Source: Nitzschia sp. pyKryTriq1 (lineage: Eukaryota; Bacillariophyta; Bacillariophyceae; Bacillariales; Bacillariaceae). Taken from it: 64,000 nt of DNA. Shown here one piece after another: positions 1-64,000 of the stretch. The position numbers and the translations under genes were made by a program. The stretch is from the NCBI GenBank assembly GCA_956465555.1, contig OY101116.1, positions 372,001-436,000 of the forward strand, written 5' to 3'. The notes beneath the pieces were generated by a model. The model was given only the letters and a program-made list of their open reading frames with translations, had not been told where the DNA came from and searched no databases. How positions within the stretch are numbered: position 1 is the first letter of the stretch; each line of letters begins with the position of its first letter.

Positions 1-2977
1 TCAAAAGAGACAAGGAGAGCGGGATCGGATTGTGATCAGGTCCAACAGTGGGAGACTGCGACGTCCCAAAAAATTGTTGCAGTTTGGCACTGGCGGACGG
101 TGGATCAGTCGAGTAGTTTACCGGGATGTTTGATCCATCGGGGGCCTGGATTGACAGTGGGAAGTCTCTGTCTAGCTGCTTCTGTTGCTCAGGAGTCAGC
201 GAGCTCATCAAAATTTCGAATAGATCAATCTTCTTGAGCGACGCGCTCACTGCAAGCCATGGATCCACTATATGTTCCAGTATCCGTTCTTCGTCGTCAC
301 CTTGAATCTCCTTATCCAAAGCAGAAAAACATGCAGGCCATTCAGTTGCTTCGTTGGTGGTTAGCTTTGAAGCCAGTCGCACGCGTTGGCGCAGATCTTG
401 GACTTGAGCCTGCTTTTCAGGTCCTAGTGTAGACGACAATGCTGCAGAGTATCCACCTAGCTTTTGGATGGTTTCCTTGAGGATTTCGACCACCTTATCG
501 ACAGGTGGAGATGGTAAAGGAGTAGATTCCAATTCCAAGGAGCCGATCATACGGGCACGTCTCGCGCGTACCTCGTGACCTCGACTGGGAACGGTGAAGA
601 CCACTTCTCGTTCAAATGATCTTTCCAGTAATCTTGCCTTGTCTATGGAGGCAAAGGCGCGAACACGTGTCTTCCCATCGTCGCCAGTTGTGGTATCCGC
701 AACTACCACGTAGTCCGGGGGTACACTGTTTGTGCCCTGTTGATTGTAGTCGTCAAGACGTGCCGACCGACCCAGTGACAAGAGATATGTAGATCCACCA
801 TAGGAAGCATCCCCTTTTCGTTCCCCAATTAGATCTGTGAATCCAGGGAGGAGGGCCGTGCCTACTTCCATCCGTACCTCCGAAATAGGAATTTTGTCGT
901 CCAGCACATCTTGTACTGCACTTTTGGCATCCTTTCCGATTCTGCTCGCATACCGAAGAAGGGCCTTGGCAACAGTGGAGGATCGACGATCGTTAGTTTC
1001 GCTGCTCTCCGAGTATAAATCAGAGACGCGGGAACCCAAATCAGGGGTATTAGTAGAGGATCGAATTCCAGCGTCGTCGTCCAACAGAAAAGTGATTGCA
1101 ATTGCAGCGGCCAAGGAAACAGGATTTTGCTGCTTTCTTGCCTCTTCAATTGCCGTAGCAAATCGTGGGTGGGAAGGAATTTGCGCAATGAGTCTTCCCT
1201 GTGGAGTAATGGCGAGCCTCTTGTCGGTTTCTTTGAGAGCATCCAGCTCGACCAACAATCGAATCGCACTGTTCAAAGATTCCACCGGAGGTCGATCGAC
1301 AAACGGTATTTCCTCTAGGATTTCGTGTCGGCTGGAACACCCCCAATCCGCGAGCAACAAGACCGTCGGAGACAAGTCTGTACTAAGAATTTCTGGATCA
1401 GATTGATCCTTGAAAGACTCTTCCAGTTCGGACTCAGTATAAATACGTAGGCATAGCCCTTCTTGCACCCGTCCTGCTCGACCTGCCCGTTGTGTGGCCG
1501 ACGCCTTGGAACAGAGAGTCGTCACCAACCGGGGCATGTTCGTATCCACATCGCAACGTGGTTCGCGACGGAGTCCAGAATCTACAACACAAGTGACTCG
1601 CTCCAATGTCAATGACGCTTCCGAAATGGGCGACGAAACAATGACTCGGCGTCTCCGAGAAGACTTTTCAGGAAACAAGGCATAATCCTGCTGTTCTTTG
1701 GGCAACGCGCCATACAATGGAACAACCTCGACGTCCTTTGGTAGATCGTTTTGTTCAGCTAGCTGTCTAATCGTTCTGATAATTTCGGCAGCCCCTGGTA
1801 AGAATGCTAGAACGTCTCCTTTGGCGGGTGCTCGGAGGACGCCTTGTTGGATGGCGTCACACATGACATTGACAAGTTCTTTTCGGTCCCGTTGAAGAAC
1901 GCGCAATGGTAGCAGTCTAGCTCGATTCCATTGGATCTTATTTGCATGATTGATGGTAATAGGATATTGCCTGCCGTCGCTTTTGAGTACTTCACAATTG
2001 TCGGTGTCACCGAGCGATTGCATCAGCTTGGTCACTGGACTTTGACAATCTGTGTTCGTCTCACCAGAGGTATCAAGATCGCCCAGAAGTGTGGCAGACA
2101 TGACAATTATTTGCAGTGGTGGGTTCCTCATGTTGTTGTTGTTGTCCTTTTCGCTCTTACTATCCTTCAAACTGCGTAATACTCGTTGTGTTTCTCGGCA
2201 CAAGGCAAGTGCAACATCCGAATCGACGCCTCGCTCGTGGAACTCGTCAAAGATCACAAGATCGATACCGGTCAATTCTGGATCAGAACGCAAACGTTGG
2301 AGTAGGATCCCATCCGTCACAACGGTAATTTGTGTAGTCCCTGGAGCAACTCTGCTTTCTCCTCGGATCATATATCCCACGGTACCTGTCCCGACCGATT
2401 CTCCGAGCAAGGCAGCCATACGAGTCGCGGCGGATCGAGCGGCGACACGCCGAGGCTCCACCACCCAAATTTGATAGTCAGCAGCATCATGCTGATCACT
2501 GCTGGTGATGCCGCCACCACCGATCCTTTCTCGTTTGGATAGCATCAGGTAATGTCGATGTAACATTGCTAATGGAACGATCGTTGTTTTTCCGGCCCCC
2601 GGTGGTGCTTCCAGCAAGATGTTGGATTTTATGTCCATAGCTCGTGTCAAATCCGGAAGCACGTCATATATGGGGAGAGACGAAAGCAGCACCTCCTCCT
2701 CTTGAAACAAATCGTACAGTCTCGAATACAGCGATGTAAATTGTCGACGTGTAGTATAAAATGGACCCCCAACAAGTATTCGATGATGGTGAAGAAGATG
2801 ATGATGATGATGATAAAGATGCTTCGGTGAAAAAGAATGGCTTGGAAGAAGGAAAAGATGATGAGATCCCATCACAAAGAGCAATAACAGCGAGAATGAG
2901 TTCTTCCGCGTCGGTATACATCGATGACGACCACGCTTCCGTTCGTTCGACCGACGCTGATGATTGTGGTTCATCAT
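1..2977 (-). CDS. hrpB: HrpB-type DExH-box ATP-dependent helicase, 3' end cut by window edge
   Basis: One continuous reading frame runs from about 2977 down to base 1. After a His-rich N-terminal stretch it reads LPIYDVLPDL, then the Walker A segment ILLEAPPGAGKTTIVP (near 2640-2580), the DExH box DEFHERG with V-D-S-D (near 2245), the motif III-like IVMSATL (near 2110), a helicase C segment with SSPISEASLT and QRAGRAGRVQEG (near 1470), and HrpB-specific C-terminal sequence including FFGTSQSPTVGPDHNPIPL at 80-20. Order and sequence match bacterial HrpB rather than spliceosomal DEAH proteins; probably only a few dozen residues are missing. The start is uncertain: ATGs at 2977, 2974 and 2872 are in frame, and the region between them encodes a hydrophobic run (SLLLLLF) followed by a basic Ser/His stretch, so a signal or bipartite plastid presequence is possible. 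RNA-dependent ATPase or helicase activity is family knowledge; plastid location is inference. Confidence 0.85.
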   Translation of the reverse strand, partial: MMNHNHQRRSNERKRGRHRCIPTRKNSFSLLLLFVMGSHHLFLLPSHSFSPKHLYHHHHHLLHHHRILVGGPFYTTRRQFTSLYSRLYDLFQEEEVLLSSLPIYDVLPDLTRAMDIKSNILLEAPPGAGKTTIVPLAMLHRHYLMLSKRERIGGGGITSSDQHDAADYQIWVVEPRRVAARSAATRMAALLGESVGTGTVGYMIRGESRVAPGTTQITVVTDGILLQRLRSDPELTGIDLVIFDEFHERGVDSDVALALCRETQRVLRSLKDSKSEKDNNNNMRNPPLQIIVMSATLLGDLDTSGETNTDCQSPVTKLMQSLGDTDNCEVLKSDGRQYPITINHANKIQWNRARLLPLRVLQRDRKELVNVMCDAIQQGVLRAPAKGDVLAFLPGAAEIIRTIRQLAEQNDLPKDVEVVPLYGALPKEQQDYALFPEKSSRRRRVIVSSPISEASLTLERVTCVVDSGLRREPRCDVDTNMPRLVTTLCSKASATQRAGRAGRVQEGLCLRIYTESELEESFKDQSDPEILSTDLSPTVLLLADWGCSSRHEILEEIPFVDRPPVESLNSAIRLLVELDALKETDKRLAITPQGRLIAQIPSHPRFATAIEEARKQQNPVSLAAAIAITFLLDDDAGIRSSTNTPDLGSRVSDLYSESSETNDRRSSTVAKALLRYASRIGKDAKSAVQDVLDDKIPISEVRMEVGTALLPGFTDLIGERKGDASYGGSTYLLSLGRSARLDDYNQQGTNSVPPDYVVVADTTTGDDGKTRVRAFASIDKARLLERSFEREVVFTVPSRGHEVRARRARMIGSLELESTPLPSPPVDKVVEILKETIQKLGGYSAALSSTLGPEKQAQVQDLRQRVRLASKLTTNEATEWPACFSALDKEIQGDDEERILEHIVDPWLAVSASLKKIDLFEILMSSLTPEQQKQLDRDFPLSIQAPDGSNIPVNYSTDPPSASAKLQQFFGTSQSPTVGPDHNPIPLSLSLL

Positions 2978-4200
2978 TTCGTGTTGGTAAAAAACAACAA
3001 TATGTTAGGTGATGGATATTGCCGTATGTGTTACTACTCTATACTCTTTTTTATACCAGTACCATATACTCTTTTTTATACCAGTACCATCGTAGATCGT
3101 AGAGACAACAGATGATTCTTCTCGTAGATCGGCGGATCCTCTGGGCGGATCCTCTCTACTGGTACTGTAGAAGTGTTAGCTACATCCCGGTATAGAGGCG
3201 GATCCTTGATCCTTCAGAAAGGTACATACGTAGGTTTCGCGCCAATCAATATGTACCGGTACATATCGGTACCTGGTACTGTACCTGGTACCGGTAGGGC
3301 TTGAGGCCATACCGCGGTATCTTCGCACGGGGCGGGGTCTCGCTACCGGTACAGTACTTAGTAGCAGCTCAACGTACCACACCGGTACGCGTACTACTAT
3401 ACTACACGTACTGCCCTGTGTACTGACGACTCCGACTCCTCACGCCACTTACGCGTAAATACCAGTACCTGTACCAGGTACACATGACACACGACCACCG
3501 CCGGTCGGTCGGTCGGTCGGTCGGTCGGTCGGTCGGTCGGTCGGTCGGTCGGTCGGTCGGTCGGTCGGTCGGTCGGTCGGTCGGTACAGTGCAGTGCAGT
3601 ACCGGTACAGTACGAGTATTCGTTCGTCCTATGAACGGAATAATAGTCGTTATTGTTATTTAACGAAATCGTGTCAAAGTTCCGAACAAACGTAGTTTTC
3701 AGGAATAAATTCGATTCCCCGCTGGTCCATCAAATAATAAAAATAAATAAGTAGTGCAAACAACACGTACTATTGCTGCTGCATCCATTATCAGCATCGC
3801 GATCGCATCGCAAGATCGACAAAAGGCTGTCTCCATCAGGCGGGCATTTTGCGCCCGCTTCCAGCTTTTTACAGCCACATATTAGTAGACCAAGCAAACA
3901 AAACATAAGCACATTATAATATTACTGCTGGCATTCTCCCTCGCATCCCTTCCCCTCTCCTTTGACTTTATTGTACGGGTATGTCGTGTTGGATGTTGGA
4001 TACTATTCGACTTCGCATCATCTCTACTCCACTCTAACCTTATCTATCTATCGATCTATCTACCCAGTTGGTCGACCCGAAGATCTTCTGAACATTGCAT
4101 TGCAATAATATTGCAAAAACGCTGGTTGTGAAGAAAGAGGAAACAATTGCAGTCTCGCCTTTGCTTGTATCGGTTTTGTTGTTGACAAGAAAAATACGCC
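2978..4200. other. Intergenic region with GTAC-rich and GGTC repeats
   Basis: No gene is supported here. The first part (about 3040-3480) is crowded with short words built from GTAC and ACCGGT, for example GTACCGGTAC at 3253-3262 and a duplicated phrase of about 20 bases around 3045-3090. A GGTC tandem repeat follows at 3503-3585. The last 600 bases are plain AT-richer sequence and presumably hold the promoters of the two divergent flanking genes, but no promoter element is clear. Confidence 0.6.
3503..3585. repeat. GGTC tetranucleotide tandem repeat, about 20 copies
   Basis: An uninterrupted run of the unit GGTC (CGGT in another register), about 20 copies and nearly perfect. It lies between two divergent genes and is flanked on both sides by GTAC/ACCGGT words. 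The purity suggests recent slippage. It would make a length-polymorphic marker. Confidence 0.95.
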
Positions 4201-6000
4201 ATGATGACTATTGGTGATCCAAAACGTCCGCGTCTCACTGATGGCGATGGGCGGGTGGCGACGTCGCCAATACGCGTGGCGTCAATAACAAGGACGGGGG
4301 CGGCGGCAGTGGCATTCCTCTCATTGTGGCCCAATCACAACAATGTGGTGGATTCTTTTGTAGTGCTAAGTCGTCACAGTACTCAATTGGCTTTTGATGC
4401 CAGCTTTGACGCGACGAGCTCCAAATTGATAACGACCGGGGTCCTCTTTCGGACAGCCTTTAAGGATATTACCATGCAAGGATCCTCCGACACCGATTGT
4501 TATATCGCGGCGGGAGACGCCCGCGGCTTTGATCGGGTGTTGTATGAAACGCCGCAACTCTGCACCCATTTTGAAATCTTTCCAGTGGGTATTGCCGACG
4601 GGAATACTGATCCTGAGGTCGCGCCCTTACCCTCTGGCATTTCCGTAGGCATGTTTGGAGATCAAGCCATGATGGGTACAATTGACTTTTCGGGAGAATA
4701 TACTGATTTGCCCTTGACGAATCCCTACAATCTGCCCTTTCAAACCTTTCCAGTGGGTGTGACCAGTGACGCGGACGGCAACGTCTACGTGGGATTGCAC
4801 GATACCGGAGGCATCTTACCTGCTGTTACCACGGATGATCCCAATGGGGATTTACAAAATGTCTATGATTATTATAAGCTATTGACGCATCCCATGTTGA
4901 CGGAACATTTGGTAAGCCCCCAAGTGGTCAAGGTCAACATGAGAACGCAAGAACTCGTGTGGGAACTCGATATGGAAACGACCGAAGGTCGATCGACGAT
5001 TGGAAATGTTGTGCACATGCCATCCCGTGATTTGTTAGTTGTGGTGGGATCCTCCAGTGGAAAAGGAAGTTTGGTGGGAGCTGGGGAGTTTTCCAACAGC
5101 TGGGACGGATATGTGACCCTAGTCAATGCCACTTCCGGGATCTCCGACGACAGTGCCGCGAATCAGACATACTTGGAGGCGGATCATTCCTTGCGTGTGC
5201 AATCCCAAGTCGGCCAGGACGATTATATACTCGGGGCGTGTGCTTCCGACGATAATTTATTTATTGTGGGCACAACCACAGGTCAATTTGTCGACAATGG
5301 CGACAGCAGCGCCAGTGGTGGTGCATTTGCCATGATGTTGGATGTTGATACATTGCATATCCAATGGAAGCAACAATGGTATGGATCGGGTGTCGAAGCA
5401 ATAAAGTGTTTTGCTACCTCCACGTTCGTATATGTGGCCGGCCACGTCCCCGCGGGAGTTTCTCTAAAAGAAGATTCCACTCGCACCCAAACCCCTAGCA
5501 AAGACCAAGATATCTTTCTCTCACTTGTGGACACTGCCGATGGAAACGTTCGGTGGACGCGCCAAATCGACTCCCGGCGGCCAGATCATTTGGCAGATAT
5601 TATTCTTAGTTCGGGAGGAAATCTGATATTCGTAGAGAATGCCATGGACTTTACAGGTGGCATCAGCGACATTGTCACTGCTACGGTGGATTTTGTCGAT
5701 GGGTTTTACGACTGGCAAGGCTTGTCACCGGAAGCGGATCCCATTCAAGGTGACTTTAACCAAGGAAAAGGTCAAACGATTCCACCGGGGATGTTTGGTC
5801 CAGTGGAGGCAACAGCTGATAGTGAAGACAACCAAACTACAGTTATTGTCGTGGCGACGGTCGTCCCCGTTGTTTTTCTTCTGGGTGTTATCGTGTGCGT
5901 ACATATTTATCAAAAGAAAGCTCAAACATCGGAAGAAACCAAAATCGACGAGCCAGTGCCAGAAACAAGCGTCGCGGCTGTTCCTGGAGGAGTCGTATAG
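4201..6000 (+). CDS. Type I membrane protein with beta-propeller-like (quinoprotein/SBBP-like) ectodomain
   Basis: A single-exon gene of 599 residues. The bulk (about residues 60-530) is made of repeated short strands rich in G, D, V and W, with phrases such as TQELVWELDMETT, DVDTLHIQWKQQWYGSG and GNVRWTRQIDS. These are typical of PQQ-like or SBBP-type propeller blades, which score a value, compare it and move to the next strand. Near the C-terminus a strong membrane span (about 547-570, VATVVPVVFLLGVIVCVHIY) is followed by a short charged tail of about 29 residues. The N-terminus has only a weak hydrophobic patch (residues 33-45), so the secretion signal is not obvious, and an upstream start or exon is possible. 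No catalytic residues were recognised. Similar propeller proteins with a C-terminal anchor are common in diatoms, but no function can be given. Confidence 0.75.
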   Translation: MMTIGDPKRPRLTDGDGRVATSPIRVASITRTGAAAVAFLSLWPNHNNVVDSFVVLSRHSTQLAFDASFDATSSKLITTGVLFRTAFKDITMQGSSDTDCYIAAGDARGFDRVLYETPQLCTHFEIFPVGIADGNTDPEVAPLPSGISVGMFGDQAMMGTIDFSGEYTDLPLTNPYNLPFQTFPVGVTSDADGNVYVGLHDTGGILPAVTTDDPNGDLQNVYDYYKLLTHPMLTEHLVSPQVVKVNMRTQELVWELDMETTEGRSTIGNVVHMPSRDLLVVVGSSSGKGSLVGAGEFSNSWDGYVTLVNATSGISDDSAANQTYLEADHSLRVQSQVGQDDYILGACASDDNLFIVGTTTGQFVDNGDSSASGGAFAMMLDVDTLHIQWKQQWYGSGVEAIKCFATSTFVYVAGHVPAGVSLKEDSTRTQTPSKDQDIFLSLVDTADGNVRWTRQIDSRRPDHLADIILSSGGNLIFVENAMDFTGGISDIVTATVDFVDGFYDWQGLSPEADPIQGDFNQGKGQTIPPGMFGPVEATADSEDNQTTVIVVATVVPVVFLLGVIVCVHIYQKKAQTSEETKIDEPVPETSVAAVPGGVV

Positions 6001-6515
6001 CGAGAAGACGAGAAGTCCTCGCCGGCTCAACAGGCCAAAAATCATGCGATTTTGTTAGCGCTGAGTATTCTATCAAAAATCATTTTTTCTGTACTTGAAG
6101 ACTTTGTCTTAGCTATCTTCTTACTATTTTAGCTAGATAATCCTCAAATACTGCGACTCTACGAAACCGTTACTACTCTACTGTATCATACTGTCTCTGG
6201 TAGTAGAGTAGAGAGCTCACGAGTGGTACAGTAGGTTACGTTTTGGCGGCGGCGTGTTGAGTTTCGACCCAGCCGACCAACTCCGTCACATCCGGGCGGC
6301 GACCAGACCAAGAAGTTGAACCTTTGTTAGTAGACACTGGTAGAGTTCTACAGGCGCTGACGTTTGCAACCTATCGATCGAGTTCCAAGCGGCGGCACGA
6401 CGCGAGACATCACGCCACGACGCACGCATCAAGCAACATTCGATCATCAACCTCGCGAGCATCCATCGCAGTCGTTCATCGTGCAAATTGATCTCTCACA
6501 AAGAACAAGTCCACC
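6001..6515. other. Intergenic region upstream of ispG
   Basis: About 500 bases without a supported reading frame. It should contain the terminator of the upstream gene and the promoter and 5' leader of the IspG gene. I see no clear TATA box, repeat or structured element. Confidence 0.5.
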
Positions 6516-9164
6516 ATGGTGAAATTCACTTCTCAGGTGGCTTCGGCCGTTATCCTTGCTGGACTTTTTCACAATGGAGTCGATGCGTTCGCTGGTTTGA
6601 AGCCGAAAACCAGCAACTCTGCCTTGAAGATGGTGAGTTTCGCTTGAAAGTCAATGATTCTCGGCATGAGTTGTGTTGTTGTGCAGGCTCTGGCTTCCAG
6701 GTGGATGGAACTCGGGATTCAAGCGGAGATTTTCGCATCCCCGGATTCCATAAAATCCTTGCCTGCGTTCTTTTTTCATGTTTGAGGAAGTTCAACATGG
6801 AATCTCAGGATTGCATTCCCGAACGAGGGCGCTCACGTTTCGGATACCACTGCACAAACGTCAACATCAAGATACTTGAAAAAAGATGCAGGATACCACT
6901 TCAGAGACTAACGACCTCTTTCCTATTTCACTCCCTTAGTCCACAGAAGCTGCTCCGTCTGCTACGGATGTCTTGTGGACCCCTTCTTGGAAATCTGGCG
7001 ACCGCGAGAAGGAATTTGGACCCATCGGCAAGTACTGCGAAGATCTTCATTCGGTTACCCGCCGAAAGACTCGAACGGTTCGATGCGGACCCATCAACTT
7101 TGGATCTGAACACCCTATTGTTCGACAGACGATGGCTACCACAGATACTGCCAATGTGGAGGCTACTATCGAGCAGGTCATGCGATGTGCCGACAAGGGA
7201 TTCGATTTGGTCCGAATCACTGTTCAAGGACGACGAGAGGCGAATGCAGCCTTGAAGATTCGCGAAGGTCTCTTCAAGAAGGGATACGATATTCCTCTCT
7301 GTGCAGATATGCACTTTCAGCCCAAGGTTGCCTTGATGGTCGCCGAGGCCTTGGAGAAGATTCGTATCAACCCAGGAAACTTTGCCGACGGAAGAAAGGA
7401 CTTCGAGGAAAAGGTTTACGAAACCGAAGAGGATTATTTCAAAGAACGGCAATACTTGGTCGAGGCCATGTACCCATTGGTAGAGAAATGCAAGGAACTG
7501 GATCGATGCATGCGTATTGGAACCAACCATGGATCTTTGTCGTCTCGTGTCCTGTCCTTTTATGGTGACACTCCCCGTGGAATGGTCGAATCTGCCATTG
7601 AGTTCGCTGATATTTGCCGAAGCCAGGATTTCCACAACTTTGTCTTTTCTATGAAGGCGAGCAACCCTCTGGTTATGGTTCAATCATACCGTCTGTTGGC
7701 TGCTGAGCAGTACCGCCTGGGTTGGGACTACCCTCTCCATTTGGGTGTCACTGAAGCCGGTGAAGGCGAAGACGGTCGAATGAAGTCAGCGATCGGGATT
7801 GGAACCCTCTTGGCCGATGGTTTGGGCGACACAGTCCGAGTTTCCTTGACTGAAGACCCCGAATTTGAGTATGAGCCATGCAATCGTCTTGCCGAAATCG
7901 CGCAATCCCGCCTCGCCATCAATCCTGAATCGAAGGCCCGACAAGACGCTGTCAAGCCCTATACCGATACTCGAGATATCACTAGCTACTCACGACGACA
8001 AGGCGAGCTGCCCGAACAACAAGAAGGAGATATTGTTGACGTGCGTGGATTCCTTCACCGTGATGGAAGTGTTCTATCCGTCGTGAAACCGGAAATGTTT
8101 GCCAAGGAGAACTCCCAATACCTTTACCAACAATTGGGATGCAAAACGGCCGTGGGCATGCCCTTCAAAGATATCGCCACCGTTGATTCCATCTACATGA
8201 GCAAAATTCCTCCTTCCAGCGACACAGAGGCGCGCGCTGCCATTCGTCGTCTGATTGAAGTCAGCATGGGTGTAGTGGTTCCTGCCGAAGAATTGGAGAA
8301 GGATCCTCTACCAAACGCTGTTGCTCTAATGTCTCTCGAAGATGCCGTCGCCAAGAATGGAAAGGTAAGAAGAAGGAAAAATATGAATTATGTCGAGCAA
8401 GTTGATGTCAGTGATCTCACGTGCCCCTTTCTTGATTTCAGCTTCCCGAGGGAGCTATCCGACTAGCTGTGGAGTTAAACGGAGACGAAGACGAGGAGAC
8501 AATTATTAAGGTGAAAGAGCTCAACCCTGTATTCTGCATGCTCAAGCCCAAGGAGAATTTGAGCCATTTGCATGCTTCTCGCCGAGTGTTCGAAATCTTC
8601 AAGGCTAACGACATCGACCGAGCCGTGATTCACCACTTTTTGACCGATACTGAGGATTCCAATGAGCTCGCTTTGCAATTGGGAACCCAAATTGGCTCAT
8701 TGCTCACTGACGGAAACGGAGATGGTATTATGGTGGAACAAGTTGACAAGCAAAATTTCTCAGTCGACTATTTGCGCACAACGTCCTTTAGTTTGTTGCA
8801 AGGCGCTCGTATGCGAAACACCAAGACCGAATTTGTCTCTTGCCCATCATGCGGACGAACGTTGTTCGACTTGCAAGAAACCACTGCCAACATCCAAGAA
8901 GCCACTGGTCACTTGCCCGGTGTAACAATCGCTGTCATGGGATGCATTGTCAATGGACCTGGCGAAATGGCTGACGCCGACTTTGGATACGTTGGAACAC
9001 TTCCAGGTAAGGTCGATCTTTACTACGGAAAAGAAGTTGTTCGCAAGAGTGTTAAGAACGAAGATGCAGTCGATGCCCTCATAGAGCTAATCAAGGAGTA
9101 CGACATGTGGAAGGATAAGGAAGAAGAAGAATCCCCCGAAGAGGAACTCGTCGCAACCGCATAG
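6516..9164 (+). CDS. ispG: Plastid 4-hydroxy-3-methylbut-2-enyl diphosphate synthase (HDS, long plant-type IspG)
   Basis: Enzyme of the plastid MEP isoprenoid pathway that reductively opens methylerythritol cyclodiphosphate to HMBPP using a 4Fe-4S cluster. Exons are 6516-6632, 6940-8364 and 8442-9164, both introns phase 0 with GTGAGT and GTAAGA donors, giving 754 residues. Exon 1 encodes almost exactly the plastid presequence, ending in [10 protein letters not shown], a typical diatom signal cleavage before phenylalanine. Exon 2 begins [11 protein letters not shown] and carries the TIM-barrel domain ([32 protein letters not shown]). The insert domain that separates plant and chlamydial forms from short bacterial IspG is present. 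The cluster-binding domain has [12 protein letters not shown] near residue 647 and [10 protein letters not shown] near 680. The C-terminus is acidic. The start ATG sits in CCACCATGG, a good eukaryotic context. Confidence 0.95.
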
Positions 9165-10559
9165 ATCGCGACAGTACAGTTGGATTAAATTGAATTGAGA
9201 CAAAACAAGGCATAAACAATACTACTCCTAAATATATAATAATTCAATGGATCTTTCGCTTTCCCGTGGACCTCAAATAGCTTTCATTTGTACTGGGTCA
9301 TATCGAACAGCACCAACTTGGGTGTGATTCAAATATCATCAGTGTGGGTGTGGTGGATCCTGAGAACGAGGTCTCCTGTGCCTTCTTCAGACGACGTCGG
9401 GGGTTGTTCCGTCGGAGTCGTGCTCGGCACGCTGGATGGTGGGATGACCGATGCCGGTGTACTCAATTCCGATTAAAAGGGTATGGAGCATTCAGCTGCA
9501 CAGGTACTAGCGAGGAGTCTTCATATCCTACTTCCAGGCCTTCTTCGATGTAGCGGTTCGCTTCTGCACTTGAAGAGGACCGAGTCCTGTTGTGCTGCCA
9601 TAGGGAAGGTGCTTCAATTCTTCTCGGTCGCACCGCAAATGAGTTCTCGTGATTTCCGGGAGTCAAACATGAAGCGCATGTCCAGTAACTCCAGTTTAGT
9701 TTCTGTTGGCTCATCGACGCGATAGGCGCTTGCTTGTGGTGGATTCAAGAAATGAGTTGGACTATGAATGATTGGTGATTGTTTCGGACTTCGGACGGTG
9801 GTGGCTTGGTGGTGGTGCCGATTTCCACCCTTGTGTTGAGATACTCTCTTGCCTCTTTTGTTTGTTTGTATTTTGCCAAATGTGGTCGTGTGTCGGAGAC
9901 TGAACTCTCATATCCGATCCGTGACATGCACATGCTTGTTTCATGTGGTAGTTGTCGGAAAGCACGCGTTTCCTTCCTTCTAAAGAAGTGATGGCACATA
10001 AGTATGCCTCCGTTTCCTTTCTAACTAGCGAGAATCCACATGATACTTTGACGTATACTGTGGTATATTGGTACGTAGATGAAGCGTTGGATGCATTTGA
10101 TGTCCACCAAACGCTCTCGTTGGCTCGTAGTTTGATACTACAAGAGTTCTTTTTTTGGACTCCCACAAATCGCGATTTCGCCATCTCTCCGTCTCGCCAA
10201 TAAATGCCCGATGAATGTGAATGCGCGTCGCTGACGATTTCCGAGCCGCCCGCCCGGCTCGAATCGTCGCGTCTTTCCATCGTACGAAGTTGTCGACCTT
10301 GCCGCCGTCCGTTTCACTTCGGATTTGGGTCGAAGAAGTCGACCGCCAGGAGGCCGCCGGCTGCGCGGCGAAAACGACGAAGGAATAAGGAGACTTGAAC
10401 GAAGTGCTTTTTCACCATGACGCCGCATCCTCCTGCGGGAGCCGGTGCGCATCATTCATTTGCGACCGCAGTCTTCGTCACTAACTTTCACTCATCCGCC
10501 AAATCCCCGCACCCACCTCGAAAAGTAGTCTACTTCGTACTTCATAATAGTCAATAAGG
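9165..10559. other. 1.4 kb without a clear intact gene; possible decayed minus-strand gene inside
   Basis: No intact gene is recognised between IspG and RPB11. The minus strand of 9329-10420 is listed separately as a possible pseudogene. The remaining bases upstream of 10560 should hold the RPB11 promoter. Confidence 0.5.
9329..10420 (-). pseudogene. Possible decayed or unrecognised multi-frame gene
   Basis: Several minus-strand stretches read like protein but in changing frames. In order these are: an ATG near 10418 opening a short basic segment ending VDFFDPNPK; 10309-10027 (starting DGGKVDNFVRWK); 9999-9745 (contains KQTKEAREYLNTRVEIG); 9724-9614 (contains VDEPTETKLELLDMRFMF); about 9616-9463 (contains ANRYIEEGLEVGYED); and 9475-9329 (ELSTPASVIPPSS to a stop). 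Neighbouring stretches mostly differ by one base of frame, and good splice sites are not seen at each switch, so frameshift decay or sequence error is more likely than introns. The competing view is chance: another frame is open from 10280 to 9762. No family is recognised. Confidence 0.25.
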
Positions 10560-11199
10560 ATGAACGCACCAGAAAGGTCACTGTCGTATCTACTCGATGA
10601 AGATGCCGGGGAAGTGAAGTGCGTATACACGGCCGACACCAAAGTGAGTGTACAGTACTTCGTACCGTAGTCCCTTGACTTCCTCGCAACTTCCAATGCC
10701 CACACTATAGCGCTAGCGGTTCGCGCTCACGCACATCCCCCGTCTTGCTTGTTCTCTCTATTGTTAGGTGGCAAACGCTGGAACGTTTCGATTCAACAAA
10801 GAAGGTGAGAATCAATCATCCATCCATCAATAAAGTGATTTCTTGGAGCAGCCATCATCGACCGGACTTGACGTCTTGTTTCATTTTATTTCTGATCTCT
10901 TCCCGCCTCGAATTATTCATTTCCAATCGTTACTAGATCACACAATTCTCAATTTATTTCGAATGCAACTCCTCCGAGATCCTACCGTCCGCTTTGCTGG
11001 CTACTACCACCCGCACCCCTTGGTCTACTACATGAACTTGAAAATCCAGACCAACAACGCGAATGTCGCCCCTGTGGAAGTTTTATCGTCGGCAATTGAA
11101 GATTTATCGAATGAAACGGATCACCTGATTACTCAATTTCAGGAATCTATGGAAGCGTGGAAACGAGAAAACGATGCCGACATGGCTGGGCAATTTTAG
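10560..11199 (+). CDS. RPB11: RNA polymerase II subunit RPB11
   Basis: Three exons: 10560-10643, 10768-10804 (only 37 bases) and 10937-11199. Introns are phase 0 (GTGAGT...TTAG) and phase 1 (GTGAGA...CTAG). The product is 127 residues, close to the usual 115-120. It begins MNAPERSLSYLLDEDAGEVK and continues VANAGTFRFNKEDHT, then FRMQLLRDPTVRFAGYYHPH, matching the RPB11/RpoA-like dimerisation fold that pairs with RPB3 in the polymerase assembly platform. The C-terminal helix (SAIEDLSNETDHLITQFQES) is also as in the family. The usual HTLGN motif reads HTILN here. Because all three coding pieces are short, the gene is easily missed. Confidence 0.93.
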
Positions 11200-11858
11200 A
11201 GAAGACGAGAAGAAGACGCACTGTATGGCACGACATACGACAGCGGTGTCTCATTTGAAGGTAAAGGGAAAAGACTTTCCATCAGCACCCTGGCTGCTCG
11301 GGGCATATAGGAGAAGTTACTGTAGAAAGAAAAGAATCTTGGGTCTTCTACTAAAATGCATCGTCGTGAGTTGAATTCAAGAAACATCCTTCCTACTGCA
11401 ATTGTATGTAACTAGCTAGGAAAGCGAAACGAAGGAATACATGTTGTGATTGTGAGTACATTAGGTCTAGTAGACGACGATTGCCCTGGACTCTCCCGTT
11501 GCTTTTCACTCTACTACGTTAGAGTCGTCCTTTCGATCCATCATCTGCCGGTACCTTTATTCTTGCTCCCGTCGGAAAAAGAGCAGTCACGAACGCATCA
11601 GTCACCATCGGTCACGTGCGATAGCAACATCCAATAGAAAGCGAGGATTTGGAGCGTGGAGACTGGAGAACCAGGCGAAGACATCACACGCACGCCGCAC
11701 ACAACAAAAACACCCATTATTTTAAAGTTCTTTCATAACATCTTGTATCTTGTGTTGTATTCTCGTTCTCTCCACTCACTCCAATCACAACTGCAACAGC
11801 ATTGAAAAGTCACACCAACTGACCAAATACACTACATACTACGAGAATAACAGCTATC
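11200..11858. other. Intergenic region
   Basis: About 660 bases between two genes on the same strand. No coding frame, repeat or structured element was recognised. The last 150 bases, rich in CA and AAC, look like a 5' leader. Confidence 0.5.
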
Positions 11859-12425
11859 ATGTGGGGAATTCTTCTTTCGTACGCAATCATGTATATCGCC
11901 CAAATCAAGGGCGGCGACATCGTTGGGGCGCTGCACGGTTCCGAGGCTGCGGAAAAGGCTCTCTCCGATTTGGCGGCCGATGCCGTCCAACCCGATTTGG
12001 GTATTCGCGACTTGTGTGCTGGATATGCAGCGGCTCACTTCGACAGTACCTCCAACATTTTCCATGCGGCGGGCATGGTGGCTACTCTGTGGTTATTTGT
12101 CTATGCGACGGCCTTGTTTTTCTTTGGATTTGGAAGCTTCAAGCACTACTTGATCCTCCCACCTCTCTACTATCTTCCTGCATGGTTCGGACACTTTGTC
12201 TTTCAAAAAGACATCCCAGCAGTCTTTACGTACGGAACTACTCCCAGGGGATTGTTGAGCGGGGAATATTGTGCTTTTGAGGACCTTTTTCATGGTGGAA
12301 TCGCGCGAAACCCTACCGAGTTGATGTACAGCGCGATTCTAGTGGTATTCATGGTCGGAGGTTTGATAACGTTTGGTGGAATCTGGCCACAAACAGCCAA
12401 GACTGTGAGGGTCAAGCAAGCATAA
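11859..12425 (+). CDS. DUF962/Mpo1-like small membrane protein
   Basis: Single-exon gene of 188 residues. After an amphipathic N-terminus (residues 1-60) the protein reads STSNIFHAAGM, then a hydrophobic span, then YYLPAWFGHFVFQKDIPAVF and a final span near residues 155-178. The spacing of the N-x-x-H-x-x-G element and the A-W-x-G-H-F/x-P-A element resembles the DUF962 family, whose yeast member Mpo1 is an ER dioxygenase acting on 2-hydroxy fatty acids in phytosphingosine breakdown. The His residues of both elements are present. The match is by motif reading only, and the length is nearer the small bacterial forms than to yeast Mpo1, so the substrate is unknown. No signal peptide is evident; the first span (MWGILLSYAIMYIAQI) could be an anchor. 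Confidence 0.5.
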   Translation: MWGILLSYAIMYIAQIKGGDIVGALHGSEAAEKALSDLAADAVQPDLGIRDLCAGYAAAHFDSTSNIFHAAGMVATLWLFVYATALFFFGFGSFKHYLILPPLYYLPAWFGHFVFQKDIPAVFTYGTTPRGLLSGEYCAFEDLFHGGIARNPTELMYSAILVVFMVGGLITFGGIWPQTAKTVRVKQA

Positions 12426-12962
12426 TTTGATTTGATTTGATTTGAAGTGGAAAGGGAATCAACGGATTGGAAGGGAAATAATGGTGATTTGGTGATAGTC
12501 AGTACCGTACACTTAGTATCTCAACCGAACGCTGAACATTTTTTGACAGCGAATTGCCAAAAAGACCAGCGACGATCGGCGATCACAGCAAACTGGGGCC
12601 TGTGTTTTCATAGTATGATGTTGTGTTCTTTAACAAAGGAAACTTTCGTGGTGAGCTCGTTTATGTTAGCTCGTGACAAAGAGAGAGAAGGTCATTTTGA
12701 AGGCCTAAATTCTCCGCCATAGTACTAGTGTACGAAGTAGCAGGGCTGGCGAAATAAGAGAGCTCAAGCAGGCAGTCGCAATTGACAATCTATAGTTCTA
12801 ACTTGGCTGTCATTCAAAATCAAAAATAAATTACATACTACCTACAGTATTCAAAATGCTAGCCGTGCCCGAGCGAAAGCCTCGTGCTCGAGGTGAGCGA
12901 CGAATGTAGTACTCGTACACATTCTTTTGGCATGGAGATCTTCTTCCGTTGAAAGCAACGGA
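12426..12962. other. Intergenic region between convergent genes
   Basis: About 540 bases separating the DUF962-like gene from the 3' end of the GPCR gene on the other strand. The sequence just after the upstream stop has a short TTTGA repeat (TTTGATTTGATTTGATTTGA at 12427-12446). Nothing else is recognised. Confidence 0.5.
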
Positions 12963-14845
12963 TCATCTCGACAAATCGTCACCGGAAATTGGTTCTGTTG
13001 TATCGACTTGTACGGATGTCTCCTCTTCTGGGACTCTTTCCATACCCGGATCCACTCGCTCGGAAGTAGATATTGGCTCCAAGGAATTGTTGCTCCGATA
13101 TGAGCTGGAATTAAGTCGTCGTGGTTTTCCGCTCGCGAAATTGCTAGCAGTCGAGTCGCCTGCCCCACCTCTGCTGAAGGATGCACGGGAGGAACGATCC
13201 AAAGACTCATCGAGCTTCGGTAAGAGAGCCAGAAAAAAACAGCAGCAGCTGCCGAATACCCGTCGAAGTTTCTCTTGTGAGCTGGGACGGCTGCGAATAA
13301 AAATCAGCATATTCCAAAAACCTTGAAGAGGTTCGCAAGTCGCCGCTGCAAGATCAAAACCGATACCTCCAGCTCCAAACCAATACGCTATGGACCATAT
13401 CGTAGAAGGGGTCCACGTAATGAAGAAGCTTCCTGAATACAAAATCGCTTGGGTAGCGAACATATTTTGCTTGCGAGAACGGCTGGCACTAGGACGCCGG
13501 TTCGGATGCACAGAAAATCGACTCCCTGTTGCTTCGCTATTCGCGGAGGCGGTGATCGTCGTCGGTCCATTCTCTGCTGCTGCGTTTGCTTCCAACCATC
13601 CAGTCTTCAGGCCAATACCACCACTCACTTCGGAATCTGCGGCCGTGTAGGCATTACGAGCGTGTGGAGCTAGTGCACTTGGGTGCTCTAACAATTCTTC
13701 TGCCTGCTTCTCCTCTTCTTCTGGATCATCAGCAAAGTCACCTTCAGGCTGGTCCGTTTCTTCTTCACGTTCCATAGCCTCATGTAACTCTTCCAATTCT
13801 TTCATATCTGGTCGTTTTGTTTTGAAAATGGATATGCGGCTCATCCTTGAGCTCATCTGCTGTCCTGCCGCGTTCAAACTTCGGTGGTTTGTTGTCTGCG
13901 AATTCGATGGGGCACTGTCGGTCGTAACGCCACTCGGACCACCCAGTCCATTATTATTCATCGATGTTCGATTGTTGTTCATGACACTGGGCCGCCGCAC
14001 ATTTCCCTGAAATCTATACTTGTCGTTTTTTCGAAACGTGTTGCGGACCTGAATATAAATCATGGTCATGGCGATAATTGTCAACAATACACAAAGCCAC
14101 AGGGGACCGTAGAACAGAATGATTCCAAACAACCAGGCCCAGTCGCCTCGCTCACACGGTACATCCGAATACTTCCAACTGGAATTGCCACACTCGGAAG
14201 GATATCCAATAACCCAACACACAGCATGCACTTCATTGTACATGGTCAAGGGGAGCCCGGCGATGGATGTTCCAACGGTAAAGGTAATGATAAGGCCGTG
14301 CACGTATCGCTCGATTTTGACAAGCTTTGCGTTCGTCCAGTTGAATTTGATCACCAACAAATAATACAGGGCGAGTGAACAATTATACAAGGGTGCCTGC
14401 AAGCAATATATATTGAATGGAATGATAAGAATTGACAAGTAAACAAGATGAGCCGACGCCAAGTAATAATGAAGCAACCTGGAACCGCATATCATGTTCT
14501 GCCACTGTCTACATGACAAAAACAAGAAGAGCACTTTATTTGTATTTGACTGATACTTACACCGATTGCCAGTTGCAACAAAAATCCTTGAAAGTTGCAC
14601 GATGCCGTGTTGCCTCGAGATAGCGGCGCCGTTCCTTCGGGTACTGCCCAAGTGGATAGAAACCAAGCAAAGCTAGCTGCCACATCCATTGAGCTCATTC
14701 CCACTAGGGCTCTCTGAATAGCGGTCCCTTTTCCTCGTCGGTGATCGGAAACGGCCTCCCAAATAATAAACATGCTCGATGGAATAGAGAGGGATGCTCC
14801 CACTTTGGGTATTATCGCCAACGCGAGGTCGAGATTCGCGCCCAT
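12963..14845 (-). CDS. Seven-transmembrane receptor, cAMP-receptor-like (Dictyostelium cAR/CRL type)
   Basis: Two exons on the minus strand, joined phase 0 by an intron at 14560-14397 (GTAAGT...TTGCAG). With the ATG at 14845 the protein is 572 residues. An in-frame ATG at 15199 would add 118 residues, but that stretch looks like Ser/Thr/Arg-rich noncoding sequence. The first span follows MGANLDLALAIIP. The exon junction reads CNFQGFLLQLAIG then APLYNCSLALYYLL, the characteristic third-helix region of cAR/CRL receptors. Later elements are KIERYVHGLIITFTVG, a Cys-bearing second loop (CWVIGYPSECGNSSW), TM5 near IILFYGPLWLCVLL, a long hydrophilic third loop of more than 150 residues, TM6 ending ITWTPSTIWSIAYWFG, and TM7 with GFWNMLIFIRSRPS. 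A CCC cluster after helix 8 may be acylated. The ligand is unknown. Confidence 0.8.
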
Positions 14846-16354
14846 TATTGATTTAATTTCTTCGAGAGAAGCACCGGTATACTTACTACTCGTACCGTTG
14901 GTTCGAGTAGTACACGTGGGCCGACGACCTCCTCTTTTTGTTCCTGTCAGCGAGTAAGCAAGGGTGCGGGTGGAGCGGTGCGTAATGCGTGGCGGCCGAT
15001 GATCTACCGCTCGGACGATTCTGATCTTGGAGTCGCTGCTGAGGCTACTAGAGGGGAAAGACTCTTGTTGTGCTGCGGAGATGATGGGTTTCCGAGGATA
15101 ATACACTGGACAGTAAAAGCTGCCTCGAAAATGGGAGGACAAAGGACAAAGTGAGTGAGGCTTCACTGCTCTACGGTAGCTACCGTACAGCAATACCACC
15201 TCTCTTTAGTGACGATGACTAACTGTGCCGGTTTTATTGTTTGACACGATATGAGGGAGCAGGTATAGTCTCAGCTGAGAGAGAGGCGGCCTCTGCGCTC
15301 TCTACTACGTACTCGATCGATGATGATGGATCGTAAGGAGAAGTACTCGTAGAAAGTAATGGGGCCTAATGACCAGAGAAAACCCGAGGCATATTTCTGG
15401 GAACGAATTTTTGTGCGCGCGACTAAGTACCGGTACGTACATCATATCCTCTAACCAGTAGAAGAATCCTTCTCCTGAATCTCGCTCAGTAAAATACTCG
15501 TACAGAGCTGTTCCACGAGTAACTACTGTAGTTGAAGCCATTCTATTTTATTATGCTGCTACTAGTAGATGACGTCACTGCGAGACGAAAATTCTATTCA
15601 CTCCGCCGCCGCCGCGCTCGTCCGCAACAAAAAATTCTTTCGTATCCCCTCCCGACAAGCACCATATCATGCATGGACCATGGCTCTAAAATAAGGATGC
15701 ATCGACGATGAGTTCAAATACGAGAAGACTTGATTGGGTTTGAGCCCAACCTTGATTCCAACTAGAAGACAGGCGGTCTCATTCATCCCTTCGCCCCACC
15801 ACCAAAACAACGAAATGTCAAGGTAATGAAACTCGCGTTATCTTCAGCTTAGCGGATTATAGGAATCCAGCATTTCCATACCCGGGCTCCAGATTGCCCG
15901 CAAGATAACTAATTCTTGTTTAAAAACAGCGTCGCCATCGAGCTAACATAGCAGGGGTTATTTGTCCCCCCCCAAAATACACAAGACCATCGTCACAGTA
16001 GTAGGTGCTAGTATGACAAAAAATACACCACTCTGAAAACAAGAAAGGAAAATTTTCAAGCAAAAAGAATCAATCTAGCCCCCAACAACTAGACCCTTGT
16101 TGGTAGTCTCAGATGTAGCTCTCTCCATAGAGAGAGAGAGAGAGAGTACTCGTACCCTGTACGTATACCGCGTAGATAGTAATATAGTATCTGACCTCTC
16201 CATAGCAGCTTTTCCTGTTCCAAAAACGTATACTACTGAGGAAGAGGGCGCGAGTATGAAAGAGCTATCACAGTTTCGCATGACTACTCTGCTATTACTC
16301 TAAGAAGAAGCGAGTGGGGCCACGGCGTTAGCGCGTTGTGGAGTGCGGCGAAGG
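14846..16354. other. 1.5 kb intergenic region containing a dispersed repeat copy
   Basis: Between the GPCR and NOL10 genes, both on the minus strand, no coding frame is supported. It holds copy A of a diverged repeat (15727-15921), a poly-C run near 15967-15974, a GA dinucleotide run at about 16129-16147, and scattered GTAC words. The 5' leader and promoter of the GPCR gene must lie in the left part. Confidence 0.55.
15727..15921 (+). repeat. Dispersed repeat, copy A (about 195 bases)
   Basis: Collinear with 51569-51792. Shared blocks in order are GACTTGATT, TTGAGCCCAA, CTTGATTCC, GGTCT, AA(C/T)GAAATGTCAAGG, AATGAA(A/G)CTC, TACCCGG(G)CT and CCCGC(A/G)AGATAA, then ATTC(T/G)TGTTT. A hairpin with stem TTGGG/CCCAA sits near the left end. 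No coding potential or terminal inverted repeat was found. Confidence 0.75.
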
Positions 16355-18829
16355 TCAACGTCGGTGATGCTTGAATGGTGCTTTGAGCCCCAACTCCTTG
16401 ATACCACGCCTCTGACGCTTGGATGACCCCCGAGTTTCATTCTCTCCTCCCATTTCATCGTTCGCTTTCTTATCTTCTCGTTTTTGTCTCGAGTCTTTTG
16501 GAACATACGTGATCTCCTTCACACCTCCTTTTCTGGCAACCTTAATGTAAGGATCCTCTTCATCCCGTTGCTTGAATCGTTTTTCCAACGGCATGTTCAT
16601 GTCTCTGATCTTCTTCTTCACTTGATTGTAGGCCTTCGTCTCTCCAAGACCTGCATGAACTGCCGCTGGATTTGCATCGCCCAAGTCCTCAGCTTCGTAC
16701 ATGACCGTTTTCCTTGGCTGCTTTCGCTTGTCTGCTTTCTTTGATACAACTTTTGACTTTTCATTCTTCTTGTTGCCCGAAGACTTGATCTGACTGTATG
16801 CTTCTCCTCGTACTTTGCCACCACGGATACCATCATCGCCGTCGCTATCGCTATCGAACTCTTCGTCGTCATCTGACGCATCTTGCTCACCCTCGTCTTC
16901 ATTTCCCACCCGACGAAAGCCAATTGCCTCCTCGTCGCTCGCATGATCCCCCATCTCAGGTTCAATGACATCGTCGTCGTCGTTGTCATCGTCGTCACTA
17001 TCCATATCGTCTCGCTTGCCACTTTTCCGCTTGTTCGCAGCGACACCACTTGGGTTGCGGAGCTTGAAGTCGTCATCGTCTTCATCGATTTGATAGTCGG
17101 GATTGCTAAACAAGTTGCCGAAACGATCATCGGACAGGAGACGACTGGCAACCTTTCCAGCCTTTGTCGTGGCTTCGGCTTTTTCTTGCAGTCTCTCCGC
17201 CAAGTCGGGATTGACAGCCGACTTGGGCTTGTTGGATTCTTTCGGTGCGATGCGACTGGCACGTTTTGCGTCCATACGTTCCTTGAGCTTCTTCTTGCGA
17301 TATTGCTCGTATTCGAAGGGATTGGCAACCGCGCGCACACGATTGTAGAGATTGATATCCATAAAGAATCCATGCATGTAGGCCCGCAACATGGGCGTCC
17401 CAATCAAATCTGATACTCCCAATTTCTCCAAATCGTCTCGACTGACAAACTTGTAGTTTTCGAATATAGTCTCTTGGCCGTCCTTGACCAAGTCGGAACC
17501 AGCCAGACCTCCATCGCGCTTGAGATCTCTTTCTTCCAACTCTTCTGTAATATTTTCCAAGAACGAGCACCATTTCGGTGCGAGGCCGACCTTGGGGATG
17601 TAGTAGCACTCCAGTTTGGGTTGGTCAGTCGCACACATGAGCAATCCACTGGAATTTCCAAGTGGATCATTTTCATCTCCGGCCATGATGAAATTGTTGA
17701 ACTTGCCGGTTCCTTCCACGTTGGCGACAACCGCTCCCATGCCATGATTGGTCTCATCGGAATTGGTCGAAAGAGCTCCGAATCGATCCGCAGAGACTCC
17801 GCTGGTATTCACGAGATCGCCGGAGCTCTTATATTTCCAGACTTTGACCAGCTTTTCATCGGAACTTAGAATGCAACCACTGCCGGGATGGAATTTGAGA
17901 GTGTGGATGGGCATTCCATGCTTGTGTTCCTTGATGTGGAGAGGCTTACTGGAACGGACGTCATACAGTGCTACGAGGCCGCCGGCCGTACCCGCTGCCA
18001 TATAAAGCCCAGACGTATCATGCGCAATGGATGTGATTTCATGGGGATTGCGGTGATGAACGTCTGTTTCGTCTGCAAACCCATATCCAGCTGTTGCCGA
18101 CCGCACGTCCAGTTTCAAGAAGGGTTTCAGGAGAGAATCGGGGGATCGGTTATCCCAGAATCGAACCACACCATCATCGAATCCCACAGCCGCTAACGGG
18201 TGAGCATGTGCCACAGAAATGCACGAAGCAGATACTTCCGCAGGTTCCGTTGTCCACGGCTCACTGAATCGACCTTCTTCTAAATTGAGTCGATAGACTT
18301 CAGACCCACTTGCAGCTACCAGCAGTTCACAGGTTGTTGATTCATATGCCATGGCTCTTCCAAACTTGGGTACTCGTACGGACTCGTGTTTTCCATAATG
18401 TGCATGAAAGGCGATCGTACGGTCGTCCAACAAAATTCCCATTTTCCCGTAATCTTCGCCCAACATGACAATATCCACGATTTGCGCATCGACGTAGCGT
18501 TCGAATTTCATTGTCAATTCATGAACATCGTAACAGCGAACCCGAGGAGGATAAGTACCTCCCACCATAATATATCGTCCATCTGAAGATTGTACTACTT
18601 TGGTAGAACTGCTGGGCATTTGAAAATCTTGAATGAGCTCGATACGTCGTCGGACTTGTTCGTCGCGTTTGGAGAGATTTCTTCGAGCTCTGTCACCGAG
18701 CCATTCGGGCAGCGTGGGCCCGGAAGACAAGTTGTAAATAGAAACGTCATTTCGTTTTTGGACGTTCATGGTGATCCTCTGTGTTTCCCTTTTTACTCTT
18801 CCCGACTTTCTTGTTCCATTGTCGTCCAA
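16355..18829 (-). CDS. NOL10: Nucleolar protein 10 / Enp2, small-subunit processome WD protein
   Basis: Single-exon minus-strand gene of 824 residues. From residue 21 the protein reads MNVQKRNDVSIYNLSSGPTL, PEWLGDRARRNLSKRDEQV and RRRIELIQDFQMP, the highly conserved NOL10/Enp2 start, so the ATG at 18769 may be the true start instead of 18829. A WD-type propeller follows (about 80-420; TYPPRVRCYDVHELTMKFER, GSEVYRLNLEEGRF, LHIKEHKHGMPIHTLKFHPG). Next come the family helical region (YKFVSRDDLEKLGVSDLIGT) and the NUC153 motif SDDRFGNLFSNPDYQID near residue 575. The last 200 residues are acidic and Lys-rich, ending in a basic KRQRRGIKELGLKAPFKHHR tail. Enp2 acts with Bfr2 and Lcp5 in 18S rRNA maturation in the nucleolus. 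The Asp-rich tracts (about 620-690) are coded by GAT/GAC runs. Confidence 0.93.
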   Translation of the reverse strand: MDDNGTRKSGRVKRETQRITMNVQKRNDVSIYNLSSGPTLPEWLGDRARRNLSKRDEQVRRRIELIQDFQMPSSSTKVVQSSDGRYIMVGGTYPPRVRCYDVHELTMKFERYVDAQIVDIVMLGEDYGKMGILLDDRTIAFHAHYGKHESVRVPKFGRAMAYESTTCELLVAASGSEVYRLNLEEGRFSEPWTTEPAEVSASCISVAHAHPLAAVGFDDGVVRFWDNRSPDSLLKPFLKLDVRSATAGYGFADETDVHHRNPHEITSIAHDTSGLYMAAGTAGGLVALYDVRSSKPLHIKEHKHGMPIHTLKFHPGSGCILSSDEKLVKVWKYKSSGDLVNTSGVSADRFGALSTNSDETNHGMGAVVANVEGTGKFNNFIMAGDENDPLGNSSGLLMCATDQPKLECYYIPKVGLAPKWCSFLENITEELEERDLKRDGGLAGSDLVKDGQETIFENYKFVSRDDLEKLGVSDLIGTPMLRAYMHGFFMDINLYNRVRAVANPFEYEQYRKKKLKERMDAKRASRIAPKESNKPKSAVNPDLAERLQEKAEATTKAGKVASRLLSDDRFGNLFSNPDYQIDEDDDDFKLRNPSGVAANKRKSGKRDDMDSDDDDNDDDDVIEPEMGDHASDEEAIGFRRVGNEDEGEQDASDDDEEFDSDSDGDDGIRGGKVRGEAYSQIKSSGNKKNEKSKVVSKKADKRKQPRKTVMYEAEDLGDANPAAVHAGLGETKAYNQVKKKIRDMNMPLEKRFKQRDEEDPYIKVARKGGVKEITYVPKDSRQKREDKKANDEMGGENETRGSSKRQRRGIKELGLKAPFKHHRR

Positions 18830-19391
18830 AAAAGATTATAAAGATCACGAGTTACGATAGGTGGAGTGATGTTCGTACGTTCGATTTTTTTCGTTGGCAG
18901 AGAGAGAGCTTGACCGTCTTTCCGCCGTTCCACGGATTCTTCTTCCAGGCGATGATGATGATGATGATGATTCTTCGCTGGCGATGTTCGCCCGTATTCG
19001 TAGCTGGTTCGTAATTCGTACAGTACCTCGTACCGGTTCTGTAGACCCTAGTTCGCCTTCGATTCATGACTCCGGCGAATAACAAGACAGCCGTCTGGCC
19101 GTGCCACGTCCTAAATTCCCGTTCCTAAATTCCAAGTTCTAATTCTGTTGAACCAAGATCCCAAGATCCGGGTGTCTCAAAGGCGATGGCCACATCGTTG
19201 CGGTGTGTCAATTACGTTTCTTTTCTACCAGAGGCTACGACGAGTTGAGGTTCCCGCAACTGGGATCGATCGTGTTTGAGGTTGAAAGTGGCCGATCTTT
19301 TGAAGCGAATTAAGTGGTGAGGAGTTGCTAGAAAATAACAACTTTTCCTCACATAATTTCTATTTTTGACTTTCATCAACATCAAGTAACC
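18830..19391. other. Divergent promoter region between NOL10 and the FCP gene
   Basis: About 560 bases lie between a minus-strand housekeeping gene and a strongly expressed light-harvesting gene. A GATGAT run is at about 18950-18972. The 5' leader of the FCP gene ends in ATCAACATCAAGTAACC before the ATG. No light-responsive element can be named with confidence. Confidence 0.5.
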
Positions 19392-19988
19392 ATGAAGACC
19401 GCCATCCTTGCCTCCCTTATCGCCACCGCCGCTGCTTTCGCTCCTGCCAAGCAAGCCACCACCTCCACAACCTTGAAGGCTTTCGAAGACGAGCTTGGTG
19501 CCCAGCCTCCTCTTGGATTCTTCGATCCTCTTGGTCTTGTTGCCGATGGTGATGAAGCGAAGTTCGAACGTCTTCGATACGTCGAGATCAAGCACGGACG
19601 TATCTGTATGCTTGGTGTTGTCGGATACTTGGTCAACGCCGCCGGAATCTACCTTCCCGGAGACATCTCGTATGACGGAACCAAGTTCTCTGACCTCGGA
19701 TACGGATGGGATGCTTCCTTCGCCGTCCCCGTTGCCGGAGCTCTTCAAGTCCTTGCCTTCGTTGGCTTCTTGGAGCTTGCCGTCATGAAGGACATCACCG
19801 GAGGAGAATTCGTCGGTGACTTCCGAAACGAAGCCTTCGACCTCGGATGGGACTCCTTCGACGAGGAGACCAAGCTTTCCAAGCGAGCCATCGAGTTGAA
19901 CCAAGGCCGTGCCGCCCAAATGGGTATGTTGGCCCTTATGGTCCACGACAAGCTCGGAAACGTCTCGGACTTCTTCCCCTCCGTCTAA
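19392..19988 (+). CDS. Lhcf: Fucoxanthin chlorophyll a/c-binding protein (Lhcf type)
   Basis: Intronless gene of 198 residues, the usual size for a diatom Lhcf antenna protein in the thylakoid. It starts MKTAILASLIATAAAFAPAK, a short signal peptide with cleavage before phenylalanine (AAA-FAP). Helix 1 carries the chlorophyll-binding ExxHxR motif (RLRYVEIKHGRICMLGVVGY, about residues 58-77). Helix 2 is around 110-130 (AGALQVLAFVGFLELAV). Helix 3 repeats the motif as RAIELNQGRAAQMGMLALMV (about 168-187), with Asn-Gln in place of His. The C-terminus is VHDKLGNVSDFFPSV. Codon use is unusually uniform (CTT, GTC, TTC, AAG, GGA, ATC), as expected for very high expression and unlike the neighbouring genes. 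The product binds chlorophyll a, chlorophyll c and fucoxanthin. Confidence 0.97.
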   Translation: MKTAILASLIATAAAFAPAKQATTSTTLKAFEDELGAQPPLGFFDPLGLVADGDEAKFERLRYVEIKHGRICMLGVVGYLVNAAGIYLPGDISYDGTKFSDLGYGWDASFAVPVAGALQVLAFVGFLELAVMKDITGGEFVGDFRNEAFDLGWDSFDEETKLSKRAIELNQGRAAQMGMLALMVHDKLGNVSDFFPSV

Positions 19989-20371
19989 GTTAATCATATT
20001 CGTGTTTGATCGACTCTTTCTCTCGGAAGCAATTTAACCATTTGTGGCACGCCACAGAAATTCCCCTACGGTTCAGCACAATCGAGATGATCGATTGTGT
20101 AGATCGTTACTAAGTCAGAAGTAATTTTAGCAAGATTTTGCCTGGCAACCCTTTCATCTTTTGGTAGATGTACTACTGTAGTAGCAGCATTAGTTGTCAA
20201 CGGAACCTGCTCCCAGTGGCCCACTGACCGCTTCAAGAATCTTTTGAGAGAGTATGCAATACGCAAACTGGACAAGCTACAAAAAATAACGATCCGGGAA
20301 TTTCACTTTCTGTGAAACAATCAATATCGTCTATCGTTTTTCTTACGAATTGGCATATTATATATTGTACC
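19989..20371. other. Short region between convergent genes
   Basis: About 380 bases between the ends of the FCP gene and the EGF-repeat gene. It must hold both polyadenylation regions. No further feature is recognised. Confidence 0.5.
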
Positions 20372-23300
20372 TCAAATAAAGTCAACATTGTGCAACTGGT
20401 GGCCATCCTCATCGCGTGAGGGGCCGACATCGACCATGATCTCGTCGTGACTGTAATCGTTTTGAATGACGTTGGGCTCGTCATGGTAGAGCGAATCATC
20501 AACAGGCTCATCTTCGTAGCGCTCGAGGATGGGATCATCTTGATAGGGCAACGGTTGGCCTGGATCGGACCTGGGAGAGATTTGCGCTGGTAAAGAATCG
20601 ATGGTGCTACAGCGCTTCGGGGCAAGGTTGGAAGAGCGCGACGTGGGATCGTCTGAGAGCCCATGTCCTGGTCCTCGTCGACGGAAAATGACCCAATCTT
20701 GAGCATTTTCCTTGCTAGAAGGCTTACCCAAACGCATCAAGCTCGCGACCAAGATGAGCAAAAGGAGGACCAAAGTTGCCGTGACCATAGAGATGAGAAG
20801 AATATCTGCGCCCTCCTCAGGAGAAGCAGACTGCGCGCTCAGATGATTGGTTCGTGTCTCACAGTGGGGACCAGCCCAGCCCGACTTACAATCACAGCCT
20901 GGGTCTTGCTCGCCTTGAGAAACGTAGCTGCGACAAGTGCCTCCGTTGACACAGAAATATAAGGGCCTCGTGGGAAACGCGTCGCCTTGGACACAGATGT
21001 CGTTGGCTGCATGCTCGCATGAATCCCCCGCAAAAAGAGGCTGGTCGCCATGCCCAATGATTGTTTCATCGGCTTGGCTACAGTCGCAAACACTCCTTCC
21101 ATCGTCTTCGACACAAGTAGATCCATGGAGGCAATAGTGTGCATCATTGCCACATGTTTCCACTTTGTGTTCACACGTCAGGCCCACGTAGCCCTCGGGG
21201 CACACACAATGCTCGAAAAGCGTCTCATCGTAGGTCTTGTTCAAGTGACCAACCTTGCCGATAGCATCTTCGTAGGAACCAAGATCTTTGACGCCTTTAG
21301 CACATGTTCCTCCATTGAAACAAGTTAATCGGCAATTGTACGTGTACTCGTCATCGTCTTGGTTGAACGAGACATCCTCCGAGTCCTGACCTTCATAGAT
21401 GGTCAATTCACATCGGGGACCAAAAAAACCGGACATGCAGAGACAAGGGCCACCGTCCTGGCAGTGGCCTTCGTTGAGACAGAATTCTACCTTGGCCAAC
21501 GTGCCACCTGCCTGCGGTTTCGAGCACAACTCGGTGGACTGGTACTGACAGTAGGGACCATCATAGCGGTGAAGATCGTCAAAAGCCGAGCTACAGTCGC
21601 AGCTATAGTCTTCGATATCATTCTCCACCGAGACAACACATTGACCACCATTGAAGCAAGCGATATTGCCGCAGGACACGCTTTCGTCGTCTTCAAAGTC
21701 ATCACGCTTCAGCTCACAGCGCATGCCCGCCCAGTGTCGATCGTCGCAAATGCAGCCTCCAAAGAGATTGTCCTCGTTACACTTCCCCCCGTTGACGCAA
21801 AAGTCAACGCCAGCGAGATCCGGCGCCCCATCTTTGGGTTCGGTACAAAGTGTAGTAGCTGGGTACTCACAATTGGCACCAGCAAATGTGGTGTCCTTGT
21901 TGTAGGCCGTGTTGCAGTCGCAGTACTGAATGGTCGTCTTGGTTCCATTGGCCGCTGTGATCAGGGTGGAGACACAAGTTCCACCATTCAAGCACACGTT
22001 GTCTCCACACGGCTCGGCATCTTGTGTCGACTCGGTATCGTCGTAGATATCTTCCCGGTCTTCCTCATATTCGCAAAAGAAGCCGGTCCATCCACTCGGA
22101 CACTCGCAGCCTTGAAGAAAGTCTTCGTTGCAAGTTCCCTCGTTGACACAGAACACAGATCCTAGAAGAGAATCGCCCTCTCGAGGATGAGAACACTGAC
22201 TGGTGGACTTGTACTGGCAGCTATTACCAGCGTAGAGATTTGTATCGTCAAAGGCCGAGCTACAATCGCAATGAAATTCGATCGTCGTATCGTCATGAGG
22301 ACCAATAATCTTGGTCGTGACGCAATGACCACCGTTGTAGCAAAATCCACCCCCACAAACCTCGCCTAGATCCGAGTGCTCGGAATCATCCACTTCAAAC
22401 TGGCAATGACTTCCCGTGAAACCACTTGGACAGTCGCATCCATCCAGAGGATCCTCGCGACAGGTCCCATGATTGAAGCAAAAGAGAGCTGTAGCAAGAG
22501 TATTCGAGCCTCTCTCGGGTTGTTGGCAGACACTGGTGCTCTTGAAGGAACAGGTTGGACCGCCGTAGATCTCCGACCCAGTCGCCGTAGTCGAGCAATC
22601 ACATGAGTAGACATCTGCGAGTTCTCCAGTGTCATCGTTGACTTCTTGGGCAACCTCACAGACCCCGCCGTGATGGCAGAAGCGATCGCCACACTCCGTG
22701 GCACCTTGACCACCGTCCGAAGAAGAATCGCCTAGCATATCGTCCAAATCCATGGCAAACTCGCATCGAAAGCCAGTCCATCCTGCGGAGCAATCACAAC
22801 CTTGAAAGACGTTCGAGTTGCATTTGCCTCCTTGGACACAAAAAATTGCAGTTTCCAAGCCACTTCCATCCTCTGGCTCGGTGCAAAACTCAGTGGCTTC
22901 ATGCTCACATTCCAACCCTGCAAATACGGAGGTCGCAGTGGCTGTAGTCGAGCAATCGCAGTGCTGGACATGGCGAATCGACGAAGCCTGGCCCTCAGCG
23001 CCTTTGACAACGGAAGTGACGCAGGTGCCACCGTTCTTGCAGATCAAATCTCCACACTCCTCAGTAGACGCATCAATGGCGGCTTGCGACGACTCCTCGT
23101 CGTCCTTGGTGCCATTAGGGTCCTCGGCTAAAGCGAGGAACTCACAATGAAAGCCATCAAAGCCGACTAGACACTTGCATCCTTGCTGGATATTTTGGTA
23201 GCACGTGCCGTGATTGGCACAAAAGTACAGCCCCTCGAGCGAGCCTCCTTCGTTTGCCGGCTCGGTACAAAGACTAGTCGATTTGTACTCGCAACTCCTC

Positions 23301-25066
23301 CCTGCATAAATATGATCTTGATCCAATGCGGACTGACAGTCACAGTATTGCTCGACCGAAGTGGTAGATCCTCCGTCTTCGTCTTCCACCACAACCTTGG
23401 TTTCGACACACTTGCCGCCATTGTAGCAGACGGTATCGCTACAAGTGGGATCTTGACTGGTTTGATGCTCCTTGGTATGGATTTCACAATGTAAGCCCGT
23501 GAATGAAATAGGACACGTGCAATAGGAAGTAGAAGCGCTGTCGTCGCAAGTTCCTCCATTCACACAGAATTTGAATTCGTCGCCGGCTTCTCCCGACGAT
23601 GATGATGAATCGCAAATAGAGGTTGACTTGTACTGACAGGCATCGCCCGCAAAGGCCTGATAAAGTGCCGGCTTGTGAGCAGTGGTACAGTCGCAAACCT
23701 CTTCGCTGCCTTGTGTTCCATCCTCGAGGACAAAGTCGCGGGAAATGCACTTGGAGCCATTCAAGCAAAAGATATCCCCACACGGCTCCGAAGGCTCCTC
23801 CTCATCGTCGGTGCCAGTATCATCACTTTTGATTGGTGGAGGACGAGTATCATATTCACACTTGTGTCCAGAAAATCCATCGGGACAATGGCACAACTGG
23901 ATGGGGTCCCCTCCGGGATGGCAGCTGCCACCATTGGTACAAAAGAGACTGTCGTCTTTGTCATTGCAAAAGGCGGTGGATATTTCTTGACAATAATCTC
24001 CCGCAAAGCGATTCCCTTGACTATCGGTAGCCGTAGTACAATCACAGTGGTACTCGGTCGTCGACTTGCCATGGATGGTGGTGGTGGTCGTCACACAAGT
24101 CCCTCCATGATAACAAAACGAGGAGTCATCGTCATCGCTACCACACTCTTCTGAAGAAGATTCACAGAGCGGCCCACCGAATCCCGTGGGACAGACACAT
24201 TGCATATGGTCCGAAATTTCCTCATCGCTCCAAATGCGACGCAACAATCCCACTTCGGTCGAGCTACGGATGCCCACTACGCAAGTTCCTTGATTGGCAC
24301 ACTGCAAGTCGCACTTGGGAACTTCTCCCTCTTTGAACTCGCAATGATAGCCTTCCCAACCATCTTGGCACAAACATGAAATGCCATCGTTTCTAAATGC
24401 GATCATTCATGGTAACCCAAGTAGAGTATGATGAGCAGCAGGCACCAACAGCGTGAGAAGGTTGGCGTGGGTGACAGCATCTCAGCGATCGTTCATTTCC
24501 TCGCCTCCTTCCTTCTTGTACTACTGCAACTGTACTTACTCATAGTCTGGATTGCAATCGGCACCGTTGACACAAAACAGTGTATCATCATTGTCGTGAC
24601 CGCGGCAGGCCTTTTCAAAGGGTGTCTCACAATACTTTCCCACGTATCGAATCCCAGTATTTGTTACGGCATCGGTGCAGTCACAGAGAAGCTGCGGATT
24701 TCCAAAGGCGTCCGTCCAACCCGCATCTTCGGTACATTTCCCCCCATGAAAACAATCGCGACTGTCACTGCAAGACTCGTACTTGTGATCGCAAAGAATT
24801 CCCGTCCAGCCCGGAGGACAAGCACAGTGCATTCCTTGAAAATTTGTTTCGAGTTGCACCGCATCATTAGAGTGCGAGAAGGTGGCGTCTCCCAGCGTAC
24901 AGGGAGCATCGATGGGGCAATCCAAGGTGCAAGCAGCCGTGTCGGTATTGTCTGCTGCGGCGGCGCTTGTTGCCGAGGCACGAGAAAGGAGCAAGAGAAC
25001 CAGCACTGGCACTGTCACTGTCAAGCGGTTCGTGGTCGTGGTCATCGTCGCGATGATGATCTCCAA
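20372..25066 (-). CDS. Giant EGF-repeat type I membrane protein, receptor-like
   Basis: Two exons, 25066-24540 and 24392-20372, joined by a 147-base phase 2 intron (GTAAGT...TTTAG) whose removal reads NPDYENDGISCLCQ. The product is 1515 residues. A signal peptide (TVPVLVLLLLSRASATSA) is followed by about 23 Cys-rich EGF-like modules filling residues 45 to about 1360. They alternate between two types. One has CGDxxCxNGGTC, then a linker, then CDCSxA...FAGxxCEYKST. The other has FCVNGGTCxxxxxxGCDCPxGFTGxHCE. A membrane span (LLISMVTATLVLLLLILVASL) and a cytoplasmic tail of about 110 residues follow; the tail has DSLP and many DE/P segments but no kinase domain. This layout suggests adhesion, mating or frustule-surface recognition, but the ligand is unknown. 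Confidence 0.9.
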
Positions 25067-26969
25067 AAAAACTTCTCAAAGCGGCTGGAAACTACACTGT
25101 CTGTAGACTACGGCTTTTCGACTGTGAGAAGCTTTGTTGCTTTTAGGGCTTCCGAATCAATTCGTTGTTGTTGGTGGATTTCGAGAATCTGCAAGCGGAG
25201 AAAAAGGATATCAACCTTAGATCGAGAGGGTAGATAAAGTATGTATCTGAAGTGCTCAATTTCTACAAGTCAAAAAGAGATTGACGGATGATTTGATTGA
25301 AGGATTGGTTCCGGTACGGACGAAAGAGCGGTGGTAGTTTGAGAAAAATGAAACCGAGCGTCGGCGACGAAAATGATGGGATCCTTGCTTTTTTGTTTCG
25401 CGATCTGAGACATCATCGGCTATGCGGGGGACGACCCGCCACTTCACGCAACGCGTTGATTTGCCGTCTTGTTGAAAATATAAAATACATATGCCCCGAG
25501 AGAAAAGGAACCACGAACAACCCAAATTACTGCTTCAATTTGCGTAGAATCTGTACTGGATTCTACGGCACTCAACACGACCCACGACTCGGTTCATACC
25601 GGTGAGAATAGCTCGGCCGGTCGCTGGTCATCTTCACAACAGGCGAGACACTTGTCGATCGGGTTGCTCTCATTATTTTCCTTGCTGTTGACGACAAGAT
25701 GGTAAAGTGAGTTTCCATTTACTAGTACATACGTACTGCATGAAACTCATCGTTCGTTGCAAGTGAAACCTGCTCATGGTCAGCGGCGGAAATCGAGGAT
25801 GAGGAGGCCCAATCGAAAGCGACAGCCGGTGGTCGGTCGCACGTGTGAGTTGCTGTGAATGAGAATGAATGAATCACACCGCCGTAGACGAATAGTGACG
25901 AGAAGCCGGAAGGAAGATTTTAACGACCCGACTCGATAGACTAACATGACTCTTTCGGTCCATTGCAACTGTGCTGCTGACTGCAATACCACAGGAATAG
26001 TAGTCTAGATTGTTTCGATTTGCTGACTCCCAGCACGGTTCCGTGGGAGTCATCCTTCGAAGAGAAGCAAATCGAGGTCTTTGTTATTATTCTAGTCGTA
26101 ACGAAGAAGTTGCATTTAGTCTACCGGTAGCTCTACTAGTACTCTAGTAGTACTCTTGGATGCAGCTACAATAACCAAAGGGTTGTTGTTGTTGTTGTTG
26201 GCAGCAGCAGTCCCAGCACGAGAATGGTGATTCAAGGCTTCAACATGGTCTAGAGGGATGGTTGAAGTCACGATAAGACGAGGTCGAACACACTGACTGG
26301 ACTATGTGAAGTATCCTCGGTACCAATTTTTAACTCTCTGCGTGGCAATATGATAAAGAATAATAATCCTCGTGATCGTGGTCGTGCTCTGCCTCTAATC
26401 ATCATGAAGAATACTACTACTTGTGCTCTCTATAGACTTTTCGAATGTTACGCACTACGAATCTCCTTTTTACGGAGTAGTCTCTAACAACATCGATGTG
26501 AAGTACATACTGTACCGGTAGGCCCTTAGACTATTCCCATTCATCTTCATGGCGCACCTTGCCAACTTCTTGCAAGCGTTGGATGGAGTTCGGCGTGAAT
26601 TTTCGAAAATTACGGTCCGAGTAGTCGGAAATATAAGGAGTCGTCTTCTCGCTCGTCACAGTACCAGAATCACCGTTAAATCATGTCGGAAGGCAGAACA
26701 TAATTGTTAGTAAAATCTCACCGGGATCTACGTTACCGTATCTTTTGGCGCTGCGCGCATGCAAATTTCTTCGTTTGGTTTCCAACGGAAAGACCGTCGA
26801 GAGTAGTCCTCGTCGAGACAGCGAGCGCCCGTCGTGTCGCGAGAGATGCCATTGCAGATCGCATCCCTGCCGGTGAGTCGCAACAACATCATTCACGGTC
26901 ATCACATCTCGATTCCTTTCGTTTTGGCCCCGGTGCCTACAGATTTCTCCATAGGTATCCGAGGTGACA
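25067..26969. other. 1.9 kb intergenic region between divergent genes
   Basis: No coding frame here is convincing. The region contains a TTG run near 26183-26202, scattered GTAC and ACTAGTA words, and near its right end GTGAGT at about 26873 followed by several AG sites before 26970, which could be a 5' leader intron of the adaptin gene. Both flanking promoters must lie in this region. Confidence 0.45.
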
Positions 26970-29900
26970 ATGTCTTCTCAAGCAAGAGGATTACAAAATT
27001 TCATTTCCGATTTGCGGAATGTGAAAAGCAAGGTACGTAACATCGTCCCAAAACAAAAAGACCATGGTCGGTATGGTGTGTGTGTGTGGGTTTCTGTGGA
27101 TCCTGCAGGCGTTTTATCCAATACTTAATGACTGGAGGTTTGGATAGCTCGGCTCGAGCCAATGGGTGTTAATTATTTCGCCGAGACTGGATTTTTGTAT
27201 GCCCAGGCTCCTAAGTACAATGTCGGAGGGAACTCGTGCGAGAAATTTCACCGTGAATGAATCACCATCCGTTCGATGGGTCCTACCATCTCGTGAAATA
27301 AGACCTGATCCACCATGACCCTGCTGTACTGTCGGAGGACCAAGTTTGGGCTCTCTAGAGACGCCAAGGGAGACGCGCCTCGTGTACTCGAAAGCAACGA
27401 TGTTTGTAGTAAGCGTTCCCTGCTTCTCGTTTCTCAATTTGCCTCTGTGGTTGTGCCTTATAGGAGGACGAGCAAAAACGTGTAGACAAGGAGCTGGCTA
27501 ACATTCGGAAGAAGTTCACGGCGACTGGGAAGCAGCTCGCTGAAGACGGCAGCAACAACTCGCTCTCTTCATATCAACGAAAGAAATATGTGTGGAAGTT
27601 AGTTTATATTCACGTGTTGGGGTATGATGTAGATTTTGGACACGCCGAAGTGCTGGCGCTGGTGCGGTCAACCAATTACTCGGAGAAGCACGTTGGGTAC
27701 ACAGCGTTGAGTTTGCTGATGCGGGGCGACGATCCGATGATGAACTCGATTCTCAATACCATTCGAAAGGACATGACTAATCCCGCGCCAGCCAAGGCGA
27801 AGAACAACGGACCAACCACCGACACGGCTCAGTCGCTGGCGCTCTGTTCCATCGCTAACATTACTGGGTTGGAGCTCATCCAGTCGCTCCACACAGAAGT
27901 GCAACACACCCTGGTGGCCAAGTCTTCGACACCTTGCGTCAAGAAGAAGGCGGCTTTGTGTCTGCTGCGCCTCGTTCGAACGAGCCCCAAATTGATTTCG
28001 GGCAAGGAGTTTGCGCAACACATGAGTGTTTTATTGCAGGATCGACACTTGGGAGTCCTCACCAGTGCCACCAGTCTCATGTACGGACTGGCCCAACAAA
28101 ATGCACAAGATTACGAAACTCTCATCCCCTATGCGATCCATATCTTGGGCATGTTGGTTTTGAAAAAGGCGTGTGCCCGCGAATACCTCTACTACCGCAC
28201 ACCTAGTCCTTGGCTCCAAATCAAACTTCTCAAGTTTCTACAGTTTTACCCTCAAGCGCTCGGACAGGGGAATGAAAATGGAAAAGACGAGCATATTACA
28301 CAGCTTGCGAGTGTTGTTTCGAAGATTTTGACGGAAACGGACGTGTCAGACTCGATCAACAAGTCGAATGCCGATCACGCCATTTTGTTTGAAGCGGTCA
28401 ATCTCATTTGTACCTGGGGATCAGCCGGCCCAGCGGTGCTTCGAGAAGGTGCCATGAAGCTTCTTGGAAAGTTCATTTCGGTCCGGGAACCCAATATTCG
28501 ATACCTTGGATTGTTGACCATGGCCAAGCTGGCGCAGCTAGAGGGAACGGCGGAATCCATCAAGAAGCATCAAGCTACCGTCTTGGTTTCGCTTAAGGAT
28601 GCTGATATCAGTGTTCGTCGTCGAGCTTTAGATCTTCTCTTCGTCATGTGTGATACGGATAACGCTGAGCGTATTGTCGATGAATTGGTAGCTCACTTGG
28701 TCATGGCGGATGCCGCTATTCGAGAAGAAATGGTCCTCAAGATTGCCATTCTTGCTGAAAAGTATGCCACTGATTTGAGATGGTACGTTGATACCATTCT
28801 CAAGCTGATTTCCATCAGTGGAGATCACGTCAGTGACACCATTTGGCATCGTGTCGTCCAGATCGTGACCAATCACCCACAAGGAGACTTGCAAGCTTAT
28901 ACTGCCGCGACCTTACTGGTGGCAGCCAGTCCTCGGCGTTGTCACGAAACGGCTGTGCGAGTGGCTGCGTATGTTCTTGGTGAATTTGGTTTCTTGGTGG
29001 CCGAACGACCGGGAATGAGTGGAGAAGAACAATTCCGTATTCTGCACCAGCATTGGGCTACTGTGGATGCTCAAACGCGCGGTATTTTGGTCAGTACGTA
29101 TGCCAAGCTGGCCAATCTTTACGAAGAATGCAGACCCTTAGTGGCTCCAGTCTTTGCCCGATGCAAGAATTCAGTAGATGTCGAGATTCAGCAACGGTCG
29201 GCGGAGTTTTCTGCAATGCGAGAAGCTTTTAGCCCCGAAGCGGTAGAAGATTTGCTTCGTGAAATGCCTCCCTTTGAGGACAAGAAGCAAAGTGCATTGG
29301 AACAGCGTCTTCGAGAAAAGGAAGGGGAAGACAGTGCAGCGGTGGCCAAGGCAGCTCGACCAAGTGCAGCTCAACGGGAACGAGCAGCCCAAAGCAAGGC
29401 AGCGGCCCGGGCCGCGGAAGAAGTTGCGGCTCAGCAAGCGGCACAACAGAACGAAATTGACGATCCCATCAGTCCGATCAGTGGTAAGCTACGACGACAG
29501 CGCGGGGAAATCTGGATGGCGACGATCCTCTTGCACTATTTCTCACCGATTCCGTTGTTTCAATTTCCAGACGGAAGTCCTGGTGCAGGACCTTTGGATA
29601 AGCCCACGGTTGGCATACCCAAGGATGTCATTCCCGCCATGCGAAAAGCATTTTCTAATCTTTGTACTTCTCCCTCAGGCGTTCTATTTGAAAATTCTTT
29701 GTTGCAAGTGGGTGTCAAACACGAATACGTGGGCGCCCAAGGTCGGATTTCGGTCTTTTTTGGCAATTTGAGCAAATCGCCGCTCACGCACTTTCGCGCA
29801 ATTATTGACGAATCGGATCATTTGAAGATGCAAAAGCAAGGGACTGAGGGACTATTGGATGATGCTGACGATGGTGGCTGTACGGTCGCAGTCCGAACGC

Positions 29901-30427
29901 AAGCCAAGTTGTTACTGTTATGTGAAGTGACGGCTCCGTTTGACGACGCACCGGCCATGCGTGTTATGTTTGAAACGGAACAAGGTGAAGTTCACGAATA
30001 TCCTCTTCGTCTTCCCATTGTCGCCACTTGCTTCATGGAACCCGTGACATTGGAACCTGGCGCCTTTATGCAACGATGGAAGTCGTTGGAGGGCAATGAC
30101 CGAGAATGTCAAGAAGTCGTCAAGGCTCCCCCCAATGCTCCTCCTATTGACGAGGAGTATATGGATCGCATTTCCCACATAATAACAGACGGTCTCAAGT
30201 TTGGACGGTGTGAGGGATGTGATCCGACTCCTTGGACGATCTCGGGCGCGGCGACCTTTCGAACTGGATCGAAGGATGCCAAGGGCAACAATATCAATGT
30301 CGGATGTTTGGTGCGAGTGGAAGCGAATCCTCAAGCGGGTGCCTTTCGTGTGACCACAAGGACACTGCATCCTCTTTGTTCCAAGGCGGTCAAGAATGTG
30401 GCTCTAGTCAGTATCAAATTGGCGTAA
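26970..30427 (+). CDS. AP2A: AP-2 complex alpha-adaptin
   Basis: Large subunit of the clathrin adaptor at the plasma membrane. Exon 1 is 26970-27032 and encodes MSSQARGLQNFISDLRNVKS, matching the conserved alpha-adaptin start. A 431-base phase 0 intron follows, then exon 2 from 27464. Conserved trunk blocks are ELANIRKKF, KKYVWKLVYIHVLGYDVDFG, LCLLRLVRTSP, DRHLGVLTSATSL, EMVLKIAILAEKYATDLRWY and ILGEFGF-like sequence. The linker has AAARAAEEVAAQQAAQQN, then an 87-base segment (29484-29570) with GTAAGC...TTCCAG ends and no stop, probably a third intron. The appendage domain ends near 30427 (LHPLCSKAVKNVALVSIKLA). Length is 979 residues with that intron removed, 1008 if retained. Confidence 0.93.
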
Positions 30428-31167
30428 TGACGTAATCAAAATCGAAATCAAACAAAGATGGAACCCTTGCGAGCGTACTCACTCAACCAAGTAGTGTTGT
30501 GCGGTATGATACCAGGAAGTACTATGACGCTGCACGGTAGGCTTTGGATGAGCGTAAGCAGAATGATTATTTTAAAAACGCGAGTGTAAATCAGAAAACG
30601 AAGACAACATGCGGGTGGTCTATGACTATTATGAATGTATGGCAACTGTCGTCCCGGCGCAAGAGAACCCCTCTCCGTCCCCCCCCACTTCCCACTCCAC
30701 CGTCAAGGTTTTATGTAAGAGTATGTAGCTAAAGTAGACACTCAGCCTTTTCGCTGCGTTGCGATACTACTTTTAGAGTCTACTCTCTACAGGTACAGCA
30801 CTCGTGGACGAAGATCGGTAGAAGCAGTACAGTAAGTACCGGTATTGTTTTAATAAACGCAAATGTTACGCTTTATGTATGCTGTTTGACATGCTTGCTT
30901 CGGGAGTGTATTGAACAGTATTTTCTCAATTCAGCAATTCGTTGCAGTCTCCTTTCATTCGAAAAGTCATATTTCATACGATATTATTTTTATGTAGTAG
31001 GTGTTTGCCAGTAGGATAGACTTATATTGATGATGGTGTGAGGGAGAGAGAAAAGAGAGAGATCCCAGAAAAAGAAAGGATAGAAAAGAACGACCGACCA
31101 ACCAGTACTCGTAAGTACAGTAGTAGTCGAAGTGTCAGTCGTCTTCCCCAAACCCAACTATTTTTAT
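30428..31167. other. Region between convergent genes
   Basis: About 740 bases between the adaptin gene and a minus-strand gene. GTAC words cluster at about 30785-30850, a poly-C run sits near 30680, and a GA-rich stretch lies at 31042-31070. No gene is supported. Confidence 0.5.
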
Positions 31168-31977
31168 TTACTGCCAGGCGTCTTTGTCTTCTGTAAAGTC
31201 CACATCAATTGCGCTTGCGACGACACTGGCAGTCTTCCCAATGTTTTCTGCCATGGTCAGTCGTTCCTTGGCAATACTGGTCATGCGGTCCACCCATTGT
31301 TTTCTTCGTTTCGGGTGTCGCATGGGAGGCAAGACACACTCCCTCGTGACCTTGAGAGCGCTGACAAAGTCCCCGACGCGCAAAAAGGTGACTCCGAGCA
31401 ATTGCGCCACTTCAAAATGCCAAGGCTTGTGATACAAGACATAATCACACAAGTCCAAGACTTCGAGGTAATCTCCCTTCATGAAGAGAATCACGGCCAG
31501 TCGACCGTGCGGTTCGACCCATCCGTCCTCGCCATAATCGTCCATCATTTGTCGGAGCATTTCTTCTTCGCGTTCTAGATCGTGATGCGGTGATTGAATC
31601 ATGTGAAAGAGCGCTTCGGCCGCATTCCGACGCTCCTTGACCCACAATTCGACGAGCGGATCAATCGCTTGATCCGAATCTCTCAGCGTCTCGAGCAAGG
31701 TCAGTTCCATGGTCCGGAGACGGTGGACGTTGGCAGTGATGGGAAGAGGACCCGGCTTGAGGGTTCCCGTACTGTCATCCAGTGCGAGACGCTCAAAGGC
31801 TAGTCGAGCGGCTTCGTAGTCTTCCTTGTTGTCCGTTTCTCTCAACGAATCGCGAAGAACGATTGGAGAAGAAGTCACAGAAGAATGTTGTTGATGGTGG
31901 TGCTGGGGTGGGACCACAAATCCTGCTGCGGTCGAGAAGAGCGCTAGCAAGTGTATGCAAGAAGAGAGGACAAACAT
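31168..31977 (-). CDS. Plastid-targeted helical (TPR-like) protein, unknown function
   Basis: Single-exon minus-strand gene of 269 residues. It starts MFVLSSCIHLLALFSTAAG followed by FVVPPQ, a signal peptide with phenylalanine at the predicted +1 position, the usual plastid presequence of diatoms. The mature part is helical. Residues 135-235 look like two or three TPR-type hairpins (GWVEPHGRLAVILFMKGDYL, LDLCDYVLYHKPWHFEVAQL, VTFLRVGDFVSALKVTREC). These repeat the pattern of small residues expected for tetratricopeptide motifs. The C-terminus is Lys-rich, then acidic. No enzyme motif is present. It is divergently placed with the membrane protein gene at 32841. A role as an assembly or interaction factor in the plastid is only an inference. 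Confidence 0.65.
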   Translation of the reverse strand: MFVLSSCIHLLALFSTAAGFVVPPQHHHQQHSSVTSSPIVLRDSLRETDNKEDYEAARLAFERLALDDSTGTLKPGPLPITANVHRLRTMELTLLETLRDSDQAIDPLVELWVKERRNAAEALFHMIQSPHHDLEREEEMLRQMMDDYGEDGWVEPHGRLAVILFMKGDYLEVLDLCDYVLYHKPWHFEVAQLLGVTFLRVGDFVSALKVTRECVLPPMRHPKRRKQWVDRMTSIAKERLTMAENIGKTASVVASAIDVDFTEDKDAWQ

Positions 31978-32140
31978 GATGGATGGGGGTGGTTGTGAGG
32001 AGCTTTTGTTGTCTTTTCTTACTCGGTCGGTTGGTTTAATGAAGACAATCTGTATCGGAATACTGATGTTGTAGTAAATGAAAGAGATCGATGATCGACG
32101 CAGAAAGAAAAAAGTCTTCGCATTTCGTCGAATGATTGAT

Positions 32141-32190
32141 GGGTGGGTGGGTGGGTGGGTGGGTGATGATGGGTGGGTGATGGGTGATGG
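32141..32190. repeat. GGGT/GGTGAT simple repeat
   Basis: Six or so uninterrupted GGGT units followed by degenerate GATGGGTG units. The G-rich strand is the plus strand, so a G-quadruplex is possible. Confidence 0.85.
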
Positions 32191-32194
32191 GCAC

Positions 32195-32213
32195 AGATCG
32201 GCCGCGCCGATCT
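32195..32213. promoter_or_regulatory. Perfect 8-base inverted repeat, possible protein-binding site
   Basis: AGATCGGC and GCCGATCT are separated by three bases (CGC) between two divergent genes, directly beside the GGGT run. A dimeric transcription factor site is possible, but this is inference from symmetry and position only. Confidence 0.3.
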
Positions 32214-32840
32214 TTCAAACCACCCATCTCACGCAGATGATTGGCGCGGCTGTGATGGGAAAGAACAAAAGAACGTCTTCTCTTATGCACGAAAACGCAC
32301 TTGGGAGGCAGATTCTGGCAGCAGCTGGTTGTTTTGGTGGCATGAGTATGGGGCCGCCGGCGCGCAACGGCGTCGACGGAGAGCGAGACAGGCTCGCACG
32401 AATGATGCATGGCCGGCTGAATCATATGAGTCGAATTCGAATTCGAATAAATCGTTTTTTTTTTCCCGCTCGCGCGCGCCAGTCAGATAGCCTTCTGCGC
32501 ATTCCGGTGTCACAACGATTTCGTTTCTGCCCCCCTACTCTACTTTGCAGTGCTTTTCTGTTCTGGCGGTACAAACCAGTACCAGCTACCGGTACATGGT
32601 ACGTATCTTTCTCATTACTGCTGTGAACACAAGCTTTGAATGAGGACTGGTCATTATTTCGCATTGTCTTACGCGTATCCTAGTCGACGACAATATTATT
32701 ATCATCTCCCTTGTCGTCTTCGAAGGACTCACTCTTACTCCTTGAATCATTTTTCATCCCATTCCATTTTTCAAATTTTCAATTACAGTTATTCATTCTT
32801 CCATCCATCCATTCATTCATTCATTTCCTGAAAAAGCAAA

Positions 32841-33608
32841 ATGACACAAAAGGTCCTCGATCGCATGAAGGCGAACTTTTTCTTTTTCGCCGGTTCCTGC
32901 TTGTACTTGCCCGTGACGGTTTGGGATGTGGTAGCCATGCGACGGGAATCTGTGGAAGATCCCAATGACAATTTGATCCACGTTCTCATTCTTCTATCCG
33001 CCACGATTTGCTATCTCTGCAACGGATTGATAGAAACGCACACTGCCTATGGAGCCTATCAAAAGTCGCTGCTGTCGTCACCATCTCAAGATCAACGAAT
33101 CATCCCCAGAAAGCTCGACATTGCCAATGGACTTTTGTTTACTACAGCTGCCACACTGGAACTGACTTATGCCTTGACTGGACGTAAACTCGTATTCTCG
33201 AGTCTCTCCTCCCACGTGTACGTGGCGAATGCCTTGTTGACGTTGTATCTGCGGAGGAACGCCGACATGTCGTCCCGACCGGCGCGTATGGTTCGGGCGG
33301 GAGATGTCCTCTTTTTGTTGGGAGCGAGTTTGGATACGACGGGATCGTATCTGGAAATGGCGGGTAAATTGACCAATCCAGCGGCACTCTGGCTCACTTC
33401 GACTTTATCGTGGTTGACGGATGCCATTCTCTACTTGATTGCCGACAAGATTAGTTTGGAAGAACATTATGAAACTTCTAACTATCAAGGAGGATCGTTG
33501 GTGTCTCCCAACAATAAGACAGCATCCTCGCAACCTACCATGGCCGAGTCGGAAATGTCCGAAACTGCTTCTGTCGAACCTCCCAAGAGGCTTTCGGATA
33601 TTGTATAG
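32841..33608 (+). CDS. Multi-span membrane protein of unknown function
   Basis: Single-exon gene of 255 residues. Hydrophobic segments lie at about 12-30 (FFFFAGSCLYLPVTVWDVV), 44-63 (LIHVLILLSATICYLCNGLI), 92-108 (IANGLLFTTAATLELTYAL), 117-132 (SSHVYVANALLTLYL), 150-165 (AGDVLFLLGASLDTTGSYL) and 175-197 (ALWLTSTLSWLTDAILYLIA), giving about six spans. The C-terminal 50 residues are hydrophilic and rich in Ser, Thr and Glu. There is no N-terminal signal peptide before the first span. I do not recognise the family. No transport motif or catalytic residue was seen. The ATG follows a long pyrimidine-rich leader with repeated CATT. Confidence 0.7.
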   Translation: MTQKVLDRMKANFFFFAGSCLYLPVTVWDVVAMRRESVEDPNDNLIHVLILLSATICYLCNGLIETHTAYGAYQKSLLSSPSQDQRIIPRKLDIANGLLFTTAATLELTYALTGRKLVFSSLSSHVYVANALLTLYLRRNADMSSRPARMVRAGDVLFLLGASLDTTGSYLEMAGKLTNPAALWLTSTLSWLTDAILYLIADKISLEEHYETSNYQGGSLVSPNNKTASSQPTMAESEMSETASVEPPKRLSDIV

Positions 33609-34113
33609 TACAGTGCTGGTAGAGGTAGAGGTTGAGGCGAAACGGGGTAGAGTAGTAGAATGAGGCGGCCGCCGCTCGTTTGGAACAAGAAGTAACAGAA
33701 ACATAATGATGATAGTGTACGAGTATATTGTAACGACTCTGTGACAATTAGTTAAAATGAGTTATTGCATTTACAAAGCTAAAGACTACCAGAGAGTAGT
33801 AGTACAGTACTATTCTTAGAAGCATTGATTGATTCATTCCCCCTTTCTTCCCTTTGCTCCTTTTACGCCCCCTAATTTACGGCGATTTCGCAGGAGGGAA
33901 ACTTTGCGCTTTGTGCCTTCCTTTTTCGATTTTCGAGCTCGTTAGTGATGTGATCATAATATTATTATCTCTACTCCTACACTTTGTAATGCTACTACTA
34001 GAGTAGGTAGTAGACTACTGTACTTCACTCCTCTATACTAGAGTAGATTACTGCTAGAAATCGAGAGAGAGAGGGAGCGAGAGAGAGAGAGGCGTTCTCA
34101 AATCAAATCCATA
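33609..34113. other. Intergenic region
   Basis: About 500 bases upstream of the first hydroxylase-ankyrin gene. A GA-rich run is at 34062-34091 just before the start codon. The words CTACTACTAGAGTAG and TACTACTAG recur near 33990-34050. No gene is supported. Confidence 0.5.
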
Positions 34114-36005
34114 ATGGCTCTTATCACCGCCTCATTGTTCATGAGGCTCTGCCTCTGCGCCTCTACCATCCTACTGGTGGGGGCGAATTCCCACCACCAC
34201 CAACAACAAGAAGAAGCTGTCATTGATGCAGCACAGGGAACCGTCGTGCATATCAACAGCAATGATAATAATGATAATAGTCAGGGTACCTCGAATAATA
34301 AAAATAATGAGGAGTATGGAGTCGACGCGTCATGGCCCATGCATCATCATTCTATTCCTATTACTCCTGCCGACTTGGATCATCATCGTCCGAATAATAA
34401 TCCTCTCGGCGCCGAGGCACGACAATCGGCGTACCAAGAGTATTTGCAAGGATGCCTGATTGGAAACGCTGAAGAAGAAGAAGAAGAAACGGAAAAGTTT
34501 TCAGCGTCACCCTCATCCGCATCGTGTCGTCGATTTGAAGCCGATCGGATTGCCATGAATCTTCAACAACCGGCGATCAGTCAAAATTATACACATGCTG
34601 GGTTTGCCAAGGTGGAAACACCACCTGCCGTTCTGCAGCTCTTGCAAGAAATATGGGAGGAGGAAAATGAAGATGCATCATCATCATCGTCGTCGTCGTC
34701 CAAAGTATTGGAACGGTGGGAACGTGGAAACACATACTTGAATCATTGGCACAGTCCTACGTACATGATAGATATTACACAGATTTTATCGACGGCAGAA
34801 CAGCGGCAATTGGTGCAAGCCGTACAATCGGTCTTGGAGGCATGGACGCAACAACCTTTGGTGTTGACGAGTCTCTATGGAATTCGGATTTATGGAAATG
34901 AGGCAGTCCTGTCATCGCATGTGGACCGATTGCCATTGGTCTCTTCGGCAATCATTAATGTAGCCCAGGATGTCGAGGAACCATGGCCTCTGGAAGTCAT
35001 TGGCCACGATGGAAAGGCCCACAATGTCACCATGGAACCAGGAGACATGGTGTTGTACGAAAGCCATTCCGTGATTCACGGTAGACCCTTTCCTCTCAAG
35101 GGAAAGTACTACGCCAACGTCTTTGTCCACTTTGAACCATTAGGTCACTCCTTTCGGCATATTCAGAATTCACCCCACCACCAAGAGACGGCACAGGCTA
35201 CTTATGAACGTGCCTTGGCGTATCATCAACAGCAGCAGCAGCAATCTCAAACGAAGAAGGTGGTGATGATGAACAACCAGCAGCATTCGTCACCTCGGAT
35301 GCAGCAAAAGGCTCAATACGACGAGGCCATATTGAACGATCATGGTGCTGCGCCCACGGCAGCGTTGCCCTATTACGTTCCTCCGGATAAGGAAGTACGA
35401 TGGAGGCAGCAGTTTGAATATGAAAAGGAGCCTGAGGTAAGTTCGCATGGGTGGTGAAAGAAATACTCGTACTAATTATTTGTGCATTTGGTTTGAGACT
35501 GGTCGTTATGGTTTTCTCACCGTGCGCACTACTATTTTTTTACTTTTTTCCCGCTCGCTCGCTTGCTTTTGCTGCCCTTTTTTGCAAATGTATATTGTAG
35601 ATCTCACCCAAACCTACTCGAGCCACTCTCGGCAGTATCAATCCTCATTTTGCCGCTGCCGATGGTGCGTTGGACTTGCTCAAGGAAATTGCTGCCAAAG
35701 ATCGATCGCAGCTCTTCAAGAGTGATCCAAATGGTTGGCGTCCCTTACACGAAGCGGCGAGAGGTGGGCACGCTCATGTTGTGGCGTATTTGTTGCATGA
35801 AGGAGCTCAAGTCAATGAACGGGCAAATCATGGGGAGGGAGGGAGTCCATTGTGGTGGGCTGAACGAAATGCCAAGAAAAATTCCAAGACGATTAAGGTA
35901 TTGAAACAGCATGGAGGTGTGTCACTAGCGCCTCTCCCAGCAGAGGCAAGGAAGAATTCTGCGGGAACCGGTACGGATACAAGTAACCAGAAGAAAGCAA
36001 AGTAG
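34114..36005 (+). CDS. Secretory prolyl-4-hydroxylase-like dioxygenase fused to ankyrin repeats, copy 1
   Basis: Two exons, 34114-35436 and 35601-36005, with a 164-base phase 0 intron (GTAAGT...TGTAG), 575 residues. A signal peptide (MALITASLFMRLCLCASTIL) precedes a low-complexity His/Asn/Gln region. The dioxygenase domain carries the iron and 2-oxoglutarate ligands expected of prolyl 4-hydroxylases: H269-x-D271 (SSHVDRLPLVSSA), H322 in SVIHGRPFP and K331 in LKGKYYANVFVHFEP. Exon 2 encodes the C-terminal ankyrin repeats (DPNGWRPLHEAARGGHAHVV, then AYLLHEGAQVNERANHGEG). It therefore joins an iron/2-oxoglutarate enzyme to a protein-binding domain, both predicted to enter the secretory lumen. 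Compared with its two neighbours it has a longer Gln-rich linker and lacks the intron they share inside the enzyme domain. The substrate is unknown. Confidence 0.88.
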
Positions 36006-36057
36006 TAGGAGTAGAGCAATGCCGTAATATTCTGAGTATGCACCTACTTATAGAGTA

Positions 36058-37737
36058 TTATAATTCAGCATCGGTCGTTCGGGACTTTGTGGCTGTTGCA
36101 GGTGCGTTGTGACTTGGGTGCTTGTCAATGGCTCCAAGCTCCACCAAGAACTTTGTGACTTCATGGTCCTTTCCGAGGAATTCTCGAGCAATATTGAGAG
36201 GTGTGACACCCGTATAAGTCAATCGGTTTTTATGTGCGGGATCACTGTTGTGGATGATTTCGACGGCTTCCCGCCTTCCAGCGCGGACGGCTTCATGAAA
36301 CGGCGTCCATCCATTATCGTCTGGAGAAAAGAACTGTTTCCGGTCTACTTCGGCGATTCGTTTCAGAGCCTCGATGTCGCCCTTTTTGGCAGCTTCTCGG
36401 GGGTCCAAGAAGGTCTGTATGAATAATGAAAATGATAACAATCATAACAATGTGCAGTGCAGTGTGTTAGGAGATGCTAGTAGAGGAAGATACGCCGAAC
36501 AGACCACGGATCAGTCCAACCACCGACAGTCAGTCCATCACTTACACCCTTCCATCCGTTTGGATTATTGCGTCTCCACTCATGTTCCCATGCCGATCCA
36601 GGAATAAGGTAGGGCGGTAAATCAAGTTTGGAATCGTACATGGTATCCTCCGATCCATCCAAAGGCCCAATGGGTTCAAAATGAACAAAGACGTTCGCGT
36701 AGTACTTTCCCTTGAGAGGAAAGGGTCGACCGTGAATCACGGAATGACTTTCGTACAATACCATGTCTCCTGGTTCCATTGTGACATTGGTAGCCACACC
36801 ATCGTGACCGTAGACTTCCAATGGCCATGGCTCCTCCACATCTTGATCGACATTGACTGAGGAAGAAAAGCAAAAGAAATTAGAAAAAAACGATCATCCT
36901 TCACACAGTACAAGCAGTCACCAAAACAATACTCACTAATTGCCGAAGTAACCAAAGGAAAGCGATCAACGCTGAAATGATAGATAGAGAGACAACGGAA
37001 CAAACCAAAAATATTAGAATCAGTAAGCGATGACGCACAACATCACAACATCGAGACGATGCAAAAGCAAGCAAGCCCCATCCATTCTACTGTACGATAG
37101 TTCCATGATACTGCGAATCTGCCGGTACGTACTGAGGTGCCAAGATGGATCCATTGTGATAGAGCCGAATCCCGTACAATGATACTGGAGACAGCTCTCG
37201 CCCCGACCACTCCTCCATAATGTTTTTGGCCACACTCCACACCTGACTTTGCAAGTGGGCTCCACCTCCCTTGTTCTTCGCCTGATTCATGTGCAAAATA
37301 GTGGGTGGAGCTTCCCACATATTATGATACGTATTAATGTCCCGCCACTCGATCTCATCCTGACCCTTGTTTTGATTGTAAAAATTGAGAATCAAGTCGA
37401 AGAGTTCCGGTGGGGCCCGAATCTTTTTATACCCCGCCTTTGTGTAGTTGCGAACACTCGAAGGTTGATGTTTATTCATTTCCAAACGATAGTTGTCTTC
37501 AAGTTGGCAGTGCGCACCAGGCCTGTTGCTAACCGACTTTTGGCACTCTTGGATGTAACGGTCGTACAGAACCTGCTTGTCTTCTCCCAGCATTTTCGAT
37601 AATGTGGCAGATCGGACCGCCCAAGAAGCATCATCTGTGTAAGTGTAGCTACTACTTGTGCTTGTACTGGCATTCTGTGAATCTGCCAGCTGGATCCAGC
37701 TGAACAGACAGCAGCATAGCGAAATGGCTACTTTCAT
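36058..37737 (-). CDS. Secretory prolyl-4-hydroxylase-like dioxygenase fused to ankyrin repeats, copy 2
   Basis: Four exons on the minus strand: 37737-37133, 36971-36937 (35 bases), 36856-36546 and 36414-36058; 435 residues. Intron phases are 2, 1 and 0, with GTACGT, GTGAGT and GTAAGT donors. The signal peptide is MKVAISLCCCLFSWIQLADS. The N-terminal half (SSVRNYTKAGYKKIRAPPEL) matches the other two copies. The iron ligands HVD fall across the first splice junction (H202, D204), and the distal HGRPFPLKGKYYANVFVHFE follows in exon 3. Exon 4 holds the ankyrin part (DDNGWTPFHEAVRAGRREAV, YTGVTPLNIAREFLGKDHEV). The gene is inverted relative to copies 1 and 3 and is convergent with copy 1, only 52 bases away. 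All ligands are intact, so it should be active. Confidence 0.87.
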
Positions 37738-38427
37738 TGTCTTTGTTTTGTCGTTGTCGTTGTCGTTGTTGTTCGTGATGTGTTGTAATAGACCTTTTTT
37801 ATGGAGAAATCATCCGAGATGGAAGTGATCGGTCATGGTCGATGATCCGAGAACTGAGCACCGGTATGAGTGAGGAGTGACAGGAGGAAGTCGTCGTCGT
37901 CGTTTGAATTCTCGCTAATAATCCGCGGCTCGAGCTGTACTGTAGTGTCGAGTGACAGGCAGGCGCGCGGGTACTGTACCATACTTACTGTACGAATACC
38001 ATACCAGTGAAAGCACAGTTGCGGTTCGCATTACAGTACGATGAATACTGTACTGGTACTCGAAGTACGGTACGGTACAAGTACAGTACGTACCAGTACA
38101 GTACGAGTACAGTACCGGTAGTACGAACTGTTCGCATTCCGTCCGTCGCGTCGTCCACTCCGCATAACGACACCCAAAACGTTATCCTTGCCCACAAAAA
38201 TGCCGTTGCCGTTGTTGCAGCCGACAGCCGACGACAGGTGAAAAAATGTGAGAGAAAATGTGAAGCGCATTGCGCTTTCATTCTCATACCATCATACTCG
38301 TACCCCACCCGTTCCTCCTTCTAGCTACCGGTAGAGCAGAGGGTGTAGCTTGCGCCTCTGGCTGAACACTCTTCTACACCATTGCTACAGACAGACAGTG
38401 ACAGTACCGGCACGTAGTCTACCGACC
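37738..38427. other. Divergent intergenic region with a GTAC-word island
   Basis: About 690 bases between copies 2 and 3 of the hydroxylase-ankyrin genes. The stretch 37970-38125 is packed with GTAC, TACAGTAC and CCGGTA words. An ATG at 38350 is in frame with copy 3 but is probably upstream of the real start. No other gene is supported. Confidence 0.5.
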
Positions 38428-39990
38428 ATGACGACGACGACTCGACAACAACACCAGATCACCCGTACGGGTACGACGTTCGGCTTCATTATCGTTTCCC
38501 TCGCGGTACCAATATTGGCATTGTCTGTCTTGATGGTGCACTTGACTTCTTGCCAAGCTTCCTCGTCGCCATCATCGGTGACGATGAGGTATTCCGCTTC
38601 GGACGATGCTTCCTGGGCGATTCACTCGAATCGTCTTTCGTCCCTCTTGACTTCTGACAAGCAATCCATCTACGACAGTTATATTCATCAATGCAATTTG
38701 GCCGCCGCCTCCGCCGCTGCCATGAAACAAGAGCAAGCGCAGCCGGATGGACAAGAAAAAGATCCCGACTTTTGTACATTCCATGATGACGTTCGTTTAC
38801 GCATGAATCGAGAACAACCGAGAAGTGTGTACAACTACACCGAATTAGGGTTTGCCAAGATTCGAACGCCTCCTAAACTCTTTCAACTCGTCCATGACTT
38901 TTATGAGACGAACCGCGACGAGTTTTCCGTCACGGAATGGACGGAAACGATCAATACGTACCAAAATCTATGGGATATTCCTTCGACACTTGTGCGATTA
39001 GAAGATGAACGACTTCACGGAGGGGGAGAGGCATTGAAAGCCCTTGTATGGGAATATGCGAAACCTATATTAGAAGACTGGGTCGGACAAGAGTTGGCTC
39101 CCGTTAGTCTCTATGGGGTCCGCGAGTATCATCGTGGAAGTCTCTTGGCACCGCATGTGGATCGAATGCCCTTGGTCACATCGGCAATCAGTAAGTAGTT
39201 TGCGTACGTATATTGAATGGATGGATGGATGGATGGATGAATGAATGAATGACAGAACTACTGATGACAAATGAATATATAGGATTGCTGTCTCACTGAT
39301 TTACCACATCATTATGCATCGTCGTCATCATCCTCTACGCATATAGTCAATATCGATCAGCAAGGCATTGACGAGCCATGGCCGCTGGAAGTCTATGGGC
39401 ATGATGGAAAGGCGACCAATATCACCATGGAACCAGGAGATATGATCTTGTATGAAAGTCATTCCGTCATTCATGGTCGACCGTTTCCCCTGCAGGGAGA
39501 GTTGTACGCGAATATCTTTCTCCATTTCGAACCAGCAGCACCCGACCCTTCGAACTATGATCCCGCCGCACAGGGCGGATTGCCTCCGTATATTATCCCA
39601 GGTTCTATTTGGGAAAATCAATGGAGAATGGATCATCCCAATGGTTGGCTGGGCGATGATCATGGTAATGGTGGTGGTGAGGATGATGAACGGAGCGCCC
39701 GAGAGGCAGTCTTTCGAGGAGATGTAGACCTATTGCGGGAGCTCGGCAAGGAGAATCCAGACTTGCTGATGAAACCCGATATGAATGGCTGGCACCCGTT
39801 GCATGAAGCGGTCCGAAATGGAAACATTGAAATCGTGCGGATTCTGTTAGATCATGGCGCCAATGTCAACCAAGAAACCAAATACCAGGAGAATCCGCTC
39901 CGTATATCCATTAGCGAGCACGGGCTAAGCCACGAAATGACCGAGTTTCTACTGGAAATGCGAGCCGTGGATGCGGGGCCGGACCTTTAA
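38428..39990 (+). CDS. Secretory prolyl-4-hydroxylase-like dioxygenase fused to ankyrin repeats, copy 3
   Basis: Two exons, 38428-39190 and 39347-39990, with a 156-base phase 1 intron (GTAAGT...TATAG), 468 residues. An ATG 78 bases upstream (38350) is in frame, but the ATG at 38428 gives a better N-terminus, with a single hydrophobic signal or anchor (FIIVSLAVPILALSVLMVHL). The iron ligands are H243 and D245 (APHVDRMPLVTSAI), followed after the intron by NITMEPGDMILYESHSVIHG and RPFPLQGELYANIFLHFEP. The 2-oxoglutarate-binding Lys of copies 1 and 2 (LKGKYY) is replaced by Glu (LQGELY), an unusual change that may weaken co-substrate binding. The ankyrin domain (DMNGWHPLHEAVRNGNIEIV, RILLDHGANVNQETKYQEN) is in the same exon as the distal half of the enzyme domain. 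Confidence 0.87.
39218..39253. repeat. ATGG/ATGA tandem repeat inside the copy 3 intron
   Basis: Five or so ATGG units followed by three ATGA units, within the 156-base intron of the third hydroxylase-ankyrin gene. A pure slippage repeat. Confidence 0.85.
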
Positions 39991-40132
39991 ACGACGATTC
40001 TTCTCCGGTACTATACAGTACTCTATATAGACAGAAGTGCCGTACAACTAGACCACATCGTCACTACCGGTAGTAGCTAGCAGAAACGATGCGAAAGAAA
40101 CGTCACACAGACAGTTTACTATTTTGATATTT

Positions 40133-41764
40133 CTATTGAAAGGCGTCTTCGTCGTCAAAGAAAGCGGAAGGAGATGAACTCGTTTTGGGTTCGGGAAGCT
40201 TTGTATCGTCGGCGATCATTTCTTCAGCTGGCATGCCCGCATCAGAAGTGGATGATGTGCCGCTGGTACTACTAGTCGAAAACAATCCCTTGAGAGTCTT
40301 TTTAGATTCCAAGCGTCTCGTTTCTGCATTCATGAAATATGTGAGTAGTTTACATCTGGCCCTGTGATCCGGCGCCTCCAATATCTTTTGCATGGTGAGA
40401 GACTGTTCCAATGTTAGCGGTAGCAGTTCGGTCGACATTCGCTTTTGCAATTCTTTGACTTCGTTTTGAAGTTCTGGCGTCAAATCTTGAAATCCAATGG
40501 CGCTGTAAAAGTTGAGTCATGGAGAAATAATGTTGAGATGACGGCCTGTTGCGCTTACCGACGCAAACAACGTACAAGTACAGATTGATTCATGCGATAT
40601 TTACCTTGGTAGTTCATCATCCTTGAGACCCCTGTCTTTCTTGAGAAACTCCTGTAACTTTTCTTGAAAATCCCGTTGCAACTCATTTTGACGTGCCAGT
40701 AATCGCTGGTCGACAAAACTCTGCCAAAGACGAATAGTCTGCCACAGACCGTCCTCACCCGGTCCATCTTTCACAGCGAGTGTGGCTTTCGCTGCTTGTG
40801 TAAACCTGACATCTTCTTCCAATGTATGCTGGATATCCACAAGTTTTCCAAACGCATCAATCAAGTCTCGCTCTTCCTTGTGACTCGCCGCTGCCACTAC
40901 AGATCCATACACATCATCCTTCGGAGCGTCATCGTTCCCAGCATCGCTACTATCATCCTGGATCGTTCCTTCAATCTTCAAATATGTGTCTCGCTTTTCC
41001 CACGCCTCTGGATTGAGTACCTGATGGATAGTCACTCGACCAGTCACTTTGTGATTGCAAATGTATTTGATTTGATCGGCAGTCTGCTCGCTGACTTCCT
41101 TCAAATCTTCCAACTCAAACAAGACACCGGTCTGTGCGAAACGACCCTTCACTGTTGGATGAGAAGTTGCTACCACAAATCGCTTCGTTCCATTCATTAA
41201 AATGTCCGTGTACATCTGACGATAGCGCGGCTCGAAAATATTCAGCACATGCTCCGTGTTGGGTGTGTATACAAATCCACCCAGAGGAAAGAGTGGCAGG
41301 ATCTCGGCCCCCTAATACGTAGCAATAGCAATAGATGATGTAGAGAAGATTAGAATTCAAGAACGCATGAATCAATGAATGCATGAATGGACTTGTATGC
41401 ATTTTCTCTTTCCACCAGCCATTCTTCGACTCACCTCCCTGGCCGACGTAATCTCCTTCCCTTTCGCTCCGATCACGCTTGGCAGCCAAGCTACAGAATC
41501 GACGCCATTTCCCAACGGATCTTTGTTTTCCTCATCGTCGTCATCATCATCTTCGTCGTCCTCGTCATCATCGTCAACCATAAAGCGACGAGTCGTCGAC
41601 ACGGCTCGCTCCGAGTAAAAGGGGACTACCGAACTTGATGGTGGTGTGGTTAAGGTTGCCACGCCCGATGCTTTCCATCGCGGTGCAAACGCTTCCGCAT
41701 TCCAGGTAGCGGAACACGCCGCAATGGCCAGGCATGCGATCGTTGCTTGGGGATCAAATCTCAT
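40133..41764 (-). CDS. Plastid-targeted LON substrate-binding (Lon N-terminal) domain protein
   Basis: Three exons on the minus strand: 41764-41435, 41311-40605 and 40502-40133, phases 0 and 2, 468 residues. The start MRFDPQATIACLAIAACSAT continues WNAEAFAPRWK, a plastid presequence with the FAP cleavage. An upstream in-frame ATG at 41809 is less likely. An acidic Asp/Glu tract (residues 61-78) precedes the LON domain: AEILPLFPLGGFVYTPNTEH, VLNIFEPRYRQMYTDILMNG, then a beta-rich segment (HKVTGRVTIHQVLNPEAWEK). A helical C-terminal half (LLPLTLEQSLTMQKILEAPD) matches the bundle that follows LON domains in stand-alone proteins. There is no AAA+ or protease domain, so it is not a Lon protease; a substrate-recognition or adaptor role in the plastid is inferred. 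Confidence 0.82.
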
Positions 41765-42280
41765 TCTGAGCGAAGCAATCAACCAATGGATGAATGAAAC
41801 AATCAACAATGTGTCGGTATATTCTAGGAGTAGGAGTATGTTGTAAACTCTAACAGGGAAAGAGAAAAGAGACGTGAGGTTGTGATGATTGGTGATGTGG
41901 GAGGGGAAGGACCCTCATCATCATCATCACCATCATGTCGCATCATCATCGCGCTCCATCATCATTCGAAAAAAGAAAGGAGACAAGAATGATCACCGTG
42001 CGGATGACTACTCCTATACTGACGCACGCCGTAGGATTCACGTAGAACCACCCAGTGGCTGTATCCAGTCGACTGAATCAGCAACGGGAAACGGCAAGAC
42101 TGACGTCGAGTCCGTGTCTCCTTCACTCGTGATTCAAAGATATACGGTCTGCGGTATTATGCCTCTAGTACTACTACTAGAGAGAAAGAAAATAGACGAT
42201 CGTTCGATACGATACATGCGTGGAACTTTCTCACTACTCTAGAGCAGTCTTATTTATCACTACTGTTGTCTTACAATCCC
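41765..42280. other. Intergenic region
   Basis: About 515 bases between two minus-strand genes. It includes a CAT run near 41914-41954 and the words CTAGTACTACTACTAGAG at 42164-42181. A plus-strand frame of 117 codons (41889-42242) is dominated by a His run and is not accepted as a gene. Confidence 0.5.
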
Positions 42281-43465
42281 TTAGTCGGTCCAATCGATTC
42301 GAATAGGACGTCCAAGTAGGTTCTTGCCGTTCAGGGTCGCTGCCTTCTCGCACGCCTCAGAGTTCCAAAATTCAACGTATCCGCTGTACGAGTACATTCG
42401 AAGATAGGGCAAAGCATCGTGTCAGAACCAATGAAATGTGAGATCTGGACATGGAGACCCGCAGTAAGTGGACTGCAAGCAATCTAGGTCCACTGATACA
42501 ACTTACCATCCTTTGAAATCTCCACTTTCTTTATGGTGCAGCCACCTCACAGCTTTGACCTCGGCTTCCACGTTCGCAAAGAATTTCGTAATACCCTCGT
42601 CGTCAATGTCATAGGAAAGATTACCAATAAACAACTTGACGCAATTGTCGGGCTTGGCACTCATAGCCTTGACACCACTTCCTCCTGCTTGACCTCCTCC
42701 ACTCACAACCTTCTTTACGGGAGGCCAGACATCTCCTTCACGAGCCGGTGCAAAGTTGATTTTGACAGCACGTCCGATCAATTTTTCACCTGCCATCGCG
42801 ACGGCCGCCGCCGCCGAGACTGAATTTTCCATCTCGATAAACGCCGATCCATAGAACTTGCCAGTTTCCTTATCTGTAATCCATTTGATATGTGTCACTT
42901 CACCAGGAAGAAAGGCGCCCAATGAGCTCTCGTCGACCGTAAATGGCAAGTTCCCCAAGAACAATCGAGTGACACCTTGGGGATTTCCTTTGCAAGGTTT
43001 GTTTTTCGATTTGGAATTCCCAGCGTCCTTATTATTTGGTACTTCGGCTACGGAATCGTCCTCTTGTGATGCCTCCTTGGAAAGTTCTTGGTCGTCGCCA
43101 CCATCCTCTTCCTTGTCGTCGTTGTCGTTGTCGTTATCGTCCGCATCTTCGTTGGATTCTTTCTTTTGCTTCTTTTGCTTTTTGCTCTTCTTTTCCTTCT
43201 TATCTCGCTTCCGCTTCTTTTCTTTCATAGAGATTGTCCCGTCAGCATCGAGACTCAAAACCCCTTCCTCCTCCAGTTGCTGGATGGTGCGCTTGAATTG
43301 TTTCTTGGCAGACTTGTCCGACTCGTCGAGTTGGAGCGACAACAAAACGTTCTTTCGCAACTTTTTTACTTCACGAGTATCCGAGGATTTGAGAACGGAT
43401 CGGATGGATTTACTCCAATCGATCGACCCGTCGGTGGTCGCAGATGGTTCGGAAGGCATTGTCAA
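42281..43465 (-). CDS. Nucleolin-like protein with two RRM domains
   Basis: Two exons, 43465-42507 and 42383-42281, with a 123-base phase 2 intron (GTAAGT...TACAG), 353 residues. The N-terminal third is Ser/Lys-rich, then strongly basic (EKKRKRDKKEKKSKKQKKQK), then acidic (DDNDNDNDDKEEDGGDDQE), as in nucleolin and Nop-type proteins. RRM1 is at about 165-245 (TRLFLGNLPFTVDESSLGAF, KFYGSAFIEM). RRM2 is at about 275-353 (CVKLFIGNLSYDIDDEGITK) and is split by the intron inside RNP1, where splicing gives GDFKGCGYVEF. The C-terminus LLGRPIRIDWTD closes the second RRM. The layout suggests a nucleolar RNA-binding protein in ribosome biogenesis; the exact orthologue is not identified. Confidence 0.88.
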
Positions 43466-44394
43466 ATTGTTCTTTTTTAATAATCTTGGTTAATGGAAAT
43501 GAAATACAGCGGAACCGAATTGACGGTAGTCTCTACTATTACTGTATAGGGTAAACAAAAAAATTAGAAAAGCGGCGACGAGCGACAGAAGTTTTGTGTT
43601 ATTGTTGTTGGCTGTCGTTGGGCGTTGGTTGGCTCTCCGCTCGTCCGGCCTCTTGGGAACTGATTGGTCGGTTGAGTCAGAGATCTTTATGATTTCAGTA
43701 CGAGTACAATACAACAGATCGGGTATGTACCGGTACAGTACAGTACCTGGTACCGTACCTGTACATGATGTAGCAAACCGGTCTACAGTACCCCTGCTCG
43801 TACCGGTGTGTACGTGTAACGTACTACCGGTACCGGTACCGGTACCACTGTACACCGGAGAAGTTGTTCGTTCGCTCGAGAACCCGAGTGCCAGACCGAC
43901 CCAAGTGGCTGACACCTCCTTCTCGGTTAGTCTTCTCGTGCCTGCTGGCAGAGATACTCGTTTTAGAGAGAACCCGCAAACGTAATGCTAGCTCCTGCCT
44001 ACTGCCTGCGCGCTGGTACCGGAAACCGTGAGGGGCAAGGGCAGGGTTGAGAGTTCGCAATTATGATGAAAGTCGCACTGCTGGCGTTACTACTATCAGT
44101 TGACGAAATGGCTCACTATAGGAACTTGACACTGACGTTATATTACCGTTAAACTTAAGGTTATTTAGGCGAAAACTTCGATGACATTTGAGCTTTGCCC
44201 TTAGTTAAAATCGGAGTTCAAGGCACTCTTGAAATTTCTATGGGACAGACTTCTAAGTGCCATAATACTTGCACCTGTTCTTTCGATGGGCGAAATACCT
44301 GTACAGTAGGCCAAAAATAGAAAGTGACTACAACAAAATTCCTCATCAAAGGAACAGCTGAGGCAATATCCTTTTAACCTTCTCTTCATCATCA
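43466..44394. other. Intergenic region with a GTAC/ACCGGT island
   Basis: About 930 bases between divergent genes. The stretch 43690-43860 is dense in GTAC, TACCGGTA and GTACAGTAC words, including a tandem of ACCGGT at 43825-43846. No gene is supported in either strand. Confidence 0.55.
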
Positions 44395-45144
44395 ATGGCA
44401 ACTTTGCAAAAGAACTTTCCTCTGGAGATCCAAAGTGATATCATTATGGGTGTCGTACATTCCAATTCTGAAGAAAACTCCTCTGTCGAGCAGTCATCAT
44501 CATCGTGTTTTGGTGCGATACCCATGTTGCCCGAGCTGATAACATCAAAATTTACAGCTCTGAGTTCTCACGATAGATTCGCATTAGCGAAATCGGGATT
44601 TGAGACTCCCAAGAGAAAGCTGTTAGAGAATCGAGCAATTGTTTCCGGGCATTCCACTCCAGAATCACTCATGGCCGAAAAAGAACTTTCGTTCGTCAAT
44701 GAAGAGAAGTACGCTGCAAAGGTACACGAAGATGAATTCATCTTGCTAGATCCAAGTCACCTAATAGATACATCTTCATATCTTGTCTTTGAAGGCAATC
44801 AAGCCCTTCTCCAGCCGCTATTCCATCCGATATCCCAAGTATCATCTTTTTCGAGACCATCGGAAACAGGCGATAGTACCACCGAGGGAGCGGTGGGTAC
44901 TTCGATAAAGCATGGTGCCTCCACAGAAGCAGGGCCTATGCTTGACTTTGATCGTCGGCTACAAGAAGATTTACCTGAGAGACAGAATCATTTTGTCCCT
45001 ATATGCGATGATGACGAGGAGGAGGAGCTCTTGGAAATCGAAAGAAGTGCGACGCAAAAGCCAACCAAAGACCAGGTCGTAACTAAGTTCAAGCTGAAGC
45101 CGAGGAAGAGCCGGCGAATGGAAGACTACGAGTTTACTTGGTGA
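44395..45144 (+). CDS. Hypothetical acidic protein
   Basis: Single-exon gene of 249 residues with no recognised domain, signal peptide or membrane span. It is rich in Ser, Glu and Leu, with a Ser run near residue 34, a DDDEEEELLEIE acidic patch near 205 and a basic C-terminal segment (KFKLKPRKSRRMEDYEFTW). The reading frame is intact and followed by a long AT-rich tail. It is probably lineage specific. The acidic then basic ending could be a nuclear signal, which is inference only. Confidence 0.5.
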   Translation: MATLQKNFPLEIQSDIIMGVVHSNSEENSSVEQSSSSCFGAIPMLPELITSKFTALSSHDRFALAKSGFETPKRKLLENRAIVSGHSTPESLMAEKELSFVNEEKYAAKVHEDEFILLDPSHLIDTSSYLVFEGNQALLQPLFHPISQVSSFSRPSETGDSTTEGAVGTSIKHGASTEAGPMLDFDRRLQEDLPERQNHFVPICDDDEEEELLEIERSATQKPTKDQVVTKFKLKPRKSRRMEDYEFTW

Positions 45145-45397
45145 CTCTTTTCGGTGCAAGTCCGTTCCTTTTTGAATGATTGTTTGCTTGCAAGCTACAG
45201 CTTTCTATCATAATCGATTGTACCTGCTATACATAATGTTATTGTACTATGTTGCTTCTAAAAATAATGTTGTCTTACGTATCAATTTATGGTTGTTAAT
45301 CCTATGTATGTAGTTAAGCTATCTGGCCACTAATACGCTCTGTCGTCACTCAGGCGAAACACAACGATTTAGCGTACTATATATCCCGTATGCTCGT

Positions 45398-46480
45398 TTA
45401 GTTTTCGAGGAATTCGATGAACTTTGTGAGTTTCTCCTTCTGACCACTCTCGGCGATCTGGAAGGAGAGAGTGTAGCGTCCGTACGCGGACAATTGCTGC
45501 AAGACAAGTTCCTCGTCAGCAATCGCCCTCCTAACCTTCGAGTAATGCGCCATTTCTACCTTTTGCGAGAGTACTTCGACATTTTCATCGTCACTAATGG
45601 TATCATCGTGTGGACCCAACGGCTCCAACAACGCACTGAAGCCACAAGAGTCGGCGTCCCCATCCAACAAAGAGGCGGTATCTGATCGCGCCACTGTACT
45701 GGCTTGGGTAGATTCTTCTTTTTTGTCGACATCGATCTCGTTGTGTTTGGAAGAGGAAGGATTAACGTCGAAGTCAATGCTGAAAATCTGTTCGAGGAGG
45801 TGTCGTTCCGCGTCTGGAGCACGAATCCAGGCGTCGATTTCTCTGTAAAAAGCATGGATTACTTTGAGGTGTTCACGGAGGACGAACATGAATGGCTTCA
45901 GGACGTCATTATGGAGCAAAAGGCATCGCTCCAAAAATAGTTCATAGTCAGGAAGGCCAGCAAACCCTGGCTTTTGAACAATGATTTCGGTAAGATCAGA
46001 TGGGATCGATGCTGGCACTCCAAAGCTCTTCGTCTTGCGACGTGGCGTCGTCTTGAACGAAATCAGGCTTTTCCCATCGAAGTCGTCTGCGCTCTCGACA
46101 TCCACAAGATTGATTTCCATTCTTTGGAACATGAACTCGTTAGGGGAGCCCCAGCGAAAGTGTTCGCAGCGCTTGATAATCTTTGTGTTCGTCTCGATAA
46201 GAGTTCTTGAGCTTTCAATCATGCTATCCAGTGCTTCCATGGATACTTGGTTCTTACGAATGAGCTCGTCGACGTCCACGTCATCATCATTGACATCCTT
46301 GATGAGGTCGTCGAGGTCGCCATTCTTTTCTTTGAGTTTTCCTTCCTTATCCAACGTAGCAATCACCGAGGCTCTAACCTTTGTGGTCCTCTCATCTTTC
46401 TTCTTGGACTGGAGTACCTTGACCGGCACGACCTGTTCCGGAGCAACGGATGGGAATAAGCAGTTGCAGAGATCCACCAT
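45398..46480 (-). CDS. Hypothetical protein of 360 residues, helical
   Basis: Single-exon minus-strand gene. The start MVDLCNCLFPSV leads into a Lys-rich region, then a helical stretch (residues 50-105, DDLIKDVNDDDVDVDELIRK and SMEALDSMIESSRTLIETNT). A conserved-looking middle follows (HFRWGSPNEFMFQRMEINLV, GLPDYELFLERCLLLHNDVL, LREHLKVIHAFYREIDAWIR). The C-terminal third is acidic and ends in a short helical segment (LQQLSAYGRYTLSFQIAESG). No transmembrane span, signal peptide or known motif was recognised. Composition and continuity support a true gene, but no function is proposed. Confidence 0.6.
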   Translation of the reverse strand: MVDLCNCLFPSVAPEQVVPVKVLQSKKKDERTTKVRASVIATLDKEGKLKEKNGDLDDLIKDVNDDDVDVDELIRKNQVSMEALDSMIESSRTLIETNTKIIKRCEHFRWGSPNEFMFQRMEINLVDVESADDFDGKSLISFKTTPRRKTKSFGVPASIPSDLTEIIVQKPGFAGLPDYELFLERCLLLHNDVLKPFMFVLREHLKVIHAFYREIDAWIRAPDAERHLLEQIFSIDFDVNPSSSKHNEIDVDKKEESTQASTVARSDTASLLDGDADSCGFSALLEPLGPHDDTISDDENVEVLSQKVEMAHYSKVRRAIADEELVLQQLSAYGRYTLSFQIAESGQKEKLTKFIEFLEN

Positions 46481-47079
46481 GATGAGATAGATTGATCTGA
46501 TGAATTACTCGATTACCGAAAAATGAGAGGTGCGGAAACGAATGATGGGAAGAGATATCCTGAAAGATTCACTGATTTGAGAGTTGGGATCGTGCAATGA
46601 TCTGAAATTTTTGTGGAGGCATCCGTTTGGTTTGGGTTTCCGACTTGCCGACAGGCGCGCTCTACCAGCACGATGAACTAACGATGAACCTTTCGCGCCA
46701 AACATGACGTCACGTTCACGCATGCGCGATCCGGCGATCTTGCGCGCACACTTTGAAATCGACTGCATCGATTGAGATTTGGCAACTCCCTCGCTCGTCG
46801 TCGGGCGAAACACGTCATCCGCGAAATGCTGAAAGCTGAAATAATGATGTACGGTAGACACCTGAAGTCATCAAGAACAAGAATGAAGAGAAAAGAGTCG
46901 AGCCAAGAAAAAGACGATGATGCGGTGTTGTTGTGAAGCCAAAGGAAGCGACTTCAGATGACATTCCTGCTATCAAAGGGTGAGACCACACAATAATCCT
47001 TGCTGATATTTTCTCTCGAGCTTGTGAACATCCGGCAATCCAACCCAACCCAATCCAATCCAATCCAACCCTCGCTGCC
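46481..47079. other. Divergent intergenic region
   Basis: About 600 bases between divergent genes. A run of CAAC/CCAAT-like units (AACCCAATCCAATCC, 47043-47070) lies directly before the start at 47080, and could be a Y-rich leader or CCAAT elements. Minus-strand frames here are not convincing. Confidence 0.45.
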
Positions 47080-48604
47080 ATGTCACCAAGTCAAACGAAA
47101 GAGTCAGAAATTACCGTCTATGGAGCGACGAGCTTTGTAGCCAAGCACGTACTTCGATACTTGGTGGCGGCTGTGGAAGCTGAGCGATCCAATGTACAAG
47201 TAAGAATAACCTTGGGAGGACGGAATCCCGCTAAACTGCAGGCGATCAAGGATGATCCCGAGTTTGTGAATTCCAAGGCCATCAGCGACATATTCGTGGC
47301 GTCGGGGTCCGATTTGGACTTGTTGAAGCAAATGGCGGCAAGAACAAGTGTGGTCATTAACTGTGCTGGTCCGTACAGTCAATACAGTAACTTGGTGGTG
47401 CAAGCGTGTGCGGAAATGGGTGCCGACTATGTGGACATTACGGGAGAAGGCTACTGGAATGCCGTTATGCGACAAAAGCATGGAGCCGCCGCGCAGAAAT
47501 CAGGAGCCCGAATCATTTCCATGTGTGGGTACGACTCCATTCCGACTGATTTGGTTGTCTTTGCCGCCGTCCAAGCGCTGAAACTGAAGAAAGAGTCGGG
47601 GGATAACAGCACCGGTACAGTGCAAGTCGAAGAAATCAAAGTGTGGCATGAAGCCATGGGGATCGCGAATGGAGGTACCGTTCATACGATGGTGGACTAC
47701 GAATTCGATCTCTTGAATGACTTTACGAAAGCCGACAAACAGAGTCGTTCTCTACGGAAGGTCCCATTTTTGATGGGAGATCCCTTGCAATTGACACATC
47801 CTTCCACCGTACGCCACAACCCGGACTTTGAGAGCATGAGAAATTCCCTAGCCTCAGGCGAATGGCTCAATCAATTGATTTCTTTTGATCGGAACTTTCT
47901 CTTTGGCGTTTCCCTTCCCATGCCCATGGCGGTTATCAATTTGTAAGTCTCAAAGACTGGGTGGGTGAGACATTTTTGGATGTTCGTATCTTACCGGTCC
48001 CAACGTCCATCTCACTTTTTTAATTTACAGAAAGGTGGTTCAAGCATCAGCGGTTGCGTTGAAGTATGGTACGGAGACTTTACGTATTCGAGAACGGTTT
48101 CTTCCACTAGGATTCTTTTGGACGCGGATAGCAAGTGTCTTTGCATTCATTCCTTTGCTTTGCATACAGTTGGGTATGTTGGCGGGAATGGGTCTCTTTA
48201 AGATACCAAAGGTCGGCAAAGCAATCGCCCAGCTGTTGGCTCCCCCGGGAAGTGGAGCTCCTGATTGGCTTGTGAAATTAGGAAGTTGCGCCGTCTATGC
48301 CGTTGTAACTGCACCCAATCGTGACGATAACGGCAGCGATGTAGTCGATCGCGGCTATGCCTATTTGGCATTTGAAGGCGATCCAGGGAATGCGGTCACG
48401 GCCCAATGCGTTTGCGAGTCGGCTCTGACCCTACTGTTGGAACGGGAGAGTCTCCCGCCGAAAAGCCTTGATGGATTCGGAACCCCTGCTGAACTTTTAG
48501 GGGCCGCCTTGCTGAAAAGACTCGCCAAGGCAACGGTCCGACCAGTGACACTCAAGACCACCGCAAAGCTAGGCGCCAAGAACGAAATGAAGGTCTACAT
48601 CTAG
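47080..48604 (+). CDS. Saccharopine-dehydrogenase-like oxidoreductase
   Basis: Two exons, 47080-47942 and 48031-48604, with an 88-base phase 2 intron (GTAAGT...TACAG), 478 residues. The N-terminal Rossmann fold reads ITVYGATSFVAKHVLRYLVA and RITLGGRNPAKLQAIK, then SVVINCAGPYSQYSNLVVQA and GADYVDITGEGYW, then RIISMCGYDSIPTDL. These are the hallmarks of the SCCPDH-like and mycobacterial trans-acting enoyl reductase family rather than lysine-pathway saccharopine reductase. A hydrophobic region (about residues 280-400) contains WTRIASVFAFIPLLCIQLGM and may associate with lipid bodies or membranes. The C-terminus has CESALTLLLERESLPPK and LGAALLKRLAKATVRPVTLK. The substrate is unknown; an NAD(P)-dependent lipid reduction is plausible from the family. 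Confidence 0.85.
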
Positions 48605-48670
48605 TAAAACGGATCAAAAATAGACCAACGTTCGCTTGGAAAAAGAACTTGACTATTAGCCGATTAAAAA

Positions 48671-50961
48671 CTACGTTACAATAACCTCCACAGCAGTGGC
48701 TTCTCTGATTGCCAACGAAGAGTCGTCATCGCTGTGGTTGTGGCTATGGACCCATAGGATGCCAAAGAAAATAGAGAGAGCGGCATATCGTGTCAAAGAG
48801 ATTTGGAAATGCAACGAGTCCATGGCATCGAGACATTGCTCCCAGGTAGCTCGAAAATCTGTCGGTTGACACTTGGAAACCGACTGTCGATGTGTTTGAT
48901 ACTTCAACTGCACCACCGTCAACATGCCCCCTATACTAGTGGACACTAATAGAACCAGTTCGGGTCGTTCCCTCCACACTTCGTGCACCAAATCCATGAG
49001 ATCATTGGGCGTGGGACTACCGTAGACGAGCAAAAGGGCCGCAGCGTTGGTGGCATGATGCAATATGGCTGGCGCGGAAAAGGCTCGAAGAAGCTGGTGC
49101 ATCACTAATGCGACCATGGAAATGGTACCCAAAGAGAGAAGACAATATCCGTAACAGGCCCCTTGCTCCAATACCACAGATGGTGACTCCCATCCCCACG
49201 AATGCCAATACATGTCGAATATCGATGTTGCATAACAGAGCCACGAAGAATAACTTGTGCCAAGTAGCGGATCGGATGTTTCGTTGCAATTGCAGAGCTA
49301 GTGTAAAGGAAAGGGGGGGGAGCAATCGAGATGGGGTGAGAATACAAGACCAACGACTGGACACATCAACAGACGAAAAGGCATTGAAACACACTTACAT
49401 TGGTCAAAAGGAATTGTACGATTCGACCGGTAGAGGATAAGGAACTGTAGTAGTGGGTGTCCCCATAGGTAGTTCTAGTCGTGCGGCCGTAAAACTGGCG
49501 AAGGAGTGGTTTGGCAAGCTTTACAATCGCATGTGCAAGAACGACTTCCCAGATCAGTCGACATGCCGCAGTCCAACATTGATCGCGACGATCTCGAAGT
49601 TTATCTTTCCAATTAGGATCGTAAAGTGCCGTGGTGACGGTGGTATGTACCCCATGTTGATGGTGGTGGTGTTGTTGTTCTTGCAATGATAATTGCCGAT
49701 CCAAATGCTTTTGATGCGCCTCTAACATGAGTCGCTGCATCTCGAGGCGTTCTTGTTCCACCACAAGATGTCGAGAAGAATGGAGCGTGACTACTACCTG
49801 TGAGGCGAGGGAAGTATCGAGACCCTTTTCTTGGAAAACTTGTTCCACCAGTTTGATGTCTTGTACGAGCTGATTCGCCGCGGCCTGGATGGTTTGTTGA
49901 CGCGCCAGTGACGAATCATCGTCATCCAAAAAAAGTGGGGTATTTGTACTGTTTGTGGGAACGATTTGTTTTGCATCATCGAGGTCCTGTTCGTTGGTTG
50001 TTTCGGTTATCTCAGACTGTTGAGACGGTGAAGAAGGGTCCTTCGAGTTCTTGTCCGCTGGAAGTGGTTCTCTACACAGGGAAGGGATTGCTACTGGTGG
50101 CTTGCCTGCACACACCAAGTTGTTTGAAGCAGGTGGACCGTCGACTGGGTAATCTTCGCAGCGTCGCGAGGTCGAAGATGGTGAGGATAATGAGGTTGGT
50201 GATGATTCTTTCGTAACATCATTGGAGCCTTCATCCTTCATTTCGTCAGATTTTCCAAGAGAGCAAGTGGGCGACTGCTGGTTGATATTCCTACTACTAG
50301 TAGATGGTGAATTCAATGTAGCTGTGGCTGTTGTCATCACTCTTTCGGGGACCTTTTGACGACTCTTCTTCTTTATACGAACCACAAAGTACCACAATAG
50401 GAAACCGGCTGATAATAAGAACCCAACCAAAAGCACAACCACTATAGCTTTTTGCTGCTGCTGGAGTCCTCCTCCTCCTCGACCGTCACCACCACCACTT
50501 CTAATAGGATCCTTCATCATTCCTCCACTCTTCCTTCTCCAATCATCGATGGCGGATTGCTTTGATACGACGACAATAAAATCATCCTCTTCCTCATCCA
50601 GCAGAAACAAGGGGGTTTTCGGTGATCGCTGACTTGTCCTCGTTGTCCCCGTACTCTTTTTGGGTAATTCCAGAAATACCGAGGGCTTTTGTTTGGAGGA
50701 AACAAGGATCACATCCGCGTGTTCTTCTTCTTCTTCTTCCTCGCTCTTTGGATCAAAGGAAAACCTACGATCGAGGCGGTGTTTGGCAGTCGAAACCACT
50801 TCATAATCCGACTCGTCGTCGTCTTCGCATGCATCGTCCAGAAAACTCTGCAAGGTTGTTGCTGGAATGCTACGAGTATTTGCATTCGCATTCGTACCGC
50901 CCATGGACGTTGACGAATCCTCATCAGCGCTGTTGTCGTCTTCCATATCGGACACCATCAC
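48671..50961 (-). CDS. Unknown multi-span membrane protein with acidic cytosolic N-terminus
   Basis: Two exons, 50961-49399 and 49297-48671, with a 101-base phase 0 intron (GTAAGT...ACTAG), 729 residues. The first 150 residues are acidic and Ser-rich (SDMEDDNSADEDSSTSMGG). A strong span near residue 170 (KAIVVVLLVGFLLSAGFLLW) is followed by a basic patch, then a long disordered Ser/Thr/Pro-rich stretch. Next comes a coiled-coil region near 370-440 (VVEQERLEMQRLMLEAHQKH, LDRQLSLQEQQ) and another hydrophobic segment (AACRLIWEVVLAHAIVKLAK). Exon 2 adds several spans (CLLSLGTISMVALVMHQLL, PELVLLVSTSIGGMLTVVQL, TRYAALSIFFGILWVHSHNH). No family was recognised. Low-complexity Ser and His runs are encoded by simple repeats. 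Confidence 0.6.
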
Positions 50962-51964
50962 GTATTCGTAGTCTACTTGTGTTCTTTACACAGCAGACGT
51001 GGCGCGGGCGCGGAAGGAACAATCAACAGCCACAACAGCGAAAACCTGACATGTATGTTTGTGAAATGAATCAAGTACAAGTACTTGTACTTGTACACGC
51101 GTAAGCGTTATTGTGCCTATCTACAAGCAAGAACAGTGCGGTACAGTGTACCAGTAGTCCCTCAACTGGAATAATAGCACTACCGCAGTACCGGTCGATA
51201 GCGGGTTTGGGGTTTGCTTTGAATTTGGCGGCGTCCGCGCCATGGTCAAAACAAGCCGAAACCACCAGCAATAGACGTACCGGTAACATACGTGTACAGT
51301 GTATCAACTCAGGTATGTTGACGGAGGACGGACTGGCTGACTTGGTGTTTCGGTCCATTGAGTCGAGTCGTCGTCTCAGTCACATGCCGAATATCAGTAC
51401 GAGTACAGGGATACTACTATAGTCATAGGGTCCCTACTAGATAGACTGACTACTTGTACTACCGGTACCGGTAGCGAGAGTTGCCAATCACCAGGAAGTC
51501 ACACATTTCCCAACTGCTCGAAATACATGCGGAGGAGGAGGGTGAAGACCACAACTTCAAGTAAGAAAGGACTTGATTCTCCTTCTTGGGTTGTTTGAGC
51601 CCAAGAACCTTCTTGATTCCTAGGTGGTCTGAATGAATCGTTCCAAAACAATGAAATGTCAAGGCAATGAAGCTCCTTCCTTGGAGAGTCGATCGCCAGC
51701 TTTGGGGATGCATGATGGAGAGTCCAACACTTTACAGTACTTGTACCCGGCTAAACATCACCGCTCTCCCGCGAGATAATTCATTCGTGTTTGACACCGT
51801 ACGTGTACCGGTACTACGGTACAGTACCGATATATACGGTACTACATCTACCGGTACTTGTACTCCATACAGTAGTAGTAGTTCCAGTACGGAGCTATTC
51901 ATTCCATCAGATAGGATATATTTTTTTTGTGCTGCTTTCGTAGTCTAGGAGTTCTGTTATTTCT
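50962..51964. other. 1 kb intergenic region with GTAC islands and dispersed repeat copy B
   Basis: Between two minus-strand genes. GTAC/ACCGGT islands occupy about 51070-51310, 51460-51475 and 51795-51870. Copy B of the dispersed repeat is at 51569-51792. No coding frame is supported. Confidence 0.55.
51569..51792 (+). repeat. Dispersed repeat, copy B (about 224 bases)
   Basis: Aligns with 15727-15921 over its whole length in the same order. A hairpin with stem CTTGGG/CCCAAG (51587-51606 region) corresponds to the stem TTGGG/CCCAA in copy A. Indels are concentrated in the middle. The copy is embedded in GTAC-rich sequence. Confidence 0.75.
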
Positions 51965-53068
51965 TCAAGAGGATTCTTCAAAGTGGTTGCCGCCGTCGTT
52001 TTCTACATCACGCTGCAGCCTTCTCGCGCCCATGCGAGCCATTGCTACTTTCTTGGCATCTTGTTCGGCAATCCGGTGCTTCAAATCCTCCACATAATCG
52101 CCAAAATCCACCGTGGCAGCTTGTTGAATGACCTTCCAAAAGTCCTGTATCCCGTCACCCGTCACCGCCGATACACCCACCGCATTTGCTTCAAACGAGT
52201 GATAAAACTCATCCAATACCAAGGACAAACTACGAGTCAGCGAATCATAGAAACCACCCCCCTCTCCACCCTCACTGCTCCGAGCGTTGTCCAAGGCTTC
52301 TTGAAAGGCTTCAAAGTCTCTCATCCATTCCATGCAAAATTCATGCGAGACCACATCAGTCTTATTAAAGCAAATCACGAGCGGTAATCGGGTCCGATAG
52401 TACATGCTACAAGCATATAACATGTTGCTCATGAACGTATTTGGAGAGCTTGCACATCTCACCGTGTCAACCACAAATACCATGACTGTTGGAAAGGTGG
52501 ATGCTAGCGATTCACTCAGAATCTGTCCTGACGCACTCCAAGTAAAAGCCTCGATTTGGCCGGGGGTATCCACCAACAAGTACCGTGAGAGTTCCTTTCG
52601 ATCGGCCCGCTGCTCCAAGATATGAATGACTTGATCAAATTTCGTGGCGTACAAGTTCAACGACGTCATGATCGCCCCATTGGGTCCCAAATTGTGCTGT
52701 GCCATGACTTGCTTGTAGTCCACCGTATCTCGAATATCAATGGAAGCTCCGTAGGGCACATCCAAAGTAGCAGGATCCAAATTGATACAATATGCCGGCA
52801 TTTCCGCTTTTGTTTTTGGAGACGACGCCGCGGGTTTGGCATCATCCTTTGGCGTTGCCGTTTCTCCCCCTTGTGCTTCCTGATCTTCATCCTCTGCTGT
52901 CTCTGGCATCGTTGATTCCTGTAATTGAGACATAAGAGTCGTCTTTCCAGATCCCGCCATGCCCACCACCAAGACGCAAATAGGCGCAGGATTCTCCTCG
53001 GTCTGCTGGGCGATTCGTTCCACTACGGGAGGAAGCTTCATGGATTCGGGCGGACCGGTGGGCTCCAT
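51965..53068 (-). CDS. GPN1: GPN-loop GTPase 1 (XAB1), RNA polymerase II assembly/import factor
   Basis: Single-exon minus-strand gene of 367 residues. The Walker A/G1 motif is VVGMAGSGKTTLMSQL (about residues 34-49). The signature GPN loop is in HNLGPNGAIMTSLNLYATKF (near 131). G3 is LLVDTPGQIEAFTWSASGQI, and G4 is PLVICFNKTDVVSHEF. NLDPATLDVPYGASIDIRDT completes the family core. It differs from most GPN1 proteins by an acidic insert of about 35 residues between G1 and the AYCINLDP strand. The C-terminal region is short and helical. GPN1 forms a heterodimer with GPN3 and is needed for nuclear import of RNA polymerase II, so it is functionally related to RPB11 elsewhere in this window, though not linked in an operon. 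Confidence 0.95.
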   Translation of the reverse strand: MEPTGPPESMKLPPVVERIAQQTEENPAPICVLVVGMAGSGKTTLMSQLQESTMPETAEDEDQEAQGGETATPKDDAKPAASSPKTKAEMPAYCINLDPATLDVPYGASIDIRDTVDYKQVMAQHNLGPNGAIMTSLNLYATKFDQVIHILEQRADRKELSRYLLVDTPGQIEAFTWSASGQILSESLASTFPTVMVFVVDTVRCASSPNTFMSNMLYACSMYYRTRLPLVICFNKTDVVSHEFCMEWMRDFEAFQEALDNARSSEGGEGGGFYDSLTRSLSLVLDEFYHSFEANAVGVSAVTGDGIQDFWKVIQQAATVDFGDYVEDLKHRIAEQDAKKVAMARMGARRLQRDVENDGGNHFEESS

Positions 53069-53704
53069 GCTGGATGATGATTATTATTCTTGGTGATACT
53101 GACTAATGTGGGTTTAGAGTTGTTGAGACTCTAGAGACAAACCAATAGAGAATGTAGTCCTACGTAAGGAACCGTCTAAAAGTTGTGATTACATTCTACT
53201 TCACGACCGATGACATTGATGATCGCTCATCCACACAAGATGTTGGATGGCCATGAGCGAACATCATTCTTCTCTCTCTATCATCGTCCTCGTGTTCGTA
53301 TCCCAAGACGAGTGTCGTCATCGTGTCTCGTGGTTTTCTGTCCGCGATACTGTACCAGGGAATGAAGAGTTGATACGAACACTACGTGTTCGATTACGTC
53401 CGACGCCCACAACAATATCTGTTATGTATTATGAAGAGACGGATATAAAAGAAATGATGCACGCGCCGACCGACCCTTGGTGACCGCTCATTTTTTTCAG
53501 ACTTTTTTCAAACCAAAACGGTAATAAATCCACCACCTGCCGCATCTGCCGCATCGCTCTTTTATAAAATAATCGACCGAGAGTTGTTGTTGGATCGTTG
53601 CACCCATCGTTGGCTCGTCTTCGCTAAGTAGCCGAACGTCATTTTTTATTCCAATACCATACTTCATCCAGCAGTCTCGACCAACTAGTACAGTAACTGC
53701 TCGA
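53069..53704. other. Divergent intergenic region
   Basis: About 640 bases between GPN1 and the SGNH-like gene. No gene, repeat or structured element was recognised; a short frame at 53247-53483 is not supported. Confidence 0.45.
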
Positions 53705-55666
53705 GTGATTTATCACCGACCACGAGCTTTAACGTACATTCATCATTGGTTCCGGCAAATGGTAGCTGGGAGTAAAACTAATAGAGATGATGTCTCAGAC
53801 GACGACGAGGGAGGACCTCCAATTCGCAACAAAAATCAGCCAGCAATAAGAGGACTCCGATGGATGACTTATGTCACCATGACCGTGTCGGTTCTGGTGT
53901 TATTGACGACTAATGTCGCCTTTGTTCAGTCGGCAGGAAAAGCGTTACTCGACAACACTGTTCAGGACCAACGAGAGAATCGCAACTCTTATTATTTGAA
54001 GGATGACTCCAGCAAGAATTCCTCTGCAGTCCACGCCCCGGCAATAACGTCAAATGCCACAACACAAAGTGCAGGAGGATCAGTTTACGTACCGCGGCCG
54101 ATCTATCGGGACGACGACGACGACGATGATGATGAGGAACAGCGGTGGAACTCCAGTCAGTTCTTATCTTGGCTCGACCAAGGGGGGCTTCGGCGCGCTA
54201 GCAATCGGAGGCAGATTCAAGACTTTATCGGGCATGTGCCAAGACCAACGGGCGAGGATGTTGAGATCTACAATCTCGACGCATGGCATCGTTTACGTTC
54301 ATTGCTAGGACTGGAGAGGACCTCGTCTCGTCAAGAAGAAGTCCTCCCGCCTCCAAAGATTTGTGTCAGCGGTGGGTCCGTCTCTGCCGGAGGCAAGGTT
54401 GTGCCAAAGGAGCGATACGACAATAGATTTGTCGACATAATCTACTCTGCACCCAGCAGTGATCAGGAGGTGGTGAAGAGTCTACAAATTGTCAATCATG
54501 CGCATGGAAATAGGGGCTCCGCTCATACAACAATGCTGATGCATTCGTACCTCCCATCAGATGCCAACATTATTTTTTGGGAATTCTCTCCCAACGATAG
54601 AAAGTGGGGCGATTGCACCCAAATCAACAACGACTTGATTTTCTATCTCAACCAAGTTGAACGGCTATACAAGGATAATCCTCCGATGGTTGTACTGATA
54701 TATCTGTGGAACAATCCATTCTCTTTTCAGGACGAGAAGGAGCGACTCATTGAAACCACGTTTCAGTGTCACAATCGTATAGGAGCCAACTATGATTTTG
54801 TCGTCGGTAGTATCCATCTGGGATCCTATCTGAGCAATCTGCGTTGGGGCCTTGATACGTTGCAGGCGCACTTTACAGTGCCGCCGGATGAGATCCACCC
54901 AGAAGCAAACGGGCATGCTATGATGGCATTCCTGTTGTGGGATCTCGTTTCGAATGAAAAGAGGATGCCGATCAGTCCTCCGCTGCAAACAATGATGAAA
55001 GAAGGAAACGCATCAAATATCCTCAAACCTAGCTTGTCTTGTGACGACCGTGATCCGTTCGCAGCAAGAGTAAAGTATCTCATCGAAGATTCCTTTTCTC
55101 AGGCATCCTGGGCAGGAGAGCCGCCGATCAATGAGCGACATTCTCCGGGCATGATATATCCATATGTGTTCTCGACAATCTCCACGAACAAGACCTTGAC
55201 AATGCCAGAAATCGTTGATCGTGGCAAAACGATTGGAACGAGGAATGATCGAAAAATTTCGTTAATTTTGCCCTGCTGTCATTCGGGCGAACGCCTCAGC
55301 TTTGACTTATCTCGGTCCGAGGATGCCGAAACAATAAGCAATGGCGGTCGTTGGATTTCGGCTATCAATCTATACCTTGGATTTGAGTTCGACGAGGCTT
55401 CACGTGATTCTATCCAGGTGGACGTGATCGGTTTAGACCAAGCGGCCATATTGTTGAACAGCTCAGCAGCTCCGGCGGGATTCTTCTCGAGGACTGAGAG
55501 ATCAAAAACCGAGAAATGTAGGATTGGGGACCGGTGGCTCAATACTTGGTTTCTGTTACCAGAAAAAGCCTACGCATCTCGCATTGACTTTTGTGACAAG
55601 GGTACGCATTGTCCTCAAAAGAACAGGACTGCAAGTCAAACGCTTGCCCATGTAGCCTTGTTTTGA
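53705..55666 (+). CDS. Membrane-anchored SGNH-like hydrolase or acyltransferase homologue
   Basis: Single-exon gene of 653 residues; an in-frame ATG at 53759 (residue 19) is an alternative start. A single span near residues 58-78 (MTVSVLVLLTTNVAFVQSAG) with a short hydrophilic N-terminus suggests a type II protein with a luminal or extracellular body. Motifs resemble SGNH enzymes: PKICVSGGSVSAGGK near 217-231 (block I, Ser in GGSVS), HGNRGSAHTT near 264 (Asn/Gly block), WEFSPNDRKWG near 291 (block III with N-D) and DEIHPEANGHAMMAF near 395 (block V with D-x-x-H). The catalytic order Ser, Asn, Asp, His is therefore present. A second domain of about 230 residues, with WISAINLYLGFEFDEA and paired Cys, follows. 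The substrate may be a cell-wall or surface polysaccharide; this is inference. Confidence 0.7.
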   Translation: MIYHRPRALTYIHHWFRQMVAGSKTNRDDVSDDDEGGPPIRNKNQPAIRGLRWMTYVTMTVSVLVLLTTNVAFVQSAGKALLDNTVQDQRENRNSYYLKDDSSKNSSAVHAPAITSNATTQSAGGSVYVPRPIYRDDDDDDDDEEQRWNSSQFLSWLDQGGLRRASNRRQIQDFIGHVPRPTGEDVEIYNLDAWHRLRSLLGLERTSSRQEEVLPPPKICVSGGSVSAGGKVVPKERYDNRFVDIIYSAPSSDQEVVKSLQIVNHAHGNRGSAHTTMLMHSYLPSDANIIFWEFSPNDRKWGDCTQINNDLIFYLNQVERLYKDNPPMVVLIYLWNNPFSFQDEKERLIETTFQCHNRIGANYDFVVGSIHLGSYLSNLRWGLDTLQAHFTVPPDEIHPEANGHAMMAFLLWDLVSNEKRMPISPPLQTMMKEGNASNILKPSLSCDDRDPFAARVKYLIEDSFSQASWAGEPPINERHSPGMIYPYVFSTISTNKTLTMPEIVDRGKTIGTRNDRKISLILPCCHSGERLSFDLSRSEDAETISNGGRWISAINLYLGFEFDEASRDSIQVDVIGLDQAAILLNSSAAPAGFFSRTERSKTEKCRIGDRWLNTWFLLPEKAYASRIDFCDKGTHCPQKNRTASQTLAHVALF

Positions 55667-55783
55667 GAATGAAGACAAAAGCCGTCGCACTATCATTGAA
55701 TAATAATGCCATACTAGCATTGATTTTGTACGCTAGACTACAGTACTTGTCCCAATTCACCGCCAATGATCAGCTTGGAGGAT

Positions 55784-57850
55784 TCAATCGTTGGGATGAG
55801 GAGTTCTGGTGCTTCCAACCAATTTCAGAACGACCAGGATCTGCACATTTAATTTTCGAATGGCGAGTCGTTCAAATTGAAGGCCTCGCTCCTTGCCTAG
55901 TTTTTCATCCAAGAAGTTTTCGACCAGGAGTGTGACGGGCAGTCGTAGTCCCACGACACAAATTGGTACCGATTGAGCAATCTTGGCCAGGACATCTTCC
56001 AACTTCCAGGGACCTAGTTGCAGAGGAGGCTGGTCTTTGTATTCCTTGTAGTGTTCTCCGCCCCATGGTGGATCAATCACGATGCAGCACTGGTTCGGAA
56101 AGGTCGGAATGGCGGCGACTGAATCCGTGTGGATCACCTCCACTCGATCGGCACCAATCCCACGATCCAGCATATTCTCTCGACAAAGATTGGCTCGTGT
56201 TTCGTCAATCTCCATGGCTAGAATTTTGGAAAAGCGCGTCTTGGCGTTTGCCAATCCCAAAGTCATTCCACCGACGGATGCGGTCATATCAATGACTGTC
56301 ATCTCAGATACGTTCCATTGTAGATTATTTTCGCAGCATTGAATAAGTATGTTTGCAATGGCACTTGCCCACCGACTGTTGGTTACCGAGAATAGTCCTA
56401 CCGTATCCACCTTCATCCTTATTTTGCTGTTGTTCTTGGCGCCATTATTTTCGTTGCTCGCAGTAGTCGCTGTAGTAGATGCTTCCGACGATATCGTAGT
56501 TGTTGTTGTTGTGGTCACTTGCAAATGCACATCTCTATTCCTAGGTCGTTGAAAAACATGCAAGACAGCCCCGGATGTCGTAAAACGTGGCTCGTGTTGT
56601 TGATAGAGGGACCACAAGTCTCGTCCTCCCAATATTTGTTTGAGAGACGCATGACGGTGCAGCAGCAATCCCAGGGACACCTGGGTAGCTCCATCCTGTT
56701 GTACCAAACGTATTAAATCATCGATCAAGTGATCCAACCAACCCAGTGATGGTGATGGTAGTACCGTCGTCTCATTCTTAATTTGTTCAAAAATAGTGTC
56801 TGTAGAAGGTATTTCCGAAGGGTGGGTGGTGATGCACGGTGGCAGCATCTTCTCGGATTCTTCTTTCGGGGCAGCAGCACCAGCACCAGCAGCACCAGCA
56901 GCACCAGCAGCACCAGCAGCACCAGCAGCACCAGCAGCACCAGCAGCACCAGCAGCACCAGCACCAGCAGCACCAGCACCAGCACCAGCACCAGCAGCAC
57001 TAATGGTCAACTCTTTCAACCAAACTTTTCCCCGAGCACGATCTACTTCCAAATCGTCCGAACAATCGTCCGACAACAAAAAATCCATAAACGGGTCCAA
57101 TGCAAGGGTTTGCCACGCGTCGCTCATGACCGCATGCACCACCGTCGTCCTAGTAGTGGCAGTAGCTGTAACTGTAGCTGTAGCTGTAGTTGCACTAGTA
57201 GTAGATGGCTGCTGTGATGTTTGTTCGTCCACCGCATCTTCTTTGCCGTTATCATTGGTGCGGTTGTTATTATAAAATTTCCGATAATAATCGCAGGCTC
57301 GTAAATAGAAATGAATTTCCCATGGGCACTGACGAATCACCCAACGTAGATTGACTTTGTGGGATTCCGGATGATTCGACAAGTCTTGCTGGGCACGTCG
57401 ATTCAGTCGGGACTGACGCCGTCGTAATATATAGAGCACTTTTTGATGCAATGCCATTTTAGTAGCGGAAGGGGAAGAAGACGACGAAGAAGAATCCTCC
57501 TCAATGCTGCAAGTACTCATGATGTAGGGATTGTTGGACGGTATAGGATCGACAAGGGCTACGAAATGAGGCGTCGCATTCCGATCGACTTTAAAAATGA
57601 ATGGATAGTATTCCAGAAACCGTAGCAATTTTGGTTTGCCAATGGGCGAGTCGATCAGCAAGGCATTGAGCCGTTTGGGCGACCGATGAGGATTCCAGTA
57701 GTGATCCTTCAGCGAGGTTACCAGTGAAGCGCCACCATCGCGAGCGATCGTTGTGCAGAGCCACTTCAACAAGACGTCTTCCGCCGAGGACGAAGGCTTT
57801 GTCTTTGTTGTTACAGTACTCGTACGAGTAGTACGAGTATCATGGTTCAT
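55784..57850 (-). CDS. TGS1: TGS1-like class I methyltransferase with low-complexity Gly-Ala tract
   Basis: Single-exon minus-strand gene of 688 residues. The C-terminal 180 residues carry the trimethylguanosine synthase fold: VIDMTASVGGMTLGLANAKT (SAM binding), ILAMEIDETRANLCRENM, and VEVIHTDSV. The catalytic motif is IVIDPPWGGEHYKEY, corresponding to the DPPWGG of Tgs1. Known Tgs1 enzymes hypermethylate m7G caps of snRNA and snoRNA. The N-terminal part is unusual. Two similar segments, at about residues 27-95 (LLKWLCTTIARDGGASLVTS) and 370-430 (LIDDLIRLVQQDGATQVSLG), look like small helical or winged-helix domains. Between them lies a Gly-Ala tract of about 40 residues encoded by a CAGCAC repeat. 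Cap specificity is inferred only from the DPPWGG motif. Confidence 0.72.
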   Translation of the reverse strand: MNHDTRTTRTSTVTTKTKPSSSAEDVLLKWLCTTIARDGGASLVTSLKDHYWNPHRSPKRLNALLIDSPIGKPKLLRFLEYYPFIFKVDRNATPHFVALVDPIPSNNPYIMSTCSIEEDSSSSSSSPSATKMALHQKVLYILRRRQSRLNRRAQQDLSNHPESHKVNLRWVIRQCPWEIHFYLRACDYYRKFYNNNRTNDNGKEDAVDEQTSQQPSTTSATTATATVTATATTRTTVVHAVMSDAWQTLALDPFMDFLLSDDCSDDLEVDRARGKVWLKELTISAAGAGAGAGAAGAGAAGAAGAAGAAGAAGAAGAAGAAGAGAAAPKEESEKMLPPCITTHPSEIPSTDTIFEQIKNETTVLPSPSLGWLDHLIDDLIRLVQQDGATQVSLGLLLHRHASLKQILGGRDLWSLYQQHEPRFTTSGAVLHVFQRPRNRDVHLQVTTTTTTTISSEASTTATTASNENNGAKNNSKIRMKVDTVGLFSVTNSRWASAIANILIQCCENNLQWNVSEMTVIDMTASVGGMTLGLANAKTRFSKILAMEIDETRANLCRENMLDRGIGADRVEVIHTDSVAAIPTFPNQCCIVIDPPWGGEHYKEYKDQPPLQLGPWKLEDVLAKIAQSVPICVVGLRLPVTLLVENFLDEKLGKERGLQFERLAIRKLNVQILVVLKLVGSTRTPHPND
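56872..57000. repeat. CAGCAC/CAG hexamer-trinucleotide repeat inside the TGS1-like gene
   Basis: About 21 units alternating CAGCAC and CAG. Since units are multiples of three, slippage changes the length of the encoded Gly-Ala tract without shifting frame. All plus-strand frames through it are also open, which creates misleading plus-strand open frames. Confidence 0.92.
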
Positions 57851-58414
57851 TCTTCGTACAGTACGTGTATGCGTGGTGACTATCCAGAAAATGGGTGGTA
57901 TTGGTCATAGTCGAGTGTTGACTTCTTCTAGCTTTTGCAGCCGTCAGATAGATGATGAATGTTGAATGTCGGAGGGAAGAAAGCAGAGGTGCGGTGAGGT
58001 TCGTTCACCTGTCCGTCGTCCATATTTTTTGCCACGTGGAGTGATGAGAGATCTCTTCCGCAAAGAAATCTTTCGAAGAAGCAACCACAAGGACGATCGT
58101 TTCTGATTGGTTAAGCAGCCTACCTGGGTTCGCAGCAGGGATCGGTAGAAAGTCTACACAAGTCTACGGTCGGTGCACAACGGACGGCGGCAGAGCTTCG
58201 GAGAGATCTTTCCACCGACCCGCCCATCACTGTGGCGCACCGACCGACCGTCGTTTTCGCCATCGTGGATCGGTCGTGTGTGATGGTCGTTCATCGTCGT
58301 CTCGTCGAGAGTCGTCGAGAGACCCTTTCACTACTTTCTTTTTGTCTCACTTTTGGCATTGATCGGTCGGTGACCACCATACGGTACCACTTGCCTCCAT
58401 TACATCTTGCAACC
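57851..58414. other. Divergent intergenic region
   Basis: About 560 bases upstream of the GRP94 gene and the TGS1-like gene. A short GTACGAGTA cluster lies just left, at 57820-57865. Several CGGTCGGTG-like words occur near 58165-58250 and 58363. No heat-shock or ER-stress element can be named with confidence. Confidence 0.45.
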
Positions 58415-61085
58415 ATGCGATTCAACAGCCTTGCAGTGCATGCCTTGGCAGTCTTGGCGTTCAGCCATGCCCCGTTTCCCTTTCAACAAAAATGTAAGTA
58501 CCGTACGGGGAGTGGTACACCGCCCAAAGGACCCTCCAATAATATCGACACTGGTTTCGACCCCACAATTATTGGATAACTCGACTGACTGACCGATCAT
58601 TCATCCATCCATCCATCCATCCATACTATGACATACTGTAATCATAACAGACTCCTCAGTGCTGGTATCGGCGGAAGAAGTAGAAGTAGAAGAAGACGTA
58701 AAAGTGACCTCCTCGTCCTCGATTCCTGTCGAAGATACCTACAAGGCGCCCGAGGATGCCGAAAATTTCAAGTTTGAAGCCGAAGTGTCTCGTATGCTCG
58801 ACATTGTGATCAATTCTTTGTACCAAAACAAAGATATCTTTTTGAGGGAGCTCATTTCCAACGCTAGCGATGCCTTGGATAAGATTCGATTCCTCTCCTT
58901 GACCAAACCCGAATATCTGGAGGTGGAAGACAAGTTGCAGGTGCAAATTGAATTCGATTCGGAAGCCAACACTTTGACGGTCCGAGATACAGGAATTGGA
59001 ATGACTCATGACGAAATGGTCTCGAATCTGGGAACCGTCGCTCGCAGTGGAACGACTCGTTTCATGCAAGCGTTAAAGGAGGGTGGAGAGGCCACGGCGT
59101 CCGGCGATATTTCCCAAATTGGTCAATTCGGTGTCGGATTTTACTCGTCCTTTCTCGTCGCCGACCGCGTGCAAGTGGCCAGTAAACATCCCGATTCACC
59201 CGATCAATACATTTGGACATCGACCAATGGCGCCAATGACTTTCAACTCTTCAAGGATCCTCGTGGGAACACGCTGACTCGAGGTACCGAAATTACGCTC
59301 TTCCTCAAGGAAGACTGTATGGAGTATGCCGACCAGCATCGATTGGAGCGATTGGCCAAGCATTATTCCGAGTTTGTTGTTCATCCAATTTACTTGCAAA
59401 CCTTTGAGACTGTCACGGTGGAAGTGGAAGACGACGAAGACGAAGATGGTGATGTCACTGAAGAAAAGAAGTCAGACGACGAAGACGACTTGGAAGTCAG
59501 CGAAGACGAGGACGCCGAACCGGTAGAAAAACCCAAAAAGACCAAGGAAGTTACCACGATGGAATGGGATCGCCTCAACAAGAGTCCCGCTATTTGGACT
59601 CGGTCCAAGGAGGATATTGAAGAAGAAGAGTACAGGTCCTTTTACCAGATCATTGCCAAGGATGACTACATGGAACCTGAGCGATGGATCCACTTCCAAG
59701 CCGAAGGAAACATCAATTTCAAGTCCATTCTTTACCTTCCCAAGGATATTCCTCAAAGCTGGAAGAGTGGCTTGACTGGCGCGGAACGAAGCGGATTGAG
59801 CTTGTATGTCCAAAAGGTGTTGATTTCCGACGAATTCGAACTCTTGCCTCGCTACCTCTCGTTTATGCGCGGTGTTGTCGACTCGGATGATTTACCCTTG
59901 AATGTCAATCGTGAGACGCTTCAGGAATCCAAAATCATTCAAGTCATCAAGAAGAAGGTGGTCCGAAAAGCTTTAGAAATGCTCAAGACTTTTGTCAAGG
60001 AAGCCACCGAAGAGGTCCAAAAGGCGGACGATGAAGTGTCGGAAAACGGCGAAACTGCTCCCGCCACCACCAAGGTCGACAAGTACAATGATTGGTGTAC
60101 CAAATTTGCTCCTTCCCTCAAGATGGGCGCCATTGAAGATGAACCCAACCGGGCCAAGATTATGAAACTTCTCCGATTCAAGTCCTCCAAAGCGAAGGAA
60201 GCAACTTCGTGGACCAGCCTCGACGAGTATGTGGAGAACATGAAGGATTGGCAAAAGGAAATTTTCTTTATCGCCGGTGTGGACCAAGACGCGGTAGAAA
60301 AGTCTCAGTTTATGGAGCAATTCCGAGCCAAGGATGTCGAAGTGCTGTACTTTATTGACCCTATCGACGAGTACATGGCCCAAAATGTTCGTTCCTTTGA
60401 GGGCAAGAAATTCAAGAACATTGCCACCGAGAATGTCCACCTCAAGGATGACGCGGACGATGAGGATTTGGCAACCCGCCGCGAAAAGTACTACAAGGAC
60501 AAGTTCAAGCCGTTGACCAAGTGGTTGAAGAAATTGTACGGAATGTCCGTCATGCGTGTTGCCGTCTCGAAGCGTCTGGTATCGACTCCGGCTATTGCCA
60601 GTAGCGCCGAATTCGGCCATTCCGCCAACATGGAACGTATCATGCGAGCCCAAGCCTACAGCCACGGACAAAATGACTTTGCCATGCGCTCCATGAAGAT
60701 CTTCGAACTCAACCCTCGTCACCCCTTTGTCTTGAAACTTCTCGAGGGAGCTCCCCCAGAAGAGGACGACGCAGACTTCAAGGTGGATCCTCAAATCGAA
60801 GATGCGGCTTGGATTCTTCACGAAATGGCGTTGCTGAATGGTGGATTCCCACTTTCGGACCCCGAAGCTCACACTCAACGCATGATGAAGTTCATGCAAT
60901 CTCAACTCGGCGTCGAGTCCCTGGCGCTGGCCCCCGAACCGGACCTTGCCGTGATGGAAGAAGAAGCTCCTGAATTGGATATGGACATCGACTTGGACGA
61001 TGCTGGTCCCAAGAAGGGAAGCAGCCCCGAAGACGCCATTCCCTTGACACCCGATGAAGACGGAAATCTTCACATCGAACTGTAA
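58415..61085 (+). CDS. GRP94: Endoplasmic reticulum HSP90 (GRP94/endoplasmin)
   Basis: Two exons, 58415-58493 and 58651-61085, with a 157-base phase 1 intron (GTAAGT...AACAG) containing a CATC run, 837 residues. Exon 1 holds the signal peptide MRFNSLAVHALAVLAFSHAP. The ATPase domain has ELISNASDALDKIRF, DTGIGMTHDEMVSNLGTVAR, SGTTRF and IGQFGVGFYSSFLVAD. The long acidic linker (DDEDEDGDVTEEKKSDDED) precedes TTMEWDRLNKSPAIWTRSK, typical of GRP94 and not of cytosolic or plastid HSP90. The middle domain has the catalytic Arg in LPLNVNRETLQESKI. The C-terminus is acidic and ends DEDGNLHIEL; HIEL is an accepted KDEL-like ER retention variant. It probably folds secretory clients such as those encoded elsewhere in the window. 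Confidence 0.96.
58601..58624. repeat. CATC tandem repeat in the GRP94 intron
   Basis: Five or six CATC units just upstream of the acceptor region in the short first intron of GRP94. A simple slippage repeat. Confidence 0.85.
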
Positions 61086-61276
61086 AAAGAACACAAAAAA
61101 CAACATTTCCGTAGTAGTAAAATTCTGATAGAAATACGTTTGGCTTATTGAAAGCTACTACAATATGTAGCCTCTGGATAGTATAATATTATGTACAGTG
61201 CCTCAACCAACAAGGCATACTATGCAATCAATCAATCAATCAATCATTTCACTAATATACTACTTATTGTAAGCTA

Positions 61277-62475
61277 CTATGATTCTTCTACACGGCTCTT
61301 TTTCATTGGTGGATTCTCCTCCTCTACTGCAGCAGCAGCAGCAGCAGCAACAGGTGCTGCCTCCGCCGTATTACTTCCATTACCATTCTCGGTACCAGGA
61401 GGTGGTCGCTTTCGATTTTGCTGTGCTAGTTGGGGTGGCAAAATCCCTCGTTGCACGGACTGTTCAATTTCTTCGATTTCCGCAGGGCTCGAGGCATTGG
61501 CCACCAATTCTCTAATTTGTTCCTTTTCTTCAGGAGTAAAACTAGTAGTAAAGGAGGCTTCCGCCGAAAGGCCTTCCCCAGGCACAAAGGTTTTGTGCGA
61601 CGATGAATGTTGCTCTCCTTGCACATCCGCTTCGAGGGCTGCCCCTGCGGCACTCTTGGCCAATCGATCAGCCCGTTCTCGTTCCGTTTTCGAGATTTTG
61701 ATGTAATCCAATACTTTGAGCGAAGGAATATTCCTTATCGTATACAGTCGGTAATGTTGCCGTCCTGAAGCAAGTGTGGGTAATAGTGTGTGATAGAGTG
61801 GTAATGGGATGAAAAAGCATTAGAGGAATGCGACAATAAGGATGAAGGAAGTATGCAAGCAAGCACGAGATTATCTCTCTTCATGCTGCGCCAATGGATT
61901 ACAATAGAACACAAGAGACACATCTGTATCAGATCCAGAATAGAACGTATGCCCATCCCACATGTCATCAAAAGGGACAGAGGATGCAATCCATCATCTA
62001 TCATTCATTCCACACACATCCACACACACACATTCATACAACATGTATATTCAGTATACAAGTACGCAGTGTATTCGTACAGATAGTACTTACTCGTTAC
62101 AGGATTCCCCGTCAAACTGAGAAATTCTAGTTTGGAAGCCGCCTTTCCGAGATTCGAAATCTCCAGCAGCGATCCTATTTGATTGTAGCTCAATTCCAAG
62201 TACTTGAGATGGGGCACGTTTTTGGATAGATTGGCGTGATCCAACGAGTCGATGAGATTGGAGCCCAACAACAAACTCGATAATCTCAAAAGTCTTGGAA
62301 AGTTTTCGAGGCGTACGAGTCGATTGTCGGTGAAATCCATGGAATCAAAGGCATCTCGAGTGACCCCCAAGTGTTCGAGGGCTGGAATGGCGAGGCCCCG
62401 CAAGACCAGCTCGCGTTCCCCCAGCGGATTGGTCCGTTGCTCGGACGATCCTAATAACTCGGCTGATAATCTCAT
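61277..62475 (-). CDS. SNRPA1: U2 snRNP A' leucine-rich-repeat protein
   Basis: Two exons, 62475-62094 and 61764-61277, with a 329-base phase 1 intron (GTAAGT...TTCAG), 289 residues. Exon 1 has the U2A' start MRLSAELLGSSEQRTNPLGE and RELVLRGLAIPALEHLGVTR, then LRR motifs (FDSMDFTDNRLVRLENFPRL, LSSLLLGSNLIDSLDHA, YLELSYNQIGSLLEI). The LRR cap is LEFLSLTGNPVT, and splicing restores RRQHYRLYTIRNIPSLKVLD, the conserved U2A' continuation. The tail has KISKTERERADRLAKSA, a Glu-rich helix and an Ala run encoded by GCT/GCA repeats (61330-61350). U2A' pairs with U2B'' on the U2 snRNA stem-loop IV of the spliceosome. Confidence 0.93.
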
Positions 62476-62957
62476 TCTGAATGAATAAGTGTTGTGTGTG
62501 GATGGAGTGTATTTGGATTGGCCCCGCTGTTTGTGCCTACTGGATGGTGCACTATGGCCTTTTGTCCTACCGTATTTTATCGTTGGCCATGGTCAGACAA
62601 GCACCTCCGATGAAAAAAAGAGAGGATGGATCGAGCGATCGCATCCGCCCATCGTCCGATCGCGCGGCTGCGGCTGAGCGGAACTCCTCCCTCCGATCCT
62701 CACTTTTTGCGATTCCACATTCCCTCCGCTGTGCGAGCTCGCAGAGACCTCGCAATGCCTCGCGATCTTGCCCACGAGACATTTTCCGTCATTTTGAATT
62801 TGACCATGATGACTGCATCAAGCAGCTGTGGAAAGGAGCGCAAGCGAGTGGGCGTTGCTCTCGGAATTGTGCCTCTTGTTTTTGCAACAAGACCACTGCA
62901 TAATGCACATCACACATTCATACAATACGCACTGCTCGTACTATACTGATCGTAACA
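62476..62957. other. Divergent intergenic region
   Basis: About 480 bases between the U2A' gene and the capping protein gene. Two plus-strand frames here are not credible as proteins. No structured element was recognised. Confidence 0.45.
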
Positions 62958-63728
62958 ATGACCGAAGCTGCTACCGCTCAACTCTTGCATTCGTCCGCTC
63001 CCGGACAGTTTGACGCCATTGTGGCACAACTTGGACCCATCATGGGAGGCAGTAGCGTGGATACGTCTCCCTTGAAGCACGAGTGGCAACTCTCTCAAGG
63101 GATTGGTGTGGCTGGTACGAATGCTACTGTGGGTGCTGCGAATCCACTCGCCGCCGAACTCAAAGACAAGCTCCTCCAGTACCATCAAAATGCCTTTTCG
63201 GGAGCCGGTGGAAGAGGAGGGATCGCCAAAAAGGTTACCTCGCGAGTGTGGTTGCTGCCCGGTGCTGATGCTGGCCCCTCTCAATTCCGGCTATGCTCCT
63301 ATGCCGAAAAGTTGGATGCACAAAATATGCAAGCAGGACATTGGAAGTCGACGTGGACGATTACGCGTACTTCGGGTGCCGCCGAAGCGCGCGTAGAAGG
63401 AACGATTGATGTGCACACGCACCTGTACGAAGAGGGAAATACGCAACTGCAACTCTCCCAAACCTTCCCGGGAGAAGTTGTGAAAGAAGCGAAAAGTGAA
63501 ATGTTTGATAATCGTCGAGGAGGTCCTCCTACTTTAGCAAATGGAGTCTTACTCCGGATTGTGGAGTGTGAACATCAAATCTTGAGCATTTTGAAAGGAT
63601 TGCATGATTTGTCGGCGGACAGTTTGAAACAAATTAGACGCGTCTTGCCAATTACCAAGACGAAAATGAACTGGGAGGTGGAAGCTCAGCGTGGAGTCAA
63701 ACATCTCAAAAAGACGGCCAAGCGATAA
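62958..63728 (+). CDS. CAPZA: F-actin capping protein alpha subunit
   Basis: Single-exon gene of 256 residues, close to the usual 270-290. The conserved capping-protein block is present as NMQAGHWKSTWTITRTSG, EARVEGTIDVHTHLYEEGNT and QLQLSQTF, matching the W-R/K-S-E/T-W and Y-Y/E-D/E-G-N-V/T-Q-L pattern of CapZ alpha. The C-terminal block QIRRVLPITKTKMNWEVEAQ matches the family LRRQLPVTRTKIDW element, and the tail is basic as in the tentacle region. The N-terminal third is divergent. With the beta subunit it caps barbed ends of actin filaments in the cytoplasm. The ATG is preceded by CGTAACA. Confidence 0.85.
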   Translation: MTEAATAQLLHSSAPGQFDAIVAQLGPIMGGSSVDTSPLKHEWQLSQGIGVAGTNATVGAANPLAAELKDKLLQYHQNAFSGAGGRGGIAKKVTSRVWLLPGADAGPSQFRLCSYAEKLDAQNMQAGHWKSTWTITRTSGAAEARVEGTIDVHTHLYEEGNTQLQLSQTFPGEVVKEAKSEMFDNRRGGPPTLANGVLLRIVECEHQILSILKGLHDLSADSLKQIRRVLPITKTKMNWEVEAQRGVKHLKKTAKR

Positions 63729-63870
63729 GTCAATACATAAATATATACCGGTCCTGTACAATGGAATGCCAGAAGTGGACCTAAAAATGTAGAAAGGGAT
63801 AGACCGCCAATAGATACTGGTTTCTTTTGTATTCGTAGATTAGCTACTCCCCAATATTTCATGTCTGCTC

Positions 63871-64000
63871 CTACTTCCCACTCCTCGACTCGACACTATC
63901 GTTGTCATCACGGACCTTCTTCTCGTCATTCTCTTGTTTTTCTTGACTTGAAATCCGATAAAAGTTGAAGGGTTTGCCCAAATACTCTTCTGCCGTCGCA
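63871..64000 (-). CDS. 3' end of an unidentified minus-strand gene
   Basis: A reading frame entering from the right edge of the window ends at the TAG at 63873-63871. The 43 visible codons read AEEYLGKPFNFYRISSQEKQ and then an acidic-basic tail ending SVESRSGK. Composition looks like a real C-terminus and it is convergent with the capping protein gene (142 bases apart). The family cannot be named from so little sequence, and the splice state of the missing part is unknown. Confidence 0.5.
   Translation of the reverse strand, partial: ATAEEYLGKPFNFYRISSQEKQENDEKKVRDDNDSVESRSGK

Follow-up and report, generated by a model that had tools for sequence, protein, structure and literature searches.

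The window, a 64,000-nucleotide stretch of contig OY101116.1 from the diatom Nitzschia sp. pyKryTriq1, contains three adjacent genes (g1, g2 and g3) whose products share one order of parts: a hydrophobic N-terminus, a domain carrying the motifs HxD and HGR, and C-terminal ankyrin repeats. The cluster extends from an ATG at position 34114 to a final stop codon that finishes at 39990, exactly the bounds given in the original prediction, which had also called the common architecture and the inversion of one gene (g2, on the minus strand) correctly. Models built by means of GT-AG junctions gave open reading frames for all three genes and proteins that can be aligned end to end. In this shared alignment, a DASW motif past the N-terminus leads into the catalytic domain, which is followed by the ankyrins.

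The first gene, g1 (plus strand, 575 residues), consists of two exons. Exon 1 (34114-35436) encodes the hydrophobic N-terminus, a low-complexity stretch and the entire catalytic domain, including HVD at 34918-34926, the presumed first and second iron ligands, and HGR at 35077-35085, which provides the presumed third ligand and a conserved Arg two residues further on. Exon 2 (35601-36005) encodes the ankyrin repeats (Pfam Ank_2, residues 457-546) and a C-terminus, QKKAK, that is not of the ER type. The inverted gene, g2 (435 residues), is divided into four exons. The first (37737-37133) covers the hydrophobic N-terminus and the N-terminal half of the catalytic domain, and it stops within the codon of the HxD His; the second (36971-36937), only 35 bases long, supplies the remainder of HVD and the next strand. 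Because intron 1 interrupts the His codon, the active site of g2 requires splicing. Exon 3 (36856-36546) encodes the C-terminal half of the domain with HGR and then a linker, and exon 4 (36414-36058) the ankyrin repeats (Ank_2, residues 325-412) and the C-terminus TDAEL.

The third gene, g3 (plus strand, 468 residues), begins with an exon at 38428-39190 that encodes a long hydrophobic N-terminus, either a signal peptide or a type II anchor, and the catalytic domain up to HVD (39154-39162) and SAI. The rest of the domain with HGR (39472-39480), a linker, the ankyrin repeats and the C-terminal GPDL follow in exon 2 (39347-39990). Since a single open frame (39349-39987) covers both HGR and the ankyrins, the g3 fusion is independent of splicing. 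The ankyrin domain of g3 (39697-39957) is predicted to form three helix pairs, with pLDDT mostly 82-94 per ten-residue block, and the top PDB match of this model is a designed three-repeat ankyrin protein. Ankyrin repeats are the only Pfam models above cut-off in g1, g2 and g3. A 20-codon block of 95% DNA identity raised the idea of gene conversion between g1 and g2, yet an overlapping block of g2 and g3 is 87% identical, so that constraint may suffice to explain the similarity, and conversion was set aside.

The genome assembly that holds the window (40.65 Mb in 20 contigs) contains further members of this family. Queried with the protein encoded by g1 exon 1, it yielded 27 matches, from which eight additional fusions were modelled: three on C3 (C3a-C3c), two on C2 near 1.27 Mb (C2d, C2e), two on C8 (C8f, C8g) and one on C9 (C9h). 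Because these eight genes have the same order of hydrophobic N-terminus, HxD...HG(R/H) domain and ankyrins, the architecture of the three-gene cluster is not a matter of chance. The total is a lower bound; at least 11 diatom genes thus make up a dioxygenase-like family that has no Pfam name. Each of these combines an HxD...HG(R/H) domain with ankyrins above the Pfam cut-off, and none of the 11 has a cysteine in the tail beyond the catalytic domain. When the g2 ankyrin exon was used as the genome query, 10 of the 11 fusions were recovered (C2d was missed), together with two other ankyrin genes. The fusions form a single clade (support 97/98) in a tree of 25 rows that includes sister genes as well as bacterial and viral rows. 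Consequently, one fusion event followed by expansion, partly as local clusters, is the simplest history.

The sister genes have a homologous enzyme domain and no ankyrins. Four of them, L015-L018, lie on C8:1141817-1154756; identity to g2 is 31% for L017 and 29% for L015. The tail of L017 is Cys-rich and ShK-like, scoring 20.6 bits against a Pfam cut-off of 20.9, and those of L015 and L016 look similar by eye. L018, in which no ShK-like tail was seen, ends in EAEEL. In another gene, on C10, the enzyme domain is preceded by a different N-terminal part, and the C-terminus is GEL.

The enzyme domain had been described as prolyl-4-hydroxylase-like, a description that the predicted fold supports and that Pfam family membership does not. 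The putative iron triad, HxD...H, is invariant in all 11 fusions and in alignments A1 (13 rows) and A5 (9 rows). Nevertheless, no Pfam model matched the enzyme domain of g1, g2 or g3 at E<=0.1. In individual scans, the model 2OG-FeII_Oxy_3 had no match in these three proteins at that threshold, nor in C3a, C3b and the sister L017 at E<=1. For the six remaining fusions, the catalytic parts were covered by a genome scan with this model, which returned 52 matches elsewhere (51 above cut-off) and none at family members. Likewise, a sequence search of the PDB with residues 1-317 of g2 found no chain at E<=5, and g2 had no match in NCBIfam. A profile search of the PDB with A1 gave three weak matches, two to CmnC (E 0.24 and 0.32), whose alignment with the profile spans the HxD-HGR stretch, and one to an unrelated protein (0.76). 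Profile-profile comparison with prolyl 4-hydroxylase (P4H) was also weak (probability about 1%; P 0.05 in one direction, 0.15 in the other; 0.41 in a reversed control), and the claim about the fold therefore rests on the predicted model. In that model, the core (pLDDT >90) adopts the double-stranded beta-helix, or jelly-roll, fold of Fe(II)/2-oxoglutarate enzymes. Its nearest folds in Foldseek are bacterial prolyl 4-hydroxylase and PHD2, although the top superpositions are moderate (TM 0.40 by query and 0.59 by target, rmsd 8.7). Predicted structure and conserved motifs together thus suggest that the domain is a dioxygenase. Compared with P4Hs of the 2OG-FeII_Oxy_3 type (Pseudomonas putida P4H, 4j25; PHD2; the collagen and plant enzymes), the fusions share the predicted jelly-roll and the HxD...H order, but they differ in having no match to the Pfam model and a variable Lys/Arg at the ninth residue past the distal His (H+9).

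Relatives of the domain occur at nine loci in prokaryote genomes. At four of these (L030, L031, L033 and L035), it is placed after a canonical P4H domain; L033 and L035 additionally carry HPAT (hydroxyproline O-arabinosyltransferase) and GlcNAc glycosyltransferase domains in that chain. The domain stands alone in L032 and L034, which have no Pfam match, and in L036, scanned with NCBIfam and PHROGs only; L037 and L038 are fragments, the latter 49 residues long and from a MAG contig. The P4H tandem recurs in L064 and, by eye, in L069. Best segments of the second domain are 32-39% identical to g2 in the four tandem proteins named first, and the best segment of L064 is 38% identical to g1. Unlike the fusions, the bacterial tandem proteins have an attached P4H domain, no ankyrins in Pfam and no signal sequence visible by eye. 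Among 369 genomes of the class to which genome G004 belongs, six had a match, strong in G004 itself and in G314; a motif scan of the four weakly matching genomes found no such domain.

The domain also has relatives in phages. The closest library family found for the g1 domain was phrog_2954 (E 4.4e-18), which bears the label ferrochelatase. Four phage proteins of phrog_2954 and phrog_3531 retain HxD...HxR, and these families have the pattern HxD...HxR...H in common with the fusions. In contrast to the fusions, the four proteins have no ankyrins in Pfam; one of them, L072, has a P4H domain instead. No ferrochelatase model matched them in Pfam and NCBIfam at E<=1, and the label of phrog_2954 is probably wrong, judging by these motifs and profiles. 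A profile scan of viral contigs found one relative (L029), and in phage S-SCSM1 the relative comes after a gene annotated as GDP-fucose protein O-fucosyltransferase. As reported in 2024, phrog2954, described there as a ferrochelatase, is enriched in seasonal marine phages and co-occurs with 2OG-Fe(II) oxygenase (PMC11561400). A marine-phage "ferrochelatase" that is in fact a dioxygenase relative would alter the reading of this phage metabolic signal. The associations with P4H, glycosyltransferase and O-fucosyltransferase suggest protein hydroxylation coupled to glycosylation, and a protein substrate gains in likelihood from the two bacterial chains that also carry hydroxyproline glycosyltransferase domains.

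Entry of the fusions into the secretory pathway, which had been predicted, agrees with hydropathy. The N-terminus is strongly hydrophobic in nine of the 11 models, and in the remaining two a hydrophobic stretch lies upstream of the modelled start; that of the sister L017 is hydrophobic as well. As to topology, the 11 models have no strong hydrophobic segment past residue 70, where the top 19-residue mean hydropathy is 0.89-1.21. With no second such segment, the chain would place its ankyrins, its C-terminus and the enzyme-domain sequons on one side. All 11 fusions conserve two sequons for N-glycosylation, NYT and N[VI]T, of which the latter is missing from all nine rows of alignment A2. The C-terminus is [DE]L in eight of the 11, compared with about 1.2% expected from composition, a comparison that ignores shared descent and should not be turned into a probability. 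Five of these ends (g3, C3a, C3c, C2e and C9h) are at the same position and may go back to a single ancestral end. Stronger evidence for residence in the ER lumen is that g2, C8g and C3b keep the ending beyond tails of 23, 9 and 51 residues, respectively. The C-terminus of C3b is DDEL, the only canonical signal among the fusions, and this tetrapeptide serves for ER retention in P. tricornutum (PMC3503769). The endings GPEL, GPDL, GAEL and DAEL are non-canonical, whereas the sisters L016 and L017 end in DHDEL. No [DE]L is present in g1 (KKAK), C2d (WYEE) and C8f (GPE), nor in the sister L015 (VTEE).

These features suggest that the fusion proteins, ankyrins included, are luminal in the ER, which fits better than secretion. 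The original prediction had left the choice between luminal and extracellular ankyrins open and had proposed a wall- or matrix-modifying enzyme that grips its substrate with the repeats, both still conjectural; its luminal alternative is the one toward which the [DE]L ends and the two sequons lean, and the secreted alternative fares less well, even though g1 has no [DE]L. We accordingly favour, with some reservation, the reading that g1-g3 belong to a diatom family of ER-luminal dioxygenases of the Fe(II)/2-oxoglutarate type, most likely hydroxylating proteins of the secretory pathway or the cell wall. A hydrophobic segment at the N-terminus would direct the chain into the ER, where the predicted jelly-roll domain would bind iron through HxD...H and consume 2-oxoglutarate and oxygen. 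The luminal ankyrins may grip a polypeptide substrate or partner, and in most copies the [DE]L C-terminus would return the enzyme to the ER. There is a precedent for such a grip: in collagen prolyl 4-hydroxylase, a helical-repeat peptide-binding domain holds the substrate. The alpha subunit of that enzyme resembles the fusions in having a helical-repeat partner domain, but there it is an N-terminal TPR domain rather than C-terminal ankyrins.

Other locations of the proteins can be envisaged. The fusions could be wall or matrix enzymes that merely pass through the ER and act outside the cell, their [DE]L ends being leftovers of descent. The hydrophobic N-termini would suit this, as would the three fusions that have no [DE]L and the shared position of five of the eight ends that do. 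It is nonetheless unlikely, given that [DE]L persists in eight of 11 fusions, in one case as DDEL past a 51-residue tail, and that two sisters carry HDEL; moreover, it is questionable whether 2-oxoglutarate would be available extracellularly. Ankyrins are usually found in the cytosol or nucleus, and the long hydrophobic run of g3 could remain as an anchor, which raises the idea of a membrane protein with cytosol-facing ankyrins. This we consider highly improbable, because the 11 models have no second hydrophobic segment and a type II anchor would likewise leave the ankyrins in the lumen. Diatom plastid proteins have a signal peptide first and then a Phe-containing motif. A Phe can be read near the likely cleavage site of C2e and C8f, but none was seen there in g1, g2 and g3, and the [DE]L ends and conserved sequons suit the ER better, so that plastid targeting by such a bipartite presequence is scarcely credible.

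The family could also have kept the jelly-roll while catalysis was altered or lost in some members, such as g3 and C3c, which would then bind or chaperone wall proteins and not hydroxylate them. A basic Lys or Arg at H+9 is a usual 2-oxoglutarate anchor. It is present in nine of the 11 fusions and in three of the nine rows of A2, and is replaced by E in g3, by N in C3c and by S in L015 and L017, two sisters of the ShK type; in addition, C9h has HGH for HGR. On the other hand, the HxD...H triad is retained in every fusion, and the Arg at H+2 is found in 10 of the 11 and in all nine rows of A5. Another basic residue, at H+2 or H+16/17, could anchor 2-oxoglutarate, and we regard a change or loss of catalysis in part of the family as rather improbable.

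The ER-luminal hydroxylase reading can be extended to a specific function, to which we give little weight for now. Together with the relatives in bacteria and phages, the domain family may comprise a second protein hydroxylase that acts in series with prolyl 4-hydroxylase, and the ankyrin-bearing ER form of diatoms might make 3,4-dihydroxyproline or delta-hydroxylysine, wall residues described long ago, on silaffin-like proteins, with the ankyrins gripping a repetitive substrate. The grounds for the idea are circumstantial: the P4H tandems of bacteria and one phage protein, the two bacterial chains with hydroxyproline glycosyltransferase domains, and a probable location in the ER of an alga that deposits silica. 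The genome has eight places above cut-off for Silic_transp, the silicon-transporter family, a signature of diatoms. The walls of several diatom species are reported to contain 3,4-dihydroxyproline (PMC5501833, PMC4557024), and diatom silaffins to bear hydroxylated proline and lysine, including trimethyl-hydroxylysine (PMC3806462). The word "hydroxylase" is absent from the main texts of PMC5501833 and PMC4557024. Among titles in the literature on ankyrins with prolyl 4-hydroxylase, 2-oxoglutarate or Fe2OG dioxygenases, and on hydroxylation of diatom walls or silaffins, none concerned an ankyrin-dioxygenase family.

Overall, the fusions form a dioxygenase-like family that has diverged and has a new architecture; they are out of the ordinary but do not amount to a system of a new kind. 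Their ankyrin repeats apparently reside inside the ER lumen, an unusual location for this domain. For diatom biology, the family supplies concrete candidates for knock-out in the study of wall hydroxylation.

Within the window, two of the three dioxygenase-like and ankyrin fusion genes, g1 and the inverted g2, share a 20-codon block, YESHSVIHGRPFPLKGKYYA, which lies at 35056-35115 in g1 and at about 36696-36755 in g2. DNA identity between the two copies is 95%, higher than in the flanks, and may reflect either conversion or constraint. Elsewhere in the diatom genome, the g2 ankyrin exon resembles ankyrin genes at C10:510612-510899 and C1:4196819-4197034. The frames that hold these matches are long, at 801 and 705 aa respectively, and a genome search with the g1 exon 1 protein found no enzyme-domain match in them. 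Sister genes without ankyrins occupy L027 and L028 (C8:1141817-1154756); among the ankyrin-less sisters, the L016 and L017 proteins strongly resemble each other and both end in DHDEL.

Relatives of the family also appear in prokaryotic and phage sequences. A 49-residue stretch at a contig end in a Bacteroidia MAG (L038:2992-3138) reaches 78% identity to the diatom fusion family in its best segment and is probably diatom contamination. HxD...HxR is retained in four phage proteins of phrog_2954/3531 (L070:762-1454, L071:1021-1563, L072:807-1892 and L073:585-1226), which also match the jelly-roll domain family found in the window. Three of the four records name them ferrochelatase; no ferrochelatase model was found in these proteins with Pfam or NCBIfam, and the label likely marks a misannotated marine-phage metabolic gene. 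In gammaproteobacterial MAGs, single frames of ~1190 residues (L033:1-3582 and L035:22-3588) join hydroxyproline O-arabinosyltransferase, GlcNAc glycosyltransferase and prolyl 4-hydroxylase domains to the new one, in what looks like an assembly line for hydroxylation and glycosylation.
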